Shown: piece by piece, positions 1 to 64,000 of the stretch
How the letters are laid out: the number at the start of each line of letters is the position of its first letter
Position numbering within the stretch: the first letter of the stretch is position 1
Assembly: GCF_016865425.1 (NCBI RefSeq)
Contig: NZ_AP023355.1
Span: forward strand, 2,044,198 to 2,108,197
Direction: 5' to 3'
Origin: Actinocatenispora thailandica
Lineage (GTDB): Bacteria > Actinomycetota > Actinomycetes > Mycobacteriales > Micromonosporaceae
DNA length: 64,000 bases
The notes under the pieces: generated by a model
Databases searched by the model: none
Told to the model about the DNA's origin: nothing
What the model saw: only the letters and a program-made list of their open reading frames with translations
Translations under genes and position numbers: made by a program

Positions 1-813
1 CTGCGGCTGGTCATGCTCGGGCTGCTGTTCGTCGCGATGGCGGTGCCGGTCTACCTGCTCCTGGTGAACAGCTTCAAGCCGCAGCAGCAGATCGCGGACA
101 ACCCGTTCGGCATTCCGCTGAGCGAGCTGACCGGGCGGTACCTGCTGGACGCCATCGAGAGCCCGCAGTTCAACGTGATCGGCGGGTACGGCTTCACCGT
201 CTTCCTGGTCGTGGTGGTCGACGTGCTGTGCATCGCGATGGCCGGCCCGGCCGCGTACGTGATCGCGCGCAGCGCGCGGCGCCGGACCAGGTTGCTGTTG
301 CTGTACTTCCTCGCCGGCACCTTCATTCCCGGCGCCGCGGTGGTCATCCCGGTCATCTACGTACTGCGCGCGGTCGGACTGGTGAACACGATCACCGGCC
401 TGGTCGCGCACGACGTGGCGTCCACCCTGCCGGTGAGCATCTTCCTGTTCGTCGGGTTCATCCGGACGATCCCGGTCGACATCGACCACGCGGCGGCGAT
501 CGACGGCGCCGGCCGCTACCGGACGTTCTGGCGGATCGTGTTCCCGCTGATGCGGCCGGCGGTGGTGACGGTGCTGATCCTCAACTCGATCGGCATCTGG
601 AACGACTTCGTCAGCCCGCAGATGCTGCTCAGCCCCGGCTCCGGGCACTACACCGTGACCACCGCGATCTACGCCGGGATCAGCCAGTACTCCACGGATC
701 TGACGAAGGTGTTCCCGAACCTGCTGCTCGCGGTCGCGCCGGTGATCATCTTCTTCATCTACCTGCAACGGCACATCGTCAGCGGGCTCACCGTCGGAGC
801 CGTGAAGGGCTGA
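1..813 (+). CDS. Sugar ABC transporter permease, MalG type (5' partial)
   Basis: This is the inner-membrane permease subunit of a CUT1 carbohydrate importer. The frame is already open at base 1, so the start lies before the window. Several hydrophobic segments are visible. The EAA-loop signature that contacts the ATPase is seen as AAAIDGAGRYRTFWRIVFP near the middle, followed by the PLMRPAV stretch usual in MalG proteins. The C-terminus (HIVSGLTVGAVKG) is typical of this subunit, so the 3' end is complete. A 12-bp hairpin follows the stop and the next gene is a secreted beta-helix protein, so the importer probably serves uptake of oligosaccharides released outside the cell. The substrate cannot be told from the sequence. 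Confidence 0.93.
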   Translation: MRLVMLGLLFVAMAVPVYLLLVNSFKPQQQIADNPFGIPLSELTGRYLLDAIESPQFNVIGGYGFTVFLVVVVDVLCIAMAGPAAYVIARSARRRTRLLLLYFLAGTFIPGAAVVIPVIYVLRAVGLVNTITGLVAHDVASTLPVSIFLFVGFIRTIPVDIDHAAAIDGAGRYRTFWRIVFPLMRPAVVTVLILNSIGIWNDFVSPQMLLSPGSGHYTVTTAIYAGISQYSTDLTKVFPNLLLAVAPVIIFFIYLQRHIVSGLTVGAVKG

Positions 814-817
814 CACC

Positions 818-845
818 CGGGCCGGCCCGCGTCCGGGCCGGCCCG
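818..845 (+). terminator. Hairpin after the ABC permease gene
   Basis: Two 12-base arms, CGGGCCGGCCCG at 818-829 and again at 834-845, pair around a 4-base loop just after the stop. The arm is itself nearly palindromic. No T-tract follows, as is common in GC-rich actinomycetes, so termination is inferred. Confidence 0.5.
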
Positions 846-898
846 CTGCACGGGGGACCGTCCACAGTGAACCGTCCGAGTACCGGAAGGACACGCAC

Positions 899-2872
899 GT
901 GCGGAGAACCAGACTCTTCGCGCCGGCACTGGCCGGCGCGTTCGCCGCGGTGGCGCTCGGCGCCACCGGCACCCCCGCCGTCGCCGGGCACCTGCACGGC
1001 GCCGGCGCCACCTACTACGTCTCACCCAGCGGCAACGACGCGGCACCCGGCCGCTCGATGGCGACCGCGTTCCGGCACCTGCAGCGGTGCGCCGACGTGC
1101 TCGAACCGGGCGACACCTGCCTGATCGGCTCCGGCACCTACGCCGAGACGGTCACACCGGCCCGATCCGGCCTGCAGGGCCGGCCCATCACCTACCGGCC
1201 GGTACCCGGGGCACACGTCACGGTCACCGGCGCCGATCCGGTGACCGGCTTCGCCCGGGTCACCAGCGCCGACGTCGACCGGATCGCGAAGACCGACCCG
1301 TACGCCGCGGACTCGGCGTTCAGCGCCGCCGTGGCCGACGGCCACGTGTACCGAGCGGGCGTCGACCTCGGCGCGGACGTGACGACGGTGCAGGTGTTCA
1401 CCGACCGGCGGATGGACGTGGAGGCGCAGTTCCCCTATCCGGGGCTGGATCTGGTCACGCCGACGATCGAGCACGCGGGCGCGGGCAGCGCCGACGCGAC
1501 CATCGTCGACGCGGCGCTGGACCGGCCCGCCGGCTACTGGACCGGTGCCCGCGCGCTGACCGGCTACTGGTACGTCTCCGCCACCACCACGGTACAGAGC
1601 TCCGAGGTGGGATCGGTGGTGCTCAGCGCGGCGCCGCCGTGCGTGCACAAGGTGGTGCCCACCGACACCCGGTACGCGCTGTCCGGCAAGATCGGGGAAC
1701 TCGCCCACCCGGGGGAGTGGTTCTACGATCCGGCGGCGAAGCAGCTCTACATCTACAGCGCGGACGACCCGGCGGGGCACCGGATCACCGCCAAGCGGCG
1801 GCAGTTCGCCTTCGACCTGGACGAGGCCAGCTACACCACCGTCACCGGTCTCGGCCTGTTCGCCTCGACCGTGCGCACCGGGACGGCCAGCAGCCACGTG
1901 CTGCTCGACCACCTCACCGGGCGGTACCTGTCGCACTACACCGACATCACCCGGGGCGCCACCGACTGCGGCTCCACGGTGACCCGAGGTGTCGCGGACA
2001 CCGGGCTGATCATCAAGGGCAGCAACAACTCCGTGCTCGACAGCGACCTCGCCTACAGCGCCGGCAACGGCATCGCGCTGGCCGGCAGCCACAACACCGC
2101 GACCGACAACGTGATCCACGACGTCGACTACCTCGGCACCTACGCGGCCGGGGTCGCGGTGCAGGGCAACAGCCAGACGGTCACCCACAACACCATGTAC
2201 CGGCTCGGCCGCAGCGGCATCAACCTGCAGTGGGGCGTCGACGCCGACGGGTCCGCCGGTGCGGACCGGATCGCCTACAACGACATCTCGCAGTACGCCC
2301 GGCTCAGCCTGGACACCGCGGGGATCTACACCTGCTGCGGTGCGGACATGCGGCAGACCTCGATCGACCACAACCTGCTGCACGACGGTACGCCGACGCC
2401 GGGGGTGACGCCGTTCGCGGTCGCCGGGGTGTACGCCGACAACGGGCAGAGCGACCTGGTCATCGCGAACAACGTGGGGTGGAACAACCTGGAGGGTACG
2501 GTGATGCTCAACGGGCTCGGTTCGGGGTCGCACGACAACGGGGTCTACAACAACACCGGCGGGATGACCCTGTTCTACGTCAAGGGGCCCGGCCAGTCGA
2601 CCGGGACGAAGGTGTACGACAACATCGGCACGATCGCCGGCTCGGACGGCGCCACCGACGGCGGCATGGTGCTGTCCCACAACCTCGGCGGCGACGTCGA
2701 TCCGAAGTTCGTCGACGCGGCCGGCCACGACTACCGGCTCAGCGCCGACTCGCCGGCCCGCAACCAGGCGATCCCGCTGCCCGGAATCAACGACGGTTCC
2801 ACCGATCCGACGCCGAGCCTCGGGGCCTACCAGTACGGTGCGGTGATGTGGACCGCAGGCGCCCGGCGCTGA
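899..2872 (+). CDS. Secreted right-handed parallel beta-helix protein (pectate-lyase-like fold)
   Basis: 657 residues from a GTG start with GGAAGGA eight bases upstream. Residues 1-30 form a signal peptide (arginine-rich start, alanine-rich core, AVAG near the cleavage site). The mature protein opens with YYVSPSGNDAAPG, the usual entry motif of DUF1565/pectate-lyase-like beta helices. Residues 330-600 carry many short repeats of the type NS-V-DN-I and NNV-WNN, typical of parallel beta-helix coils. Such proteins bind or cleave extracellular polysaccharides such as pectin or alginate, or act as epimerases. No catalytic residues could be assigned. It lies directly after a sugar permease gene and before a sugar-catabolic cluster, so a role in plant polysaccharide breakdown is likely but inferred. 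Confidence 0.85.
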   Translation: MRRTRLFAPALAGAFAAVALGATGTPAVAGHLHGAGATYYVSPSGNDAAPGRSMATAFRHLQRCADVLEPGDTCLIGSGTYAETVTPARSGLQGRPITYRPVPGAHVTVTGADPVTGFARVTSADVDRIAKTDPYAADSAFSAAVADGHVYRAGVDLGADVTTVQVFTDRRMDVEAQFPYPGLDLVTPTIEHAGAGSADATIVDAALDRPAGYWTGARALTGYWYVSATTTVQSSEVGSVVLSAAPPCVHKVVPTDTRYALSGKIGELAHPGEWFYDPAAKQLYIYSADDPAGHRITAKRRQFAFDLDEASYTTVTGLGLFASTVRTGTASSHVLLDHLTGRYLSHYTDITRGATDCGSTVTRGVADTGLIIKGSNNSVLDSDLAYSAGNGIALAGSHNTATDNVIHDVDYLGTYAAGVAVQGNSQTVTHNTMYRLGRSGINLQWGVDADGSAGADRIAYNDISQYARLSLDTAGIYTCCGADMRQTSIDHNLLHDGTPTPGVTPFAVAGVYADNGQSDLVIANNVGWNNLEGTVMLNGLGSGSHDNGVYNNTGGMTLFYVKGPGQSTGTKVYDNIGTIAGSDGATDGGMVLSHNLGGDVDPKFVDAAGHDYRLSADSPARNQAIPLPGINDGSTDPTPSLGAYQYGAVMWTAGARR

Positions 2873-2891
2873 GCGCCGGCCGGCAGTGTGC

Positions 2892-2928
2892 GCGGCGGAT
2901 CGGGTCGGTTGCCGGCCCGATCCGCCGC
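2892..2928. terminator. Bidirectional hairpin between convergent genes
   Basis: A perfect 13-bp stem, GCGGCGGATCGGG at 2892-2904 and its complement at 2916-2928, has an 11-base loop. It sits between the stop codons of the convergent beta-helix and GntR genes, where a two-way terminator is expected. Confidence 0.65.
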
Positions 2929-3044
2929 CGCGTCGCTCGCCCGGCGTCGCGCCGGACCCGGGTTCGCAACATGGCGCCGGGGCCGGCTCGCGGCCGGGAG
3001 CCACAGCGGGCTCGCGCGGCGGCGCCGGAGCGGGCCCGCCGGTG

Positions 3045-3785
3045 TCAGGGACGCTTGCGGCGGGCGGTCTTCTTGGCGGTGCGCCGGTCCGGCACCGGCG
3101 CGCGGCCGGCGGCATGCCCGGCGAACGCCTCCGCCGCGGCAGCCGCGTCGCCGGCCCGCAACAACGAGACGAGCCGGCCGTGCTCGTCGGCCATCGCGTG
3201 CCAGTCGCCCTCGAACAGCGGGTCGGCGATCGCGTGCAGCGCCCGCAGGCTGGGCTCCAGCACCTCCCACATCCGGAACAGGAACGGGTTCCCCGCGCTG
3301 CGGCTGACCAGGGTGTGGAAGGCGATGTCGGCATCCCGGAACCGGCTCAGATCGTTGGCTGCGACCGCTCGGTGCATCTGGTCGACCAGCTCGTCCAGCT
3401 CGGCCAGCTGCTCGTCGGTGAGCCGGCCGGTGGCCAGCTGCGCGGCGAGCCGTTCCAGCGGCTCCCGGACCTGCCGCGCGTGGTCGGCGTCCTCGGTGGA
3501 GATCTCGACGACGAAGTTCCCGCGCCGCGGCACGTGCATCAGCAGCCCCTCCCGGGCCAGCTGCTTGACCGCCTCCCGGACCGGCGCCTGGCTGACTCCG
3601 AGACGGCGGGCGATCTCCGACTCGACCACCCGCTCGTTGGGCGCCAGCTCGCCGTCCACGATCGCCTGCCGGAGCAGCTCGTACACCCGGTCGGAGATCA
3701 GGGTGTTGCGAAACTGGCCCTTGTTGGTGGCCAGCGTGGTGGCGAAGCCACCGGCCGCGCCGCTGTCCTGTCGTCTCGATGCCAT
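3045..3785 (-). CDS. GntR-family regulator, FadR/FCD type
   Basis: 246 residues if read from the ATG giving MASRRQDS; an in-frame ATG 12 codons upstream is possible. Residues about 30-95 form the GntR winged helix-turn-helix (RVYELLRQAIVDGELAPNER, then EIARRLGVSQAPVREAVKQL). Residues about 100-225 are an all-helical FCD effector domain with the metal-ligand pattern D...H...H (FRDADIAFHTLV; later DEHGRLVSLL). FCD regulators usually respond to organic or sugar acids. The C-terminus is lysine/arginine-rich (RRTAKKTARRKRP). It lies downstream of the esterase and lactonase genes on the same strand and is the natural candidate to bind the two TATCGATCA sites upstream of those genes. Confidence 0.9.
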   Translation of the reverse strand: MASRRQDSGAAGGFATTLATNKGQFRNTLISDRVYELLRQAIVDGELAPNERVVESEIARRLGVSQAPVREAVKQLAREGLLMHVPRRGNFVVEISTEDADHARQVREPLERLAAQLATGRLTDEQLAELDELVDQMHRAVAANDLSRFRDADIAFHTLVSRSAGNPFLFRMWEVLEPSLRALHAIADPLFEGDWHAMADEHGRLVSLLRAGDAAAAAEAFAGHAAGRAPVPDRRTAKKTARRKRP

Positions 3786-3874
3786 GAACGTCCCATCGTG
3801 CGCTGCCCGGACCGCACCCATGATACGCACGCGGGGCCGGCCGGAGGCCGACGGACGCCCGCGGCGGATCGTTG

Positions 3875-4858
3875 TCAGGCGGCGGTTTTCAGGCGTTCCG
3901 CGAGCCACCCGAGCTTGACCACCTCGTGTGTCGGGCCACCGCCCTCGTGGTCGTTGAACGGGTACGGGTGGATCTGCTTGTCGGCGCCCGCCGCGCCCAG
4001 CGCGCCGTAGTGGTTGAACGCCGCGTACACGGTGGACGGGGGGCAGATGTGGTCCATCAGGCCCACCGAGAACAGTGCCGGCGCGCTGGCCCGCCGGGCG
4101 TGGCTGGCCGCGTCGAAGTACGCCAGGGTCCGCGGCACCGTGCCGGCGTGCTCGCGGTGCAGCTTGACGTACTGCGAGACCTCGACGTACGGCGGCTTGT
4201 CGGTGATGGTGGTGGCCCGCGGGAAGTGGCACAGGAACGGCACGTCGGGCAGTACCGCCGCGAGGTCCGGTACCAGTCCCGCGGCGGCGAGTGCGATCCC
4301 GCCGCCCTGGCTGGTCCCGGCGACCGCGACCCGGCCGGGGTCGACCGCCGGGTGCCCACGCACCACCTCGACCGCCCGCACCGCATCGGTGTACAGCCGT
4401 CGGTAGAAGTGCCGGTACGGGTCGAGGATGCCCCGGGTGAGGAAGCCGGGGGCGGCGACGTCGCCGCTGGCCGGGTCGGGATCGGGTGTCTCGGCGCCCT
4501 GCCCGCGGGTGTCCATCACCAGGTGCGCGTAGCCGGCGTCGGCCCACAGCCGCTTCTCGTGCGGCACCCCCCGTCCGCTGCCGTAGCCCAGGTACTCCAC
4601 GACGGCCGGCAGCGGGCCGCTGCGGGCGGCCGGCAGTTGGAGCCAGCCGCGGATCGGGTGCCCGCCGTAGCCGTGGAACGTCACGTCGTAGGTGTCGATC
4701 GTGGCGAGCCCGTTCGGTACCGGCTCGAACCGCGCGGCGAGTTCGTGCGCCCGCTGCTCGGCGAGCGTCTTGGCCCAGAACTCGTCGAAGTCGACCGGTT
4801 CGGGCAGCTCCGGCAGGTACGTTTCGAGCTGCTCCAGGGGCAGGTCGAAGAGGGCCAT
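3875..4858 (-). CDS. Acetylxylan esterase / cephalosporin-C deacetylase (CE7, AXE1 family)
   Basis: 327 residues, the usual CE7 length. The start is the ATG giving MALFDLPLEQL, with GGAG upstream; a longer frame adds 11 residues without a better ribosome site. The alpha/beta-hydrolase nucleophile sits in GTSQGGGIA, the acid in GLMDHICPPSTVY and the histidine near the end in NDHEGGGP, all in family order. The N-terminal LPEPVDFDEFWAKTL and the later YGGHPIRGWLQLP are also CE7 hallmarks. There is no signal peptide, so it deacetylates short acetylated sugars inside the cell, consistent with imported xylo- or other oligosaccharides. It lies between the lactonase and GntR genes, likely co-regulated with both. 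Confidence 0.92.
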   Translation of the reverse strand: MALFDLPLEQLETYLPELPEPVDFDEFWAKTLAEQRAHELAARFEPVPNGLATIDTYDVTFHGYGGHPIRGWLQLPAARSGPLPAVVEYLGYGSGRGVPHEKRLWADAGYAHLVMDTRGQGAETPDPDPASGDVAAPGFLTRGILDPYRHFYRRLYTDAVRAVEVVRGHPAVDPGRVAVAGTSQGGGIALAAAGLVPDLAAVLPDVPFLCHFPRATTITDKPPYVEVSQYVKLHREHAGTVPRTLAYFDAASHARRASAPALFSVGLMDHICPPSTVYAAFNHYGALGAAGADKQIHPYPFNDHEGGGPTHEVVKLGWLAERLKTAA

Positions 4859-4895
4859 CGTGGTGTCTCCGCGGTCGGGGCGACGGATCATCGCC

Positions 4896-4904
4896 TATCG
4901 ATCA
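4896..4904. promoter_or_regulatory. Candidate operator TATCGATCA upstream of the esterase gene
   Basis: TATCGATCA lies 38 bases before the esterase start. The same nine bases recur at 5891-5899 before the lactonase and hydrolase genes. Here a GATCATC direct repeat (4886-4892 and 4900-4906) overlaps it. Binding by the neighbouring GntR protein is inferred. Confidence 0.45.
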
Positions 4905-4920
4905 TCTATGGCATGCAACC

Positions 4921-4965
4921 AGCCGGCCCGGAGCATGTCAACCAGCCGGCCCGGAGCATGTCAAC
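4921..4965. repeat. 23-bp direct tandem duplication at the lactonase 3' end
   Basis: Two back-to-back 23-base units, 4921-4943 and 4944-4966, each read AGCCGGCCCGGAGCATGTCA plus three more bases; only the last base differs. The second copy includes the stop codon of the lactonase gene, so the duplication sits in the esterase/lactonase junction. Confidence 0.85.
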
Positions 4966-5815
4966 TCGCCGACCCGCCGTGCCGCGCCGGACGCAGCCGG
5001 TAGATCCGGGTGGCCGTGCCGGCCAGCGCTCGTTCGCGTTCCGCCGCGGTCAGCCCGGCCAGGCCGGCCCGCGCCAGCGCGAGCGACTCGGCCCGGGTGG
5101 CGGCCGGCAGGCAGATCGGCCAGTCCGACCCGACGACGCACCGGTCCGGCCCGACGGCGTCGACCACCTCGCCGACCAGCGCGGCGACCCGGCCACCCGG
5201 TACGCCGCGCTGCTGGGTCGCCAGCCCGGAGAGCTTCACCACCACGTTCGGTCGGGCCGCGGCGAGCGCCAGGCCGCGGCGCCAGCCGGCCAGTCCATCG
5301 GTGCGAAGGTGGGGCGGGTTGCCGAGGTGGTCGACGACCACCGTCAGCGCCGGCTCGCGGGCCGCGAGCGCCGCGGCGTCGGTGAGCGCGTTCCGACCGA
5401 GGTGGAGTTCCAGCACCACACCGCGCTCGGCGAGCACCGGCAGCAGCGCTCGCTCCGGCGCCGGCGTGTCCGCCAGTTCCGCACCGCCCAGCCGCATGCC
5501 GTGCGGGCGGTGGGCGCCCAGCCGGTCCAGCAGCGCGGCGAACCGTGCCGGCCCGGCCGCGGCATGTACGTGCAGGTTGGCCACATAGCCGGCCACCAGG
5601 CCGGGGTGGGTGCGGTATGTCTCGGCGAGCGCGAGCGTCTCACCGGCGTCCCCGCGCGACGCCTCGACCAGGATCGTTCCGGTCGACTCGGCGCCGGTAC
5701 CCGCGTCGGCCGCGGCCAGATCGTCGATACCGAAGGAGCGGTGGTGCGGTGAACCGGGACGTATCCACGGGTGCCCGGCGGCCGGGTCCCACAGGTGGGC
5801 GTGACAGTCGATCAT
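4961..5815 (-). CDS. Amidohydrolase-2 family sugar lactonase (fuconolactonase-like)
   Basis: 284 residues, a TIM-barrel metal-dependent hydrolase of the amidohydrolase-2 family. The opening MIDCHAHLWDP holds the HxH metal motif, MRLGG and VVDHLGNPPHL give the barrel strands, and VGSDWPICLPA carries the late catalytic aspartate. The same architecture is found in L-fuconolactonase, L-rhamnono-lactonase and pyrone-dicarboxylate lactonase. Placement beside an aldo-keto reductase resembling L-fucose dehydrogenase favours opening of an aldonolactone, but the exact sugar is inferred. Transcription is divergent from the hydrolase/reductase gene, with a TATCGATCA site between them. The stop codon falls in a duplicated 23-bp unit. 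Confidence 0.85.
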   Translation of the reverse strand: MIDCHAHLWDPAAGHPWIRPGSPHHRSFGIDDLAAADAGTGAESTGTILVEASRGDAGETLALAETYRTHPGLVAGYVANLHVHAAAGPARFAALLDRLGAHRPHGMRLGGAELADTPAPERALLPVLAERGVVLELHLGRNALTDAAALAAREPALTVVVDHLGNPPHLRTDGLAGWRRGLALAAARPNVVVKLSGLATQQRGVPGGRVAALVGEVVDAVGPDRCVVGSDWPICLPAATRAESLALARAGLAGLTAAERERALAGTATRIYRLRPARHGGSAS

Positions 5816-5890
5816 GCGTGCTCGCTCCCGTACGGCCGGCCGCCGGTGTTGACAGGCCCGGCGCGGCTCGTGAAGATCTTAGCCATCGGG

Positions 5891-5899
5891 TATCGATCA
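5891..5899. promoter_or_regulatory. Candidate operator TATCGATCA in the divergent lactonase/hydrolase region
   Basis: Second copy of TATCGATCA, 76 bases before the lactonase start and in the intergenic region facing the hydrolase gene. It is AT-rich against the GC-rich background. Assignment to the GntR protein encoded at 3045-3785 is inferred. Confidence 0.45.
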
Positions 5900-6048
5900 G
5901 CGATTAAGACGGTCGGGTGATGGGCAGTGCGCGAACCTCCCGAGCGGGGCACCCCGCAGCGGCGACGGGCCCGGTGCCGGCCACGGTGCGCACCGCCGGC
6001 CGCCGGCCGGGAATGCGGCGACCACGGCAGCGGGCCGGCGGTGCCACG

Positions 6049-8859
6049 ATGACCCGCACCCCGACGGTACGGGCAAGCCGGCCCGTCACCGAGGCGCCGG
6101 ACTGGGCGCGGCTGGAGCGGGAGCTGTTCGCCGCGCAGGACGTGGCGTGGCGGCGCTTCTCCGACCGGTACACCCGGGGAGACGGCCGGCTGGTGTTCAC
6201 CGACCGGCTCGGCCAGGGGCTCGACGACCGGGACGGCGTGGACGACTTCTACGAGCCGTTCTTCAACTGGCCGACGCTGTACCTGCTCGGCGGTGACCCG
6301 GCGATCCTGGCCGCGGCGCGCCGGCACTGGCAGGGGGTGACCGCCCAGCTCACCGAGATGGGCATGCTGCGGGACGGGATCGAACGCGGCTACGACTGGT
6401 TCCACCAGGGCGAGGGGCTGCTGCTCTACTACGCCCTGTGCCTCGCCGACCCGGACGACGCGGCGCTGCGCGAACTCGGCCTGCGGTTCGCCGACCTGTA
6501 CCTGCCGGGCGGCCCGAACTACGACCCGGTGCACCGGGTGATCCGCGCCCCGCACACCGGCGCCGACGGGCCGCGGTACGGGTTCGTCGACTCCGACACG
6601 TACTTCCCGTGGAGCCCGGCGCTGCGGCCCTACGGCCTGCCGCTGGACTTCGTCGACGGTGTCACCGACTTCGACCAGCTGGCCGGCGATCCGCACCGCG
6701 CCCGGTCGTACGGGCGGGAGATGGACCGGCGGATGGGGCGCGGCGACACCGTCGTCAACCTGGCGGTCACCAGCCTCGCGACCAACGCGTACCTGCTGTC
6801 CGGGGAGCGGCGCTACGCCGACTGGGTGCTCGACTACGTGATGGCATGGCGGGACCGGCTCACCGGGCGGGAGGTGCTGCCGGACAACGCCGGCAGCACC
6901 GGCGTGGTCGGCCAGCACCTGGACGGCCGCTGGTACGGCGGGCACTACGGCTGGGCGTGGCCGCACGGGCTGCACTCGGTCGCCCCGGCCACCCTGATCG
7001 GTGCCGTCAACGCCCAGCTGCTGTCCGGCGACCCGGGGTATCTCGACCTCGCTCGCAACCCGCTGGACGCGACGCTGGCGCACGCGTCGGCGCGCCGACC
7101 CGACCAGATGGGTACCCTCGCCGGCCGGTGGCGACCGCAACTGTCCACCATGGACGGCGAGACCACCCTGATGGTTCCGCAGCGACACAACGACTCCGGC
7201 TGGTTCGACCACACGGTGCTCGCCGCGGCCTGGCCGATCACGCTGTGGCAGGTCAGCCGCGACCCGGCCGACCGGGACCGGATCGAACGGCTGCGGGCCG
7301 GCGCCAGCTGGGACTGGACCGCGGTGCACCCGCAGCGACGCAAGGAGGAGGCCGGACACGAGGAGCCGTGGTACGAGTTCCTCGCCGGGCGCAACCCGCA
7401 CTTCCCGGAGCGGACGCTGCGCGCCGCGCTCGCGGTGACCGCCGAGCGGGTCGAGGCGATCGACCACGACCCGCTCGATCCGGCGACCGGCCCGAGCGCC
7501 CTGGACATCCACCACTGGCAGGACCGCAACCCGGTACTCACCGAGGCGCTGCTGCTGCTGACCACCGGGTCGCCCCAGGTGCTCTACAACGGTGGGCTGG
7601 TGCGGCTGCACCTGCGCTACCACGATGCCGGCGCGGGCCGGCCGGGCCTGCCGGCCGACGTCGCCGCGCTGGTCACCGACACCGATCCGGGGCACACCGT
7701 GGTCGAACTGGTGAACCTCGCCGCAGCGCCACGAGCCCTGATCGTGCAGGCGGGTACCTTCGCCGAGCACCGGCTGCGCACGGTCGCCGTCGACGACGGG
7801 CCGCCGCGGCCGGTCGAGGCCCGCTACCTGCGGGTGGAGCTGCCGGCGCGCAGCCGGTTGCGGCTCGCGCTCGCGCTGACACCACGAACCGAGTCGCCCA
7901 CCTACCGGGCGCCGCGGCACGATCCGGGGACCACGATGACCGTCGTTGAGCTGCCACGACTCGGGATCGGCACCGCGCCCCTGGGCGGGCTGTTCAGCGA
8001 GGTGTCCGAGGCGGACGCCGCCGCCACGGTGGCGACCGCACTGTCGGCCGGCGTCCGGCTGTTCGACACCGCGCCGCGCTACGGCCACGGCCTCGCCGAG
8101 ACCCGGCTCGGCGCGCTGCTGCCGACCGGCGAGCCGGCCCCGATCGTGTCCACCAAGGTCGGCTGGCGGCTCCGACCCGGCACCGGTGCGGCCGCATCCA
8201 CCACGGTGGTCCCGGACTGGTCCGAGGCCGGCATCCGCGCGTCGCTGCGGGACAGCCTGGGCCGGCTCAACCGGTCCACAGTGGACATCGTCTACCTGCA
8301 CGACCCGGACGAGTTCGCAGACGAGGTGGCGGCGACCGGATACCCGACGGTGCGCCGGCTGCGCGACGAGGGCCTGGTGCGCGCGATCGGTTTCGGCATG
8401 AACAACTGCGGTCCGCTGGCCGACCTCGTCGAACGGTACGAGCCGGACGTGGTGCTGATCGCCGGCCGCCTCTCGCTGCTCGACCACGACGCCGCCGACC
8501 GCTTGCTGCCGCTGTGCCAGCGACTCGGTACCGCGGTGGTGGTCGGCGGGGTGTTCAACACCGGGCTGCTGGCCGATCCGAACCCGGCCGCGATGTTCCA
8601 CTACCGCCCGGTGCCGGCGGAGGCGCTCGCCCGCGCGCAGCTGTGCCGGGCCATCTGCGCCGAGTACGACGTGCCGCTGGCCGCCGCGGCCATCCAGTTC
8701 CCGTACCTGCACCCGGCCGTCCGGTCGGTCGTCGTCGGGTGCCGCTCGGCGGACGAGGTGTCCGGCAACGTCCGGGCGGCGGCGACGCCGGTACCGGACG
8801 AGCTGTGGCACCGGCTGGCCGGCGCGGGCTTCGTCCCGCCGTCGCTGCTGGCCGGATAG
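6049..8859 (+). CDS. Apparent fusion: uncharacterised carbohydrate-active domain plus aldo/keto reductase
   Basis: One open frame of 936 residues from the ATG giving MTRTPTVRAS; an earlier in-frame ATG at 5917 adds 44 low-complexity residues. Residues 1-629 form an unrecognised all-helical-looking domain rich in Trp and Tyr (FYEPFFNWPTLYLLGGDP, GYDWFHQGEG, HYGWAWPHGLH), resembling barrel carbohydrate enzymes of unknown activity. From the internal ATG at 7936 the rest is a complete aldo/keto reductase of the L-fucose or D-threo-aldose dehydrogenase type: LPRLGIGTAPLGGLF, the catalytic-type FDTAPRYGHG, STKVGW, VDIVYLHDP. These are normally separate genes. Adding one G to the GGGG at 7926-7929 would end the first protein at a TGA overlapping the reductase start, so the fusion may be a sequence artefact. 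With the lactonase this suggests oxidation of an aldose via its lactone. Confidence 0.75.
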   Translation: MTRTPTVRASRPVTEAPDWARLERELFAAQDVAWRRFSDRYTRGDGRLVFTDRLGQGLDDRDGVDDFYEPFFNWPTLYLLGGDPAILAAARRHWQGVTAQLTEMGMLRDGIERGYDWFHQGEGLLLYYALCLADPDDAALRELGLRFADLYLPGGPNYDPVHRVIRAPHTGADGPRYGFVDSDTYFPWSPALRPYGLPLDFVDGVTDFDQLAGDPHRARSYGREMDRRMGRGDTVVNLAVTSLATNAYLLSGERRYADWVLDYVMAWRDRLTGREVLPDNAGSTGVVGQHLDGRWYGGHYGWAWPHGLHSVAPATLIGAVNAQLLSGDPGYLDLARNPLDATLAHASARRPDQMGTLAGRWRPQLSTMDGETTLMVPQRHNDSGWFDHTVLAAAWPITLWQVSRDPADRDRIERLRAGASWDWTAVHPQRRKEEAGHEEPWYEFLAGRNPHFPERTLRAALAVTAERVEAIDHDPLDPATGPSALDIHHWQDRNPVLTEALLLLTTGSPQVLYNGGLVRLHLRYHDAGAGRPGLPADVAALVTDTDPGHTVVELVNLAAAPRALIVQAGTFAEHRLRTVAVDDGPPRPVEARYLRVELPARSRLRLALALTPRTESPTYRAPRHDPGTTMTVVELPRLGIGTAPLGGLFSEVSEADAAATVATALSAGVRLFDTAPRYGHGLAETRLGALLPTGEPAPIVSTKVGWRLRPGTGAAASTTVVPDWSEAGIRASLRDSLGRLNRSTVDIVYLHDPDEFADEVAATGYPTVRRLRDEGLVRAIGFGMNNCGPLADLVERYEPDVVLIAGRLSLLDHDAADRLLPLCQRLGTAVVVGGVFNTGLLADPNPAAMFHYRPVPAEALARAQLCRAICAEYDVPLAAAAIQFPYLHPAVRSVVVGCRSADEVSGNVRAAATPVPDELWHRLAGAGFVPPSLLAG

Positions 8860-8944
8860 CCGGACCGCACCGCGCAGCACACCGCGGCCGGCCGCCCGCA
8901 GCGGTGACCGGGCGGGACCGCCGGGTGCGGCGCGCGGTTGCTGC

Positions 8945-9691
8945 TCAGAGCGTGTTGCCGCCGTTGACCGCGATGCGCTGCCCGGTCAGGAATGCCGCCC
9001 GGTCCGACGCCAGGTACGTCACCGCCGCCGCGACCTCGTCGGCGGTGCCGAGCCGACCCATCGGTACGCCCCGGGCGTACCGGTCGCGGTCGGCGTCGGG
9101 CACCCCGACGTGCCGCTCGGTGGGGACGAAGCCGGGCGCGACCAGGTTGACGGTGACCCCGGTGCCGCCGAGCTCGCGCGCCCAGGACCGGGTCAGGCCC
9201 AGCTGCGCGCCCTTGGCCGCCACGTACGCGCTGGAGCCCGGCGTGCCCAGCTCGAACGCCTCCGAGCCGATCTGCACGATGCGGCCCCAGCCGCGTCGGC
9301 GCATCCCCGGCAGTACCTGCTGGGCCAGCAGCAGTGGGCTCACCGCGAAGAACCGGAACTGGGTCAGCAGGTCGTCGACCCGCAGCGACTCGACGCCGAT
9401 CTCCGGCTGCGGGCCGGTCGCGTTGGCCACCAGCACGTCCACCTCGCCGAGCGCCGCGACGACCGCCTGGTGCAGGCTGGTCACCTCGGCCTCGTCGGTG
9501 ACGTCGGCACGGAACGCCGCGGCCCGGCCGCCGGCCGCTTCGATCGCCGCCACCACCGCGTCCGCCGACGCGGCGTCGCGCGCGTAGTTCACCGCCACCG
9601 CGGCGCCGTCCGCGGCCAGCGCCGTCGCGATAGCCGCACCGAGGCCGCGGGACGCCCCGGTCACCAGCGCCACCCGGGCCCGCGGGCTCAT
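8945..9691 (-). CDS. Short-chain dehydrogenase/reductase (SDR), classical type
   Basis: 248 residues. The NAD(P)-binding TGASRGLGAA motif is at residues 11-20 and the catalytic YVAAK lies mid-protein. ANATG replaces the usual NNAG, and the family end is present (DRAAFLTGQRIAVNGGNTL). The start ATG overlaps the stop of the upstream DegT aminotransferase gene (ATGA), so the two are co-translated. SDRs of this class oxidise or reduce sugar or keto-acid hydroxyls. Its partner suggests interconversion of an alcohol and the ketone that is then aminated, or oxidation of a deoxy-sugar acid in the adjacent sugar cluster; the sequence does not decide between them. It converges on the aldo/keto reductase gene. 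Confidence 0.9.
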   Translation of the reverse strand: MSPRARVALVTGASRGLGAAIATALAADGAAVAVNYARDAASADAVVAAIEAAGGRAAAFRADVTDEAEVTSLHQAVVAALGEVDVLVANATGPQPEIGVESLRVDDLLTQFRFFAVSPLLLAQQVLPGMRRRGWGRIVQIGSEAFELGTPGSSAYVAAKGAQLGLTRSWARELGGTGVTVNLVAPGFVPTERHVGVPDADRDRYARGVPMGRLGTADEVAAAVTYLASDRAAFLTGQRIAVNGGNTL

Positions 9692-10932
9692 CGCGGGCTC
9701 CGCGCGCCGGACCGCAGCGCCGCGACGCCGCGGCGTACCGCGCCGATCAGGTGGTCGATCTGCGCGTCGGTCAGGTGCGGGTAGATCGGCAGCTGCACCT
9801 GGTGCTCGAAGTAGGTGCGTTCGGCGACGGGGCACTCGCCGTAGCTGTGGCCGGCGGCGCGGAACTCCGGCAGCAGGTGGATCGGGAAGTACCGCAGGAC
9901 GATCTCGACCCCCTCCACCTCCTGCAGGTGGCGCAGGAAGTCGTCCTTCGGTGCGCCGACCGCGGCCGGATCGTAGAAGATCGTGTACAGGTGGTAGATG
10001 TGGTGCGCGTACGGCTTCGCCACCTGCAGGCCGATCCCGGGCACGTCGCGCAACCCGTCGTCGAGCCGGGCGGCGATCGCACGGCGGCGGTCGTTCAGCT
10101 CGTCCAGCCGGTCGAGTTGGGCGATCCCCAGCGCCGCGGACAGCTCACTCATCCGGTAGTTGTTGCCCACCAGGTAACGCCCGTCGCGGTAGTCCAGCGT
10201 GTAGGACGATCGCACGTGCGCGTCCCGGTAGTACGCCGGCTGCGGGTAGGGCCCGATGTGCGGGTCTCGGCGGGCCACGGTGTCGCCCCAGGTGTGGATG
10301 GTGCCCAGCGCCCGGGCCATCTCCGCGTACCGGTCGTCGTTGGTGACCAGCGCGCCGCCCTCGCCGGTGGTCATGTTCTTCAGCGAGTGGAAGCTGAAGC
10401 AGCCGATGTCGCCGATGGTGCCGAGCGCCCGCCCGCGGTAGGTGCCGCCGGGCACATGCGCGCAGTCCTCCACCACGCTCAACCCGTACCGTCGGGCGAG
10501 GGCCATGATCGGGTCCATGTCGGTGGCCTGGCCGCCGTGGTGCACCACCCAGATCGACCGGGTCCGCTCGGTGATCAGCGGTTCGATCGTGGCCGGGTCG
10601 AGGGTGAGGCTGTTCGGGTCGATGTCGCCGAACCGGATGCGGCAGCCGCGGGCCTGCAGTGGCCAGGTGGTGACCCAGAACGTCTGCGGGGTGGTGATCA
10701 CCTCGTCGCCGGGGCCGAGGTCGAGCAGTTGCGCGGCGAGGAACAGCGCGCTCGTGCACGAACTGGTCGCCTGCACGTGCCTGGCGCCGATCCGGTCGGC
10801 GAACCGGCGCTCGAACTCGGCGCCGCGCGGCCCCATGGCCAGCGTGTCGGACCGCAGCGCGTCGACGACCGCGGCGATCTCGGCCTCGCCGAGCCGGTTG
10901 GACACCCCGCTGTACGGAACGGTGAAGCTCAT
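9688..10932 (-). CDS. DegT/DnrJ/EryC1/StrS-family PLP aminotransferase
   Basis: 414 residues. The PLP Schiff-base lysine lies in SFHSLKNMTTGEGG; VVEDCAHVPGG and TSSCTSALFLA supply the cofactor pocket. Family members transaminate keto-sugars for aminosugars or make aminocyclitols. It heads a two-gene operon with the SDR (four-base overlap) and is divergent from a LacI regulator, with a LacI-like operator in the gap, so the pair is probably sugar-inducible rather than part of a constitutive cell-wall pathway. An SDR plus a sugar aminotransferase is a common oxidise-then-aminate pair. Substrate unknown. Confidence 0.9.
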   Translation of the reverse strand: MSFTVPYSGVSNRLGEAEIAAVVDALRSDTLAMGPRGAEFERRFADRIGARHVQATSSCTSALFLAAQLLDLGPGDEVITTPQTFWVTTWPLQARGCRIRFGDIDPNSLTLDPATIEPLITERTRSIWVVHHGGQATDMDPIMALARRYGLSVVEDCAHVPGGTYRGRALGTIGDIGCFSFHSLKNMTTGEGGALVTNDDRYAEMARALGTIHTWGDTVARRDPHIGPYPQPAYYRDAHVRSSYTLDYRDGRYLVGNNYRMSELSAALGIAQLDRLDELNDRRRAIAARLDDGLRDVPGIGLQVAKPYAHHIYHLYTIFYDPAAVGAPKDDFLRHLQEVEGVEIVLRYFPIHLLPEFRAAGHSYGECPVAERTYFEHQVQLPIYPHLTDAQIDHLIGAVRRGVAALRSGARSPR

Positions 10933-10970
10933 CGTGCACCCCCTTGGCGTGTGCGGACAACGTCATCCTA

Positions 10971-10986
10971 TCTAGAGCGCTTCAGA
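10971..10986. promoter_or_regulatory. LacI-type operator between divergent aminotransferase and LacI genes
   Basis: TCTAGAGCGCTTCAGA is an imperfect palindrome centred on AGCGCT, the core of many LacI-family operators. It lies 38 bases before the DegT gene and 28 before the LacI gene, fitting autoregulation and control of the DegT-SDR operon. Confidence 0.55.
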
Positions 10987-11014
10987 CGCGTCCAGGGTTC
11001 CGGGCGCCGACCGG

Positions 11015-12094
11015 GTGCGTCTCGTAGGCTGGCGGGGTGAGCCCGCCACCCGCCGCCACCCCACGCTCGACGACGTGGCCGCCGCCGCCGGGGTGTCCCG
11101 GGCGACCGTGTCCAACGCGTACAACCGGCCCGACCAGCTCTCCGCCGCGCTGCGCGGCGAGATCCTCCGGGTGGCTCGCCGGCTCGGCTACCCCGGACCG
11201 CACCCGGTCGCCCGCAGCCTCGCCGCCCGCCGGTCCGGTGCGCTCGCGTTCCTGCTGGACGCGAGCGTGTCCACGGCGTTCTGCGACCCGGCCCTGTCGA
11301 TCACCCTGGACGCCCTCGCCACCGCCGTCGCCCCCGACGCGCTGCTGCTGGTACCCGGCGGTGCCGCCGCCCCGGCCCAGTTGCGCGAGGCGCACGTCGA
11401 CTGCGCCGTGGCGTACTCGCTGCCGGACCGGGCACCCGTGCTGCGAGCGGTGCGCGAGCGCGGGCTGCCGCTGGTGGTACTCGACGGGCCGGCCCGGCGC
11501 GGCGCGACGCTGGTGCGCACCGACGACCGGGCCGGCGCCGCCGCCGCGGCCCGACACGTCGTCGAGCTGGGGCACCGCGACGTCACCGTCCTCGGTACCC
11601 CGCTGAGTGCCGGCAACCTGGGTGGACCGGTCGACCTCCGGCAGGCGCTGGCCAGCCGGTACCGGGTGGACCGGGAGCGGTACGCCGGCTACCGCGAGGT
11701 GCTGGCCGGGGCCGGGATCGAACCGGCCGTCTGGGTCGCCGCCGGCATCTCCCGGCCGGCCGCCGCCCGCACCGCCGCCGCACTGCTGACGACCGGCGCC
11801 CGGCCCACCGCCGTACTGTGCCTGTCCGACGAGCTGGCGGCCGGGGTGCTGGACGCCGCCCGCCGGCTCGGCCTGCGGGTGCCCGATCAGCTCACCGTCG
11901 TCGGGTTCGACGACACCCCGACCGCAGGATCGGCCGACCCCGCACTCAGCACCGTCCGCCAGGACCTGACCGCGAAGGGCCGGCTGGCCAGCGGCCTGGC
12001 CGCCGAACTGCGCGCCGGCCGGCACCCGCACCAGCCCGCGCCGCTGCCGGTGACGCTCGTGGTGCGCGACTCGTCGGCCGCGCCGCCCCGTTGA
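11015..12094 (+). CDS. LacI-family transcriptional regulator
   Basis: 359 residues from GTG at 11015. The helix-turn-helix is TLDDVAAAAGVSRATVSNAY at residues 17-36, followed by the hinge (ILRVARRLGY) and a periplasmic-binding-protein-like effector domain ending in LTVVGFDDTPTAGSADPALS and LVVRDSS. The effector region has a long loop around LGTPLSAGNLGGPVDLRQAL. The start is uncertain. An alternative GTG at 11037 is in another frame but joins cleanly (VSPPPAATP then TLDDVA) if one C is added to the CCCC at 11059-11062, matching the indel pattern elsewhere. It is divergent from the DegT-SDR operon with an operator in between, so control of that pair is likely. Confidence 0.92.
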   Translation: MRLVGWRGEPATRRHPTLDDVAAAAGVSRATVSNAYNRPDQLSAALRGEILRVARRLGYPGPHPVARSLAARRSGALAFLLDASVSTAFCDPALSITLDALATAVAPDALLLVPGGAAAPAQLREAHVDCAVAYSLPDRAPVLRAVRERGLPLVVLDGPARRGATLVRTDDRAGAAAAARHVVELGHRDVTVLGTPLSAGNLGGPVDLRQALASRYRVDRERYAGYREVLAGAGIEPAVWVAAGISRPAAARTAAALLTTGARPTAVLCLSDELAAGVLDAARRLGLRVPDQLTVVGFDDTPTAGSADPALSTVRQDLTAKGRLASGLAAELRAGRHPHQPAPLPVTLVVRDSSAAPPR

Positions 12095-12111
12095 CCCCGC
12101 CACGACGGGGC
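12085..12111 (+). terminator. Small hairpin at the end of the LacI gene
   Basis: GCCCCGT at 12085-12091 pairs with ACGGGGC at 12105-12111 across a 13-base loop that includes the stop codon. It is a modest structure without a T-tract. Confidence 0.35.
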
Positions 12112-12230
12112 CCGGCGTGCGGTCCGGGACGGCGGGGATACCGTGCGACCAGGGCCCGCTGCACGGCCGAGAACGGCCGCCGCACGATCGGGCGGGGTGG
12201 CGCCGCACGGCGCGGACGGTGGGAGGCACG

Positions 12231-13061
12231 GTGGACGTTCCGGAAGCGGCCGCGACGACCGGGGCGCGGACCGATCGAGACGCGCTGCTGCGCCGGCTGA
12301 CGGCCGCGCTGCGGGCCGACGAGCGGATCCGGGCGGCGTGGCTGACCGGCAGCCTCGGCCGGGGCGCCGGCGACCGGTACAGCGACGTCGACGTGCTGGT
12401 CGCGGTGGCCGGCGCCGACCGGCCCGCGCTGCTCGACGACTGGTCCCGGCTGGCCGGGTCGGTCGCCCCGATCGTGCACACCCAGCGGCTCGGCAGCACG
12501 GTGGTCAACCACATCACCGCCGGCTGGCTGCGTTTCGACGTCTCGTTCGTCGACCCGGACGAGCTGTCCGAGCGCTCCGCCGACGGGTTGCTGGCGCTGT
12601 TCGACCCGGACGGCCTCGCCGCCCGGCTGGCGGGACCGGCGTCCCGCACCGGGCCGGCGGCGTCGGCGGTGGACCGGCTGACCCGGGAGTTCCTGCGCAT
12701 CCTCGGGCTGCTTCCGGTGGTGCTCGGCCGGGACGAGTACGTGGTCGGCGCCTCCGGCGCCGGACTGGCCCGCACCCTGCTGATCCAGCTGATGGTCGAG
12801 GAGGTCGCGGCGCCGGACCCGGGTGGCGCGCTGCACCTGCGCAGCCTGCTTGCGCCGGAACGGATGGCGCAGCTGGCCGCGCTGCCGCCGATCGCCGCGA
12901 CCCGCGAGTCGGTTCTGGCCGCGCACCTGGCCTGCGCCGGGCTGTTCCTGCCGCTGGCCCGTGCGCTGGCGGAGCGCAGCGGCGCGTCGTGGCCGGCCGA
13001 GATGGTCGCCGCGCTGCGCGAACACCTCGACCGGGAGCTGGGCGTGGCGTTGCCCGACTGA
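12231..13061 (+). CDS. Nucleotidyltransferase-domain protein
   Basis: 276 residues from a GTG with GGGAGG four bases upstream, which decides this start over longer frames. Residues 35-60 hold the polymerase-beta nucleotidyltransferase signature: GSLGRGAGDRYSDVDVLV has the GS and DxD metal-binding motif, and FDVSFVD supplies the third acidic position. The remainder is helical. Proteins of this type transfer nucleotides to small molecules such as aminoglycosides or to proteins; some are toxins of HEPN/MNT pairs. No HEPN partner gene lies next to it, and it stands alone between the LacI gene and the DUF4129 operon. Substrate unknown. Confidence 0.85.
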   Translation: MDVPEAAATTGARTDRDALLRRLTAALRADERIRAAWLTGSLGRGAGDRYSDVDVLVAVAGADRPALLDDWSRLAGSVAPIVHTQRLGSTVVNHITAGWLRFDVSFVDPDELSERSADGLLALFDPDGLAARLAGPASRTGPAASAVDRLTREFLRILGLLPVVLGRDEYVVGASGAGLARTLLIQLMVEEVAAPDPGGALHLRSLLAPERMAQLAALPPIAATRESVLAAHLACAGLFLPLARALAERSGASWPAEMVAALREHLDRELGVALPD

Positions 13062-13125
13062 TACGAGCAGGTCTCGATCCGATCTCGGCGTCAACGCGAG
13101 GCACCCGCCAGGCGTCGTGGAGGGT

Positions 13126-14154
13126 GTGAGGGCGTACGTTTCCGTGCTTGGCCGGTGGCTGCCCGTGGTGGCCCTGCTGGTCGTCGCCGCGGTCGGGCTG
13201 GCCGCCGGACGCGGCGCGCGCACCGATGCGCACAACCTGGTCGGCATCGAACCCGGCTCGCTGCAGTTTCGGGTACTGACCGCCGGGTTCCTGGTACTGG
13301 CCGTGTCGGCGCCGATCGCGGTGTCCCGGGCGGCCCGGTACCGTCGCCGCCCCGAGCCCGGCGATGTGCAACGGCTGCCGATCCCGCCGGCCCTGCTGAT
13401 CGCGATGGGGCTCGGCCTGTTGCTGATGGTCGGCGTGGTGGTCTACACGCTGCTGACCGGGGGCGGCGAGCCGTACCGGCGCGGGGCCGGGACCGGCGGA
13501 ACAGCGCCGGGATCGCGGCAGCCGCTGCCGGAGCCGCCGCGGTGGATGGTGCTGGTCGGCGCGCTGCTGGTGGTGGCGGTCGCGGTGGCGGTCGCGCTAT
13601 TGCTGCGGCCGCGCGCCGACCGTGCCCCGGTGCGCGGTGTCGACGCCCCGCCGGAGCCCGGCGCGCTGCGTGCCGCCGCGCACGCCGGCCGGGTCGCGCT
13701 GGACACCGCCGACGACCCGCGCGGCGCCGTGCTGGCCTGTTACCGGGCGATGGAGCGGTCGCTCGCGGCCGGTGCCGGTGCGCCCGCGGACGCCGACACG
13801 CCCGCCGAGGTGGTGCGCCGCGCCGCCGATGCCGGCCTGCTGCGCGCCGACGGTGCGGGCGCCGACCTGGTCGCGCTGTTCGGGGAGGCCCGCTATTCCG
13901 CGCATCCGGTGGACCGGCATGCGACTGCCGCGGCCCGCCGCGCCCTCGACGGCGTGCTCGCCGAGCTGGACCGGCACCGCGGCGACCGGCACGACGGCGA
14001 CCGGCACGACGGCGACCGGCACGACGGCGACTGGCAGGAGAGTGGCCGGCACGGCGGCGACGCGCGCGGCGGTACCGCTTCGGGCGGCGCGCCCGGCGGT
14101 GGTACGCCCGGCGCCGCCGGCGCGACGCCGCACGACCCGTCGGGCCAGCGATGA
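13126..14154 (+). CDS. DUF4129-domain membrane protein
   Basis: 342 residues from GTG 13126; other GTGs at 13117 and 13144 are possible. Three hydrophobic segments are clear at about residues 9-25, 45-60 and 90-112, with a fourth at 145-165. The C-terminal DUF4129 domain is at about 185-280 (AVLACYRAMERSLA, DTPAEVVRRA, ALFGEARYSAHPVD). DUF4129 proteins accompany MoxR ATPases, DUF58 proteins and often transglutaminases in cell-envelope operons. The tail (residues 283-342) is low complexity: five-residue GDRHD repeats from a 15-bp DNA repeat, then a Gly/Ala/Pro-rich end. It is the first gene of a five-gene operon joined by ATGA/GTGA overlaps. Confidence 0.88.
   Translation: MRAYVSVLGRWLPVVALLVVAAVGLAAGRGARTDAHNLVGIEPGSLQFRVLTAGFLVLAVSAPIAVSRAARYRRRPEPGDVQRLPIPPALLIAMGLGLLLMVGVVVYTLLTGGGEPYRRGAGTGGTAPGSRQPLPEPPRWMVLVGALLVVAVAVAVALLLRPRADRAPVRGVDAPPEPGALRAAAHAGRVALDTADDPRGAVLACYRAMERSLAAGAGAPADADTPAEVVRRAADAGLLRADGAGADLVALFGEARYSAHPVDRHATAAARRALDGVLAELDRHRGDRHDGDRHDGDRHDGDWQESGRHGGDARGGTASGGAPGGGTPGAAGATPHDPSGQR
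13981..14025 (+). repeat. 15-bp tandem repeat inside the DUF4129 gene
   Basis: Three exact copies of GGCGACCGGCACGAC, at 13981, 13996 and 14011, followed by a degenerate copy. Being a multiple of three, it encodes repeated GDRHD and can change copy number without breaking the frame. Confidence 0.9.
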
Positions 14155-14639
14155 GGGCGGCGTCGGGTGCCGTGCTGGCCGCCGTTCTCGCGGCCGGTGC
14201 CGGGTACGCGCTCGGCGGCCGGCTCGGCGTGGTCTCGATGCTGTCGGTGGTGGTCGTCTGCGTGCTGGTCGGGCTGCGCGAGCGGTACGCCGGGCGAGTG
14301 CTGGCCGGCCGCGGTGAACGGCCCCCGGCCCGTACCGAGGACGAGCCGGCCGACCCGCTGGCCGGGTACGGCTCGCTGCGGGCGATCGAGGGCCAGCTGT
14401 CCGGGGCGGCCACGCCGAACGCCCGGTACGACCCGAGCACCCGGCGGCTGCTGCGCCGGCACTTCGGTGCGGCGCTCGCCGACCGCGGCATCGACCTCGA
14501 CGACGAGCCCGCCGCGTGCGCCGCGATCGGCGCCGACCTCTGGCCGTACGTGTGCCCGGCGCGGGCACCGCAGGCCACCGATCGGGCGCCGGGCCGTACC
14601 GTCCTGCTTCGCCTGATCGACCGATGGGAGTCGTTGTGA
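14151..14639 (+). CDS. Small membrane protein of the MoxR operon
   Basis: 162 residues starting at an ATG that overlaps the upstream stop (ATGA). Residues 4-20 and 24-42 form a hydrophobic hairpin, with two membrane segments flanked by RERYAGR. The soluble remainder contains DPLAGYGSLRAIEGQLSG and a late cysteine pair region (ACAAIGADLWPYVCPARA). I do not recognise the family, but a short two-helix protein at this position is common in actinobacterial MoxR/DUF58 operons. Its stop overlaps the GTG of the MoxR gene. Confidence 0.8.
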   Translation: MRAASGAVLAAVLAAGAGYALGGRLGVVSMLSVVVVCVLVGLRERYAGRVLAGRGERPPARTEDEPADPLAGYGSLRAIEGQLSGAATPNARYDPSTRRLLRRHFGAALADRGIDLDDEPAACAAIGADLWPYVCPARAPQATDRAPGRTVLLRLIDRWESL

Positions 14640-15634
14640 GCGTCGCCGACAGCCGGGTGGGTACCGCACCGGCCCTGACCGGGCCGCAGATCGCCGAGCG
14701 GCTCGACGCCGTGCTGGCAGAACTGAGCCGGGCCGTGATCGGCAAGTCCGACGTGCTGCGGCTGGTCCTCACCGGCGTGCTGGCCGGCGGCCACCTGCTG
14801 CTGGAGGACCTGCCGGGGCTGGGCAAGACGCTGATCGCCCGGTCGCTCGCCACCGTCACCGGCCTGGACTTCACCCGGATCCAGTTCACTCCTGACCTGC
14901 TGCCGGCCGACCTGCTCGGCGCCACCGTGTACGACCAGCGCACCGGTGACCTGACGTTCCGGCCCGGCCCGGTGTTCACCCAGGTGCTGCTCGCCGACGA
15001 GATCAACCGCACGCCACCGAAGACGCAGGCCGCGCTGCTGGAGGCGATGGCGGAGAACCAGGTCAGTGTGGACGGCACGGCCCGCCCACTGCCGGACCCG
15101 TTCCTGGTGCTCGCGACCGACAACCCGATCGAGTACGAGGGCACCTACCCGCTGCCGGAGGCGCAGCTCGACCGGTTCCTGCTGCGGGTCCGGATCGGCT
15201 ACCTGGCGCCGCCGCAGGAGGCGGACCTGCTCGTCGCCCGGCTGGCCCGGGACACCCCCGAGGTGACGCTCGACCCGGTGCTGGACGCCGCCACGCTGCG
15301 CGGAATGCGCGCCGCGGTGGAACGTGTCGAGGTGTCGCGCGACCTGGTCGACTACATCGTCGCGCTGGTCGACGCCACCCGGGCCCACCCGTCGGTACAG
15401 GTCGGTGCCAGTCCCCGGGGCTGCCTCGCGCTGCTCGCCGCGTCCCGGGCCGCGGCGCTGCTCGCCGGCCGCGACTACGTGCTGCCCGACGACATCAAGG
15501 CGCTGGCGGTACCGGCCCTGGCGCACCGGATCGGGCTGCGGCCGGAGATGTGGGCGCGCCGGATCGGCGGCGCGGAGGTCCTGGCCGAGATCGTCGGCCG
15601 GGTCCCGGTCCCGCGGCTGGACCGGGCCGGATGA
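14636..15634 (+). CDS. MoxR-family AAA+ ATPase
   Basis: 332 residues. The GTG start has GGGAG five bases upstream and overlaps the preceding stop. Walker A is LEDLPGLGKT, Walker B VLLADEINR followed by TPPKTQAALLEAMAE, sensor 1 ATDNPIEYEGTYPLPEAQLD, and the C-terminal lid has SPRGCLALLAASRAAALLAGR. MoxR ATPases act as chaperones that remodel or activate partner proteins, usually with a DUF58 or VWA protein. Here the DUF58 gene overlaps directly downstream. Cytoplasmic, presumably acting at the membrane with the DUF4129 and small membrane proteins. Confidence 0.95.
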   Translation: MSVADSRVGTAPALTGPQIAERLDAVLAELSRAVIGKSDVLRLVLTGVLAGGHLLLEDLPGLGKTLIARSLATVTGLDFTRIQFTPDLLPADLLGATVYDQRTGDLTFRPGPVFTQVLLADEINRTPPKTQAALLEAMAENQVSVDGTARPLPDPFLVLATDNPIEYEGTYPLPEAQLDRFLLRVRIGYLAPPQEADLLVARLARDTPEVTLDPVLDAATLRGMRAAVERVEVSRDLVDYIVALVDATRAHPSVQVGASPRGCLALLAASRAAALLAGRDYVLPDDIKALAVPALAHRIGLRPEMWARRIGGAEVLAEIVGRVPVPRLDRAG

Positions 15635-17073
15635 GCGGCCCACCCGAACCGGCATCCGGGACGCCGGAAGCGATCGCGCTGGCCACCCCGAGCGCGGGCG
15701 ACCCCGCAACCGCCGTACCCACCGGGGCTGCCGGGCCGCGAGGCGCCGGAGTGCCGTCCACCGGGTCGACGGTGGCCGGCAGCGGCGCATCGTCGGTGCC
15801 CCTGTCGGTACGGTACGGCCGCACGCTCGCCGCGGCCCGGCTCGGCGTGCTGGCGGTCGCGGCGGTGGTGGTCGCGCTGATCGTCGGGCATCCGGCGGCG
15901 CTCGCGCTGGCGGCCCCGCCGCTGCTGCTGCTCGCGATGCGGTCCCGGCGGGACCGGCCGGACACGCTGACCGCGACGGTGTCGCTGGATCCGCCGCGCT
16001 GCGTCGAGGGCGACACGGTCACCCTGGCGTTGCGGCTCACGGTACCGGCGCCGGTCGAGCAGCTGTCGGTGACGCTCGACGACGACCTCCCGGTGGACGG
16101 CACGAACCAGGGCGTCGCGGTGCGCACGGCGACCACCGTGTTCACCTTCACCCTGGTACCGCAGTGCTGGGCACGGCTCGATCTGAAGCACGCGCTGGTC
16201 ACGGTGCTCGCCCCGGGTGGTCTCGACCGGGCCCGGCTGCGGGTACCGCTGGGTGAGCTGACGGTCTATCCGCAGACCGTGCCGCCGGCTGCTCCGCCGC
16301 ATCCGGCCCGGCTGCCGCAGCTGGTCGGCGAGCACGTGGTGGCCGGCACCGGCACCGGCGTCGAGTTCGCCGGCATCCGGCCGTACCAGGCGGGCGACCC
16401 GGTCCGGCTGGTGCACTGGGCGTCGAGCGCCCGGTACGGGCGGCCGCACGTGGTGCTGCGGCACGCCGAACGGCTGACCGACGTGGTGCTCATGATCGAC
16501 GGGTACTCGGATGTCGGGCCGGCGGGCGGCAGCAGCCTGGACGTGTCGGTGCGTACCGCGGCGAGCCTGGCCGCCTCGTGGCTCGCCGCCGGCGACCGGG
16601 TCGGTGTGGTGACGCTGTCCGGCCTGTTGCGCTGGCTGCCGGTCGGCCTGGGCCGGCGCACCCTGTACCCGATCGTCGACTCGGTGCTGTCGGTACGCCG
16701 GGACCGGTCGGTACCGATCGCCGGCCCGCCGCGGATCCCGCTGCCCGCGCTGCCACCGGGCGCCCTGGTGGTACTGCTGACTCCGCTGCTGTCCGATCGC
16801 GTCGTCGAGGTGGTCCGGCGGCTGGGGGAGCGCGGAATGGCCATGCTGGTACTGGACACACTGCCGGCGGAGCCGGCGGCCGGGGCACCGCCGGCGGGGA
16901 TCGACGGGTTCCCGGGTGGGGCGGCGTTGAAACTGTGGCATTCGGAACGGGCGATCATGGCCCGCGAGATCGCCGAGCTGGGCGGGATGACGTTGCCGGC
17001 CGCGGATCCGGCGAGCCTGTCCGCGGCGCTGGAGCTGGCTCGCCGGATGCCGCCGCGGGGGCGGTCCCGGTGA
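15631..17073 (+). CDS. DUF58-domain protein, MoxR partner
   Basis: 480 residues. The first 60 are Pro/Ala/Gly-rich and unstructured. Two hydrophobic segments follow at about 68-103, then an extracytoplasmic-type beta domain, and the DUF58 motif FAGIRPYQAGDPVRLVHWAS at about residue 247. The following VLMIDGYSD is the degenerate MIDAS-like start of a VWA fold, and a C-terminal Rossmann-like stretch completes the family layout. DUF58 proteins are adaptors of MoxR ATPases. The start ATG overlaps the MoxR stop, so the two are co-translated. Confidence 0.92.
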   Translation: MSGPPEPASGTPEAIALATPSAGDPATAVPTGAAGPRGAGVPSTGSTVAGSGASSVPLSVRYGRTLAAARLGVLAVAAVVVALIVGHPAALALAAPPLLLLAMRSRRDRPDTLTATVSLDPPRCVEGDTVTLALRLTVPAPVEQLSVTLDDDLPVDGTNQGVAVRTATTVFTFTLVPQCWARLDLKHALVTVLAPGGLDRARLRVPLGELTVYPQTVPPAAPPHPARLPQLVGEHVVAGTGTGVEFAGIRPYQAGDPVRLVHWASSARYGRPHVVLRHAERLTDVVLMIDGYSDVGPAGGSSLDVSVRTAASLAASWLAAGDRVGVVTLSGLLRWLPVGLGRRTLYPIVDSVLSVRRDRSVPIAGPPRIPLPALPPGALVVLLTPLLSDRVVEVVRRLGERGMAMLVLDTLPAEPAAGAPPAGIDGFPGGAALKLWHSERAIMAREIAELGGMTLPAADPASLSAALELARRMPPRGRSR

Positions 17074-17560
17074 GGGCGGTACGGGTCGCCCAGCTGCTCG
17101 CCGGCGCCGTGCTGCTGGTGGTACCGGCGCTGTCCGGACCGGTCAGCGGCCGGTTGCTGCTGATCACCGGCACCCTCACCCTGGTACTGGGCGCCTGGTG
17201 GCACCGCGGCGTGGCGGTGACGCTGACCGCGGTGCAGGGGTACTGCTGGGCGGGCTCGCGGTGGCCGGCGCGTCGTCGCCGCTGGCCGGCGCGGCGCTCG
17301 GCTGCTGCGCGAGCTTCGCCCTGACCGGCTACCTGCTGTCCGCCGAGGCGGCGGACGACCACTGGCCGGGGCCGCGGGCCTGGCTGCGTCGCCGCGGCCG
17401 GGCGGTGCTCGCGGTCCTCGCGACCGTGCTGGTCCTCGTTGCGCTGGAAGCGTTGCCGGTGCCGGGTTCGCTGCTGCTGTTCGCGATCGGTGCCGTCGCC
17501 CTGGCCGCCGCCGGCTGGCTTGCCTTCGCCCCGACCCGGTCGACGGCACCGGATCGCTGA
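17070..17560 (+). pseudogene. Small membrane protein of the MoxR operon, frameshifted by one base
   Basis: The GTG at 17070 overlaps the DUF58 stop. Its frame reads two clean membrane segments (AQLLAGAVLLVVPALSG, LLLITGTLTLVLGAWW) and then degenerates after LTAVQG near the GGGG at 17237-17240. The frame one base away continues with VLLGGLAVAGASSPLAG and two more membrane helices to a stop at 17560. Adding one G restores a 163-residue, roughly five-helix protein of exact codon length. It is therefore one gene with a single missing base, either a real null mutation or, more likely given similar cases nearby, a consensus error. Family not recognised. Confidence 0.8.
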
Positions 17561-17597
17561 TCCGTCCGGCCGCCGCCGTTCAGCGGCGACGGGCGGG

Positions 17598-17658
17598 CGC
17601 CGGGCACGCCGCGCCGCCGCGAGCCGCAGGCCGCCGGGCACGCCGCGCCGCCGCGAGC
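17598..17658. repeat. 27-bp direct repeat in the convergent gap
   Basis: Two identical 27-base copies at 17598-17624 and 17632-17658, beginning CGCCGGGCACGCCGCG, with a 7-base spacer. They are followed by three runs of CGGGCCGG. They lie between the MoxR operon and the lipoprotein gene. Confidence 0.85.
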
Positions 17659-17695
17659 GGCGGGCCGGCGGGCCGGCGGGCCGGCCGGTCGGCTG

Positions 17696-18319
17696 TCAGC
17701 GCGCCAGCGGGACGTCGAAGTCGTGCGCGCTGATCGACCCGCCATCGCTGGTCGTCGCCGCGGGCCGCTTCATCCGCAGGGTCAGCCGCGGCACGTCCTC
17801 CGGGTCGACGACGAACGCGAGCCAACCGCCACCCGACTTGCCGGTGTCCAGGTCGCCGTCGTCGGCCATCGGCGGGTAGCCGGCCCGCTTCATCGCCGCG
17901 ATGAGGGCGTCGGTCGACGTCTCGGGGTTCTCCTCGCCGTTCGCCACCACCGACAGCGACGTGGCCTGCCAGCCGGCGTAGTACTTGCTGCCGGCGGTGG
18001 CCCGCACCTGGACGAGCACGATCTCCCGGTCGGCGACCGCGGACATGCTCGCCGGTACCGGGAAGTCGCGGACCACCTGCCGCACGAGCACCTTGTCGCC
18101 CATCACCGGATCGGTGATCGTCTCGTGCACCGCGACCGGCTTGCCGGCCCCGGTGCCGCCGGTGGACGGGGCGGGCGTGGCGCTGCTCGGCGCGGCCGAG
18201 GTGGGCGCGGCCGAGCGGGCGACGCCGGACGCGCCGTCGGTGCCGGCTCCCTGACAACCCGTCGCCGCGAGCGCGACGACGGCGAGCGAGGCGACGGCGG
18301 ATGCGGTGGTTCGACGCAC
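17696..18319 (-). CDS. Secreted lipoprotein of unknown function
   Basis: 207 residues from a GTG with AAGGAG six bases upstream. The signal peptide ends in a lipobox, LAATGC, so the mature protein is lipid-anchored at Cys26 on the outer face of the membrane. A 45-residue Ser/Ala/Pro/Thr-rich linker follows. The folded part (VMGDKVLVRQVVRDFPVPA, REIVLVQVRATAGSKYYAGW, GWLAFVVDPEDVPRLTLRM) looks like an all-beta extracytoplasmic domain similar to DUF4352-type immunoglobulin-like proteins; that link is tentative. It stands alone and converges on the MoxR operon. Confidence 0.78.
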   Translation of the reverse strand: MRRTTASAVASLAVVALAATGCQGAGTDGASGVARSAAPTSAAPSSATPAPSTGGTGAGKPVAVHETITDPVMGDKVLVRQVVRDFPVPASMSAVADREIVLVQVRATAGSKYYAGWQATSLSVVANGEENPETSTDALIAAMKRAGYPPMADDGDLDTGKSGGGWLAFVVDPEDVPRLTLRMKRPAATTSDGGSISAHDFDVPLAR

Positions 18320-18446
18320 GGACTTCTCCTTCGTGACGGCATGGCTGCCGGCGACGATGCAGGAGCCCGGTAACTCGGCGGTAAATCGTCGGCACGACCA
18401 TCGACCGGCGCGCCGGTACCGACGGAACGTGCTGTTCGGTGCCGGG

Positions 18447-19298
18447 TCAGTGCGCGGGGACGCGGGCGACCAGGGCGCGGATCTCGGTGTCGGACGGGTC
18501 GTCCGGCACCTCGTCACCCGGATCGGGTCGCCACTGCGGCGCCCAGACGATGCCGGGCTCGACCAGGTCGAGCCCGGCCCCGGCCAGCAGCTCGGCCAGC
18601 TGGTCGCGGTGGCGGGAGATCGGCGCCGTCCGGGTGCGCTCCTGGTACTCCTGCACGCCGACCTTGGACAGCTCGCGCTTCTCCGCGCTGTACGCCTCGT
18701 CGGTGTAGTGCGACAGCGCGAGCAGGCCACCGCCGCGGGCGGCAGCGCAGTACCGGTGCAGGATGCCGGCCGGGTCGGCGGAGTCCGGGACGAAGTGGAA
18801 GACGGCGACGAGCAGGATGCCGAGCGGCCGGGACAGGTCCAGCAGCCCGGTCCGGTCGGCGGCCCGCAGCACCGCGTCGGCGTCGCGCAGGTCGGCGTCC
18901 AGGATGGTGGCGTGGTCGTTGTCGGCGAGCAGTTGCCGGGCGTGGGTGACCGCGACCGGATCGCTGTCCACGTACACCACCCGGGCGGCCGGGTTCGCCG
19001 CCTGCGCGATCTCGTGCACGTTGCCGACCGTCGGGATACCCGAACCGAGATCGAGGAACTGGTCGATGCCGCTCGCGATCATGTACCGGACGGCGCGGCG
19101 CAGGAACGACCGGTTCGCCCAGGCGATCTTCGGGCCGACCTTCCCGGCGGCCATCACCCGGTCGGCGGTCTCCCGGTCGACCGCGAAGTTGTGCGCCCCG
19201 CCGAGCAGGTAGTCGTAGATGCGCGCCGGGTTGGGCACCGACATGTCGATCGCGCCGGGTGCTGGCGTGGTCGGTGCACCGTGCGGTTCTGCTGCCAT
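18447..19298 (-). CDS. SAM-dependent methyltransferase, DUF574 (PF04672) family
   Basis: 283 residues. The start is fixed by GGGAGGACC just before ATG, giving MAAEPHG. SVPNPARIYDYLLGGAHNFA near the N-terminus is the defining motif of the actinobacterial S-adenosyl-methyltransferase family PF04672. The SAM-binding loop is FLDLGSGIPT, the acidic strand VVYVDSDPVAV, and LLVAVFHFVPD follows. Substrates of this abundant family are mostly unknown. The gene is monocistronic and not obviously linked to its neighbours. Confidence 0.93.
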   Translation of the reverse strand: MAAEPHGAPTTPAPGAIDMSVPNPARIYDYLLGGAHNFAVDRETADRVMAAGKVGPKIAWANRSFLRRAVRYMIASGIDQFLDLGSGIPTVGNVHEIAQAANPAARVVYVDSDPVAVTHARQLLADNDHATILDADLRDADAVLRAADRTGLLDLSRPLGILLVAVFHFVPDSADPAGILHRYCAAARGGGLLALSHYTDEAYSAEKRELSKVGVQEYQERTRTAPISRHRDQLAELLAGAGLDLVEPGIVWAPQWRPDPGDEVPDDPSDTEIRALVARVPAH

Positions 19299-19473
19299 CT
19301 GGTCCTCCCGATCGGGGCTGTTGGGCAGCAACCTACGCCATCCAGATGTGCGTCCGCGTCGTCACAACGGGCACCCTCCGGTCCCCGGCCGGCGGGTACG
19401 GGAGCGCTGGTCGGGCGGTACGGGACGGCCGACGATCGGTGGCATCGCGCACCGGCCGACGTAGGCTGCGATC

Positions 19474-20355
19474 GTGCGTATCCGACCCACCCTGACCTGG
19501 ACGCCCTCCGGCGCCGCCGTGCCGGCGACCACCAGCCTGACCGAACTGAGCCGGGTGGTCGAGGCGGGCAGGGTGCTGGTGCTGACCGGTGCGGGGTTGT
19601 CCACCGAGTCCGGGATCCCGGACTATCGCGGCGAAACGGGCACCCTGCGCCGGCATACCCCGATGACCTACGAGCAGTTCGTCGGCAGTCTCGACGGTCG
19701 CCGGCGGTACTGGGCGCGCAGCCATCTCGGCTGGCGCACCATCACCCGCGCCCGGCCGAACGCGGGGCATCGGGCGCTCGTCGCGCTGCAGGCCGCCGGC
19801 CGGGTGTCCGGCATCATCACCCAGAACGTCGACGGCCTGCACCAGGCCGCGGGCGCGCGCGAGGTCACCGAGCTGCACGGCAGCCTGTCCCGGGTGATCT
19901 GCCTGGGTTGCCGGGCCAGCAGCGACCGGGCCGAACTGGAGCGCCGGCTGCGTGCCGCGAACCCGGGCTTCACCGCCACGGCCGGCGCGGTCAACCCGGA
20001 CGGTGACGTCGAGCTGGCCGAGCAGCAGGTGCGCCGGTTCCGGCTGGTCGACTGCGCGTCCTGCGGGTCCGGCGTGCTCAAACCGGATGTGGTGTTCTTC
20101 GGCGAGGGCGTGCCGCGAGACCGGGTCGAGCACTGCTACCGCCTGGTCGACGGCGCCGACGCCCTGCTGGTACTCGGTTCGTCGCTGGCGGTGATGTCCG
20201 GGCTGCGGTTCGTCCGGCACGCCGGCAAGCGCGGCATCCCGATCGCGATCGTCAATCGCGGTGCCACCCGCGGCGATCCGCTCGCGGCGATCCGGGTCGA
20301 CCGGCCGCTCGGCGCCGCGCTCACCGAACTCGCCAGCCGTCTGGGCTGCGCCTGA
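19474..20355 (+). CDS. Sir2-family NAD-dependent protein deacylase
   Basis: 293 residues from GTG 19474. The NAD-binding motif GAGLSTESGIPDYRG, the catalytic QNVDGLH with the following ELHGS, and a zinc knuckle of two cysteine pairs (CLGC and CASC) are all present. PDVVFFGEGVPRDR and LVLGSSLAV complete the sirtuin core. It removes acyl groups from lysines using NAD, in the cytoplasm. A 25-residue insertion between the cysteine pairs (AANPGFTATAGAVNPDG region) and a GTG-started basic N-terminus are typical of actinobacterial class II-like sirtuins. The gene stands alone. Confidence 0.95.
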   Translation: MRIRPTLTWTPSGAAVPATTSLTELSRVVEAGRVLVLTGAGLSTESGIPDYRGETGTLRRHTPMTYEQFVGSLDGRRRYWARSHLGWRTITRARPNAGHRALVALQAAGRVSGIITQNVDGLHQAAGAREVTELHGSLSRVICLGCRASSDRAELERRLRAANPGFTATAGAVNPDGDVELAEQQVRRFRLVDCASCGSGVLKPDVVFFGEGVPRDRVEHCYRLVDGADALLVLGSSLAVMSGLRFVRHAGKRGIPIAIVNRGATRGDPLAAIRVDRPLGAALTELASRLGCA

Positions 20356-20529
20356 GACGTGCCGCGGGCCTCCGCCGGTGGCGCCTCGTCCTCGGGGCTC
20401 GCCGGTCGCGTGCCGGGACTTTCGCCGCCGGTGCGCCGGTCGGCTACCCGGCCTCGCCGGTACCGATCGGATGATCGTTCACCCGGTGCGAGGCGATGGT
20501 TCGCACTTGCTCGTTAGCGGACATAGGCT

Positions 20530-20554
20530 ACTTAACAGCTGTTTCCTGTTGAGT
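20530..20554 (+). promoter_or_regulatory. Imperfect hairpin upstream of the repeat-peptide/GH25 operon
   Basis: ACTTAACAG at 20530-20538 pairs (one G-U) with CTGTTGAGT at 20546-20554 around a 7-base loop, 39 bases before the first start codon. The 20500-20580 stretch is distinctly less GC-rich than its surroundings, as expected of a promoter region. Which protein or RNA process uses the inverted repeat is unknown. Confidence 0.35.
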
Positions 20555-20592
20555 AAGGTCAAGTCGGCATCGAAGACGTGGGGAGCGGGACG

Positions 20593-20862
20593 ATGGTCAC
20601 CGCCGAGCAACACCAGCCGTCGACCCGGCCGGTACCGCGATCCGGGGAGTACGCACCGGCCGGCCCGGGCGACGCGGATCAGGGGCCGATACCGGCAGAG
20701 CGGCCCGGCGGCCCGCCCAGCTCCGGTAGCCCCGCCGCTTCCGGTAGCTCCGCCGGTTCCGGCACTCCCGCCGGTTCGGGCCGCCCCGCCGGTTCCGGCG
20801 CTCCCGCCGGTTCTGCTGGCTCCGCCGACGAGGGCGGGCCGCGGCGCGGGGAGTCGTCATGA
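20593..20862 (+). CDS. Gly/Ser/Pro-rich repeat peptide preceding GH25 lysozyme
   Basis: 89 residues with no recognisable fold. The start ATG has GGGAGCGGGACG upstream; an in-frame GTG at 20578 is an alternative. Residues 44-79 are six tandem six-residue units such as SGTPAG and SGAPAG, encoded by an 18-bp DNA repeat. The peptide is hydrophilic, disordered and lacks a signal sequence. Its stop overlaps the GH25 start (ATGA), so the two are made together. That it is a genuine protein rests on the ribosome site, the overlap and the frame-preserving repeat. It may be a linker or surface-coating peptide, or the front half of what was once one longer protein. Confidence 0.6.
   Translation: MVTAEQHQPSTRPVPRSGEYAPAGPGDADQGPIPAERPGGPPSSGSPAASGSSAGSGTPAGSGRPAGSGAPAGSAGSADEGGPRRGESS
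20722..20829 (+). repeat. 18-bp tandem repeat, six units
   Basis: Units start at 20722, 20740, 20758, 20776, 20794 and 20812, with a consensus close to TCCGGCGCTCCCGCCGGT. The period is a multiple of three and encodes SG-PAG-type hexapeptides, so copy-number change would be tolerated in frame. Confidence 0.85.
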
Positions 20863-21931
20863 CCCTGTACGGGATCGACTGCTCCAACCATCAGGGCAAC
20901 CTGACCGGGTTCGACGGGGTGGCCGCCTCGTTCCTGTGCCACAAGCTGACCGAGGGCACCACCTACCTCGACCCGTACGCGGCGCACAACCTGGCGTTCG
21001 CCCGGGCCGGCACCTGCCCGTACTCGGCGGCTACCACTACGTGCGGGCCGGCAACGGCTCCGGGCAGGCCGACCACTTCGTCGCGCGGGCCCGGGCGCTG
21101 TTCGGGCCCGAGCTGCGCGGGCACCTGTGGCAGCTCGACTGCGAGGACGACGCGACCTGGGCCGACGTCAAGGCATTCAAGCAGCGGTGGGACTCGCGTA
21201 CCGGTGGGGCACCGATCCTGTTCTACACCGGCGACTGGTGGCTGCGGCCGCGCGGCTGGAACGTGGCGAGCCTCGGCTTCGCCGGGCTGTGGGCGGCGCC
21301 GAACCGCGGCTACGTCGGCAAGGCCGACAACGTGCGCACCAGCGACTGGGTCGCCGGCTACGGCGGCTACGACAAGCTCACCATCCTGCAGTACGACGCG
21401 CGGCCGTCGATCGGTGACACCAACGAGTACGCCGGCTCGCTGGCCGCACTGCGGCAGCTGGTCAGCGAGGAGGACGTGATGATCGAGACCAGCCTCGGGG
21501 CGAGCGACACGAAGCTGTCGTTCGGCGACTTCACCCTGATCCGGTGGAGCAAGGAGTACGCCGACCCCGGACACGCGCACGCGAACGGCACCTACCCCGG
21601 TTACGTCGCCCCGGTATCGTCCTATGTGGACGGCGTCCTCCTGTTGCGCATCACCGGAACCAAGCCGGGCGACCACTACCAGGCCCGGCTGGTGATCCAC
21701 GACTGGGACACCACGCACCACAGGTCCAAGCGCGTCGCCGGCATCGACGTGCTCGACGACGGGGTCTGCACCACCGGCGACCAGTACGTCAACGTCCCGG
21801 TCCGCCGCTACGCCCACCACGGCCAGCACCTGTACTTCGACGTCGCGGTCTGGCCGGACGCCGGTGGCACCGACCGGGCCGCCCCGGTACTGGCCGGCGC
21901 CAGCCTCCGCGTCGCCCAACGCGCCACCTGA
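20859..21931 (+). pseudogene. GH25 lysozyme-like protein, frameshifted by one base
   Basis: The frame from ATG 20859 begins YGIDCSNHQGNLTGFDG, the GH25 (muramidase) opening with its catalytic-site aspartate. It loses meaning after AFARAG, while the neighbouring frame continues LPVLGGYHYVRAGNGSGQAD, then LWQLDCEDD with the GH25 DxE pair, ILFYTGDWW and AAPNRGYVG. One extra base between about 21004 and 21014 gives 357 residues. The last 150 residues (after LVSEEDVMIETSLG) form an unrecognised beta-rich domain. No signal peptide is seen, unlike most secreted lysozymes, so export or release by another route would be needed. It is coupled to the repeat peptide by a four-base overlap. Confidence 0.85.
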
Positions 21932-21984
21932 CCGCCCTCACTGCGCGAACATCGCGCCCGGACCGGACCAGGGCCAGCCAGAAG

Positions 21985-22229
21985 TCACGCGGCGTCCTTC
22001 ACGAGCAGCCCGGACAGTCGGCAGTAGAACGTCCGAACGGTGGCGTCACCGTCGACATCCTCGATTCGGCAGACCCTGAGGTACGCGTGGTCGTCGACCA
22101 GCCCGTCGGTGCTGGAGACGAGCAGTCCCCAGAAACTCCCTTGGCCGTGGACTCCGGCGGCGGGGAGATGAAGACCTGCGAGCCTGCCGGTGGGACCTTG
22201 ACCCTGCGGTGGACGATTCCCTGACCCAT
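21985..22229 (-). pseudogene. Small hypothetical protein, frameshifted by one base
   Basis: Reading the minus strand from ATG at 22229 gives MGQGIVHRRVKVPPAGSQVF and then, if one C is added to the run at 22162-22165, a continuous 81-residue protein. The restored part (GSFWGLLVSSTDGLVDDHAY, LRVCRIEDVDGDATVRTFYC) is plausible protein sequence with proper codon use and ends at TGA 21985. No family was recognised. It is divergent from a small GntR gene, across a region carrying a palindrome. Without the correction only fragments are open, so it would be missed by ordinary gene calling. Confidence 0.55.
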
Positions 22230-22335
22230 GCTGGACCTACTTTCGGCTGGTGCCGCGAGCGAGCCGCTCTTGCTTGCTCGCGGGAGTGTCTGCTGGCCGT
22301 GGACTCTACGCTCCGCGCCCATCCGAGTCCAGGAA

Positions 22336-22345
22336 CTCCTAGGAG
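22336..22345. promoter_or_regulatory. Palindrome CTCCTAGGAG in the divergent GntR promoter region
   Basis: A perfect 10-base palindrome lies 54 bases before the GntR start and about 110 before the divergent small gene. A typical place for autoregulation by the GntR protein; binding is inferred. Confidence 0.45.
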
Positions 22346-22399
22346 CTACTTGCCGCTGACCAACGAGCCTCGGCCCTTCTGGACACCGACCATGGCCTC

Positions 22400-22647
22400 A
22401 TGGAGATCTCCGGTGACGTCCCGCGTTACAAGTACGAGCAGGCGGCCGACGTGATCGAGGCCAGGATCGAGTCGGGCGAGTGGCCGGTCAGGTTGCCCGG
22501 CGAGATCGAGCTGTCCCGGGATCTGGGCGTCGGCCGGAACACGCTGCGGCACGCCCTGCGCCTACTGGCCGATCGTGGCGTGGTCAAGATCCTCCCGGCG
22601 TGGCGGTCTACGTGGTCAAGTCGGCCGACCGAGACTCCGATTCCTGA
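22400..22647 (+). pseudogene. Small GntR-family regulator, frameshifted by one base
   Basis: The ATG at 22400 begins a winged helix-turn-helix: YEQAADVIEARIESGEW, EIELSRDLGVGRNTLRHALR, LLADRGVVKILP. Just after, at the CCC of 22594-22596, the natural continuation GVAVYVVKSADRDSDS lies in the next frame, ending at TGA 22645-22647. One added C gives 82 residues, the length of stand-alone GntR DNA-binding proteins without an effector domain, as often found in actinomycete plasmids and integrative elements. As sequenced the frame runs on to 22678 with an altered tail; the DNA-binding part would still be intact. Confidence 0.75.
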
Positions 22648-22674
22648 CCGTGGTGTGCTGATGAGGGCCGGCGA

Positions 22675-22905
22675 ATGAGCAGAGCCGTTGGTGATGCGTT
22701 TTCGCTCGTCGTGCTGGGGTTGTTCCTCTGCGGACTCGGCGTGTGTGCGCTTGCCCGGAAGACGTGGTTCAACGAGTTCTACGACCGGGCCACGTCCCGG
22801 AAAAATGGCGACGGGCTCCTGACGTTTCAGCGGTTCTTCTTCGCCGGCGTGACCCTGCTGTGCGGGATCGCCGCCTTCGTCGGCGCGATCCTGGTCGTGA
22901 AGTAA
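22675..22905 (+). CDS. Small two-helix membrane protein
   Basis: 76 residues from ATG 22675. Hydrophobic segments at residues 8-27 (AFSLVVLGLFLCGLGVCALA) and 53-73 (FFAGVTLLCGIAAFVGAIL) flank a charged middle (KTWFNEFYDRATSRKNGDG). It is 27 bases downstream of the small GntR gene on the same strand. Family not recognised. Small membrane proteins next to a short GntR regulator recall the spread-associated genes of actinomycete conjugative elements, but no transfer, replication or integrase gene is nearby. Confidence 0.7.
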   Translation: MSRAVGDAFSLVVLGLFLCGLGVCALARKTWFNEFYDRATSRKNGDGLLTFQRFFFAGVTLLCGIAAFVGAILVVK

Positions 22906-23022
22906 CGCCGAGCGTCGACGTCGAGCCTGGTTGTCTCCCGGTGCACCGGTGCCGGTACGCGATGTTGCTGAGTGGGGAAGTGATGGATGATGGGGCCGTC
23001 TTCCCGTCCTTCGATCGACCTG

Positions 23023-23283
23023 ATGGACACCACGACGATCTGGCCGAGCCTGACCGCGATGATCGTGGCCTGCATGGCGATCGTCGGCGGGTTCGTGGCC
23101 TGGCGAAACTGGCGAAGGACGGGAGACGGCGAGCGGAGAGCGTCGGGTCTGAGCGACTTCGGTGCACGGCCGTCGACGTTCTCGGGCGAGGTGGTTGCCA
23201 TGGTGCTGGCATCGGTGGGCGTCGTCGCTTTCCTCTGTGCGCTCTACGCTTTCGTGAAGTTCTTGAGCCGCCACGCCGGCTGA
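23023..23283 (+). CDS. Small membrane protein
   Basis: 86 residues from the ATG giving MDTTTIWPSL; in-frame ATGs upstream at 22987 are less likely. Two hydrophobic segments are seen (LTAMIVACMAIVGGFVAW at 9-26 and VVAMVLASVGVVAFLCAL at 55-72) with a basic cytoplasmic linker (RNWRRTGDGERRAS). No recognised family. It is the third gene of the small GntR cassette and of the same size class as its upstream neighbour. Codon use here is less extreme in GC than in flanking genes, by eye. Confidence 0.6.
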   Translation: MDTTTIWPSLTAMIVACMAIVGGFVAWRNWRRTGDGERRASGLSDFGARPSTFSGEVVAMVLASVGVVAFLCALYAFVKFLSRHAG

Positions 23284-23446
23284 CCAGCGGTGCCCTGGGG
23301 TGGGGCATCCGGCGTGCGGTCGATCGCGGCAGTCTGTCTGCGTGCATGCGCAGCGTGGTGCCGCCCGGTGCACGTTGCCGATGGGCCGGTGGACGGTGAT
23401 CGGGTGCGGGGTCACTCGTGGGGGTTGATCCGGGCAAGATGGGGCA

Positions 23447-24622
23447 ATGCAACTGGTTGAGCAGGCGCCGGCGGCGGCTCGGCGGGTCAGGACTCCGTTG
23501 CTCGTGGCGGCCGGGGTACTGGTGGTGGTCGTGGCGCTGGTGCTGGTGCCGTGGCTGGCCGCCGAGTCGGGGCGGCAGGCGGCGCCGCGGCGACCGTCCT
23601 TTCCCCGTACGGTCGGGGGCTGGTCGTCGACCGCCTCGTCGGTGCGGCGGGCGCCGCTGGGGGCGGCGATCGCGCTCGTCGGGTACGGCGACTCCGGGCA
23701 GCTCGCGATCGGCGCGGACGGCACCGACTACCGCAGCGTGCTCGGCGGGCACGTGTTCACCGGGCACACCGACGGGGAGGGTCTGCTCAGCCCGGACGGG
23801 CGCAGCGTCGCGGTGGGCGGCATCGACGACGTGCTGCGGCTGGTGCGGCTCGACGACGGCTCGGTCCGCTCGTACCGGATCCACCACGCTCGGCGGGTCC
23901 GCGCGCTGGCGTTCGCGCCGGACGGCCGGCGGATCGTCTGTGCGGTGACCGCGGTCGGATCCGGGCCGGACAGCGTGATCCTGCTCGATCCGAAGGCCGG
24001 TACCAGCCTGCTGCTGGTGACCGGCACCGCGCGCGCCGCCGCGTTCTCCCCGGACGGCGGCAGCATCGCGGTGCAGGTCGGCGGCGACGTGCAGGTGGCA
24101 CACAGCAGTGGAGTCCTGGCGGGGCGGCTGCCCGACGTCGGCGGCGTCCTCGCCGGGCCGCACGCCTGGTCACCGGACGGCCGCTGGCTCGCACTCACCG
24201 GTACCGGCGGCGCGTCGGTGCACTTCGCGTCGACCGACCCGGGCAGCGGCGACGCGCCGCCGGCCCCGCTGGCCGACCGGCACGCCCGGTTCGTCGGCTG
24301 GGCGGACGCGCAGACGTTGCTGGTCACCGACCGCGGTGCGCTGCTGCGGCAGCCGCTGGCGCACGCCGGTACCGCTCGGCGGATCGGTACCCTGCCGGCC
24401 GGTGCCGCGCTCGACGACGTCGCCATCACCCTGATCGACTCGCGGCATCTGACGATCGCCCGGGGCGCCGCCGACTACGGACCGCCGCCCGCCTGGTGGC
24501 TGCGTACCGTCATCGGCGCCGCCGCGCTGCTCGTGGCGGCACTGTCGATCGCCGGCGCGATCTGGTACATGCGGCGCCGCGCAGCCGGTGCCGGCGCCAG
24601 CACCGGCGCGCAGCCCGGGTAG
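23447..24622 (+). CDS. Membrane-anchored beta-propeller protein (WD40/TolB-like)
   Basis: 391 residues. One membrane helix at about 20-38 (LLVAAGVLVVVVALVLVPWL) and a second near the C-terminus at about 350-370 bracket an extracytoplasmic domain. That domain has repeated S-P-D-G-R motifs (LLSPDGRSVAVGG, AFAPDGRRIVCA, AFSPDGGSIAVQ, AWSPDGRWLALT) spaced as propeller blades. Such domains mediate protein binding; an enzymatic role is not evident. The tail after the second helix is basic (YMRRRAAG) and faces the cytoplasm. It appears monocistronic. A similar domain layout is seen in the sigma-factor partner at 61-62 kb, though with one helix only. Confidence 0.75.
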   Translation: MQLVEQAPAAARRVRTPLLVAAGVLVVVVALVLVPWLAAESGRQAAPRRPSFPRTVGGWSSTASSVRRAPLGAAIALVGYGDSGQLAIGADGTDYRSVLGGHVFTGHTDGEGLLSPDGRSVAVGGIDDVLRLVRLDDGSVRSYRIHHARRVRALAFAPDGRRIVCAVTAVGSGPDSVILLDPKAGTSLLLVTGTARAAAFSPDGGSIAVQVGGDVQVAHSSGVLAGRLPDVGGVLAGPHAWSPDGRWLALTGTGGASVHFASTDPGSGDAPPAPLADRHARFVGWADAQTLLVTDRGALLRQPLAHAGTARRIGTLPAGAALDDVAITLIDSRHLTIARGAADYGPPPAWWLRTVIGAAALLVAALSIAGAIWYMRRRAAGAGASTGAQPG

Positions 24623-25278
24623 CCGCGGCCGGGCCAGCCGGGCCAGTCGGGGTCACCCGGGGTCAGCCGGGGTCAGCCGGGGTCAGCCGGGGTCAGCCGG
24701 GGGGCAGCCGGGGGCGGTGCGGGCACCGGCGGCAGCTGCGGTCCACCTCCGCCGCTCGCATCGGGAGTAGCCGGCGGGCGGGCCGCGGGTCGTCCTCCCC
24801 GCGTCCCGCGACCCGCCCGACCCCACCCCCGAGGTGCGCGCCGGACACACCCCAGCCGCGCCCGGCGCGCTGTCCATACACGCCTCACCCCGGCGGTCGG
24901 CTGCGACCCGCGGTGCCCGAATCGCCGGCCGATGACGGCCGCGCGCTGCGGCGCTCACCGAGCGTGATGTTTGGGTCGGTTCCGCCCGGATCGGCGGCGC
25001 GTCGCTGGTCACCCAGCGCATCTGGTACTAAGCTGCCGTCTCCAACGCCCGGCGCGGCCCGGGTCCGGACGACTCGGTGCAGAGCCGCCCCGACGCGCCC
25101 CGCCGCCGCGCGATTCACGCCGACGCCCATCGAAGCGGCCCCGCCGATGCGATCGCCGGCCGTACCGGATCGACCGGTGCGGCCCACCGACCGACCGCGC
25201 ACGGCCCGACACGCCCCGATGAGCGCCAGCCCGCCGCGCCGTCCCCACGCGTGGCGGTCACCTCGGGAGGGTCTGCCG
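24623..25278. other. 656-base stretch without a supported gene
   Basis: It starts with a 10-bp tandem repeat and continues as GC-rich sequence with open frames on several strands. Their translations are Arg/Pro/Ala-rich and show no domain, credible ribosome site or codon periodicity that I trust. The last 15 bases carry the ribosome site of the next small gene. Confidence 0.6.
24641..24710. repeat. 10-bp tandem repeat
   Basis: Four exact copies of GGTCAGCCGG at 24661-24700 are flanked by degenerate units (GGCCAGTCGG, GGTCACCCGG and GGGGCAGCCG). It starts 18 bases after the stop of the propeller gene. Confidence 0.9.
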
Positions 25279-25476
25279 ATGCGGCTCGTGATCGTGCTTC
25301 TGGTGACGCTGCTGTGCGTCGACATCGCGGCGACGGTCGTGCTGTACGGCGCGTGGCGCACCGAGCGGCGGCTGCGCCGCTACGCCGACGCCACCGCCCG
25401 GCGCTACGCCCGCGCCACGCCCACGACGCGCCGCCGTGGCGGCGACGAGATCAGCATCCGCACCCTGTACCGCTGA
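25279..25476 (+). CDS. Small single-pass membrane protein
   Basis: 65 residues. GGGAGGG seven bases before the ATG gives a strong start. One N-terminal membrane helix (LVIVLLVTLLCVDIAATVVL) is followed by a basic cytoplasmic tail (RTERRLRRYADATARRYARA) with no known domain. It is separated by over 600 bases from its upstream neighbour and converges on the LacI gene of the xylobiose locus. Function unknown; the size and charge pattern resemble small actinobacterial membrane peptides that bind larger complexes, but this is only a shape argument. Confidence 0.65.
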   Translation: MRLVIVLLVTLLCVDIAATVVLYGAWRTERRLRRYADATARRYARATPTTRRRGGDEISIRTLYR

Positions 25477-25625
25477 CGCTGACCGCCGTTCCAGCCGGAC
25501 GGACGCCAGCTCCCGGGCCGCCGGGCCGGCCCCGCTCCGGTCCCGGCACCCGCCCCGCCCCGGCCCGCCCCGGCCCGGCCCGGCTCCGGTCCCGGCACCG
25601 GCACCGGTTCGGCGCCGGCACCGGG

Positions 25626-26639
25626 TCAGCCGGCTGGTCCGGCGGTGCTCTCCCGCCGGACCAGCTCGGTGGCCAGCTCGACCCGCCGGCTGTCCGGCGC
25701 CCGACCCGCGGCCAGCTGCAACACGGTACGGGCCGCGACCCGGCCCATGTCGGCCAGCGGCTGGCGCACCGTGGTCAGCGGCGGGCTCGCCCAGCGGGCC
25801 TCCGGCAGGTCGTCGAAGCCGACCACGCTGACATCGTCCGGTACCCGTCGGCCGCGACGCCGCACCGCCTCGTACACCCCGAACGCCATCTGGTCGCTCG
25901 CGGCGAAGATCGCGGTCGGCGGGTCGGGCAGGTCCAGCAGCGTGTCGGCGCCGCGGAAGCCGGACTCGTGGTAGAAGTCGCCGGGCGCGATCAGCGCGTC
26001 GTCGACGGCGATGCCGGCCGACTCCAGCCCGGCCCGGTACCCGTCCAGGCGGGCCCGGCTGCACAGCAGTCGCGGCGGACCGGCGATCAGCCCGATCCGC
26101 CGGTGGCCGAGCGAGAGCAGGTGTTCGGTGGCGGTCAGCCCGCCGGCCCAGTTCGTAGCGCCGACCGTCGGGACCTCCAGCGCCGGCGTGCCGGCCGGGT
26201 CGACCGCGACCGCCGGCGCGTCCAGCCGGTGCAGCTCGGCCCGCAGCGTCGGCTCCAGGTCGGAGGTGACGAGGATGACCCCGTCGGTGGACCGGTCCCG
26301 CACGCTCTCCAGCCACTGCCGGGTCGGGCCGGTGCGCCGGTGCAGCGCCGACACCACGGTCCCGGTACCGGCGGCGTGCCCGACCTCCTCGACGCCGCGC
26401 AGGATCTCCACCGCCCAGGGGCTGTCCAGGTCGTTGAACACCAGGTCGATCAGCCCCGCCGTGGGCCGGGACCGCGACTGCCGCCGCCGGTACCCGCGCT
26501 GGTGCAGGAGCTGCTCGACCCGTTCACGGGTGTCCGGCGCGACGTCCGAGCGGCCGTTGAGGACCCGGGACACCGTGGGTACGGACACGCCCGCCTCGCG
26601 CGCGATCGCCGTGATGGTGACGCGGGAGTCGTCGGCCAC
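25626..26639 (-). CDS. bxlR: LacI-family regulator of the xylobiose locus (BxlR-like)
   Basis: 337 residues from a GTG with AAGGAGG four bases upstream. The helix-turn-helix is VTITAIAREAGVSVPTVSRV at residues 7-26, followed by VLNGRSDVAPDTRERV and a sugar-binding effector domain (VFNDLDSPWAVEILRG, GLIAGPP, AIFAASDQMAFGVYEAVRRR, VVGFDDLPEARWASPPLTTV). It lies 109 bases downstream of the GH3 gene on the same strand. Streptomyces bxl loci combine a LacI regulator, binding protein, two permeases and a GH3 beta-xylosidase, with operators of the CGAA-N-TTCG type. The two CCGAAAGTTTCGG sites at 29.2-29.3 kb fit that. The symbol rests on this organisation. Confidence 0.9.
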   Translation of the reverse strand: MADDSRVTITAIAREAGVSVPTVSRVLNGRSDVAPDTRERVEQLLHQRGYRRRQSRSRPTAGLIDLVFNDLDSPWAVEILRGVEEVGHAAGTGTVVSALHRRTGPTRQWLESVRDRSTDGVILVTSDLEPTLRAELHRLDAPAVAVDPAGTPALEVPTVGATNWAGGLTATEHLLSLGHRRIGLIAGPPRLLCSRARLDGYRAGLESAGIAVDDALIAPGDFYHESGFRGADTLLDLPDPPTAIFAASDQMAFGVYEAVRRRGRRVPDDVSVVGFDDLPEARWASPPLTTVRQPLADMGRVAARTVLQLAAGRAPDSRRVELATELVRRESTAGPAG

Positions 26640-26748
26640 GCTGCCTCCTTCGCAGACGGATGTGCTGCCCTCGCGGCCGGCTGCCGTCGCGTCGCCGGGG
26701 CGGGGCGTGACGCCGAGCTGTGGCGCGGGGGTGTGCTGCTGTCGCAGG

Positions 26749-29148
26749 TTACGGTGCGCCCTCGACCCGGGCGAGCACCGCGCCGGGCAGCCGGTCGTCG
26801 AGCCGGCGGCGCGGGCCGGTGAGCCGCAGCGCCACGGTGTGCCGGTGGTCGGCGCTGGAGGCCGACAGCCGCAGCTCCAGCTCGCCCGGTTCGACCAGCC
26901 GGTACAGGTCCCGGCCGGGGTACGCGGCGGCCTCGGCCGGCACGGTGAACTCGGCCCGTGCAGTGCCGCCGGGGGCGAGTGGCACCCGTACCGAGCCGAC
27001 CAGCCGGACCACCGGGCGGGTCACCTCGGCGACCGGATCGTGCAGGTAGAGCTGGACCACCTCGGTGCCGGCGCGGTCGCCGACGTTGCGCACCAGTACC
27101 GACAGCCGCACCGCGCCGTCGGTTGCGACGCGCACCGGCTCGGTGCCGGGCGCGCGCCCGTCGACGAGCACGTCCGACCAGCGGAACCGGGTGTAGGACA
27201 GGCCGTGCCCGAACGGGTAGCGCGGTGTCGGGTCGATGCTGGACACCTCGGTGCGGTGGCCCAGCGGCGGCGCCAGGTAGGTGGTCGGCTGCCCGCCCGG
27301 CAGGTGCGGCACCGACACGGGGGTGCGCCCGGACGGGCAGACCCGGCCGGACAGCACCCCGGCGATCGCCGGCCCGCCCTCCGCCCCGGGGAAGAACGCC
27401 TGGACCCGGGCGGCGAGCCGGTCGTCCAGCTCGCCCAGCGCGTACGGGCGGCCGGCGAGCAGCAACGCCACCACCGGCGTACCGGTCGCGACCAGGGCGG
27501 CGAGGAGCTCCTGCTGGATGCCCGGCAGCCGCAGCTCGGCCACGTCGCACCCTTCCCCGGAGGTACCGCGGCCGAACAGCCCGGCCCGGTCGCCGAGCAC
27601 CGCGACGCACACGTCGGCGTCGGCCGCGAGGGCCGCGGCGGCGCCGAGGCCGGTGTCGTCGCCGGTGTCGACGCCGCAGCCGTGGGCGTACCCGATCGTG
27701 GCGTCCGGCAGCTCGGCCCGCAGCGCGCCGAGCACCGGTTCGACCGGGATGCCGAGCGGCAGCCCGGGATGGCGGACCCCGACGTGGTTCGGGAACGAGT
27801 AGCAGCCGAGCATCGCCCGCGGATCGTCCGCGTTCGGCCCCACCACGGCGATCCGCCCCGCGGGCGGCAGTGGCAGCGCGCCGCCCGCGTTGCGCAGCAG
27901 CACCACGGACTCCTCGGCGAGCCGGCGCGCCAACTGCCGGTCCGCCGCGCCGTCGAGGTCGATCCGGGCGCTCGCGCTGCCCGCGCCGTCGGCGGCACGG
28001 TCGCGGTCCAGCGCCGGGGGAGTGGGCCGCCAGTCCGGGTCGAGCAGGCCGAGCGTGCACTTCTGGGTCAGCACCCGCCGGGCGGCCCGATCGATCAGAT
28101 GCTCGGGTACCCGGCCGGCGGCGAGCGCGTCGCGCAGCGGGGCGCCGTAGCAGCGGACCGTCGGCAGCTCGATGTCGACGCCGGCGGCGAGGGCGAGTGC
28201 GGCCGCCTCCGCCGGGTCGGCGGCGACGCCGTGCAGCGTCTGCAGGAACGACACGCCGAAGTAGTCGGCGACGACGGTGCCGGTGAACCCCCAGCGGTCC
28301 CGCAGCAGGTCGGTGAGCAGCGCCGGGTCGGCGGCCACCGGCATCCCGTCGAGTTCGGTGTACGAGTGCATCACCGACCCGGCGCCGGCGAGCCGCACCG
28401 CCGCCTCGAACGGCGGCAGGATCACGTCGGCCAGCTCCCGTGGCCCGATCGGCACCGGTGCGAGGTTGCGGCCGGCGCGGGAGGCGGAGTAGCCGGCGAA
28501 GTGCTTGAGGGTGGCGATCACGCCGGCCGACTGCAGCCCGCGCACGTAGCCGGTACCGATCGCGGTGACCAGGTGCGGGTCCTCGCCGATGGTCTCCTCG
28601 GTACGGCCCCAACGCGGGTCCCGGACCACGTCGAGCACCGGCGCGAGGCCCTGGTGCACGCCGACCGAGCGCATCGCGGTACCGATCCGGGCGGCGACCT
28701 GCTCGACCAGCTCGGCGTCGAAGCTGGCGCCCCAGGCCAGCGGCGTCGGGTAGACGGTGGCACCCCAGGTGGTGAACCCGGACAGGCACTCCTCGTGTGC
28801 GATCGCCGGGATGCCGAACCGGCCGGCGGCGACGATCTCGGCCTGCGCGGCGGCGAGCGCGGCCGCACCGCGGTCCGGCTCGACCGGCGCGGTACCGAGC
28901 GGGCGGGTCAGGTGGCCCAGGCCGTCGACGATCAGTGCCGGCCAGTCGACCGGCTCGTCGGCGAGGTCGTGCTGGTAGGGCGCGACGCCGCCGCCGTTCG
29001 CGTCGGCGCCGACCCAGATCCCGTACAGCTGGGCGATCTTCTCGGCCGGGGTGAGCCGGGCGAGCAGGTCCGCGACCCGCTCGTCGGCCGGCCGGGACAC
29101 GTCGCGCCAGATCTCCGGCGGGGTGGCGTCCCTGTCGCAGGTGGTCAT
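26749..29148 (-). CDS. bxlA: GH3 beta-xylosidase / beta-glucosidase
   Basis: 799 residues, full GH3 length, with no signal peptide, hence cytoplasmic. GGAAGGAG precedes the ATG. The N-terminal TIM barrel carries GIPAIAHEECLSGF, RDPRWGRTEETIGEDP and LKHFAGYSASRAGRN. The catalytic nucleophile is the Asp of VVADYFGVSFLQ, where SDW is more usual. The GH3 C-domain (VVLLRNAGGALPLPP, VVGPNADD) and a fibronectin-III-like end (TEVVQLYLHDPVAEVTRPV) follow. It hydrolyses imported xylobiose or related beta-linked disaccharides to monomers. Divergent from the binding-protein gene with two operators between, and followed by the LacI gene. Beta-xylosidase is preferred over beta-glucosidase because of the bxl-type gene order and operator. 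Confidence 0.92.
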   Translation of the reverse strand: MTTCDRDATPPEIWRDVSRPADERVADLLARLTPAEKIAQLYGIWVGADANGGGVAPYQHDLADEPVDWPALIVDGLGHLTRPLGTAPVEPDRGAAALAAAQAEIVAAGRFGIPAIAHEECLSGFTTWGATVYPTPLAWGASFDAELVEQVAARIGTAMRSVGVHQGLAPVLDVVRDPRWGRTEETIGEDPHLVTAIGTGYVRGLQSAGVIATLKHFAGYSASRAGRNLAPVPIGPRELADVILPPFEAAVRLAGAGSVMHSYTELDGMPVAADPALLTDLLRDRWGFTGTVVADYFGVSFLQTLHGVAADPAEAAALALAAGVDIELPTVRCYGAPLRDALAAGRVPEHLIDRAARRVLTQKCTLGLLDPDWRPTPPALDRDRAADGAGSASARIDLDGAADRQLARRLAEESVVLLRNAGGALPLPPAGRIAVVGPNADDPRAMLGCYSFPNHVGVRHPGLPLGIPVEPVLGALRAELPDATIGYAHGCGVDTGDDTGLGAAAALAADADVCVAVLGDRAGLFGRGTSGEGCDVAELRLPGIQQELLAALVATGTPVVALLLAGRPYALGELDDRLAARVQAFFPGAEGGPAIAGVLSGRVCPSGRTPVSVPHLPGGQPTTYLAPPLGHRTEVSSIDPTPRYPFGHGLSYTRFRWSDVLVDGRAPGTEPVRVATDGAVRLSVLVRNVGDRAGTEVVQLYLHDPVAEVTRPVVRLVGSVRVPLAPGGTARAEFTVPAEAAAYPGRDLYRLVEPGELELRLSASSADHRHTVALRLTGPRRRLDDRLPGAVLARVEGAP

Positions 29149-29180
29149 CCGACTCCTTCCCGGCCGCGGCCACCCGGAGA

Positions 29181-29193
29181 CCGAAAGTTTCGG
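29181..29193. promoter_or_regulatory. Operator CCGAAAGTTTCGG, GH3-proximal copy
   Basis: A perfect 13-base palindrome 33 bases before the GH3 start. It is identical to the copy at 29290-29302 and matches the CGAA-N-TTCG class known for actinomycete xylan and xylobiose regulators. Confidence 0.8.
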
Positions 29194-29251
29194 TTCATGA
29201 TCCAGGCCAACCAGTCACAACATACCGACAGAGCCGGACGATGGGGAGGTC

Positions 29252-29280
29252 TTGACCGGAAGCGCGCCGCGTCGTAGCTT
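29252..29280 (+). promoter_or_regulatory. Predicted promoter of the xylobiose importer operon
   Basis: TTGACC at 29252-29257 and TAGCTT at 29275-29280 with a 17-base spacer make a reasonable vegetative-type promoter. The second operator starts 10 bases after the -10 box, so a bound LacI protein would block initiation. Confidence 0.55.
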
Positions 29281-29289
29281 ACGAGCGAT

Positions 29290-29302
29290 CCGAAAGTTTC
29301 GG
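29290..29302. promoter_or_regulatory. Operator CCGAAAGTTTCGG, importer-proximal copy
   Basis: Second perfect copy of the 13-base palindrome, about +10 relative to the predicted importer promoter and 67 bases before the binding-protein start. A half-site-like CTTTTCGG follows at 29306-29313. Confidence 0.8.
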
Positions 29303-29369
29303 CGACTTTTCGGATGTTCGTCACGCCTGCTGGGATGGTGGGCGGCCCGACTGTGCGGGAGGGCGAGAC

Positions 29370-30670
29370 ATGACCATGCGGATGACCCGACGATCGGTAC
29401 TCGGACTGGCCGGCGCTGCCGCCGGGCTCACCGTCGCCGGCTGCGGCACGTCCGGACCCGCCGGCGGTGACAGCGGCGCGATCCGGCTGTGGGTGCTGCA
29501 GAGCGACACCGAGAACCCGGTGCTCAAGAAGCGGATCGACGCGTTCAACAAGAACTCGTCGGTCAAGGTCGAGATGACCACCTACGTCAACGACCCCTAC
29601 AAGCAGAAGCTCCAGGTGGCGATGGGCTCGCCGAACGCGCCGGACATCTTCTTCAACTGGGGCGGCGGCAATCTCGCCCAGTTCGTCGACGCCGGCCAGG
29701 TGCAGCCGCTGGACTCCGCGCTCGCCGACCACCCCGCCGTCGCGAAGGCGTTCCTGCCCAGTGTCCTCGCCGGCGCCACCATCACCGGCAAGCAGTACGG
29801 GCTGCCGATGTCCGGCATGCAGCCGGAAGTGTTGTTCTACAACAAGAAGGTGTTCGACGCGGCCGGCGCGAAGCCACCGGCCAGCTATCCGGACCTGCTC
29901 AGGTTGGTGGACACCTTCAAGCGCAAGGGATCACCCCGATCGCGCTCGCCGGTGCGCAGGGCTGGACCGAGCTGATCTACCTGATGTACTTCACCGACCG
30001 GATCGGCGGCCCCGCCGTGGTGGACGCGCTGGTGGCGAAGAAGCCGGGCGCCTGGCGGCATCCGGCGATCCGCGCCGCCGCCGAGCACTGCGTGCAACTG
30101 GTCGAGCGTGGCGCCTTCGGTACCAGCTATCCGTCCGTCAGCTCGGACAACCAGGCCGCGTCGAAGCTGCTCGCGACCGGCAAGTGCGCGATGCACGTGA
30201 TGGGTTCCTGGGAGTACCAGACGCAGGTGGCGTCCAGCCCGAAGTTCGTGTCCGGGCACCAGCTCGGCTGGGTGCCGTTCCCGTCCGTACCCGGTGGCAA
30301 GGGCGACGCGAAGAACGTGGTCGGCGTGCCCACCAACTACTTCTCCGTGGTGAAGGGCGGCAAGCACGTCCGGCAGGCGACGGCGTTCCTGCTCGACACG
30401 CTCGCCAGCGACGAGTACGTCGGCGGCATGATCGGCATCGGGGAGATCCCACCGGTGAACGGGATCAAGCCGAAGCTCGCCGCGAGCAAGGCCGCCGACT
30501 TCGCCACCTTCTGCTACGACCTGGTGTCCGCCGCGCCGCACTTCCAGCTCGCCTGGGACCAGGCGCTGTCGCCGTCGGTGGGTACCGCGGTCAACACCAA
30601 CGTGCAGAAGCTGTTCGTCAAGCAACTCGACCCGGCCGGCTTCGTCAAGGCGATGGACGCCGCCGCATGA
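29370..30670 (+). pseudogene. bxlE: Sugar ABC transporter substrate-binding lipoprotein (BxlE-like), frameshifted by one base
   Basis: The reading frame from ATG 29370 has a twin-arginine/lipoprotein signal (MTRRSVLGLAGAAAG then LTVAGC) and a CUT1 binding-protein N-lobe (DIFFNWGGGNLAQFVDAGQV, YGLPMSGMQPEVLFYNKKVF). It breaks after DTFKRKG at the GGG of 29927-29929. The adjacent frame continues ITPIALAGAQGWTELIYLMY and runs to the family end at 30670. Adding one G gives 433 residues, normal for this family. The protein captures xylobiose-like sugars outside the cell for the two downstream permeases. Likely intact in the organism. Its stop overlaps the first of two tandem mini-ORFs. Confidence 0.9.
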
Positions 30671-30742
30671 ACACCGCCGACGTGATCTGTCCCGCGGAGG
30701 CGGCATGAACACCGCCGACGTGATCTGTCCCGCGGAGGCGGC
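30667..30742 (+). repeat. 38-bp tandem duplication creating two coupled 13-codon mini-ORFs
   Basis: Units 30667-30704 and 30705-30742 are identical, and the first 12 bases recur at the start of the next gene. Each unit starts ATGAACACCGCC and ends with a GGAGG ribosome site, so each carries a start codon plus the ribosome site for the next. Each start opens a 13-residue frame, MNTADVICPAEAA, ending in a TGA that overlaps the next ATG. The chain runs binding-protein stop, mini-ORF 1, mini-ORF 2, permease, all by ATGA overlaps. Because 38 is not a multiple of three, the copies cannot be an in-frame extension of the permease. Confidence 0.85.
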
Positions 30743-31708
30743 ATGAACACCGCCACCGCGAGCCTCCCACGCGGCCGGGACGGTTCCCGGCGCCGGGGCC
30801 GGCCGCCGGGCGGCGGCACGGGTTCCGCGGCGTACCGGCAGCGGCCCGGGCTCGGCTGGCTGGTGCCGGCCGGGGTGCTGTTCGTGGTGTTCGCGCTGCT
30901 GCCGATCGTGGTGGTGGCCTACCTGAGCCTGACCGAGTGGAACGGGCTGGGCGCACCGCACTGGGCCGGCCTGGCGAACTGGCGATCGCTGCTGCACGAC
31001 ACCGAGGTACCGCACGGCATCCGCATCACGGTGCTCCTCACCGCGGTGTCCTGGCTGGTACAGACGCCGCTGGCGCTGCTGCTCGGGGTCTGGTCGGCCG
31101 GCCCGCAGCGGCACCGGGCGGTGCTGTCGGCGGTGTTCTTCCTGCCGCTGCTGCTGTCGCTCGCGGCGATCGCGCTGAGCTGGCAGGCGCTGCTGGACCC
31201 GAACTTCGGCGTGCCGGCGGCGCTCGCGAACGCGCTGCACGTCCCGGCACCGAACCTGCTCGGTGACCCGCACCGGGCGCTGTACGTGGTGGTCGCGGTG
31301 CTGGCCTGGCAGTGGGTGCCGTTCCACACCCTGATCTACCAGGGCGCCGCCCGCCAGATCCCGACCCAGCTGTACGAGGCCGCCGCGCTGGACGGCGCCA
31401 CCCGGGTTCGCCGGTTCGTCTCCGTGACGCTGCCGCAGCTGCGCCACACGATCGTCGCCTCGTCGGTGTTGATGATCGTCGGCTCGTTGACCTACTTCGA
31501 GACGATCCTGCTGCTGACCGGTGGCGGGCCGGGCGACGCGACCGAGGTGCTGCCGCTGCACATGTACCGCACCGGGTTCGTCGGGTTCGACATGGGCTAC
31601 GCGAGCGCGCTGGCGTTGCTGCTGGTGGTCGTCGGCGCCGCGCTGTCCGTGCTGATCGTGCGGGCCAGCGGGTTCGCCCGGATGGACAGCGACCGGGAGG
31701 GGCTGTGA
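30743..31708 (+). CDS. bxlF: Sugar ABC transporter permease, MalF type (BxlF-like)
   Basis: 321 residues starting at the third ATGAACACC copy, with GGAGG upstream. The first 35 residues are Arg/Gly-rich and cytoplasmic. Six membrane segments follow, beginning LGWLVPAGVLFVVFALLPIV. The EAA loop (YEAAALDGATRVRRFVSVTL) contacts the ATPase, and GGPGDATEVLPLHMYRTGF is the usual MalF-type end. With the downstream permease it forms the transmembrane pore of a CUT1 importer for xylobiose-like sugars. No ATPase gene is present, so a shared MsiK-type ATPase elsewhere in the genome must be assumed, as is usual in actinomycetes. Confidence 0.93.
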   Translation: MNTATASLPRGRDGSRRRGRPPGGGTGSAAYRQRPGLGWLVPAGVLFVVFALLPIVVVAYLSLTEWNGLGAPHWAGLANWRSLLHDTEVPHGIRITVLLTAVSWLVQTPLALLLGVWSAGPQRHRAVLSAVFFLPLLLSLAAIALSWQALLDPNFGVPAALANALHVPAPNLLGDPHRALYVVVAVLAWQWVPFHTLIYQGAARQIPTQLYEAAALDGATRVRRFVSVTLPQLRHTIVASSVLMIVGSLTYFETILLLTGGGPGDATEVLPLHMYRTGFVGFDMGYASALALLLVVVGAALSVLIVRASGFARMDSDREGL

Positions 31709-31757
31709 GCCCCGGCGGTGCGCGTCCGGCCGGCGCCACCCGAACGGGTGGGCGGCC

Positions 31758-32576
31758 GTGAGGCGGCGCGGCAAGGTACCAGCGGCGATCGCGCTGGTGC
31801 TGTGGCTGCTCGTGGTGGCGATCCCGGTCTACTTCATCGTGGTGACCAGCCTGCGGCCGGCCGACGCGTACCTGTCGCACGGTGCCCTGCCGGTGCCGAC
31901 CCAGCTGAGCCTGGACAACTACGGCCGGGCGCTGCGGTTGGGCTTCAGCGGTTTCCTGCGCAACAGCGCCATCGTGACCGTCGCGACGATCGTGCTCACC
32001 CTCGGCGCCGCGCTGCCGGCCGCGTACGCGATCGTGCGCAACCGCAGCCGGCTGGTCCGCGTCTGGCTGTCGGTGTTCCTGTTCGGGCTGGCGATCCCGG
32101 CGCAGGCGGTGATCGTCCCGGTGTACCTGATCATCACCCGGCTGAAGCTGTACGACTCGCTCACCGCGATCGTGCTGCCCACCGCGGCGTTCTCGCTGCC
32201 GCTCGCGATCGTGGTGCTGACCAGCTCGCTGCGCGACATCCCGGACGAGCTGTACCAGTCGATGGAGCTGGACGGCGCCGGCAACGGCCGCGTCTTCACC
32301 CGGCTGGTGCTGCCGCTGTCGCGGCCGGGGCTGATCACCGTCGGCATCGTGGCCGGCCTCAACGCCTGGAACGGCATCCTGTTCCCGCTCGTGCTGACGC
32401 AGAGTTCGCGCTGGCGGGTGCTGCCGCTGGGGCTGTGGAACTTCCAGGGCCAGCACGGTACCGACGTGCCCGGCCTGATGGCCGCCGTCGTGCTGTCCGC
32501 CCTGCCGATGCTCGCCCTCTACCTGTTCGGCCGCCGGCACCTGCTCCGCGGCCTCGCCGCCGGTTTCGGCCGCTGA
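31758..32576 (+). CDS. bxlG: Sugar ABC transporter permease, MalG type (BxlG-like)
   Basis: 272 residues from GTG 31758, with GGGTGGGCGG upstream. Six membrane helices are visible (IALVLWLLVVAIPVYFIVV at the N-terminus). The EAA loop is YQSMELDGAGNGRVFTRLVL, followed by PLSRPGLITVGI and the NAWNGILFPLVLTQ segment. The C-terminal GRRHLLRGLAAGFGR is typical. It completes the importer with the MalF-type permease 49 bases upstream. It is the last gene of the operon; the next gene is an unrelated exporter. Confidence 0.93.
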   Translation: MRRRGKVPAAIALVLWLLVVAIPVYFIVVTSLRPADAYLSHGALPVPTQLSLDNYGRALRLGFSGFLRNSAIVTVATIVLTLGAALPAAYAIVRNRSRLVRVWLSVFLFGLAIPAQAVIVPVYLIITRLKLYDSLTAIVLPTAAFSLPLAIVVLTSSLRDIPDELYQSMELDGAGNGRVFTRLVLPLSRPGLITVGIVAGLNAWNGILFPLVLTQSSRWRVLPLGLWNFQGQHGTDVPGLMAAVVLSALPMLALYLFGRRHLLRGLAAGFGR

Positions 32577-32642
32577 CCGCTGGCGCTGACCGGCTCGGCC
32601 GAAATACCCTGACGGCCTGTCGACGACGGTTGCTGGTGCCCG

Positions 32643-32699
32643 GTGACGCTGCCCGACGTGTACCAGGTGACGAAGTACGACCCGGCCGAGCACGGGTAA
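32643..32699 (+). pseudogene. Possible N-terminal gene remnant (18 codons)
   Basis: GTG 32643 opens MTLPDVYQVTKYDPAEHG and stops at TAA 32697. The sequence reads like the start of a soluble protein rather than random GC-rich translation, and TAA stops are rare here. No downstream continuation was found in other frames before the MFS gene. It could be a decayed gene or chance. Confidence 0.25.
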
Positions 32700-32730
32700 C
32701 GGGGACGCCGCAGCGGACGAATGGAGACCG

Positions 32731-34206
32731 ATGGCCGACCGTCGGGCCCGGGTGCTCGTGGCGCTGGTGCTGACCATGGGGCTGGCCGCGATGGACACCA
32801 CGATCGTGGCGACCGCGCTGCCCTCGGTGGTGGCGGACCTGGGCGGCCGACACCTGTTCGCCTGGGTGTTCTCCACCTACCTGCTGGCGCAGACGGTGAC
32901 CATCCCGCTGTACGGCAAGCTCGCCGACCTGTACGGGCGCAAGCCGGTGCTGATCGCCGGGGTGGCCACGTTCCTCGCGGCCTCCGCCGCCTGCGCGGCG
33001 GCACCGAGCATGCTGGCGCTGATCGTGTTCCGCGGCATCCAGGGCCTCGGCGCCGGGTCGATCCAGGCGACCGTCGCGACCGTCGCCGGTGACCTCTACA
33101 CGATCGCCGAACGCGGCCGGGTGCAGGGCTGGCTGTCCAGCGTGTGGGGCATCTCGGCGCTGGTCGGGCCGGCCGCCGGCGGGCTGTTCAGCCAGTACGT
33201 CTCGTGGCGGTGGATCTTCCTGATCAACCTGCCGCTCGGCGGCTTCGCGCTCTGGATGCTGCTCCGCCACCTGACCGAACGCATCGAGCGGAAGCGGCAC
33301 CGGATCGACTACGCCGGTGCCGCGCTGATCCTCGGTGCCACCGCCGCGCTGATCGTCGGGCTGCTGTCCGGTGACAGCCGGTGGCCGTGGCTGTCGGCTC
33401 CCGGCATCGGCGTGTTCGGCGTCGCGGCGGTACTCACCGGGGTGGCCGTGGTGGTCGAACGGCATGCGGCCGAGCCGGTGCTGCCGGGCTGGCTGTGGAC
33501 CCGCCGCACCCTGGTCGGCGCGAACCTGACCATGGTCGTACTGGGGCTGATCGTGATCGGGATGAACACCGTGCTGCCCAGCTACGCGCAGCAGGTGTCC
33601 GGGTTGTCGCCGACCGCGGCCGGGTTCGTGCTCGCCGCGATGAGCATCACCTGGCCGATCTCCTCCAGCCTGTCCAACCGGCTGTACCTGCGGATCGGGT
33701 TCCGGGACACCGCCCTGGCCGGCACCCTGCTGGTGGTGCTCGCCACCGGCGTGCTGGTCCTGGTGCCGCCGAGCGGGCCGGCCTGGCAGCTGGTGGTCGC
33801 GACCGTGGTGATGGGCGGCGGTTTCGGGCTGATGTCCACCTCGATGCTGGTCGGCACCCAGTCCACGGTGGACTACGGCCGGCGCGGCGTGGTCACCGGC
33901 GGCACGATGTTCGGCCGCTACCTCGGTCAGAGCATCGGCGCCGCGGTGTACGCGGCGATCAGCAACGCCAGCCTGTCCGCCGCGCTGACCAGGCCGGTAC
34001 CCGACCTGGGCCCGGTGCCCCGGCAGGTCGACGGCATCGGCCGGGCGCTCGCGGCCGACCCGCGGTCGGCGGTCGCGCACTACCTGCGGGCCGCCGTGCA
34101 CACCGCGAGCCACCAGGTGTTCCTGGCGCTGCTGGGTACCGCGGTCCTCGGCGTCGGCTGTGTTCTGATCGCCCCGCGCCGCTTTCCCGTCCGCGACGAC
34201 CGGTGA
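32731..34206 (+). CDS. MFS drug exporter, DHA2 (EmrB/QacA) family
   Basis: 491 residues with GGAGA before the ATG. The first helix holds the DHA2 motif LTMGLAAMDTTIVATALPSV. Motif A is GKLADLYGRKPV and motif C is the GISALVGPAAGGLFSQYVSW region. The hydrophobicity pattern fits 14 membrane helices, one set after the central loop DYAGAALILGATAALIVGLL. Proton-driven export of lipophilic cations or antibiotics is the usual role. It has no adjacent TetR or MarR regulator and is convergent with the nitroreductase gene. Confidence 0.93.
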   Translation: MADRRARVLVALVLTMGLAAMDTTIVATALPSVVADLGGRHLFAWVFSTYLLAQTVTIPLYGKLADLYGRKPVLIAGVATFLAASAACAAAPSMLALIVFRGIQGLGAGSIQATVATVAGDLYTIAERGRVQGWLSSVWGISALVGPAAGGLFSQYVSWRWIFLINLPLGGFALWMLLRHLTERIERKRHRIDYAGAALILGATAALIVGLLSGDSRWPWLSAPGIGVFGVAAVLTGVAVVVERHAAEPVLPGWLWTRRTLVGANLTMVVLGLIVIGMNTVLPSYAQQVSGLSPTAAGFVLAAMSITWPISSSLSNRLYLRIGFRDTALAGTLLVVLATGVLVLVPPSGPAWQLVVATVVMGGGFGLMSTSMLVGTQSTVDYGRRGVVTGGTMFGRYLGQSIGAAVYAAISNASLSAALTRPVPDLGPVPRQVDGIGRALAADPRSAVAHYLRAAVHTASHQVFLALLGTAVLGVGCVLIAPRRFPVRDDR

Positions 34207-34284
34207 GCCCCCAACCGGGCGCTCCGCGGGCCGCGGCCCCGTCGGCCGCCGGGCCGGTGCCCGTCGACCGGCGAGCCGGCCGGT

Positions 34285-35454
34285 TCAGAGCAGGTCGGTG
34301 ACGTCGGGGACCGGCCGGCGCGGGGTGGCGAACATCGGCCGTGACGGGTAGCCGATCCGCAGCACCAGGTAGGGCGAGCCGAGCCGGCCGGACATCCGGC
34401 GCAGCCGGGACCGGGCTTCCGGCACTTCCAGCGCCTGGGAGTACAGCGACGCCGCCAGGCCGGCGTCGGTGCCGGCGAGCAGCACCGCCTGCAACGCCTC
34501 GCCGACGGCGACCTGGTCGGCCGGATGCTCGCCCGGTCCGCCCAGCACCGCCACCAGCGGCGCCGGTTCGAAGCCGCGGTCCGGGCGCCGCGGCGCGCCG
34601 CCGTAGTCGCGGCCGGGCAGCAGGTCGCCCGGCTCCGGTCGGGGGCCGGCGGCCCGGCCGGGTATGCCGTCGGTGGCGCCCGCGTCCCGCCGGATCCACC
34701 GGGACACTTCCTGCTCGTACGCCGGGTCGGCGCGCAGTACCCGGTCGGCGTCGGTGATCAGCTCGCCGAGCATCCGTCGCGTCGCCGGCTCCACCACCAG
34801 GTCCAGCCAGCAGCCCCGGGTACGTGCCGCCTCGGTCAACGTGGCATGCAGCGCGGGGTCGACCGGCAGGTCGTCGCGGAACGGGTACCGGTTGCTGTGC
34901 CGGCGGGCGATCGCGGCGTGCAGCGCCTGCTCCCGCGGTGCGGCGGGCCGGGCGACTCCGGGCCGTACCACCGCGAGCAGTTCCGGGTCGGCCGGGTCGG
35001 GCAGCGCCGCGACGTCGGCGGCCCGGCCCAGCCGGACCGGGAACGCCAGCCGCAGGTTGTGCAGCGCCGCGCCGCAGGCGATGCGTGCCGCGACGCCGTC
35101 CGGGTCGGCCACCGGCAGCCGCCGCTCCGGATCCAGCCGCACCTCGATGCGCCCGGTACCGACGGCGAAGCGCCACGGCTGGCTGTTGTGCATCGACGGC
35201 GCGAGTATCGCGGAGGCGATCGTGCCGACGAGCGTCTCGGCGCTCACCGCCGGCCCGGCGGCCACGCCCGCGGCCCGTTCGGCGAGCTGCCGGGCGGCGC
35301 CGATCAGCCGCGGCTCGTCCTCGGTGTGGGCGGCCCGTTCGCGCAGTTCGACGAGCTCGCGCCAGAGCCGCGCCGGATCGGAGTGCTCGGCGCCGCGCGG
35401 CCCGCGCTGCAGGTCGCGTTCGGCCCGCCGTAGCAGGTCGCGGAGCTCACTCAT
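34285..35454 (-). CDS. Acg-type nitroreductase-family protein
   Basis: 389 residues from the ATG giving MSELRDLLRRAERDL, with GGGAGGAG upstream. The start region is a charged helix. The flavin-domain motif APSMHNSQPWRFAVGTGRIE at about residue 84 matches the Acg/nitroreductase-like proteins of mycobacteria and actinomycetes, and RRHSNRYPFRDDLPVD and GSPYLVLRIGYPS complete it. Acg proteins carry two half-site nitroreductase domains and are thought to sequester FMN rather than catalyse reduction; expression is often under the hypoxia/DosR response together with Usp proteins. A Usp gene lies about 1 kb away on the other strand, consistent with a dormancy-type response. Confidence 0.88.
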   Translation of the reverse strand: MSELRDLLRRAERDLQRGPRGAEHSDPARLWRELVELRERAAHTEDEPRLIGAARQLAERAAGVAAGPAVSAETLVGTIASAILAPSMHNSQPWRFAVGTGRIEVRLDPERRLPVADPDGVAARIACGAALHNLRLAFPVRLGRAADVAALPDPADPELLAVVRPGVARPAAPREQALHAAIARRHSNRYPFRDDLPVDPALHATLTEAARTRGCWLDLVVEPATRRMLGELITDADRVLRADPAYEQEVSRWIRRDAGATDGIPGRAAGPRPEPGDLLPGRDYGGAPRRPDRGFEPAPLVAVLGGPGEHPADQVAVGEALQAVLLAGTDAGLAASLYSQALEVPEARSRLRRMSGRLGSPYLVLRIGYPSRPMFATPRRPVPDVTDLL

Positions 35455-35589
35455 CCGCAACTCCTCCCACGCCACGCCGCTGGCCGACGTCGCTACCCGC
35501 GGTGAGTCTGCCTGCGGTCCATTGTGCGGCCCGGTGCCCGGCTGGTGGGCCCGTTCGCGGTAGCCGGCGGATTCGCGGCAGCCGGTGGA

Positions 35590-36168
35590 TCAGGCGGGCT
35601 GGATCAGCTCGACGGTCGTCCCGGACGGGTCGCGCAGGTAGCCGTACCGCGGACCGGGTGCGTCGAATTCTCCCGGTACCGGTGGGTCCGTCCGGTGCCA
35701 GCCGGCGTCGTCGGCGGCGGCCAGGACGGCGTCGAGATCGTCGACCAGCAGCGCCAGCCGCATGCCCCGGACATCGAACGCCCGGTACCCGCCGGGGCGG
35801 CCCGGCGCGAGTTCGATGCGGCGACCGCCTGCCGCGAGGACGACGCGCAGCGACGGCTCCTCACCGGTACCGACCGGTTCGCCGGCCGTGGTCACGTCGA
35901 AGCCGAGCACGTCGCGCCACAGCGCCAGCGACGGGCCGAGGTCGGAACTCGCCGGCGATGCCGGTTCGTCCGGCCGTTCCGGCAGCCAGCGGACCGTACC
36001 GGTGCGAAACCACACCCGCGGGTCGTCCGGGTCGTCCGGGCCGGGTGTCCCGCCACCGCGGCGGTCCGACACCAGCCGGCAGAGCGCCCAGGCGATGAGG
36101 ACGAGCAGGTAGCCGGCGGCCAGCACACCGAAGGTCGGAACCAACCAGGTAGCGCCCGCAGCTGTCAC
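35590..36168 (-). CDS. Membrane-anchored VOC (glyoxalase/bleomycin-resistance) domain protein
   Basis: 192 residues from GTG 36168. One N-terminal membrane helix (LVPTFGVLAAGYLLVLIAWA, residues 9-28), a basic/Pro linker, then a single VOC domain from about residue 50 to the end: SLALWRDVLGFDVTTAGEP, MRLALLVDDLDAVLAAADDA and YGYLRDPSGTTVELIQPA. VOC domains bind a metal or a ligand such as an antibiotic. The H/E metal set is only partly present (final Glu of VELIQPA), so ligand sequestration is as likely as catalysis. An anchor helix on a VOC protein is unusual. The gene stands alone between the nitroreductase and Usp genes. Confidence 0.75.
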   Translation of the reverse strand: MTAAGATWLVPTFGVLAAGYLLVLIAWALCRLVSDRRGGGTPGPDDPDDPRVWFRTGTVRWLPERPDEPASPASSDLGPSLALWRDVLGFDVTTAGEPVGTGEEPSLRVVLAAGGRRIELAPGRPGGYRAFDVRGMRLALLVDDLDAVLAAADDAGWHRTDPPVPGEFDAPGPRYGYLRDPSGTTVELIQPA

Positions 36169-36357
36169 CGGCCTGAGTCCTCTCTGGTTTTTGCCTGGGC
36201 AAGTATCGGGGCTGGCGCGCGGCGCCGAGGTCGGCCGAACGGGCGAGGTGCGGCGCCCGATCGGCCGGTGTCGTCGGGGCGAGGACCGGGTCCGGGAGCC
36301 GCCGCGCCGGTACGATCACGGGTACCCACCCCCGCGAACGCCGTCCACGGCGCACCG

Positions 36358-36450
36358 CCGAACCCGACCGCCGGCAGTGCCGACGACGCCGAACCCGACG
36401 GCCGGCAGTGCCGACGACGCCGAACCCGACGGCCGGCAGTGCCGACGGCC
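36358..36450. repeat. 31-bp tandem repeat, three copies, upstream of a Usp gene
   Basis: Units at 36358, 36389 and 36420 each begin CCGAACCCGAC and contain GGCAGTGCCGACGAC. Copies 1 and 2 differ at one base; copy 3 diverges at its end. The 308-base gap before the Usp gene otherwise shows nothing, so the repeats lie in its leader or promoter. The period is not a multiple of three. Confidence 0.9.
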
Positions 36451-36476
36451 CGACGGTCGGCAGGGAGGGGAACGAC

Positions 36477-37370
36477 ATGACCGGCACCGCCAACCCGCCG
36501 ATCCTGGTCGGCGTCGACGGTTCACCGGCGAGCCTCGCCGCCGCCCGGTGGGCGGCCGACGCGGCGAGCCTGCGCCGGCACCCGCTGCGGCTGGTGGCCG
36601 CGTTCCGCTGGCCCGCCCAGGCGTACACGGTGGAACCGCGTGGGGATCCGCCGGACACCGAGCAGATCCGGGACGACGCCCGCCGGCAGCTCGCCGCCGA
36701 GGTCGACCTGCTGCGCACCGAGTACCCGAACGTCACGATCGACGGTGACTTCGTCGAGGCGTCGCCCGCCCGGGTGCTGGTGGAACGGTCCCGCGACGCG
36801 GCCCTGACGGTGGTCGGCCAGCGCGGCGTCGGCGGGCTCTCCGGGCTGCTGCTCGGGTCGATCAGCGCGCAGGTCGCGGCGCATGCCAGCGGCCCGGTGG
36901 TGGTCGTCCCGGCGACCGAGAACGTACCGCCCTCCGGCGTCGACCGCCCGGTCGTGGTCGGCGTGGACGGGTCGACGCTGTCCGGGGCGGCGATCGAGTT
37001 CGCGTTCGCCGAGGCCTCCTGGCGGCGGGCCCGGCTGGTGGCCGTGCACGCCTGGATGGCGCCCGGCTCGGACCGCCCGCACGACCGGGTGCCGCTCTAC
37101 TACAACCTCGACGAGGTGGCCGAGGAGGAGCGGCGGATGCTGTCCGAGTCGCTCGCCGGAATGCGCGCCGAGTACCCGGACGTGCCGGTCGAACCGGTAC
37201 TGGTGCACGGCATGCCGGTGCCCGAGCTGCTGCAGCGCAGCGCCGACGCCTGGCTGCTCGCGGTCGGTTCCCGCGGTCGCGGCGGCTTCGCCGGCCTGGT
37301 GCTCGGCTCGACCAGCCGGTCGTTGCTGCATCGCGCGCCGTGCCCGGTCGCGGTGATCCGCTCCCGCTGA
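36477..37370 (+). CDS. Universal stress protein with two tandem Usp domains
   Basis: 297 residues. GGGAGGGG precedes the ATG giving MTGTANPPI. Domain 1 (about 8-145) starts ILVGVDGSPASLAAARWA and ends with the ATP-binding loop VGQRGVGGLSGLLLGSISAQ. Domain 2 (about 158-295) starts VVVGVDGSTLSGAAIEFA and ends VGSRGRGGFAGLVLGSTSRS. Both G-x2-G-x9-GS loops are present, so ATP binding is expected in both. Tandem Usp proteins are induced in starvation and hypoxia in actinomycetes. A triple 31-bp repeat lies immediately upstream of the ribosome site. Confidence 0.94.
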   Translation: MTGTANPPILVGVDGSPASLAAARWAADAASLRRHPLRLVAAFRWPAQAYTVEPRGDPPDTEQIRDDARRQLAAEVDLLRTEYPNVTIDGDFVEASPARVLVERSRDAALTVVGQRGVGGLSGLLLGSISAQVAAHASGPVVVVPATENVPPSGVDRPVVVGVDGSTLSGAAIEFAFAEASWRRARLVAVHAWMAPGSDRPHDRVPLYYNLDEVAEEERRMLSESLAGMRAEYPDVPVEPVLVHGMPVPELLQRSADAWLLAVGSRGRGGFAGLVLGSTSRSLLHRAPCPVAVIRSR

Positions 37371-37422
37371 CCGGTTCCGGGTGCCGAGCCGGCCGCGCCG
37401 GGCCGGCTCGTACGATCGGGCG

Positions 37423-38322
37423 ATGCCGATCCTGCCGCCGGACGACGACGAGGCGGTGCCGGGCTACCTGCGGGCGCTCGGCCTGCCCGGGGCGATCGAC
37501 CTGCACGTGCACTTCCTGCCGGACCGGGTGCTGCACAAGGTCTGGCGCTACTTCGACCGCGCCGAGCCGCTGCTCGGCGTGCGCTGGCCGATCACGTACC
37601 GGTGGGCGCAGCCGGCGCGGCTGGCGCACCTGCGCTCGCTGGGTGTGCTGCGGTTCCCGGCGCTGGTCTACCCGCACAAGCCGGGCATGGCCCGATGGCT
37701 GAACGACTGGGCGCTGGAGTTCGCCGCAGCGACACCCGACTGCCTGCCGTCGGCGACGTTCTTTCCCGAACCGGACGCGGTCGGCTACCTGGCCGACGCG
37801 CTGCGCCGGGGCGCCGTGGTGGTCAAGTCGCACCTGCAGGTCGGCGGGTACGACCCGCGCGACCCGCTGCTCGACGGCGTCTGGGCGCTGCTCGCCGCGC
37901 ACCGGGTCCCGGTGGTCTGCCACTGCGGCCGGGGCCCGGAGGAGGGTGCGCACACCGGCGTCGGGCCGATCGGCGAGGTGCTGGCCCGCCATCCGGACCT
38001 GCGGCTGGTGGTGGCGCACCTGGGCATGCCGGACTACGCGAACTTCCTCGACCTGGCGCGGCGGTACCAGCACGTGTACCTGGACACCACGATGGCGTTC
38101 ACCGACTTCGCCGAGCGGATCGCGCCGTTCCCGCCGGAGCTGGTACCGCTGCTCGACGTGCTCGCCGGCCGGATCGTGCTCGGCTCCGACTTCCCGAACA
38201 TCCCCTACCCCTACGCGCACCAGGTCGCCGCGCTGCACCGGCTCGGTCTCGGTCCGGACTGGCTGCGCGCGGTCCTGCACGACAACGCCGCCCGGCTGCT
38301 CGCCGACGTCGCCGCGGGGTGA
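37423..38322 (+). CDS. Amidohydrolase-2 family metal-dependent hydrolase
   Basis: 299 residues from the ATG giving MPILPPDDDEAVPGY; a GTG 14 codons upstream is less likely. The HxH motif is in GAIDLHVHFLPDRVL, the lysine/carboxyl strand in VVVKSHLQVGGYDP, the histidine in VVCHCGRGPEEG, VVAHLGMPDY and the late Asp in VLGSDFPNIPYPY. All expected metal ligands of the family are present. It may act as a decarboxylase, lactonase or amidohydrolase, and the sequence does not discriminate. It is downstream of a Usp gene and precedes a zinc dehydrogenase on the same strand with a 104-base gap, not clearly one operon. Confidence 0.87.
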   Translation: MPILPPDDDEAVPGYLRALGLPGAIDLHVHFLPDRVLHKVWRYFDRAEPLLGVRWPITYRWAQPARLAHLRSLGVLRFPALVYPHKPGMARWLNDWALEFAAATPDCLPSATFFPEPDAVGYLADALRRGAVVVKSHLQVGGYDPRDPLLDGVWALLAAHRVPVVCHCGRGPEEGAHTGVGPIGEVLARHPDLRLVVAHLGMPDYANFLDLARRYQHVYLDTTMAFTDFAERIAPFPPELVPLLDVLAGRIVLGSDFPNIPYPYAHQVAALHRLGLGPDWLRAVLHDNAARLLADVAAG

Positions 38323-38426
38323 CCACCTGCACACCGCCGACGGCCGGTACGGACCCTAGGGTCGGTGGGAGGGCCGTGGCGGCTGCACGGATGCGGGCCC
38401 TCGGGGCCGGCGAAGTGGGAGGGCGC

Positions 38427-39485
38427 ATGGGCGAGACGATGACCGGGGTGTACCTGCCGGGTGAGCGCACGGTGCGGTTGGCGTCGGTGCCGGTCCCGGT
38501 GCCGGGGCCGGGACAGGTGCTGCTGCGGGTGGGCGCCTCCACGATCTGCGGCAGCGACCTGCGCGCCATCTACCGGGAGCACCTCGGCGCCGGCCCGGAG
38601 GCGTACCAGGACGTGATCGCCGGGCACGAGCCGGCCGGCACGGTGGTCCAGGTGGGTCCGCAGGTGGCGGGGCTGGCGGTGGACGACCGGGTGGTCGTCT
38701 ACCACGTCAGCGGCTGCGGGCGCTGCGCCGACTGCCGGCTCGGGTACCAGATCAGCTGCACGTCGCCGGAGCGCGCGGCGTACGGCTGGCAGCGGGACGG
38801 CGGGCACGCCGAGTTCCTGCTCGCGCAGGCCCGCGACTGCCTGCCGCTGCCCCCGTCACTGTCCATGGTGGACGGTGCCTGCGTCGCGTGCGGTTTCGGC
38901 ACCGCGTACGAGGGGCTGTGCCGGGCCGCCGTCTCCGGCGCGGACCGGCTGCTGGTGATCGGCCTCGGGCCGGTGGGCCAGGCCGTCGGACTGCTCGGCG
39001 GCGCCCTCGGCGCGCCGCTGCGGATCGGCGTCGACGTCAGTGCACGACGGCTGGCCGCCGCGCTGGAACTCGGCGCGATCGACCGGGCGGTGACCGTCGA
39101 CGAGGCGGACGCCGCGATCGCCGAGCTGACCGGGGGAGCCGGCTGCGAGGTGGCGGTGGACTGCTCCGGCGCGACCGCCGGCCGGACCCTCGCGGTCCGC
39201 GGCACCGCCCGCCGCGGCCGGGTCGTGTTGCTCGGCGAGGGCGCCCGGCTCGACGTCGAGGCGAGCCCGCTGCTGCTGCACCGACAGCTGACCGTGCACG
39301 GGTCCTGGGTGACCAGCACGTACCGGATGGCCGAGCTGCTGGACCGGCTGGCCCGCTGGCAGCTGCACCCCGAGGTCGTGGTCACCGACCGGTTCGCCCT
39401 CGCCGACGCCGACGCCGCGTACCGGCTCGCCGACACCGGCGACCGCGGCAAGATCGCGTTGGTGCCGGCCGGGGCGGGCCGCTGA
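38427..39485 (+). CDS. Zinc-dependent alcohol dehydrogenase (MDR family)
   Basis: 352 residues with GGGAGG before the ATG giving MGETMTGVYLPGERTV. The catalytic zinc ligands are in ASTICGSDLRAI and the GHEPAGTVVQVG region; the structural zinc lobe is CGRCADCRLGYQISC. The Rossmann motif is VIGLGPVGQAVGLLGG. It oxidises or reduces a small alcohol or sugar alcohol with NAD(P). HGSWVTSTYRMAELLDRLAR near the end resembles sorbitol or threonine dehydrogenase-type members. Substrate unknown. It converges on the methyltransferase/AONS-like pair. Confidence 0.93.
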   Translation: MGETMTGVYLPGERTVRLASVPVPVPGPGQVLLRVGASTICGSDLRAIYREHLGAGPEAYQDVIAGHEPAGTVVQVGPQVAGLAVDDRVVVYHVSGCGRCADCRLGYQISCTSPERAAYGWQRDGGHAEFLLAQARDCLPLPPSLSMVDGACVACGFGTAYEGLCRAAVSGADRLLVIGLGPVGQAVGLLGGALGAPLRIGVDVSARRLAAALELGAIDRAVTVDEADAAIAELTGGAGCEVAVDCSGATAGRTLAVRGTARRGRVVLLGEGARLDVEASPLLLHRQLTVHGSWVTSTYRMAELLDRLARWQLHPEVVVTDRFALADADAAYRLADTGDRGKIALVPAGAGR

Positions 39486-39534
39486 CCGCGCCGCGGTCGA
39501 CGCGGACCGGCCCCGGCCGGTGGCTGGCGGGTGC

Positions 39535-40380
39535 TCAGCGGCGGCGGGCGTGCAGGACGAGCATCCCGTCGTCGCCGTAGGCCGGCAGGGTGTCGTCACG
39601 CGGGACGGCGACGATCTCCAGGTCGTCGACCAGCGGCTCGAACACGTCGTGCAGGATCTCGGCGGTCACCGGCAGGCCGGGCCAGACCGACCCGTCGCCG
39701 AGCCGGTAGGTGGGCATCCCCGCCATGAACGCCGCGACCAGCCACCCGGCCGGCCGCACCGCGGCGACGAAGCCGGCACACAGCGACCGGAACTCGTCCT
39801 CCTCGGCGGTCACGCTCTCCGCGACGAAGTGCATCGACGCCAGGTCGTACGGCGGGGCCGGCGGCGCGGTCAGCGGCGCGCGGTGCACCTGCACCACCGA
39901 CAGCGCCTGCCGCATGGTCGCCGGCAGTGCCGGGTCGAGCCGCCGGCACTCCGCGTAGAACGGCTGCCAGCTCGGCTCCGGCCCGTCGGCCAGCGTGCGC
40001 CGCAGGTACGCCACCCCGGCGGCGCCCGGCTCGACCGCGTCGATGTGCCGGCTGGCCGCCGCGGCCAGCAGCAGCGGGTACAGGTTGGGCCCGGCGCCGA
40101 GCTCCACGGTGCGCTCCAGCGAGCCGGGCTCGATCCGCCGGTACAGCGCGGAGTGCGCGGCGATCACCGCCGCGTCGCTGGGGTGCAGGGTGCGGTAGTT
40201 CTCGGCCAGGTACTGCTCGACCGGCCACGCGTCCCAGTCCGCGTCGGCGTTGCGCCGCGGCGCGGCGTCCTGCGCACCCTGCCGCGGCGCGGCGTCCTGC
40301 GCCCCCTGCCGCGGCGTGGCGCCGCCAGTACCGGGGGCTGTCGTGGCGTCGTGCGCGCCGGGCCGTGATTGCGCTGTCAT
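39535..40380 (-). CDS. SAM-dependent methyltransferase (NNMT/PNMT-like), partner of AONS-like enzyme
   Basis: 281 residues. The ATG overlaps the stop of the upstream AONS-like gene, so the two are co-translated. The first 45 residues are a repeat-built linker (RQGAQDAAP twice). The methyltransferase domain starts at WPVEQYLAENYRTLHP, then the SAM loop VELGAGPNLYPLLLAAAAS and IDAVEPGAAGV, and later PYDLASMHFVAESVTAEEDE. This layout matches small-molecule N- or O-methyltransferases of the NNMT/PNMT/TEMT type, also found in Streptomyces clusters. It likely methylates the product of its AONS-like partner; the molecule is unknown. Confidence 0.85.
   Translation of the reverse strand: MTAQSRPGAHDATTAPGTGGATPRQGAQDAAPRQGAQDAAPRRNADADWDAWPVEQYLAENYRTLHPSDAAVIAAHSALYRRIEPGSLERTVELGAGPNLYPLLLAAAASRHIDAVEPGAAGVAYLRRTLADGPEPSWQPFYAECRRLDPALPATMRQALSVVQVHRAPLTAPPAPPYDLASMHFVAESVTAEEDEFRSLCAGFVAAVRPAGWLVAAFMAGMPTYRLGDGSVWPGLPVTAEILHDVFEPLVDDLEIVAVPRDDTLPAYGDDGMLVLHARRR
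40254..40320 (-). repeat. 27-bp tandem repeat in the methyltransferase gene
   Basis: Two 27-base copies at 40254-40280 and 40281-40307, differing at one base, then a partial third. In the gene's frame each encodes RQGAQDAAP. The period is a multiple of three, so copy-number change would keep the frame. Confidence 0.85.
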
Positions 40381-41537
40381 GCCTGCTCCCGGGGCAGTTC
40401 GAAGCGGTCGGCGAGTTCGATCAGGACCGCGTTCAGCTCGTCGATCTCGGCGTCGGTGTTGGCCGCGGTGACCTGGATCCGCACGCCCACCTCGTCCCGC
40501 GGTACCAGCGGGTACGGCGCGAGCGTGACGTAGATGCCGCGGTCGAACAGGAACTGGCCCACCTCGGCGATTCCCGCGGCGCCGATCGGCAGCTCGATCA
40601 CCGGCAGCCCGCTGCGGTTCGGCGTGACCAGCCCGAGCGTGCGGACGGTGTCGAGCACCCGGGCGGTGCGCCGGTACAGGTCGGCGCGCAGCGCGTCGCC
40701 GCGCCGCTCGTTGACGTCCAGCCCGGCGAGCACGGTGGCCAGCGACGCGGTCGGCGACGGCCCGGAGTACAGGTACGGCGCGGCGGCGACCTTCAGGTGC
40801 TCCTTGACCGCCGTGGGCAGCGCCAGGAACGCCAGCAGTGACGAGTACGCCTTGGAACAGCCGCCGACGAGGATCACGTGGTCGTAGCCGACGTCCAGGT
40901 GGCGCAGCACGCTGTTGCCGCGCATCCCGTACGGGCTGGTCTCGCCGGGCCGCCGCTCGCCGACCACGCCGAACCCGTGCGCGTCGTCGACGTAGCAGGT
41001 GGCGTCGTACTGCGCGCAGACCGCGGCGATGTCGGCGAGGTCCGGCAGGTTGCCGGTCATGCTGTTGACGCCGTCCAGGCAGACCAGGCGGGGGGCGGCG
41101 GCGTCGCGCAGCGCGGCGCGCAGCGCGTCCAGGTCCTCGGCGCGGAACCGGCGCAGGGTGGCGCCGGTGGTGGTCGCCGCCTTCGCCGCGTCGTACAGCG
41201 AGCGGTGCCCGCGTGCCTCCACGAACACGGTGCCGCCGGCGGCGAGCGCCGGGATCACCGCGTCGTGGATCAGCGTGATGGTGGGCAGGGCGAGCACGTC
41301 CGGCGCGTGCAGCAGTTCGGTGAGCCGGTCCTCGATGTCGACGTAGAGCCGCGGGCTGCCGAGCAGCCGGGACCAGCTCGGGTGGGTGCCCCAGCGGCGC
41401 ACCGCCGGTTCGATCGCGGCCTGGATCTCCGGATCGAGATCGAAGCCGAGGTAGTTGCAGGAGGCGAAGTCGGTCAGCCAGTGGTCGCCGATCCGGATGC
41501 GGCGGCCGTCGATCTCGTCGATCACCGCGTCGCACAT
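40377..41537 (-). CDS. AONS-like PLP-dependent alpha-oxoamine synthase/aminotransferase
   Basis: 386 residues as written from ATG 41537, but the true start is probably ATG 41593. That start, with GGAAGGAA before it, reads MALP and then STRWPDLTELQRSHP into MCDAVIDEID if one C is added to the run at 41583-41585 (405 residues). Motifs of 8-amino-7-oxononanoate synthase-like enzymes follow: FASCNYLGFDLDPEI, THPSWSRLLGSPRLYVDIED, the cofactor Asp in CYVDDAHGFGVVG and the Schiff-base Lys in VGGCSKAYSSLLAF. These enzymes condense an amino acid with an acyl-CoA to give an aminoketone. No biotin genes are nearby. The stop overlaps the methyltransferase start (ATGA). Confidence 0.88.
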   Translation of the reverse strand: MCDAVIDEIDGRRIRIGDHWLTDFASCNYLGFDLDPEIQAAIEPAVRRWGTHPSWSRLLGSPRLYVDIEDRLTELLHAPDVLALPTITLIHDAVIPALAAGGTVFVEARGHRSLYDAAKAATTTGATLRRFRAEDLDALRAALRDAAAPRLVCLDGVNSMTGNLPDLADIAAVCAQYDATCYVDDAHGFGVVGERRPGETSPYGMRGNSVLRHLDVGYDHVILVGGCSKAYSSLLAFLALPTAVKEHLKVAAAPYLYSGPSPTASLATVLAGLDVNERRGDALRADLYRRTARVLDTVRTLGLVTPNRSGLPVIELPIGAAGIAEVGQFLFDRGIYVTLAPYPLVPRDEVGVRIQVTAANTDAEIDELNAVLIELADRFELPREQA

Positions 41538-41607
41538 CGGGTGGGAGCGCTGCAGTTCGGTCAGGTCCGGCCAGCGGGTCGAGGGAGGGCCATGGCGTTC
41601 CTTCCTG

Positions 41608-41687
41608 GTCTTCGGGCGCCGTCTTCGGTCGCCGTCTTCGGTGCCGGTCTTCGGCGTCGGTCGTCGGTTGCCGGTCGTCGGTCATCG
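41608..41687. repeat. 13-14-bp degenerate tandem repeat between GGDEF-EAL and AONS-like genes
   Basis: Six units, all starting GTCTTCGG or GTCGTCGG, at 41608, 41621, 41634, 41647, 41660 and 41674. They lie on the upstream side of the AONS-like gene and end at the stop of the GGDEF-EAL gene. They would make a C/A-rich leader in the minus-strand transcript. Confidence 0.8.
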
Positions 41688-44600
41688 GTCGTTGGAGGCG
41701 GTGAGCATCCGCTCGGCCTCGCCGGGCGGCACCGGCTTGGAGAACAGGTAGCCCTGGCCGAAGCCGCAGCCGATCTCGATGAGCAGGTCGCGCTGCTGCG
41801 CGGTCTCGATGCCTTCGGCGATCAGCTGGACCCCGAACGTGTCGGTGATCCGGATGATGCCCTCCAACAGCCGCAGGTCCTGCTGGCTGCTGGTGATCCC
41901 GCGGACGAACGACTTGTCGATCTTGATCACGTCGATCGGCAGCTCGCGCAGGTAGCTCAGCGACGAGTACCCGGTGCCGAAGTCGTCGATGGCCAGCCGT
42001 ACCCCGAGCGACTTCAACGCGCGCAGGTCGGTTTCGATCTTGTCGTGCCGGCCCATCAGCACGCTCTCGGTCAGCTCCAGTACCAGCGCCTCGCCGGGTA
42101 GCTGTGCCGACTCCAGCGCGGTGTGCACCCCGGCGACGAACCCGCCGTCGTGCAACTGCCGGGCCGAGACGTTGACGCTCACGTACGGTGGGGTCGACCA
42201 GTCGGTGCGACGCCGCCAGCCGGCCAGGTCCGCGGTGGCCCGCTGCAGCACCCAGGCGCCCAGCTGCACGATGTGGCCGGTCTCTTCGGCGAGCGTGATG
42301 AACCGTTCCGGCAGGACGACGCCGTGCCGCCGGGTGGGCCAGCGGGCGAGCGCCTCCATCGCCACGATCCGGTCGTCCGCGAGCTCCACGATGGGCTGGT
42401 AGCGCAGCCGGAACTCGTCGGAGCGGACCGCCTCCTCCAGCTGCGCCGACAGTGCCCGGCTCTCCAGCATCCCGGTGTGCAGCTCCGGCTGGAACCGGCA
42501 CCACTGGCGGCGGCCGGCGGCCTTCGCCGCGTACACCGCGAGGTCGGCGTGCCGCAACATCTCGTCGACGTCGCCGGACTCGGCCGAGGTGGCGATCCCG
42601 ACACTCGCGGTGGCGCGGGTGGTGCCGTCGGTCAGGGTGTACGGCAGGGCCAGCGTGTCGGTGAGCCCGGCGGCGATGCGTTCCACGTCGGCCACCGAGT
42701 CGACGTCCTCCAGCAGCAGCGCGAACTCGTCGCCGCCGAGCCGGGCCGCGGTGTCGGAGCCCCGGACCGATCCGGACAGCCGGTTCGCGACCGCCACCAG
42801 CAGCCCGTCGCCGGCCGAGTGCCCCAGCGTGTCGTTGACGATCTTGAAGTCGTCCAGGTCGACGAACATCACCGCGGCGAGCTTGCCGGTACGCCGGGCG
42901 CGGGCCAGCGCGTGCGCGACGCGGTCGGCGAACAGCGGCCGGTTCGCCAGGCCGGTCAGCGGGTCGTGGAACGCGCGGTGCCGCAGCTCGGCCTCCAGCC
43001 GGCGGCGCGCGGTGACGTCGCGCAGTGTCAGTACCAACCCGCGTACGGTCGGGTCGGCCCGCAGGTTGGCGTACCGCACCTCCCAGAAGACCTCGCCGTC
43101 CTGGTCCGCGCTCAGCCGCCACTCCTCGTGCCCCTCGGCCGAGTCGTACGCGCGCATCCGACCCAGCGAGGCGATCACCCGGCTGCGGTCGGTGGTGCCG
43201 ACGAGCTCGGGCAGCAGCTGGCCGGGCAGCGGCGGTTCCCCGAACATCGTCGCGGCCGACGGGCTCGCGTACCGCACGGTGTCGCCCTCGTCGACGATCA
43301 GGATGACGTCGAACGAGTTGTGCACCAGGGTGCGGAAGTACGCCTCGCTCTTGCGCCGGCCGACCTCCTCGGCGAGGTCGACCCGCCCCACCGCGAGCGC
43401 GACCTGCGCGGCGAGGGTCTCCAGGGCGTCCTGGCTGGCGGCGAGCGCCGCGCGGTCGGCGCCGACGGCCAGCACACCGGACGCCTGGGGCCGCGCCTCC
43501 TCCCGGGGCAGCGCGCACAGCAGTACGCAGTCCGAGCCGCGGAACCGGTCCGCCAGCATCTCCGGAAGCTCGCCGGTCGGCACGATCGTGGTGCCGGCGT
43601 GGCCCAGCGCGACGTCGCGGACCACCGGGATCGAACCGCGCCGCCAGACCAGCGGGTCGGGATCGCCGGTGACCTCGATGACCTGCTCGCCCCGGTGCAC
43701 CGCGGCGAGCGAGCGGTGCGGTGCGCCGGCCGGTACCAGGCGGTCGACCGCCTCCCGCAACCGGTCGCAGATCTGGCCGTGGTCGAGCGCGCCGACCAGG
43801 TCGGCCGCGGAGCTGCGCAGCGCGCGTTCGCGCTCCACCGCCCGCCGGTGCGTCCGGACCACCCCGGCCAGCCGCAGGATGACCAGCGTGAACAGCACGA
43901 TCGTCGCGCCGATGCCGGCCCGGACGAAGGACTGGTCGTGGATGATCACCTCGACCAGCAGCAGCACCGGCGGGATCAGCGCCGCGGCGCTGATCATGAT
44001 CAGCCGGGACAGCGGCAGCAGACCGGCCGGCCTGGGTGGTAGTTGCTCGGTGAGGCCCACCATCGACGGCCACAGGGCGGCCAGCCCCACGCCCAGTAGA
44101 ACAGCAGCCAGCCGACGTCGATCGCGCTGCCGACCGCCCAGTGCCCGTTGAGCTGTAACAGTCCGTACGCGACGTCGGAGCCGAGGATGCCGGCGGTGCC
44201 GATGGTCAGCAGCCGCACCGACGGGTTGCGGGTGCCGTCGGGCGAGAACACCAGCCGGGCCAGCATCAGCAGCATCAGCACGTCACCCAGCGGGTACGCC
44301 ATGGCGGTGATCCGGTTGAGCGGATCGTGCTCGGCGCGCAGCGGCTGGATCAGGAACACCCAGGACAGCAGGCCGACGCCGCCGGTGACGATCAGTGCGT
44401 CGATCACCGCACCCAGGTCGCGACCGGTGCGGTACCGGTTGAAACCGGCGAGACCGATCGCGAACAGCGGATAGGTCGCGAGGTACAGCACGTCGGCGGC
44501 CGACGGGAACGGGTTGACCGCGCCGAAGTAGGTGGTCAGCACGTTGTAGACGGTGTCGCCGGAGCTGTAGGCGAGGTTGGCCGCGGCCAGCAGCAGCCAC

Positions 44601-44785
44601 GGCCAGATCCGCGCCGGCCGGTACAGCACGATGCCGGCGATGATGCCGCCCACGCAGCTGAGCCCGATCAGCCCCCACGTGACCAGGTGCCAGTCGGGGC
44701 GGGCGAAGTAGCCGGCGGCGAGCACGGCCATCCACGCCGAGTAACCGGCGGCCAGCCGCCAGGTCAGCTCCGGCCGTGCGGCCAT
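41682..44785 (-). pseudogene. GGDEF-EAL cyclic-di-GMP enzyme with membrane, GAF and PAS regions; frameshifted by one base
   Basis: The 5' part from ATG 44785 encodes about eight membrane helices (LVTWGLIGLSCVGGIIAGIV, VLYLATYPLFAIGLAGFN) and breaks at the CCCC of 44085-44088. The next frame continues GLAALWPSMVGLTEQLPPRP. One extra base gives 1034 residues: two more helices to about 310, GAF-like 320-470, PAS 480-595 (FDVILIVDEGDTVRYASPSA), GGDEF 597-757 with intact GGDEF, and EAL 770-1028 with intact EAL, ELTES, DDFGTGYSS and AEGIETAQQ. Both synthesis and hydrolysis residues are therefore present. It sits directly upstream of the AONS-like gene on the same strand, 88 bases away. Probably intact in the cell. 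Confidence 0.9.
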
Positions 44786-45039
44786 CTGCCACCCCCCGAC
44801 GCCGGCTGCCGGTGCCACCGCGGGCGGCACCGGTGGAAGCCCACGATACGCCCGGCTTCCACCACGGAACGTTATCTCTCCCGGCGCTGGAGCGTCCTGC
44901 TACGCGCCCGCGGCCACGGACATCACACGCGTCCCGGCGCCGCGGATGCGCCAAGATCGTCTACCTGCCGTAGAAGTGGAGGCGGCGCCGGCGCGTCGAG
45001 TGTCGTGATTCCTGCCGGCTGGCCGGGCCGGGCGGCCCG

Positions 45040-45045
45040 TATGAT
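45040..45045 (+). promoter_or_regulatory. -10 box TATGAT before the APC permease gene
   Basis: A perfect-looking TATGAT sits 34 bases before the TTG start. Transcription would begin near 45052, exactly at an in-frame ACG (ACG GAC GCC), leaving little or no leader. A leaderless mRNA is therefore possible. Confidence 0.45.
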
Positions 45046-45078
45046 TTCGGCACGGACGCCACGGAACCCACCCCACAG

Positions 45079-46335
45079 TTGGCTCGCCGGTTGGGCACCG
45101 GCGACGCGGTGATCATCGGGCTCGGCTCGATGATCGGTGCCGGCGTGTTCGCGGCGTTCGGCCCGGCCGCCCGCGCCGCCGGGACCGGCCTGCTGGTGGG
45201 CCTCGCCATCGCCGCGCTGATCGCGTACTGCAACGCCACCTCGTCCGCGCAGCTCGCCGCGGCCTACCCCACCTCCGGCGGCAGTTACGTGTACGGCCGG
45301 GAGCGGCTCGGCGACTGGTTCGGCTTCACCGCCGGCTGGGGATTCGTGGTCGGCAAGACCGCCTCCTGCGCGGCGATGGCGCTCACCTTCGCCGCGTACG
45401 CGATCCCGGGGCACCCGTGGCTCCAGCGGCTGGTCGCGGTGGCCGCGGTGCTGTCGCTGGCCGCGGTCAACTACCGGGGCGTGACGAAGACGGCGCTGCT
45501 GACCCGGATCCTGGTGGCGGCCACCCTGGTGGCGCTGGCCGTACTGGTGGTCGGGGTCGGGGTGGGCGGCGGGGCGTCGACCGCGCACCTGGGCGGCTGG
45601 CCGGCGGTGACCGCGGCCGGGCCGTACGGGATCCTGCAGTCGGCCGGGCTGCTGTTCTTCGCGTTCGCCGGCTACGCCCGGATCGCCACGCTGGGTGAGG
45701 AGGTGCGCGACCCGCGCCGTACCATCCCGCGCGCGATCCCGGTCGCCCTCGGCATCGTCGTGGTGGTGTATGCCGTGGTCGGGGTGGCGGCCTTGCTCGC
45801 CGCCGGGCCGGACCGGCTGGCCGCGGCGGTCGCGCCGCTGGCCGAGGCGGTCCAGGATGCGGGTGCCGGCGGGCTGTCCCCGGTGGTCCGGGTCGGCGCG
45901 GCGCTGGCCAGCCTGGGCGCGCTGCTGGCGCTGATCGCCGGCATCGGCCGGACCAGCCTCGCCATGGCCCGCAACGGCGACCTGCCTCGCTGGCTGGCCG
46001 CCGTGCATCCGCGGTACCGGGTGCCGCACCACGCCGAGCTGGCGCTCGCGGTGGTGGTGTCGCTGCTGGTACTCGGCGCCGACCTGCGCGGCGTGATCGG
46101 CTTCTCGTCGTTCGGGGTGCTGGTCTACTACGGCGTCGCGAACGCGTCCGCGTTCACCCAGCCGGCGGCCGACCGGCGGTGGCCCCGGGTGCTGCAGGTG
46201 CTCGGCGTGCTGGGCTGCCTGACCTTGGTCGGCACGCTGCCCTGGGTCTCGTTGCTGGCCGGCGTGGTGCTGTTCGCGGCCGGCCTGGCCGGCCGGCTGC
46301 TGGTGTTGCGCCACCGGGCGGCGTCGGTCGGCTGA
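45079..46335 (+). CDS. APC-superfamily amino acid permease
   Basis: 418 residues from TTG 45079, but the start is uncertain. The same frame is open upstream through DATEPTPQ and lacks ATG or GTG. An ATG at 45041 in another frame would join it if one base were added to the CCCC at 45071-45074. The APC core begins at once with TGDAVIIGLGSMIGAGVFAA, the consensus helix 1 break, then FGFTAGWGFVVGKTASCAA, VNYRGVTKTALLTRI, GLLFFAFAGYARIATLGEEV and RNGDLPRWLAAVHPRY. Twelve membrane helices fit. It imports or exchanges an amino acid; substrate not determinable. The upstream TATGAT suggests a leaderless transcript. Confidence 0.9.
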   Translation: MARRLGTGDAVIIGLGSMIGAGVFAAFGPAARAAGTGLLVGLAIAALIAYCNATSSAQLAAAYPTSGGSYVYGRERLGDWFGFTAGWGFVVGKTASCAAMALTFAAYAIPGHPWLQRLVAVAAVLSLAAVNYRGVTKTALLTRILVAATLVALAVLVVGVGVGGGASTAHLGGWPAVTAAGPYGILQSAGLLFFAFAGYARIATLGEEVRDPRRTIPRAIPVALGIVVVVYAVVGVAALLAAGPDRLAAAVAPLAEAVQDAGAGGLSPVVRVGAALASLGALLALIAGIGRTSLAMARNGDLPRWLAAVHPRYRVPHHAELALAVVVSLLVLGADLRGVIGFSSFGVLVYYGVANASAFTQPAADRRWPRVLQVLGVLGCLTLVGTLPWVSLLAGVVLFAAGLAGRLLVLRHRAASVG

Positions 46336-46382
46336 CGGTCGTCGGTCGGCGTCGGTTGGCGGGCCGCTTGGTCGGCGGGGCG

Positions 46383-47393
46383 TCAGCGGGCCGAGGACTC
46401 GCGGGCGATCAGGGTGTAGCCGGCGGACAGCCGGCGCGGCCGGTCCGGCGGGGTGTCGGCGCGGATCCGGGACAGCAGCAGCTCGACCGCGGTGGCCGCG
46501 ATCGTCGCCTTGTCCGGCGCGATCGTGGACAGCGACGGCGTCGCGTACGAGCCCTCCTCGGCGTCGTCGAAGCCGATCAGCGCGACCCTTCCCGGCACCG
46601 GGACGCCGCGGGTGTGCAGGCAGCGCAGCGCGCCGAGGGCGAGCAGGTCGTTGAAGCAGAACACGCCGTCGGGCGGGTCCGGCCGGTCGAGCAGCGCGGC
46701 CATCGCCGCGTACCCCTCGGCGCGGTGGAACCGGGGCGCCGGTAGTGCCAGCGCCGGATCGGGGTCGAGCCCGGCGTCGGCGAGCCCCTTGCGGTAGCCG
46801 GCGTAGCGCTGCCGGGCGGTGGCCCCGGTGCCGACCGACTGCACGCCGATCGCGGCGATGCGCCGGCAGCCGCGCTCGGCGAGATGGCGGGTGGCCTCGC
46901 GGGCGGCCCGGATGTTGTCGATGCCGACGTGGTCGGTCGGGCCGCGCAGGCCGCGCTCACCGAGCAGCACCATCGGCGTCGAGTCGGTGCGCCGGCGCAG
47001 GTCGGCGACGCCGAGCGCGAGCGGGCTGAACAGCACCCCGTCGACCAGGTGGTGCCGGATGCCGCCCAGTACGACGAGTTCCCGGTCCCTGGCGCCGGCG
47101 GTCTGGTCGATCAGCACCGTGTACCCGTGGGACGCGGCGGCATCGACGACCAGGCTGGCGAGTTCGGCGAAGTAGGGCACGCCGAGTTCCGGTACCGCGA
47201 GGGCCAGCACTCCGCTGCGCCCGGAGCGCAGGCTGCGTGCCGTCGCGTTGGGCCGGTAGCCGAGCTCGTCGATGGCGCGCTGCACCCGTTCCCGGGTCGT
47301 GGCGGACACGTGCACGTACCCGTTGACGACGTTGGACACGGTCTTGACCGAGACGCCGGCGAGCGCCGCCACGTCCTTCAGGTTGGTACCCAT
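46383..47393 (-). CDS. LacI-family regulator of the GH2/GH43/ABC regulon
   Basis: 336 residues. GGAGGTGAG four bases before the ATG giving MGTNLKDVAALAGVSVKT fixes the start. The helix-turn-helix is LKDVAALAGVSVKTVSNVVN, then YVHVSATTRERVQRAIDEL. The effector domain includes VPELGVPYFAELASLVVDAA, IDNIRAAREATRHLAERGCR, VFCFNDLLALGALRCL and ALIGFDDAEEGSYATPSLST. Arabinose-type LacI regulators share this layout, but the ligand is inferred from the neighbours. It is divergent from the GH2 gene with an operator in between (47546-47559), and two like operators precede the binding-protein and GH43 genes, so it is the likely regulator of all three transcripts. Confidence 0.93.
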   Translation of the reverse strand: MGTNLKDVAALAGVSVKTVSNVVNGYVHVSATTRERVQRAIDELGYRPNATARSLRSGRSGVLALAVPELGVPYFAELASLVVDAAASHGYTVLIDQTAGARDRELVVLGGIRHHLVDGVLFSPLALGVADLRRRTDSTPMVLLGERGLRGPTDHVGIDNIRAAREATRHLAERGCRRIAAIGVQSVGTGATARQRYAGYRKGLADAGLDPDPALALPAPRFHRAEGYAAMAALLDRPDPPDGVFCFNDLLALGALRCLHTRGVPVPGRVALIGFDDAEEGSYATPSLSTIAPDKATIAATAVELLLSRIRADTPPDRPRRLSAGYTLIARESSAR

Positions 47394-47545
47394 CTCACCT
47401 CCGCCACCGACCGGGTTCGCGCCGCCCCGCAGCGTATCCCGACCGCGTCGAGTGCCCTCGGTTGGCGGGTGCGCGGTCCTGGTCGGACGATCATCGGTGC
47501 GCCGGAGCGGCCCCGGCGATGCGTCGTTTCCCGGCCGGGCCCCTT

Positions 47546-47559
47546 TTACAACGATGTAA
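47546..47559. promoter_or_regulatory. Operator 1, TTACAACGATGTAA, before the GH2 gene
   Basis: Palindrome with one mismatched pair, 47 bases before the GH2 start and in the divergent region with the LacI gene. It shares TACAACG(A/T)TGTA with the sites at 52758-52771 and 54641-54652. Confidence 0.75.
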
Positions 47560-47605
47560 TAGACTGCCCGGGACGTGCCGCACACCAGTCGAGGAGAGCG
47601 CCACC

Positions 47606-49396
47606 GTGCCCCACCCCGTACCGCGCCCGGAATACCCGCGGCCCCAGTTCGCCCGGCCGGACTGGCTCAACCTCAACGGACCCTGGCAGTTCGAGTTCGA
47701 CCGGGGCGACAGCGGGATGGACCGCGGGCTGGTCGGCCGCGAGCTCACCGGGGAGATCACGGTGCCGTTCTGCCCGGAGTCGAGCCTGTCCGGCATCGGT
47801 GACACCGACTTCCACACCGCCGTCTGGTACCGCCGGGACGTCGAGGTGCCCGCCGGCTGGGCCGGCCGTCGGATCCTGCTGCACTTCGGCGCGGTCGATC
47901 ACGACGCAACGGTCTGGGTCGACGGCGCCGAGGTCGGCCGGCACCGCGGCGGGTTCACCGGCTTCACGGTCGATCTCGGCGAGGCGGCGACGCCGGGGGA
48001 GACCGCCACGATCGTGGTACGGGCGCGCGATCCGCGCACCGGGCCGCAGGCGCGCGGCAAGCAGTCCACCCGGTACGCCAACCACGACTGCGACTACACC
48101 CGAACCACCGGCATCTGGCAGACGGTGTGGCTCGAACCGGTCCCGGCGGTGCACCTGCGCCGGCCGCGGATCACCCCGGACCTGGCCGGCTCCGCGTTCG
48201 ACCTGGTGCTGCCGCTGTCGGCCAACCGCGCCGGGTACCGGGTGCGGGCCGCCCTGTCCGACGCCGACGGCGTCGTGGCCGTCGGCGACACCGCCGCGGA
48301 CCTCGACCTCGCGCCGCGGCTGCGCCTCGCCGTCCCGGCCCCGCGGCGCCGGGTCTGGCAGCCGGGCGACCCGCACCTCTACCAGCTGCGGCTGGAGCTG
48401 CTCGACGCCGACGGCGCCGTCGTGGACGCCGTGGACAGCTACGCCGGGCTGCGGTCGGTGTCGATCGACGGCACCGCGGTCCGGCTCAACGGCGCGCCGG
48501 TGTTCCAGCGGCTGGTGCTCGACCAGGGCTACTACGCCGACGGGATCCTCACCGCGCCGGACGACGCGGCGCTGCGGCAGGACATCGAGCTGGCGATGGC
48601 GGCCGGCTTCAACGGCGCCCGGCTGCACCAGAAGGTGTTCGAGGAGCGATTCCTCTACCACGCCGACCGGCTCGGCTACCTGGTGTGGGGGGAGTTCGGC
48701 GACTGGGGCTGCAACGGCTACGGCCCGGACGGCGACAACCAGCGGCCGGACCCGAGCTACGTCGCGCAGTGGCTGGAGGCACTGGAGCGCGACCACTCGC
48801 ACCCGTCGATCGTCGGCTGGTGCCCGCTGAACGAGACCTGGCAGCGCCGCACCGACCAGATCACCGTGCTCGACGACGTGACCCGGGCGATGTACCTCGC
48901 CACCAAGCTCGCCGACCCGAGCCGGCCGGTGCTGGACGCCTCCGGCTACGCCCACCGCGTCCCGGGCGCCGACGTGTACGACTCGCACAACTACACGCAG
49001 GACCCGGCGACGTTCACCGCCGAGGTGGTCGACGGCTTCCCGTACACCAACCCGGGCGGCGACGCCGCCGACTCCTGGTCGCTGCCGTACGCGGGGCAGC
49101 CGTACTTCGTCAGCGAGTTCGGCGGCATCTGGTGGAACCCGGACGCGGGCGAGGACGAGTACTCCTGGGGGTACGGGGTCCGGCCGTCCACCGTGGAGGA
49201 GTTCCACCAGCGGTTCGAGGGCCTGGTCGGCGCGCTGCTCGGCGATCGCCGGATGTTCGGCTACTGCTACACCCAGCTGACCGACGTCTTCCAGGAGCAG
49301 AACGGCATCTACCGCTTCGACCGGAGCGTCAAGCCCGGCGTCGACCTGGCCCGCCTGCGCGCCGCCCAGCAGCGTCCCGCCGCCACCGAACGCTGA
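47606..49396 (+). CDS. Glycoside hydrolase family 2 enzyme
   Basis: 596 residues from GTG 47606 with GAGGAGAG upstream. The sugar-binding domain (RPDWLNLNGPWQFEFDRGD, FHTAVWYRRDVEVPAGWAGR), the immunoglobulin-like domain (VHLRRPRITPDLAGSAFDL) and the TIM barrel follow in GH2 order. The acid/base Glu is in GWCPLNETWQRR and the nucleophile Glu in YFVSEFGGIWWNP. No signal peptide, so it acts inside the cell on an imported oligosaccharide. GH2 includes beta-galactosidases, beta-glucuronidases and some alpha-L-arabinofuranosidases. The partner GH43 gene makes an arabinoside plausible, but this is inference. Divergent from the LacI gene with operator 1. Confidence 0.9.
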   Translation: MPHPVPRPEYPRPQFARPDWLNLNGPWQFEFDRGDSGMDRGLVGRELTGEITVPFCPESSLSGIGDTDFHTAVWYRRDVEVPAGWAGRRILLHFGAVDHDATVWVDGAEVGRHRGGFTGFTVDLGEAATPGETATIVVRARDPRTGPQARGKQSTRYANHDCDYTRTTGIWQTVWLEPVPAVHLRRPRITPDLAGSAFDLVLPLSANRAGYRVRAALSDADGVVAVGDTAADLDLAPRLRLAVPAPRRRVWQPGDPHLYQLRLELLDADGAVVDAVDSYAGLRSVSIDGTAVRLNGAPVFQRLVLDQGYYADGILTAPDDAALRQDIELAMAAGFNGARLHQKVFEERFLYHADRLGYLVWGEFGDWGCNGYGPDGDNQRPDPSYVAQWLEALERDHSHPSIVGWCPLNETWQRRTDQITVLDDVTRAMYLATKLADPSRPVLDASGYAHRVPGADVYDSHNYTQDPATFTAEVVDGFPYTNPGGDAADSWSLPYAGQPYFVSEFGGIWWNPDAGEDEYSWGYGVRPSTVEEFHQRFEGLVGALLGDRRMFGYCYTQLTDVFQEQNGIYRFDRSVKPGVDLARLRAAQQRPAATER

Positions 49397-49423
49397 CCCC
49401 GCCCCGCCGTCCCGGTGCGGGTT

Positions 49424-49478
49424 GATCATGGTGTTGTCCTGCTCGGCAAGCGCATTCCGCTCCGATGACACCATGATC
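49424..49478. terminator. Inverted repeat between convergent GH2 and permease genes
   Basis: GATCATGGTGT at 49424-49434 and its exact complement ACACCATGATC at 49468-49478 are separated by 33 bases. The pair lies 28 bases past the GH2 stop and 29 before the end of the minus-strand permease gene, so a bidirectional terminator is likely. The long loop is unusual. Confidence 0.5.
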
Positions 49479-49506
49479 GATCCGACGGGACGGGCCGGGG
49501 CCGGGG

Positions 49507-50388
49507 CTACTTGATGCCGGTGTTGGCGATGCCTTCCACGATCCGGCGCTGGACGACCAGGAACACCGCGAACAGCGGCAGCGCGCCGAGCACCGCGGAG
49601 GCCATCACCTGTGCGTACCGGATGCCGTAGGAGTCCTGCACGACGTTGAGCCCGACCGGGATCGTCATCACCTCGGTCGAGGTCATCGTCAACAGCGGCC
49701 ACAGGAAGTTGTTCCAGCTCCACACGAAGGTGAAGATGAACACCGCGGACGCCGCCGGCCGGCACAGCGGCAGGAAGATCCGCGAGTACACCCGGAACCA
49801 GCCGGCGCCGTCGATGCGCGCCGACTCGGCCAGCTCGCCGGGCAGCCCGGCGAAGAACGACGCGAACACGAACACCGCCACCGAGGTCGGCACCGACGGC
49901 AGGATCAGCGCCCAGTACGTGTTGAGCAGGTGCAGCCCGGCGAACTCCTGGAACTGCGGCATGATCAGCGTCTGCGGCGGGATCAGCAGCCCGGCCAGCA
50001 CCAGCCCGGTGACGATGCGCCGGCCGCGGAAACGCACCCGGGCCACCGCGAAGCCGGCCATCGAGCACACCACGACCGCGAACACCGCGGTCAGCAGCGC
50101 GACGAGGAAGCTGTTCAGGTACCAGACCGGCATCCGGCCGGCGGACAGCACCTGGCGGTACGCGTCCAGGGTCGGATGGCTGGTCCACCAGGTGGCGGGC
50201 GCGGTGGTGATCTCGCTCTCCGGCCGGATCGAGGTGTCCACCGCCCACACCATCGGCACCAGCCACAGTGCGGCGAACACCACCAGCACCACCACGCACA
50301 GTACGGTGAAGGCGCGGTGCCGGGGGTCCACCGGCGCCTTGGCCGGCGCGGTCCGGATCGGGGCCTCGGGTACCGTCAGCGTCGCCAT
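49507..50388 (-). CDS. Sugar ABC transporter permease, MalG type
   Basis: 293 residues. Six membrane helices are visible, starting FTVLCVVVLVVFAALWLVPM. The EAA loop is LAESARIDGAGWFRVYSRIF, then PLCRPAASAVFIFTFVWSW and NNFLWPLLT. The end (VQRRIVEGIANTGIK) is the canonical C-terminus. It is the third gene of the binding protein-permease-permease operon, one base after the preceding stop. It forms the pore with the MalF-type partner for the oligosaccharide handled by the GH2 and GH43 enzymes. No ATPase gene is present in the cluster. Confidence 0.94.
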   Translation of the reverse strand: MATLTVPEAPIRTAPAKAPVDPRHRAFTVLCVVVLVVFAALWLVPMVWAVDTSIRPESEITTAPATWWTSHPTLDAYRQVLSAGRMPVWYLNSFLVALLTAVFAVVVCSMAGFAVARVRFRGRRIVTGLVLAGLLIPPQTLIMPQFQEFAGLHLLNTYWALILPSVPTSVAVFVFASFFAGLPGELAESARIDGAGWFRVYSRIFLPLCRPAASAVFIFTFVWSWNNFLWPLLTMTSTEVMTIPVGLNVVQDSYGIRYAQVMASAVLGALPLFAVFLVVQRRIVEGIANTGIK

Positions 50389-50389
50389 C

Positions 50390-51325
50390 TCAGGCCCTCC
50401 TGCGGCTGATCGCGAACCAGACTGCCGACACCGCGAGGATCACGACGAAGTACAGCATCGAGGCGGCGGCGCCGTAACCGGTGCGGAAGTCGGTGAACCC
50501 GACGTCGTAGATGTACTCGATCACCGGCCGGGTCGAGTAGTTGGGCCCGCCGACGGTGAGCAGGTAGATCTGGTCGAACACCTTGAGCGAGGCGATGGTC
50601 TGCAGCATCGTGACCAGCGCCGTGGTCCGGGACAGCAGCGGTACGGTGATCCGCCGCCACTGCGCGCCGGGGCCGGCGCCGTCCACCGCGGCCGCCTCGT
50701 ACAGCTCGCGCGGGATGTCCTGCAGCCCGGCGAGGTAGAGCACGAAGTTGAAGCCGATCGTCCACCACACGGTCATCAGCGCGACCGCGATCATCGCCCA
50801 GTTCGGGTCGGCCAACCAGGCCGGTGCGGGCAGCCCCAGCGCGTCCAGCCAGGTGGCGAACAGCCCGGTCTGCGGCACGTACATCCAGGTGAAGACCAGG
50901 CCGACGCAGGTCACCGGCATCACGTAGGGGGCGAAGAACACCAGCCGGAAGAACCACCTGCCGCGCCGGATGCGGTCGGTGAGCATCGCGAGCGCGAGCG
51001 CCACGAGCACCAGCGGCGGCGTGGTCAGCAGGGTGAACAGCACCGTGTGCCACATCGACGACCAGAAGTCGCTGCTGGTCAGCGCCTCGGTGTAGTTGCC
51101 GAAGCCGGCGAACGGGCCGAGCCCGGAGCGCACCGAGCTGCCGTCGAAGAAGCTCATCAGCAGCCCGTAGAGCGCCGGGCCGATCAGGAACGCCAGGTAG
51201 AGCACGAGGAACGGGGTCAGCAGCCCGAAGCCGGCCCGGGTCTGTCCGATGGTGCCGGCGCCGCGCGGGGTGTCCCGCACCCCGGGCAGCGCGCCGGTCG
51301 GCGGCGCGGCAGCCGTGGCACTCAT
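50390..51325 (-). CDS. Sugar ABC transporter permease, MalF type
   Basis: 311 residues from the ATG giving MSATAAAPPTG, with GGAAGGGA upstream. The first helix is GFGLLTPFLVLYLAFLIGPA, and the EAA loop YEAAAVDGAGPGAQWRRITV is followed by PLLSRTTALVTMLQTIAS. VGGPNYSTRPVIEYIYDVGF is the standard C-terminal region. It is the middle gene of the importer operon, 43 bases after the binding-protein gene. Substrate as for the operon, probably an arabino-oligosaccharide or related compound (inferred). Confidence 0.94.
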   Translation of the reverse strand: MSATAAAPPTGALPGVRDTPRGAGTIGQTRAGFGLLTPFLVLYLAFLIGPALYGLLMSFFDGSSVRSGLGPFAGFGNYTEALTSSDFWSSMWHTVLFTLLTTPPLVLVALALAMLTDRIRRGRWFFRLVFFAPYVMPVTCVGLVFTWMYVPQTGLFATWLDALGLPAPAWLADPNWAMIAVALMTVWWTIGFNFVLYLAGLQDIPRELYEAAAVDGAGPGAQWRRITVPLLSRTTALVTMLQTIASLKVFDQIYLLTVGGPNYSTRPVIEYIYDVGFTDFRTGYGAAASMLYFVVILAVSAVWFAISRRRA

Positions 51326-51368
51326 CGGCGTTCCCTTCCAGCCGCGGTGACCCGACGATGGCGCTCGC

Positions 51369-52724
51369 TCATGACTGCGTCCCTCCCACCGGGGCCGGCT
51401 TGCCGGCGTAGTCGGCCAGTTTCTGGCGCAGTTGCGCGATCGCGGCGGCCGGATGCAGCTGGCCGGCCTCGACCGCGGACACCGCGAAGCCCATGATGTT
51501 CTCGAAGTCGGAGCCGGCACCGGAGTACCAGCCGGCCGGGTCGTAGATCGCCGCCTTCGCCGCCGGCACGTACTGCGACTGCGGCTCCATCTTCCGGAAC
51601 GTCGCGGAGTCCTGGATCTCGCGGAACGCCGGGATGTGCCCGCCCTTGGCCCAGATCAGGCTGTTGTCGAGCAGCCCGCGGACCAGGGTGAGGCTCTCGT
51701 CGCGGCGCCGCGCGTCGCGACGGGCGTTGCGCGGCAGGATCAGCGCGTGCGAGTCGGCGAAGCAGTGGTACGTGCCACCGAACAGGTTCGGCACCGGCGC
51801 CACCGAGAACGGCGTCTTCGCACCCTGATAGGTCGGGATCTGCCACTCGCCGTCGAACAGCAGCCCCACCTTGCCGGACGCGAACAGCTGCGTCACGCCG
51901 GAACCGTCGATGTTGGACGGCATCAGCTTGCGCTGCACGGTCAGCTCGCGGGCGAACGAGAGCGCCCGCTCCGCCTTGGCGTCGTCGAGCACGATCCGGG
52001 TGCCGTTGTCGGCGAGCACCTGGCCGCCGAGCTGCCCGTACAGCGTGTCGAACCAGCGCCAGCAGGTCGCCGGGTCGGCGTTGACGTTGACCACCCCGCC
52101 GTACCCGCCGGTCACCTTCGCGCACGCGGACAGCGCCGCGATCAGCCCGTCGGTGCCCTCGATCGGTTTCAGTTTCCCGGATGCGTCCAGCAGGCCGGCC
52201 TTCCTGCACACGTCGGTGCGGTAGAACATCACGAACGGGTGGGTGTCCAGCGGGATCGCGTACTGGCTGCCGCCGACCTGGCCCTTGCGCCAGGCGGCGG
52301 TGGTGAACCGGTCGCCGGTCAGCCCGTGCGCGGCCAGGTCGTCGGCGCGCAGCGGCTCGACCAGGTTGCCGTCGGCGAGCGTGGGCAGCCGGGACAGGTG
52401 GGTGATCGCCACGTCCGGCGGCCGGTTGCCGATGACCGCGAGCGCCAGCTTCGTGTAGTACGGCGTGCCCCAGGCGAGCGTGACCGCGTCGACGTGCACG
52501 CGAGGGTGGCGGGCCCGGAACCTGTCGGTCATCGCGACCATGTTGATGCCGTCGCCGCCGGTGAACAGGTTCCAGTAGGTCAGCGAGGTCGCATCCGGCC
52601 CGGTGCCGGCGATCCCGGCCGCGAGTGGGCTTCCGCAGCCGGCGGTCAGCGCCCCGACGCCGGCCAGGCCGAGCGCGCCGAGAGCGGCGCGCCGGGAGGT
52701 GCCCTGCGGGTACGAGACGGTCAT
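51369..52724 (-). CDS. Sugar ABC transporter substrate-binding lipoprotein
   Basis: 451 residues with GGAGG before the ATG. The signal has twin arginines (SRRAALGALGLAG) and a lipobox LTAGC, so it is exported folded or as a lipoprotein and anchored at the cysteine. The CUT1 binding-protein fold is seen in SLTYWNLFTGGDGINMVAM, DVAITHLSRLPTLADGNLVE, SQYAIPLDTHPFVMFYRTDV and LLFDGEWQIPTY. It captures the oligosaccharide for the two downstream permeases. Operator 2 is embedded in its promoter 33-60 bases upstream. Length is normal and the ORF is intact. Confidence 0.94.
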   Translation of the reverse strand: MTVSYPQGTSRRAALGALGLAGVGALTAGCGSPLAAGIAGTGPDATSLTYWNLFTGGDGINMVAMTDRFRARHPRVHVDAVTLAWGTPYYTKLALAVIGNRPPDVAITHLSRLPTLADGNLVEPLRADDLAAHGLTGDRFTTAAWRKGQVGGSQYAIPLDTHPFVMFYRTDVCRKAGLLDASGKLKPIEGTDGLIAALSACAKVTGGYGGVVNVNADPATCWRWFDTLYGQLGGQVLADNGTRIVLDDAKAERALSFARELTVQRKLMPSNIDGSGVTQLFASGKVGLLFDGEWQIPTYQGAKTPFSVAPVPNLFGGTYHCFADSHALILPRNARRDARRRDESLTLVRGLLDNSLIWAKGGHIPAFREIQDSATFRKMEPQSQYVPAAKAAIYDPAGWYSGAGSDFENIMGFAVSAVEAGQLHPAAAIAQLRQKLADYAGKPAPVGGTQS

Positions 52725-52754
52725 GGCGGCCTCCTGCCGGAGCGGGTGACCCTG

Positions 52755-52783
52755 TTTTTACATCGTTGTACATTTCCTGTAAA
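52755..52783 (-). promoter_or_regulatory. Promoter with embedded operator 2 for the importer operon
   Basis: On the minus strand TTTACA (52778-52783) and TAAAAA (52755-52760) are separated by 17 bases, a good promoter. The operator TTACATCGTTGTAC at 52758-52771 overlaps the spacer and the -10 box, so repressor binding would directly block RNA polymerase. It matches operators 1 and 3. Confidence 0.65.
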
Positions 52784-52850
52784 GACCGCGTGTCGGGCGG
52801 CGACCGGCGTGAGGTCGCGACGGCCGCCGCCCGGTGACCCGGCGGAGCGG

Positions 52851-54548
52851 TCAGTAGGTGTCGGTCACCGTCACGTTGCGGTAGGCCGCGGTGCTGTCCT
52901 CGGTGACCAGGCCGGGCTGCCCGTTGAGCAGCACCGGGAAGGTGGTGCCGGTGAACGTGCGGTCCTGCGCCTGCGCCCCGTCCAGGAAGAACGTGTAGTG
53001 CGCGCCCGACTTCACCACCTTCAGCGTGTGGTATGCGGCGGGGTCGAAGCCGGCCGGCAGCGGCGAGTTCTGCCACGGTTGCTCGACGCCCTGCACGACC
53101 GCGTGGGTGGCGAGCACGTCGTACTGCCGGTCCAGGAAGACCTCGACGTGGTTCGCCGCGTCGGCGTAGGAGGCGTAGATGCCGTACTTCGGGTACGCCG
53201 AGGTGCTGCCGGTGCCGGTCCACGCCACGTCGGCGGACACGGTGAAGTTCTCGTAGTTCGGGTTCGCCGCGTAGAACAGCCTGGTCCAGCCGGTGCCGCC
53301 GAACGAGGTGAGCGCCGCGCTGTGCGGGTCGGTCACCGTCCAGTTGCCGGTACGCCGGCCCGCGCTGCCGTTGCCCTCCGCCGCGTCGCCGAACGCGTCG
53401 CCCCAGCCCGAGGCGTACGGGTTCGGGTTCGGGCTCGACCCCGGCTCGCCGGACGGCAACGGCAGCGCCACGCCGTCGTTCACCGGGTAGCCGAGCAGCG
53501 GCGAGCCGTCCCGGGGGTCCCAGTACAGCTGCTGCGCGCGCAGCCGCCGACCCGGATCGCAGCCGGTGGTGTTGTCGTGCACGATGAACCAGTCCGCGGT
53601 GCCGTCCGGTGACGTGATCGGTTGGAACGATGCCGATCCGATCACCCCGCCGTGGTACTTGAAGATCGGCCCGGTCTTGCTCCACGCCGCCGCGTTCAGC
53701 ACGTCGTTGCTGCCGTTGGTCAGCAGCCCGACGGCGTAGCTGCGGGTGCCGCAGAAGCTCGCCGAGTAGGTGAGGTAGGTCTTCCCGCCGTGCCGGAAAC
53801 CGACCGGGCCCTCGTTCACCGGGAAGTACCCGACCGAGGACTGGTCCGGCTGGTCGGGGTTGCCGACCGTCTCCCACGGCCGGGTCGGTGCGGAGATCTC
53901 CACCCGGTTGCCGGACACGTGCAGCGGATCGCTCATCGGCGCCACGTAGATGCGTTGCGCGGTGTCCGATGTGGACCGCCAGCCGGACCAGGCCAGGTAG
54001 AGGGTGCCGTCGGCGCCGGTGAACACGTCCGGGTCGATCGCCCACTGCCCGCTGGGTTCGGTCAGTTGCCCGTGCGGCGCACCGGTGTTCGCCTCGTGGT
54101 AGCCGCCGGTCGGGTCCGCGCCGTCGGCCTGCAACACGTACAGTCGGTGATCCGCCCCGGCGCCAGCGGTGTAGTAGATGTAGAACGTGCCGCCGATCCG
54201 GTGGATCTCCGGGGCCCACACCTCGGCGGAGTTCGGCGCGCCGCTGGGAATCTGCCACACGTCGTGCTTCTCGGCGTTGCCGAACCCGGTCAGCGTCGCC
54301 GACTTCCACACGCACAGCCAGCCGCCGTCGCAGCCGTCGGTGCTGGTCAGGTAGTAGTACCCGTTCCAGCGCACGAGGTACGGATCGCTGGTGGTGCCGC
54401 GGATCGGGTTCGCGAACGTGCCGGTCGCGCGCGGCGTGCCGGCCTGACTCGTGGGGGACAGCAGGACCCCGATCAACAGTGCGACCGCGACCAGCGCGGC
54501 CGCCGCGAGCACCCGTCTGGGTGCCAGCCGGGGAAGTGCTACGGCCAT
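52851..54548 (-). CDS. Secreted GH43-family arabinan/xylan-active enzyme with C-terminal beta domain
   Basis: 565 residues. An N-terminal helix (VLAAAALVAVALLIGVLLS) serves as signal or anchor. The five-bladed GH43 propeller (about 45-330) has the base Asp in GTTSDPYLVRW, the pKa-modulating Asp in QWAIDPDVFTGADG and the acid Glu in FPVNEGPVGFRHG, so the triad is complete. After a Pro/Asn-rich linker (EPGSSPNPNPYASG) a C-terminal domain (about 375-565; NPNYENFTVSADVAW, YGIYASYADAANHVEVFLD) resembles LamG/DUF1080-type beta-sandwiches that bind glycans. It degrades arabinan- or xylan-type polymers outside the cell. Operator 3 lies upstream. Confidence 0.9.
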   Translation of the reverse strand: MAVALPRLAPRRVLAAAALVAVALLIGVLLSPTSQAGTPRATGTFANPIRGTTSDPYLVRWNGYYYLTSTDGCDGGWLCVWKSATLTGFGNAEKHDVWQIPSGAPNSAEVWAPEIHRIGGTFYIYYTAGAGADHRLYVLQADGADPTGGYHEANTGAPHGQLTEPSGQWAIDPDVFTGADGTLYLAWSGWRSTSDTAQRIYVAPMSDPLHVSGNRVEISAPTRPWETVGNPDQPDQSSVGYFPVNEGPVGFRHGGKTYLTYSASFCGTRSYAVGLLTNGSNDVLNAAAWSKTGPIFKYHGGVIGSASFQPITSPDGTADWFIVHDNTTGCDPGRRLRAQQLYWDPRDGSPLLGYPVNDGVALPLPSGEPGSSPNPNPYASGWGDAFGDAAEGNGSAGRRTGNWTVTDPHSAALTSFGGTGWTRLFYAANPNYENFTVSADVAWTGTGSTSAYPKYGIYASYADAANHVEVFLDRQYDVLATHAVVQGVEQPWQNSPLPAGFDPAAYHTLKVVKSGAHYTFFLDGAQAQDRTFTGTTFPVLLNGQPGLVTEDSTAAYRNVTVTDTY

Positions 54549-54640
54549 GGCGTACCTCCCGAGGGACGGGGCCCGGTGCCAGGTCCGTGCCGGGCGCGGC
54601 GGGCACCCCGCAACGGGCCCTCGGAGTGTTGCCAGAAATG

Positions 54641-54652
54641 TACAACGTTGTA
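54641..54652. promoter_or_regulatory. Operator 3, TACAACGTTGTA, before the GH43 gene
   Basis: A perfect 12-base palindrome 92 bases before the GH43 start. It is the cleanest copy of the motif also present at 47546-47559 and 52758-52771. Confidence 0.75.
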
Positions 54653-54696
54653 GAGATTGCGTCGAGACGTCCGAGCCGGCTCATGGGCAGTGGGTT

Positions 54697-54712
54697 AACT
54701 GGTGCACTGGTT
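54697..54712. promoter_or_regulatory. Candidate GntR operator AACTGGTGCACTGGTT
   Basis: A 16-base near-palindrome with exact outer and inner halves (AAC/GTT around GTGCAC), 57 bases before the GntR start. A TATGCT -10-like box follows at 54719-54724. Similar sites control YtrA-type regulators that repress their own ABC operon. Confidence 0.5.
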
Positions 54713-54768
54713 GTGGGGTATGCTACTCAACTAATGAACCAACCAGCTCTGTCCGGCGGGAGTGACGC

Positions 54769-55164
54769 GTGAAAGACAGTGGACCGATCTTCGCCCAGAT
54801 CGCCGACCGGCTGACCGACGAGGTCGCCGACGGCACGCTCGCCGAGGGGGAACGCATTCCCTCGACCAACGAACTCGCGACCTTTCACCGAGTCAACCCG
54901 GCCACCGCCGCCCGCGCCCTGTCCGTACTGGTCGACGAGGGGATTGCGGAGAAGCGGCGCGGCGTGGGCATGTTCGTGGCCGCCGGGGCGCGCGAGCGGC
55001 TGATGCGGGTACGCCGGCGCCAGTTCGCCGACAGCTACGTGCGGCCGTTGGTGACCGAGGCGAACCGGCTCGGGCTCGGCCGGCAGGAGTTGCTGGCGCT
55101 GGTGCGCGACGAACTCGCCGAGCTCGCCGCGGTGGCCCCGGCGCCCGCCCGGAGCACGTCGTGA
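54769..55164 (+). CDS. GntR-family regulator, YtrA type
   Basis: 131 residues from GTG 54769, with GGGAG upstream. The winged helix opens with GPIFAQIADRLTDEVADGTL and continues RIPSTNELATFHRVNPATAA, then RALSVLVDEGIAEKRRGVGM, matching YtrA-type GntR proteins. The short C-terminal tail (residues 75-131) is helical without an effector domain. Such proteins repress operons for small ABC transporters and are relieved by cell-envelope-active antibiotics. It is the first gene of a three-gene operon; its stop overlaps the ATPase GTG (GTGA). Confidence 0.93.
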   Translation: MKDSGPIFAQIADRLTDEVADGTLAEGERIPSTNELATFHRVNPATAARALSVLVDEGIAEKRRGVGMFVAAGARERLMRVRRRQFADSYVRPLVTEANRLGLGRQELLALVRDELAELAAVAPAPARSTS

Positions 55165-56069
55165 CGCCGGCGGTCGCGGTCTCGGGCCTGGGCCTGCGAT
55201 ACCCGGGACGCGGCGGGCACCAGGCCCTGTCCGAGGTCAGCTTCGAGATCCCGAGCCCGTCGATCGTCGGTCTGCTGGGGCGTAACGGTGCCGGCAAGAC
55301 CACCCTGCTGCGCATCCTGACCGGCCAGGGGTTCGCCAGCACCGGCAGCGTGCGGGTCTTCGGCGCGGCGCCGCTGGAGAACGACGCGGTGCTGCGCCGG
55401 ATGGTGCTCATCCGCGAGGACCAGACCTACCCCGACCTGAAGATCGAGCAGGCGCTTGCCGCGGCCGCGCTGTGCTACCCGAACTGGGACGCCGGGCTCG
55501 CCGCAACCCTGCTCGACGCGTACGAGCTGCCGGTGCGGCGCAGCATCAAGAAGCTGTCCCGCGGCATGCGCGCCGCGCTGGGCATCGTGCTCGGGCTGGC
55601 CGCGCACGCCGAGGTGACCCTGCTGGACGAGCCGGTCGCCGGCCTCGACGCCGCCGTGCGGGACATGTTCTACCAGCACCTGCTGGCCGACTACACCGCA
55701 CATCCGCGCTGCATCGTGCTCTCCACCCACCTCATCGACGAGGTCGCCGACCTGCTGGAACGGGTCCTGGTCATCGACCACGGCCGGCTGGTGATCGACG
55801 CGCTCACCGACGACCTGCGCGGCAACGCCGTCACGGTCACCGGTCGGACCGACGACGTCGACCGCTTCGTCGCCGACCGCGCGACGCTCAGCCGCCGTGC
55901 CCTGGGCGCGCAGGCCACGGTGGTGATGGCCGGCCGGCTCGACCAGCGTGACCGGCAACTCGCCGAGCACCTGCGCCTCGACGTCGGCTACCTCACCCTG
56001 CAACAGCTGGCCATGCACGCCGTGGACTCCGCGGCGGGCGCCACACTCATCCCGACGGGGGCATCGTGA
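55161..56069 (+). CDS. ABC transporter ATP-binding protein
   Basis: 302 residues starting at the GTG overlapping the GntR stop. Walker A is LLGRNGAGKTTLLRI, the signature is the degenerate KLSRGMRAALG, Walker B EVTLLDEPVAGLD and the H-loop STHLID. The C-terminal 90 residues (VTVTGRTDDVDRFVADRATL) form the usual extra domain of DrrA/BcrA/YtrB-type exporters. It is coupled to the membrane protein downstream by GTGA and upstream to a YtrA regulator, so it likely belongs to an antibiotic- or peptide-responsive exporter. The substrate cannot be inferred. Confidence 0.94.
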   Translation: MTPAVAVSGLGLRYPGRGGHQALSEVSFEIPSPSIVGLLGRNGAGKTTLLRILTGQGFASTGSVRVFGAAPLENDAVLRRMVLIREDQTYPDLKIEQALAAAALCYPNWDAGLAATLLDAYELPVRRSIKKLSRGMRAALGIVLGLAAHAEVTLLDEPVAGLDAAVRDMFYQHLLADYTAHPRCIVLSTHLIDEVADLLERVLVIDHGRLVIDALTDDLRGNAVTVTGRTDDVDRFVADRATLSRRALGAQATVVMAGRLDQRDRQLAEHLRLDVGYLTLQQLAMHAVDSAAGATLIPTGAS

Positions 56070-56773
56070 CCACCACCGCCGCACCGCGCGTTCCGCCGAT
56101 CCTCACCGTGTCCCGCTACCTGCTGCTGGATCGCGTCACCTACCTGGTGCTGCCCTGGCTGTGGGCCGCGTTCGGCTTCGGCCTCGACGTCGTCATCCTC
56201 AAACTCCTCCCCGACGACCACTCCGCGCAGCGCTGGGTCGGCGGCCTGCTCGCCGCGTTCGCCGTGGTGTTCGCCCTCGGCATCCAGACGGTCGCCCGAG
56301 CCCTTCCGTTCGGCCTGGCACTCGGCGTCAGCCGCCGCACCTACTTTCTCGGCGCCAGCGCGCTGGCCGCCGGGCTGGCCGCCTGCTTCGGTACCGTCGT
56401 CACGATCGGCCAGGTGGTCGAGCGCGGCACCGGTGGCTGGGGCATCCGGATGGCGTACTTCCGGGTGCCCGGCGTGCTGGACGGAACCTGGTGGCAGACC
56501 TGGCTGACCGCCTCCGCCGCGTTCGTGCTCGTGTTCGCCTACGGCATGTGGTATGGCCTGGTCCACCGCGGCGCCGGCCTGATCGGCACCGTGGTGTTCG
56601 GTGCAGCGCAGGGCGCCCTGCTCACCCTGCTCGCCGCGATCGTCACCTGGACGCACAACTGGCTCCGCCTCGGCCACCTGCTCGCCACCGGCCCGGTCGC
56701 CGCGATCCTCGCCGGTCTGGCCGCGCTGCTGCTCGCCGGCGGACTGCTCACGGTCCGCCGGCTGCAGATCTGA
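56066..56773 (+). CDS. ABC transporter membrane protein of the GntR/ABC operon
   Basis: 235 residues from a GTG overlapping the ATPase stop. Six membrane segments fit: YLVLPWLWAAFGFGLDVVIL, VGGLLAAFAVVFALGIQTVA, FLGASALAAGLAACFGTVV, FVLVFAYGMWYGLV, GTVVFGAAQGALLTLLAAIV and AAILAGLAALLLAGGLLTV. RALPFGLALGVSRRTYFLG is the loop between helices 2 and 3, as in related Ytr-type permeases. With the ATPase it forms a half-size exporter. Family assignment rests mostly on position and hydrophobicity. Confidence 0.85.
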   Translation: MTTTAAPRVPPILTVSRYLLLDRVTYLVLPWLWAAFGFGLDVVILKLLPDDHSAQRWVGGLLAAFAVVFALGIQTVARALPFGLALGVSRRTYFLGASALAAGLAACFGTVVTIGQVVERGTGGWGIRMAYFRVPGVLDGTWWQTWLTASAAFVLVFAYGMWYGLVHRGAGLIGTVVFGAAQGALLTLLAAIVTWTHNWLRLGHLLATGPVAAILAGLAALLLAGGLLTVRRLQI

Positions 56774-56789
56774 CGGCGGGAACGGCCGG

Positions 56790-58187
56790 CTACCGTTCCC
56801 CGCCGTCGGTGTTCGCCGCGTCGGTACCGGACGGCTCCCGTAGTCCGGCGCCGCCCGGCCGGTCGGCACCGCGTCGCTCGCGCGCCCGGTCGACGTCGCG
56901 GCGTTCGCGTTGCCGGTCGGCGCGGCGGTGCCGGCGGCGCCGTTCGGTACCGCTCCCGCCGGGCGCGGCGCCCAACCGGGCAAGATCGATGCGCAGGCTG
57001 GTGATCCGGGTCCGCAGCGCCGGCAGCTGGTCGGGCGCCGTTGCCGCGGTGATCGCGAGCCAGCCCTGGGCCCGCTGCAGCCGGCGGATCAGCCGGCCCG
57101 CCTGGCGACCGCGCGCCTTCGCGCCCCGCCGGTTCGCCGAGCCACGAGCCTCCCGCCGCACCGTCCCGCGCAACCGGCGGCGCACCCGGTACCGGCGCCG
57201 CCTGGTACGCAGCGACCGGATCTCCGCGTCGGTGACCAGCGTGCCGAGACCCGGCTGCGCCCCGCCGTCTGCTCCGGCAGCGCCGGCCAGGGCCGGGTCG
57301 GTGGCGACGACGTGCCGGTACCAGCGCCACTCGGCGCGCATCGCCAGCCGGTAGACGACGAAGAATCCGGCGAGAATGACGACCACCTTGACCAGCATCC
57401 CGATCATCGGTTCGAGCTGCCCGGTGATCAGCGGCGAGTTCCACAGGAAGTGCATCGACCAGGCGACCGCGAACATCCCGACGGCGAACAGCACCCGCAC
57501 CGGCAACGGGCGGTCCCGGCGCAGCAGCGCGTACCCGATGCCGTAGCCGGAGCAGGCGGCGAACACCCAGTGCGACGGCAGCAGGCCGAGGATCCCGCGT
57601 ACGCCGAGGATCTGGGCCAGGCCGGTCGCATCGCTGCTCGGGTCGTTCAGCGCGCCGTTCATCGCGTACGAGATGTCCTCGACGACCTGGAAGCCGAGCC
57701 CGCACCAGGCGCCGATGAACAGCCCGTGGATCGGCCGGGACACCCAGCGGATGCCGATGCCGATCACCGCGAGGGTACCGACCGCCTTCAGCCACTCCTC
57801 GTTGCTCGGGCCGGCGATCGCGGCGCCCCAGTCGTTCGCGGTCTGCGCGCCGAGCGTCGTCGACAGCGAGGCGAGCAGGTTGTCGTTGACGTAGAAGGCG
57901 ATCGCGACGGCGATGATGCCGCCCCAGGCGACCGCGGCGACCGCGAGGGTCGTCGGTGGCCGGTGGATCACGCTGAGCCAGACGACGACGAGCCCGACGA
58001 CGACGCCGAGGGCGAGGTTGGCACCGACCGCGGTCGCCGCTGCCGCCGGCGCGAGCACCTGCAACGGCTGGAACGCCGACAGCAGCGAGAAGAACGCGAC
58101 GACCAGCAGCGCCAGGTACACCCAGTAGGTCCAGTTGCGCGGCTGCCACAGCAGTTCGCGTGGTGACGGGAGTGCCGGCGCGGTCAT
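56790..58187 (-). CDS. PrsW-family membrane protease
   Basis: 465 residues from an ATG overlapping the preceding stop (ATGA). Eight or more membrane helices span about residues 20-300. The PrsW catalytic motifs are present: GPSNEEWLKAVGTLAVIGIG holds the EExxK, HGLFIGAWCGLGFQVVED is the second acidic helix and SMHFLWNSPL carries the conserved His. PrsW proteases cleave anti-sigma factors or other membrane proteins. The last 130 residues are a basic, Arg-rich cytoplasmic tail (RRRRYRVRRRLRG), longer than usual. It is co-translated with a single-pass membrane protein (58184-58744), possibly a substrate or partner. Confidence 0.88.
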   Translation of the reverse strand: MTAPALPSPRELLWQPRNWTYWVYLALLVVAFFSLLSAFQPLQVLAPAAAATAVGANLALGVVVGLVVVWLSVIHRPPTTLAVAAVAWGGIIAVAIAFYVNDNLLASLSTTLGAQTANDWGAAIAGPSNEEWLKAVGTLAVIGIGIRWVSRPIHGLFIGAWCGLGFQVVEDISYAMNGALNDPSSDATGLAQILGVRGILGLLPSHWVFAACSGYGIGYALLRRDRPLPVRVLFAVGMFAVAWSMHFLWNSPLITGQLEPMIGMLVKVVVILAGFFVVYRLAMRAEWRWYRHVVATDPALAGAAGADGGAQPGLGTLVTDAEIRSLRTRRRRYRVRRRLRGTVRREARGSANRRGAKARGRQAGRLIRRLQRAQGWLAITAATAPDQLPALRTRITSLRIDLARLGAAPGGSGTERRRRHRRADRQRERRDVDRARERRGADRPGGAGLREPSGTDAANTDGGER

Positions 58188-58744
58188 GTGTTCGCCCCCG
58201 AGATCGAGTCGTACAGCGCACTCAGCTGCGGCTGGTAGCCGTCGAGACGCTCCGGCGCGGCGAGGACCAGGACCGACACCACGCGGTCGGCCTGCCGCAG
58301 CACGCTGAGCCGGCCGATCCGGTCGTCGCCGACCGCGGTACCGGTCCCGCCCGCGTACCCGTGCCTGGTGCGCTGGACCGACTCCTGGGTCGCCGCGATG
58401 TGCGCCACGGTCAGCAGCCGGGCCCGGCGCTGGAACAACGTCTCGGCTGACGGCGGCGGTCCGGTGACCGTCAGCGCGGTCACGCTGACCCGGTCGCCGC
58501 GATGCGTCAGGACCAGCTGCGCGTCGGACTGGCTGTCGATCTGCCACCCGGGGATGGGGTCGACCCGGGTCGACTCGGCGTCGGCGGTCAGCGTCACCGT
58601 CTCGTGCGGATCGGCCGTTCTGGTCGACCCGGGGGTACTCCTCGCAAGGATCGTGATCGCGCCGACGAGCACCGCGAGGAGTAGCACGACGACGATCGCC
58701 GGCCACCGCGCGCCGGCACGGTCGGCGGTCCCGGTAGCGGCCAT
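58184..58744 (-). CDS. Single-pass membrane protein co-translated with PrsW
   Basis: 186 residues from the ATG giving MAATGTADRAGARW, with GGAGG upstream. One helix at about 14-35 (IVVVLLLAVLVGAITILARS) is followed by an extracytoplasmic domain (IPGWQIDSQSDAQLVLTHRG, SAETLFQRRARLLTVAHIAA, APERLDGYQPQLSALYDSIS). That domain resembles the PsbP/LpqN-type beta domains of actinobacterial lipoproteins, though no lipobox is present. The stop overlaps the PrsW start. It may be a PrsW partner or substrate; that is inferred from gene order only. Confidence 0.78.
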   Translation of the reverse strand: MAATGTADRAGARWPAIVVVLLLAVLVGAITILARSTPGSTRTADPHETVTLTADAESTRVDPIPGWQIDSQSDAQLVLTHRGDRVSVTALTVTGPPPSAETLFQRRARLLTVAHIAATQESVQRTRHGYAGGTGTAVGDDRIGRLSVLRQADRVVSVLVLAAPERLDGYQPQLSALYDSISGANT

Positions 58745-59147
58745 CCGTACCTCCAAAGATCGACTTCTGGCCAGTAAAGAGGCCGGTCACCGCGGTACGC
58801 GGGGAAAGCGGCGACTGTGGCACATCCGAGTTAACCGATCGGCGGGTGTTCGAGGTGCCTCGCGCGGTTCGGCCCGGATAGCCCTCGTTCATCCGCCCGG
58901 CCGGCGCCCGGCCCGGTCGGGGTACGGCTGCGTCGACGCGGTCGGGCCACGGCGCGCGCCGAGCTGGCGGCGGACGCGCGGCGCGCGCGCCGGCGGCGCG
59001 GGTGTGCCACCCCGGCCGGGTGGCCGGGGTCTTGTCAGCTCGGCTCCCAGGTATGAGAATTCGATTTCTCACCCAAAAGGTACTCAGCTGGCAAGGTGGA
59101 CCATCGACGACATCCGGTCAGCTGCACCGACGCATCGGAGGCGAACC
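58745..59147. other. 403-base intergenic region with two inverted repeats
   Basis: Between divergent genes. It holds a 9-bp stem with a 4-base loop, ACCCCGGCC at 59009-59017 pairing with GGCCGGGGT at 59022-59030, followed by CTTG. An AT-rich inverted repeat, TGAGAA at 59054-59059 and TTCTCA at 59066-59071, lies 77-94 bases before the DUF4185 gene. The first looks like a terminator or attenuator, the second like a protein-binding site in the promoter. No gene is supported. Confidence 0.5.
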
Positions 59148-60269
59148 GTGACCACAGGCAGAGACCGCCGCGACCCCGCCGGACCGGCCATCGGCCGGCG
59201 CCGGCTGCTGACCGCCGGCCTCGGCGCCGCCGCCGGCGTCGCACTCGGTGCCGGCGCGCTGGATGCCGTCGCCAGCGCCGGCACCGTGCACCCCGACGTG
59301 ATCACCGGATTCAAGGTGAAGAACCTGACCGGCCCGGCCGAGACCGGCGGTTTCGCCGCCCCATGGACCGACCTCGGCATCCCGGCCCGCTGCCCGAACG
59401 GGTCGATCCTGTTCGTCTGCGGCGACACGTTCGACGGCGACGGCGTCGGCGGCTCGAACTGGCGCGCGCCGGTCGGCCTGCGCTCCTCCTCGGCCGACCT
59501 CGGCTCGCTGACCATCGACGGTGCGGTCGGCGGATCGAGCGCGGTCGGCCTGGTACCGGAGGGGCACGCGCCGGTGGGCGGCGGCTACACCACCGCGATC
59601 CCGTCCGACGTGTTCACCGTCGGCGACACCATGTACCTGCACCTGATGCGCGGGGTGATCTACCAGACCGACCACACCGACTTCTGGCGCTCCACCGACA
59701 ACGGCGAGACCTGGGAGTACCTCTGCCAGTGGCCGGCCGATCTGTACGGCGGGCAGTTCCAGCAGAAGACCTACGCGGTCGCCGACGACGGGTACTGCTA
59801 CGTGCTGTCCACGGTGTTCAACCGGGACGTCACCTCCGGCCTGCTGCTGCACCGGGTACCGCAGGACCAGCTCGGGGTGCCCGCCGCCTACCAGCCGTGG
59901 GGTTACGCGAACGGCGCCTGGGCCTGGGGGAACGCGCCCACCACGATCACCGGCGCCCGCAAGTGGGGTGAGACCTGCTTCCGCGCGATGGGCGGGCAGT
60001 ACTCGTTCAGCTGGCTCAACATGGACGCGCTCGGCATCCGCGCGCAGGTGTTCCCGCTGCCCACCTCGAACCTGTTCACCACGCCGGAACAGACCATCAT
60101 CGTGCCGACCTCGCCGGGCCTGGAGGTCGGCAACCTCGTCGCGAGCCCCTACGGCGGGTTCGTCATCCCCGGCTCCACCTTCGACGACTACCACATCTGC
60201 GTCAGCCAGTGGTACGACAGCACCGACTACCGCGTCATGCACTACCAGATCAACGGCCTCGCCCACTGA
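59148..60269 (+). CDS. Tat-exported DUF4185-domain protein
   Basis: 373 residues from GTG 59148, with GGAGG nine bases upstream. The N-terminus has a twin-arginine signal (IGRRRLLTAGLGAAAGVALG). The mature region is a five-bladed propeller-like DUF4185 domain: GDTFDGDGVGGSNWRAPV, FTVGDTMYLHLMRGVIYQTD, FWRSTDNGETWEYLCQWPAD, LVASPYGGFVIPGSTFDDYH. DUF4185 relatives include secreted and mycobacterial surface proteins and D-arabinan-degrading (endo-D-arabinanase) families, so glycan binding or cleavage is possible. It is followed by a perfect palindromic terminator. The ORF is monocistronic. Confidence 0.88.
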   Translation: MTTGRDRRDPAGPAIGRRRLLTAGLGAAAGVALGAGALDAVASAGTVHPDVITGFKVKNLTGPAETGGFAAPWTDLGIPARCPNGSILFVCGDTFDGDGVGGSNWRAPVGLRSSSADLGSLTIDGAVGGSSAVGLVPEGHAPVGGGYTTAIPSDVFTVGDTMYLHLMRGVIYQTDHTDFWRSTDNGETWEYLCQWPADLYGGQFQQKTYAVADDGYCYVLSTVFNRDVTSGLLLHRVPQDQLGVPAAYQPWGYANGAWAWGNAPTTITGARKWGETCFRAMGGQYSFSWLNMDALGIRAQVFPLPTSNLFTTPEQTIIVPTSPGLEVGNLVASPYGGFVIPGSTFDDYHICVSQWYDSTDYRVMHYQINGLAH

Positions 60270-60278
60270 CGCCGACAC

Positions 60279-60304
60279 CCCCGGCATCCGCGCGGATGCC
60301 GGGG
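60279..60304. terminator. Perfect 26-base palindrome after the DUF4185 gene
   Basis: CCCCGGCATCCGC and its complement are continuous (60279-60304), a fully self-complementary hairpin between the convergent DUF4185 gene and the Uma2 remnant. It is a strong candidate bidirectional terminator. Confidence 0.65.
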
Positions 60305-60315
60305 CCGTGCCGCCG

Positions 60316-60640
60316 CTATCGACCGGTCTCGGTCTCCAGTGCATCGAGGGTGGTGTCGTCGTAGAGCAGGTAGCTGCCGTCGGCCTCGTCGAGCCGATGG
60401 CGACACACGTGGATCACTTCGTTTGCGTCCTGATCGACTCGCCAGAACTCCGGGATCCCGAGCTGCGCGTACAGCTTGGGCTTGTCCACGTAGTCATCGT
60501 CCCGGCTACTCGGCCACACCACTTCGACGGCCACTTCGATGTCCGTGGGTTCGAAGTACGCGCTGTAGAGGTCGATCTCGCGGCGGAACACGGCGACATC
60601 GAGCACCCTGGACTCCTTGACTGCGACTCGGAGCCTCGGA
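60316..60640 (-). pseudogene. Uma2-family (DUF820) nuclease-fold remnant, N-terminus lost
   Basis: The frame ending at 60316 encodes the C-terminal two-thirds of a Uma2 protein: ESRVLDVAVFRREIDLYSAY, FEPTDIEVAVEVVWPSSRDD, DYVDKPKLYAQLGIPEFWRV and DQDANEVIHVCRHR. The catalytic-type D...E-V core of the restriction-endonuclease fold is present, but the first 70 or so residues that should precede it are missing. Upstream the frame runs into sequence derived from an XRE/DUF5753 gene, without its own start. It is therefore a truncated, chimeric remnant and not a functional gene. Confidence 0.7.
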
Positions 60641-60973
60641 CTGGCGCTCGGCCCAGGTCGATCCGACCGTCCTGTCCACGAAGACGAGCGTCGCGTCCTC
60701 GACATCGGTGAACTCCAGGATGGAGAAGCCACCGTCCATACAAGGGTGCGCCCCGACGCTGAACGGCAGTAACTGAACGGTCACTCGTGGGTAATCGGCC
60801 ATCGCCAACAGGTGTTCAAGCTGGCCAGGTACACGGCTTGTGATCGTGTTGGCGATGACCGGTGTTCGATCGACGGCCCATTCGCCCTCCCGGTTACGGA
60901 ATCGTCCCCACCCTTCATGAGCCGCGAGGACCGCACACGGTTGCATGGCCTGCGGGGAAACTCCAACGGACAC
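60641..60973 (-). pseudogene. DUF5753 (XRE regulator C-terminal domain) remnant
   Basis: In the frame ending at 60506 the stretch ITSRVPGQLEHLLAMADYPR, VTVQLLPFSVGAHPCMDGGF and SILEFTDVEDATLVFVDRTV (about 60660-60860) is typical DUF5753 effector-domain sequence. The helix-turn-helix is absent, and the end is replaced by out-of-frame Uma2 sequence. Upstream residues (GWGRFRNREGEWAVDRTPV) do not match the family well. The junction at about 60640-60660 marks recombination between two genes. An intact XRE/DUF5753 gene lies at the end of the window. Confidence 0.65.
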
Positions 60974-60997
60974 GGTGCTGTTTCGGGCGCGGTCGCA

Positions 60998-61030
60998 CGC
61001 TACGGGCCGCCTCGCGGGCGGCCCGTAGCG
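60998..61030 (-). terminator. Hairpin ending the sigma-factor operon
   Basis: CGCTACGGGCCGCC at 60998-61011 pairs with GGCGGCCCGTAGCG at 61017-61030 around TCGCG. A 14-bp perfect stem 13 bases past the stop of the propeller gene makes a convincing GC-rich terminator. Confidence 0.7.
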
Positions 61031-61043
61031 GATCGGTAGCCGG

Positions 61044-62276
61044 TCAGCGCGCGGTCGAGACGACGCCGGCGGGCAGGCTGTCCTCCGGATAGTGGATCTT
61101 GTCGACGGCCACCGCGTTGTGCGCCGCGAGGTCGATCGTGAGCCGGACGACGTAGGCGTTCGACCCGGTGCGGCCCAGCACGGTGAGCTTGCCGTGGTCG
61201 AGCGTGACCGGTCGCCACTCCCGTACCGCCGAGATCCCGTCGGCCGCGGTGCCGTTCGGCGAGATGACCACGTTGACGGCCCGCCCGACGCCGCCGGTCA
61301 CGTCCAGTACGCCGAGCCGAAGCGTGGTCCGCCGGCCGTACTGGGTGGTCACGGCGGCGCCCTGGGTGGCGTCCGGCGACAGGATCAGCGGCGACCGGGT
61401 CTGCGCGACCCAGGCCAGCCGCGGGGTGTGCTTCGGGGAGGCCGGATCGATGCGGGCCACGTCCTCGGCCTGCCACAGCTGCGCGTTCGGCACCGAGTAA
61501 CCCTTGCGCAGCGCGCCGGTGCCCGGGTCGACCACCTGGTAGATGCCGGTGCCGTAGCGCTGCTGCGGTGCCTTGGTCGGCTTCGGCGTCGGCTTGCTGC
61601 CCGGTACCTCGAAGACCGGCTCGCCGCTCGGCAGGATCGCGGCGATCTCGGCCGCGGAGTGGTGCGCGCCGAGCGCCAGCTTGCGTACCGCGCCGTTCCG
61701 GAGATCGACCCGGAACAGCGTGTCGTCGACGCGGTTGCCGTCCGGCGCGCCGCGCAGCACCAGCCACCGGTCGTTCGACGACCAGGCGACCGGGATGCCG
61801 TCCTTGCCGGCGCGGCCGGTGCGGTAGCTGCGGTTGCCGGTGAGGTCACGCACCACGACGTCGGTTCCGGCGTAGGTGACCAGCCAGCGGCCGTTCGGCG
61901 ACAGCGGGGTACCCATCAGCGCAACGCTCGGGCCGACCTGCCCGGGTACGACGTAGCGCGAGCCGGAGCGGGTGCGTAGCAGCGCGTTGCGGGGCGTCCC
62001 GTCGTTGGCGAAGTACGGCTGGAGGTACTCGCCGCGACCAACCGGGCGGTTGGCGGGCAGCTGCGCCGCGGTGTCGATCGGTGCCGGCGGGGTCGCGCCA
62101 CCACCGTGCCAGGCGACGCCGCCGAGCACCAGCGCGGCGGCGGCCAGCGCCCCGACGCCGAACCGTCCGGCGCGGCGCCGCCGGAAGCGGCGCTGGATGC
62201 GCTGGGTGACGGCCTGCGCCGACGCCGGCCGGCTGGTCGCCGTGGCCTCCTCGTACAGCTGGCCGAGCTCGTTCAT
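61044..62276 (-). CDS. Membrane-anchored beta-propeller partner of SigE-type sigma factor
   Basis: 410 residues from an ATG overlapping the sigma-factor stop, with GAGGAGG upstream. The cytoplasmic N-terminus has about 40 residues (LGQLYEEATATSRPASAQAV, then RRFRRRRAGR). One membrane helix follows (FGVGALAAAALVLGGVAW) and then an extracytoplasmic propeller-like domain (GTPLSPNGRWLVTYAGTDVV, VAWSSNDRWLVLRGAPDGN, PLILSPDATQGAAVTTQYGR). The architecture (short cytosolic part, one helix, extracytoplasmic sensor) suggests an anti-sigma factor, but no zinc-finger ZAS motif is present. Its role in silencing the co-translated sigma factor is inferred. Confidence 0.85.
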   Translation of the reverse strand: MNELGQLYEEATATSRPASAQAVTQRIQRRFRRRRAGRFGVGALAAAALVLGGVAWHGGGATPPAPIDTAAQLPANRPVGRGEYLQPYFANDGTPRNALLRTRSGSRYVVPGQVGPSVALMGTPLSPNGRWLVTYAGTDVVVRDLTGNRSYRTGRAGKDGIPVAWSSNDRWLVLRGAPDGNRVDDTLFRVDLRNGAVRKLALGAHHSAAEIAAILPSGEPVFEVPGSKPTPKPTKAPQQRYGTGIYQVVDPGTGALRKGYSVPNAQLWQAEDVARIDPASPKHTPRLAWVAQTRSPLILSPDATQGAAVTTQYGRRTTLRLGVLDVTGGVGRAVNVVISPNGTAADGISAVREWRPVTLDHGKLTVLGRTGSNAYVVRLTIDLAAHNAVAVDKIHYPEDSLPAGVVSTAR

Positions 62277-62791
62277 CGGGCAACCTCCTCGGCGAGCGAC
62301 CGGTCGGTGCCGATCGCGAGTTCCGGTGCCAGCTCGCGCAGCCGGCGGATCGCTTGATGGGTGCGGCTCTTGACGGTGCCGACGGAGCACCCCAGCGCCG
62401 CAGCGGTGTCCACTTCGGACAGATCCTCGTAGTAGCGCAGCGCCAGCACCGCGCGCTGCTTCGGCGTCAACCTGCGTAGCGCGGCGATGAACGCCTCGCG
62501 CCGGGTGACCGACTCGGCCACCTCGACCGGGGCGGCGGGGTCGCCGGCCGCGGCCAGCGACGTCTCCCGCAGCCGGCGGCGACGATGCCACGAGGTGCTT
62601 TCGTTGATCATGATGCGGCGCGCGTACGCCTGCGGTTCGTCCACCCGGCCCCAGCGCTGCGCCAACCGGAACAGCGCGGTCTGCACCAGGTCCTCGGCGA
62701 GTTGGTGGTCGCCGGTCAGCGCGAACCCGAGCCTGGTCAGCGCCGGTAACCGGGCGGTCACGAACTCCGTGAACCCGTCGAGTTTCTTCAC
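62273..62791 (-). CDS. SigE-family ECF-type RNA polymerase sigma factor
   Basis: 172 residues from the GTG giving VKKLDGFTEFV, with GGGAGG upstream; an upstream GTG adds six residues. Region 2 is ALTGDHQLAEDLVQTALFRL and RVDEPQAYARRIMIN, and region 4 contains LRRLTPKQRAVLALRYYEDL and the recognition helix ALGCSVGTVKSRTHQAIRRL. This pattern (LRYYEDLSEVDTAAALGCS) is the actinobacterial SigE-like class abundant in Micromonosporaceae and relatives. It is co-translated with a membrane propeller protein that may control it. The target promoters are unknown. Confidence 0.95.
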   Translation of the reverse strand: MKKLDGFTEFVTARLPALTRLGFALTGDHQLAEDLVQTALFRLAQRWGRVDEPQAYARRIMINESTSWHRRRRLRETSLAAAGDPAAPVEVAESVTRREAFIAALRRLTPKQRAVLALRYYEDLSEVDTAAALGCSVGTVKSRTHQAIRRLRELAPELAIGTDRSLAEEVAR

Positions 62792-62958
62792 CCGTACCTC
62801 CCTTGACACTGCCTACGAGGGCCGAGAGGCCGAGCGAGGTTCGATGTCCCGGCGAACTTGTCGGGATCGCGCCCGGACCGCGCCGGGGTGCGGCGAGGGC
62901 GCGGCCCGCGCATCCGCCTCGGCGTCTGCGCCGGAGCGCGTCGCCGGCCGATGCGGTG

Positions 62959-62991
62959 CGGCCCGCGAATCCGCCTCGGATCCGCGGGCCG
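62959..62991. terminator. Hairpin downstream of the DUF397 gene
   Basis: CGGCCCGCGAATCCG at 62959-62973 pairs with CGGATCCGCGGGCCG at 62977-62991 with one mismatch and a 3-base loop. It lies 116 bases past the DUF397 stop. A partial copy of the left arm occurs near 62903-62921. Confidence 0.5.
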
Positions 62992-63106
62992 GCTACTGAC
63001 AGTGATGCGGCCTAGCGGTACGTGCCCGCATGCGGCATCATGTCTCGCGGTGTCTCACCACTGCGATGGCTCGGGTGCCGGCTTCGGGCAGGAAGCCGTA
63101 CCCGGG

Positions 63107-63307
63107 TCATCGCGCGGTGGCACACCCCGCGGCGAAGCGGACGAACGCGCCGAACGCCGTCGGGGCCACCGCGAGGGCGGCCCCGGCCGGGTCCTTCGAG
63201 TCGCGTACCCCGACGATCCCGGACAGGTTCGTCGCCACTTCGACGCACTGGTTGCTGGCGCTGCTGCGGCTGGACTTGCGCCACACCGCGCCGGTCAGGC
63301 CACTCAC
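63107..63307 (-). CDS. DUF397-domain protein
   Basis: 66 residues. The first half GAVWRKSSRSSASNQCVEVA and VGVRDSKDPAGAALAV are the two conserved strands of DUF397. The GTG start follows the stop of the XRE gene by four bases, with GGGAG upstream. DUF397 proteins are small partners of XRE/DUF5753 regulators such as the WhiJ and BldB-linked pairs in Streptomyces, where they influence development or antibiotic production. Confidence 0.93.
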   Translation of the reverse strand: MSGLTGAVWRKSSRSSASNQCVEVATNLSGIVGVRDSKDPAGAALAVAPTAFGAFVRFAAGCATAR

Positions 63308-63311
63308 GTGG

Positions 63312-64000
63312 TCACTCCCTCATGATCTGCCCGATGAGCGCGCGGCTGTCCGCGGCGTTCAGGGCGTGCTTGCTGATGTCGGCGAATGCCTCGTCGTAAC
63401 GCGCCACCTCCTGCGGTTTGTTGAAGTAGTTGTCCCCGAGGAACCCGTCGCTGTAGGCGATCGGATGGTCCTCCGGGAAGCGCAGCACGATGAACTGGCC
63501 GGTCGTGTAGCCCAGGTGCAGGCCCGCATCGAACCGGACCACCCGCACCGACACGGTCGGCAGCTCGGTCATCGCGACGATGTGGTCGAGCTGGTCGACG
63601 AGCACCTGCGGCCCGCCGACCGGCCGCCGCAGTACGGTCTCGGAGAGCACCACGTCCAGCCGCAGCGGGTCGGTTGCCCGGGTCAGCACGCTCTGCCGGC
63701 TGCGCCGCAGGCGGACCCGCTTGGCCACCTCGGTCGGCGGCCGGCTGCGGCCGTCACCGCCGGGCAGGCTGGTGATGGCCGCCGCGTACGCCTCGGTCTG
63801 CAGCAGGCCGGGCACCAGGTCCGGCTCGTAGCTGACCAGCTCGGTCGCGCTGCCCTCCAGCCCCAGGTACAGGTCGAACTCCGGCGACACCACGTCGCGG
63901 TAGCGGGTGAACGGGCCCTTCAGCCGGGTCAGCGCGAGCAGTTCGGTGAGCCGGCGGTGCGTCGCGTCGTCCGCCCCGTACAGCTCGACCAGGCCGTCGA
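63312..64000 (-). CDS. XRE-family regulator with DUF5753 domain (5' partial)
   Basis: The C-terminal 230 residues lie inside the window; the frame is open to base 64000, so the helix-turn-helix lies beyond the edge. DUF5753 signature sequences are RYRDVVSPEFDLYLGLEGSA, LVSYEPDLVPGLLQTEAYAA, VLSETVLRRPVGGPQVLVDQ and FIVLRFPEDHPIAYSDGFLG. These proteins regulate development and pair with DUF397 proteins, one of which follows directly. The DUF5753 ligand is unknown. A related domain has decayed 2.5 kb away (60641-60973). Confidence 0.9.
   Translation of the reverse strand, partial: DGLVELYGADDATHRRLTELLALTRLKGPFTRYRDVVSPEFDLYLGLEGSATELVSYEPDLVPGLLQTEAYAAAITSLPGGDGRSRPPTEVAKRVRLRRSRQSVLTRATDPLRLDVVLSETVLRRPVGGPQVLVDQLDHIVAMTELPTVSVRVVRFDAGLHLGYTTGQFIVLRFPEDHPIAYSDGFLGDNYFNKPQEVARYDEAFADISKHALNAADSRALIGQIMRE

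Follow-up and report, generated by a model that had tools for sequence, protein, structure and literature searches.

An alpha-oxoamine synthase-like gene linked to a CdgF-type c-di-GMP enzyme gene in Actinocatenispora and fused to it in Streptomycetaceae

A gene for a membrane PAS-GGDEF-EAL protein of the CdgF type was linked to a gene for an alpha-oxoamine synthase-like enzyme (AONS) in 99 of the 104 loci compared, and in 50 of the 59 loci from Streptomycetaceae the two formed a single in-frame, stop-free EAL-to-AONS fusion. On balance, we favor a reading in which a membrane c-di-GMP enzyme would be locally coupled to alpha-aminoketone synthesis, the product being N-methylated or exported. 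This suggests a secreted compound, perhaps a signal, whose production is wired directly to c-di-GMP. In Streptomyces, c-di-GMP controls development and natural product output, according to the accessible parts of two articles (PMC6205966, PMC7026642).

RESULTS

Organization of the locus in Actinocatenispora

Actinocatenispora is a soil actinobacterium, and the locus was studied in a stretch of 64,000 nucleotides from Actinocatenispora thailandica (the window), whose source genome is a single contig of 7,426,695 bp; A. comari and A. rupis are its genus mates. On the minus strand the genes follow the order PAS-GGDEF-EAL, AONS, methyltransferase (Table 1). The sequence-only reading had described a co-translated AONS-methyltransferase pair with no biotin or sphingolipid genes nearby and a GGDEF-EAL gene upstream on the same strand, behind a repeat-rich leader, and all of this was borne out. 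The AONS stop and the methyltransferase start share the four bases ATGA, an overlap that suggests translational coupling of the two genes, the GGDEF-EAL domains were recognized by Pfam, and no biotin or sphingolipid gene was found among the 13 neighboring open reading frames scanned with Pfam (30743-51520). Besides the MFS_1 transporter listed in Table 1, these scans recognized nitroreductase-like, universal stress protein, amidohydrolase, zinc alcohol dehydrogenase, amino acid permease, LacI regulator, GH2 protein and ABC transporter subunit genes. A tRNA-Pro called by ARAGORN on the plus strand (41340-41430) lies inside the AONS gene and was taken as a false positive.

TABLE 1 Features of the cassette locus (window positions)
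Feature	Coordinates	Strand	Basis or remark
Methyltransferase, NNMT/PNMT-fold, SAM-dependent	39535..40380	-	Overlaps AONS stop by 4 bp
AONS-like gene, alpha-oxoamine synthase	40377..41593	-	Frame read 40377..41597; first in-frame ATG at 41537
Repeat-rich stretch between GGDEF-EAL end and AONS start	41607..41692	-	
PAS-GGDEF-EAL part, CdgF-type membrane c-di-GMP enzyme	41682..44090	-	Pfam
Membrane part, same CdgF-type gene, shifted frame	44000..44830	-	ORF; G-run at ~44085-44088 one base shorter
MFS_1 transporter	32731..34206	Opposite to cassette	Pfam

Two frame breaks affect the window's copy of the operon. The C-run (41583-41585) just after the ATG at 41593 is one base short, which puts this ATG out of frame, and for this reason the AONS open reading frame is listed from 41537. 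The genus mates L049 and L047 carry one extra C in this run and also one extra G in the G-run within the CdgF-type gene, where the missing base splits the membrane part from PAS-GGDEF-EAL. Because two homopolymers are shortened within a single operon, both breaks look like assembly errors, real lesions being the alternative.

The repeat-rich leader itself did not hold up as an element of the cassette. It consists of overlapping tandem arrays with periods of 7, 13 and 39, and it was absent from L049 and L047, the closest two of the genus mates compared, in which the distance from the GGDEF-EAL stop to the AONS ATG was 29 and 28 nt, respectively, versus 88 nt in the window. In A. rupis (L050) the link is of similar length and differs in sequence. 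Since both length and sequence of the gap differ among genus mates, the leader is not conserved; a known RNA element was likewise ruled out, as no Rfam match was obtained at gathering scores.

Distribution and linkage of the cassette

The cassette is widespread yet restricted to a minority of genomes. AONS was found in 12 of 61 genomes of relatives (E up to 1e-60) and 22 of 396 Actinomycetota genomes, the window's own genome being counted in both sets, and in 29 of 199 Streptomyces genomes, including the centre genome, which had been chosen as a cassette carrier. No match in PLSDB placed the cassette on plasmids at E 1e-60. The named genome collection held 443 AONS relatives, of which the best 80 were used. 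The final set comprised 104 non-redundant AONS loci, window included (59 from Streptomycetaceae, 29 from Micromonosporaceae and 16 others, with family labels assigned by hand, partly from genome kinship), and it is biased toward Streptomyces, most sampled loci being relatives within one family. Six loci were left out as duplicates (L038, L045, L046, L133, L139 and L145) and others as short (L001-L036, L129-L131, L140-L144 and L156-L157). Gene calls at the loci were based on homology and open frames rather than annotation, and some of the stretches read were cut off by the end of a contig.

The linkage occurred in three gene orders. The GGDEF-EAL gene lay upstream of AONS on the same strand, ending within 0.5 kb of it, in 90 of the 104 loci, downstream and starting within 1.2 kb in 6, and divergently within 2 kb in 3. 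Three loci (L070, L146 and L151) had it solely in weak, partial or distant form, and two had none that could be found, namely L041, a second copy, and L048, a fragment. In the fused loci, links of 16 to 76 residues join EAL to AONS, and one fused protein of 1,495 aa, scanned with Pfam, contained PAS, GGDEF, EAL and Aminotran_1_2. None of the 45 loci outside Streptomycetaceae showed the fusion.

The GGDEF-EAL enzyme and its identity with CdgF

The residues expected of both catalytic domains were well preserved, consistent with a diguanylate cyclase and a phosphodiesterase. The GGDEF signature is present in the window's copy, and each of its letters was preserved in 97 or 98 of the 98 sequences that have a letter at that position; for its part, the EAL domain retained its E, N, EE, DD, K and E without variation among the 98 to 100 sequences with a letter there. 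The R and the D of the I-site RxxD were each found in 81 of 98 sequences, the site being altered in about 17.

The CdgF-type architecture, a multihelix membrane part followed by PAS-GGDEF-EAL, was recognized with Pfam in A. comari and in the window, where the frame is broken in the membrane part. For the membrane part of the A. comari protein, the predicted structure showed about ten long helices; a simple hydropathy scan gave only 6 for A. comari and 8 for the N-terminal part of the S. venezuelae protein. At E up to 1e-15 the membrane domain was found in 43 of the 61 genomes of relatives, versus 12 for AONS at its stricter threshold, and being common beyond the cassette it would not be a dedicated receptor. 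No PDB match was obtained for it by profile, and the best Foldseek E value was 0.69, which excludes nothing.

The Streptomyces genome G083 (chromosome of 8,223,505 bp) carries GGDEF genes at 488, 2843, 4336, 4369, 4956, 5579, 5605 and 7477 kb. For the S. venezuelae chromosome, Table 1 in the accessible part of PMC6205966 lists eight GGDEF tags, namely cdgF 02140, cdgA 12760, cdgD 19760, cdgB 19920, cdgE 22740, rmdB 25525, cdgC 25635 and rmdA 33675. The two series track each other in order and spacing, one tag unit corresponding to 0.218 to 0.228 kb, so G083 was taken as S. venezuelae and the fused frame at the cdgF position, which has 1,647 codons between stops, as cdgF. S. venezuelae cdgF (vnz02140/sven0451) is thus taken to be a GGDEF-EAL-AONS fusion gene. 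CdgF shares the membrane helices, PAS, GGDEF and EAL with the cassette enzyme of Actinocatenispora, but GGDEF-EAL and AONS form a single frame in the former and two separate genes in the latter.

In the sections of PMC6205966 available, the published domains of CdgF are 10TM-PAS-PAC-GGDEF-EAL, ending at EAL, expression of cdgF is weak, and a strain deleted for the gene showed no developmental phenotype in the conditions used. The locus tags of cdgF turned up in a single paper among the openly accessible article texts. In the available text of PMC12096830, two RNase mutants had raised levels of cdgF transcripts at the stage of hyphal fragmentation, and that of PMC13232838 describes the function of CdgF as yet to be defined as of 2026. 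The C-terminal AONS and the adjoining methyltransferase are not mentioned in the accessible portions of these three articles.

Family membership and active site of AONS

AONS matched Pfam Aminotran_1_2 with 89 bits. That it is not a plain biotin-pathway enzyme, as had been proposed from the letters alone, agrees with its score against the NCBIfam bioF model TIGR00858 (about 166 bits; cut-off, 426.45): two other genes of the same genome reached 383 and 358 bits, also under the cut-off, and a plain BioF identity was rejected accordingly. The cut-offs were likewise missed for the Kbl/glycine C-acetyltransferase and BioF/Kbl subfamily models (NF005394, 130.5 versus 460 bits; TIGR01822, 108.9 versus 493 bits; TIGR01825, 149.1 versus 535.4 bits), serine palmitoyltransferase (NF047599, 144.4 versus 500 bits; NF047600, 131.9 versus 640 bits; NF047603, 97.9 versus 670 bits), 5-aminolevulinate synthase (TIGR01821, 94.3 versus 338.55 bits) and the CqsA/LqsA autoinducer synthase (NF005526, 66.7 versus 428 bits). 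CqsA and LqsA resemble the cassette AONS in the AONS fold, in the predicted condensation of acyl and amino-acid-type substrates and in a link to signalling, but they differ from it not only in this score: among the 51 PDB matches, three CqsA chains ranked last (E about 5e-5).

Although the scores against BioF and Kbl lie far below the cut-offs, the cassette AONS shares the fold and the PLP residues with both enzymes. The residues of the AONS superfamily (PLP fold type I), that is, the PLP lysine, the Asp, the stacking His and the catalytic His/Ser, were conserved. K249, D204, H131, H207 and S179 align to K236, D204, H133, H207 and S179 of E. coli BioF, the PLP and catalytic residues of that enzyme. 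Across the 104 AONS loci, these five positions and R373 were each conserved at 97% or more, counting the sequences that have a residue at the position; in S. venezuelae CdgF the AONS lysine lies in an SKAF motif. Judging from the conserved catalytic residues, the cassette enzymes look active. The substrate side, on the other hand, differs from that of E. coli BioF and Kbl, the loops of which are replaced by the family-specific motifs HPSWSR and LPTxTxIHxSV, together with C47. Since the pocket departs from both enzymes, the reaction could differ and the enzyme may use an unusual substrate.

Methyltransferase and MFS_3 partners

The predicted model of the methyltransferase (pLDDT, 91.7) had the NNMT/PNMT fold. 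With this model as the query, the 50 Foldseek matches listed were all NNMT, including 3rod, which is titled only Methyltransferase and is given as NNMT elsewhere, and the comparison with PNMT (VIA) gave a Z of 29.1 and an rmsd of 2.1 over 234 aligned residues. The SAM motif reads ExGAGPN, and the profile match to NNMT had an E value of 3e-5. This likeness in fold and profile contrasts with an identity of 14 to 18% to the NNMT, PNMT and INMT rows listed and with a score of 21.8 bits against PF01234 (NNMT_PNMT_TEMT), below its 25-bit gathering score; the cut-off of the SCO2525 family model NF040568 was also missed (116 versus 240 bits). The closest folds, NNMT and PNMT, are amine N-methyltransferases, which would fit an aminoketone as the substrate.

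The methyltransferase gene adjoined AONS in 58 of the 104 loci and lay farther off in 5, while an MFS_3 transporter gene adjoined AONS or the GGDEF-EAL gene in 25 and lay farther off in 1. Of the 25 loci with an adjoining MFS_3, 23 had no methyltransferase, and both partners occurred in only 3 of the 104 loci. Altogether, one partner or the other adjoined in 83 loci and lay within about 10 kb in 3 more. Neither was found in the stretch read at 18 loci, four of them from Streptomyces, some of these stretches ending at contig ends. The methyltransferase gene serves for tailoring, chiefly in Streptomyces and Actinocatenispora, and MFS_3 is found instead in many other loci. No MFS_3 relative was found between positions 25000 and 60000 of the window with a cassette MFS_3 as the query. 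The one MFS protein scanned, that of L119, matched PF05977 with 133.6 bits and remained below the cut-offs of the NCBIfam efflux and EntS-like models.

The sequence-only reading had regarded AONS and the methyltransferase as a two-gene module, expected to be conserved as a pair and possibly forming a signalling cassette with the GGDEF-EAL gene. The pair is real and frequent among the loci, but it belongs to a cassette that is present in a minority of genomes and has GGDEF-EAL plus AONS as its core. The signalling proposal emerged stronger than it had been put, in view of the linkage and the 50 fusions.

On the AONS tree, the partner labels (methyltransferase or MFS) were clustered over 102 rows, 2 of the 104 having been left out as short; L037, the methyltransferase of which lies more than 6.5 kb away, was labelled none. 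Actinocatenispora grouped with Streptomyces and not with the other Micromonosporaceae, with an SH-aLRT of 88 by a quick method, below the 95 mark. Recurrent neighbor families also included a trehalase-like GH15, two glycosyltransferases, LacI and an epimerase. They recur mainly among Streptomyces loci and, therefore, were not taken as parts of the cassette. The LacI group also includes the window and two genus mates. A GNAT acetyltransferase gene near 5 loci is a weak lead.

DISCUSSION

In the mechanism that we favor, a membrane PAS-GGDEF-EAL protein of the CdgF type, tied physically or operonically to a PLP-dependent AONS, would act together with it. AONS would condense an amino acid with an acyl thioester, and the alpha-aminoketone so formed would then be methylated, most likely on the amine, by the NNMT/PNMT-type methyltransferase in Streptomyces, Actinocatenispora and a few other Micromonosporaceae. 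In Actinoplanes-type loci and several other Actinomycetota, MFS_3 would export the product; the presence of this transporter next to the cassette is the best indication of such a release from the cell. Local c-di-GMP from the attached cyclase and phosphodiesterase domains would control the synthesis, or else the state of the synthase would control c-di-GMP turnover. The secreted aminoketone may be a signal, and another secreted metabolite would fit equally well.

CdgF gains a catalytic domain for which we found no description, together with a predicted product class and partner genes. If the reading is true, a second-messenger enzyme and a small-molecule synthase would be united in a single polypeptide, for which we know of no precedent. 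Within the openly accessible article texts, subscription papers and supplements lying outside the scope, no paper was found joining GGDEF with oxoamine synthase, or GGDEF, EAL, Streptomyces and 8-amino-7-oxononanoate synthase, and of the four papers with GGDEF and 8-amino-7-oxononanoate none dealt with such a fusion, judging by the titles.

A more specific form of this reading, which we put forward tentatively, is that an aminoketone autoinducer synthase and a second-messenger enzyme make up one bifunctional membrane protein, with S. venezuelae CdgF as the model case. In such a protein, c-di-GMP might gate the signal, or the signal might feed back through the membrane and PAS domains, with the methyltransferase and MFS serving signal maturation and secretion.

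Alternatively, the product could be an aminolipid or a sphingoid-like membrane component under c-di-GMP control, MFS_3 being a lipid transporter. The recovery of CdgF-FLAG of S. venezuelae only in the membrane fraction, as given in the accessible part of PMC6205966, would suit a membrane component, as would the 98 to 144 bits that serine palmitoyltransferase models score on AONS and the weak match of the one scanned MFS protein to fused acyltransferase-transporter models. We nevertheless hold this to be rather unlikely: all three serine palmitoyltransferase cut-offs were missed by a wide margin, and no ketoreductase or lipid acyltransferase of that pathway appeared among the seven recurrent neighbor families scanned with Pfam. 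In addition, the NNMT/PNMT family acts on small amines.

The fusion to a signalling enzyme and the pocket unlike those of E. coli BioF and Kbl could also mean that the AONS domain is not a producer but a metabolite sensor, binding an amino acid or acyl-CoA via PLP and gating GGDEF/EAL in the manner of MocR/GabR regulators, in which an aminotransferase domain serves as the sensor. We consider this improbable, in view of the conservation of PLP and catalytic residues over the 104 loci, the frequency of an adjoining methyltransferase or MFS_3 gene and the lack of fusion in the loci outside Streptomycetaceae.

We give very little credence to neighbors co-inherited by chance or for shared regulation, with the fusion as a single event in one family, since, despite the confinement of the fusion to Streptomycetaceae among the loci read and the phylogenetic clustering of partner labels, the linkage holds in three gene orders and is seen in Micromonosporaceae, Streptomycetaceae, Catenulispora, a Euzebyaceae MAG, an Acidimicrobiaceae MAG and further genomes grouping with these two MAGs on the tree, and in the window's genome, taken as a control, 1 of 26 Aminotran_1_2 matches, the cassette AONS, lay within 6 kb of any of the 14 GGDEF matches.

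Frame breaks and membrane domain of the cassette

In the window, two homopolymer runs were one base shorter than in the loci of two genus mates (L049 and L047), and in each case the reading frame was affected. The shortening of one run broke the frame of the GGDEF-EAL gene, while that of the other left the start of the alpha-oxoamine-synthase-like (AONS) gene out of frame. Both shortened runs are probably assembly errors.

A confident structure (pLDDT 92) was predicted for the CdgF-type membrane domain, modeled from L049, but no match to it was found among solved structures. Relatives of this domain were present in 43 of the 61 related genomes, where they were commoner than AONS.

Positions of the features discussed
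Feature	Location	Strand
MFS_1 transporter	window 32731-34206	plus
tRNA-Pro (ggg) call	window 41340-41430	plus
Shortened run, AONS start	window 41583-41585	
Shortened run, GGDEF-EAL gene	window 44085-44088	
CdgF-type membrane domain	L049:6855-7907	

Gene content in and around the cassettes

ARAGORN called a tRNA within the AONS gene, on the strand opposite to it; this call is probably a false positive. With the cut-off applied, the MFS_1 transporter, which lies approximately 5 kb from the cassette and on the opposite strand, did not match the MFS_3 transporters found in other cassettes.

One related genome (G012) carries two AONS copies separated by approximately 25 kb. The first (L040) is accompanied by two tandem CdgF-type genes, and no CdgF-type gene was found with the second (L041) within the stretch read.

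A GNAT-family acetyltransferase, assigned by a Pfam scan of the L039 protein alone, was observed near the cassette on the opposite strand at five loci (L037, L039, L093, L118, and L128), which represent two lineages, Micromonosporaceae and a pair of metagenome-assembled genomes (L093/L118). Near eight Micromonosporaceae cassettes (L078, L080, L081, L099, L104, L105, L115, and L126), a putative oxidoreductase family recurred, termed luciferase-like from a reading of the sequence rather than from a database search.
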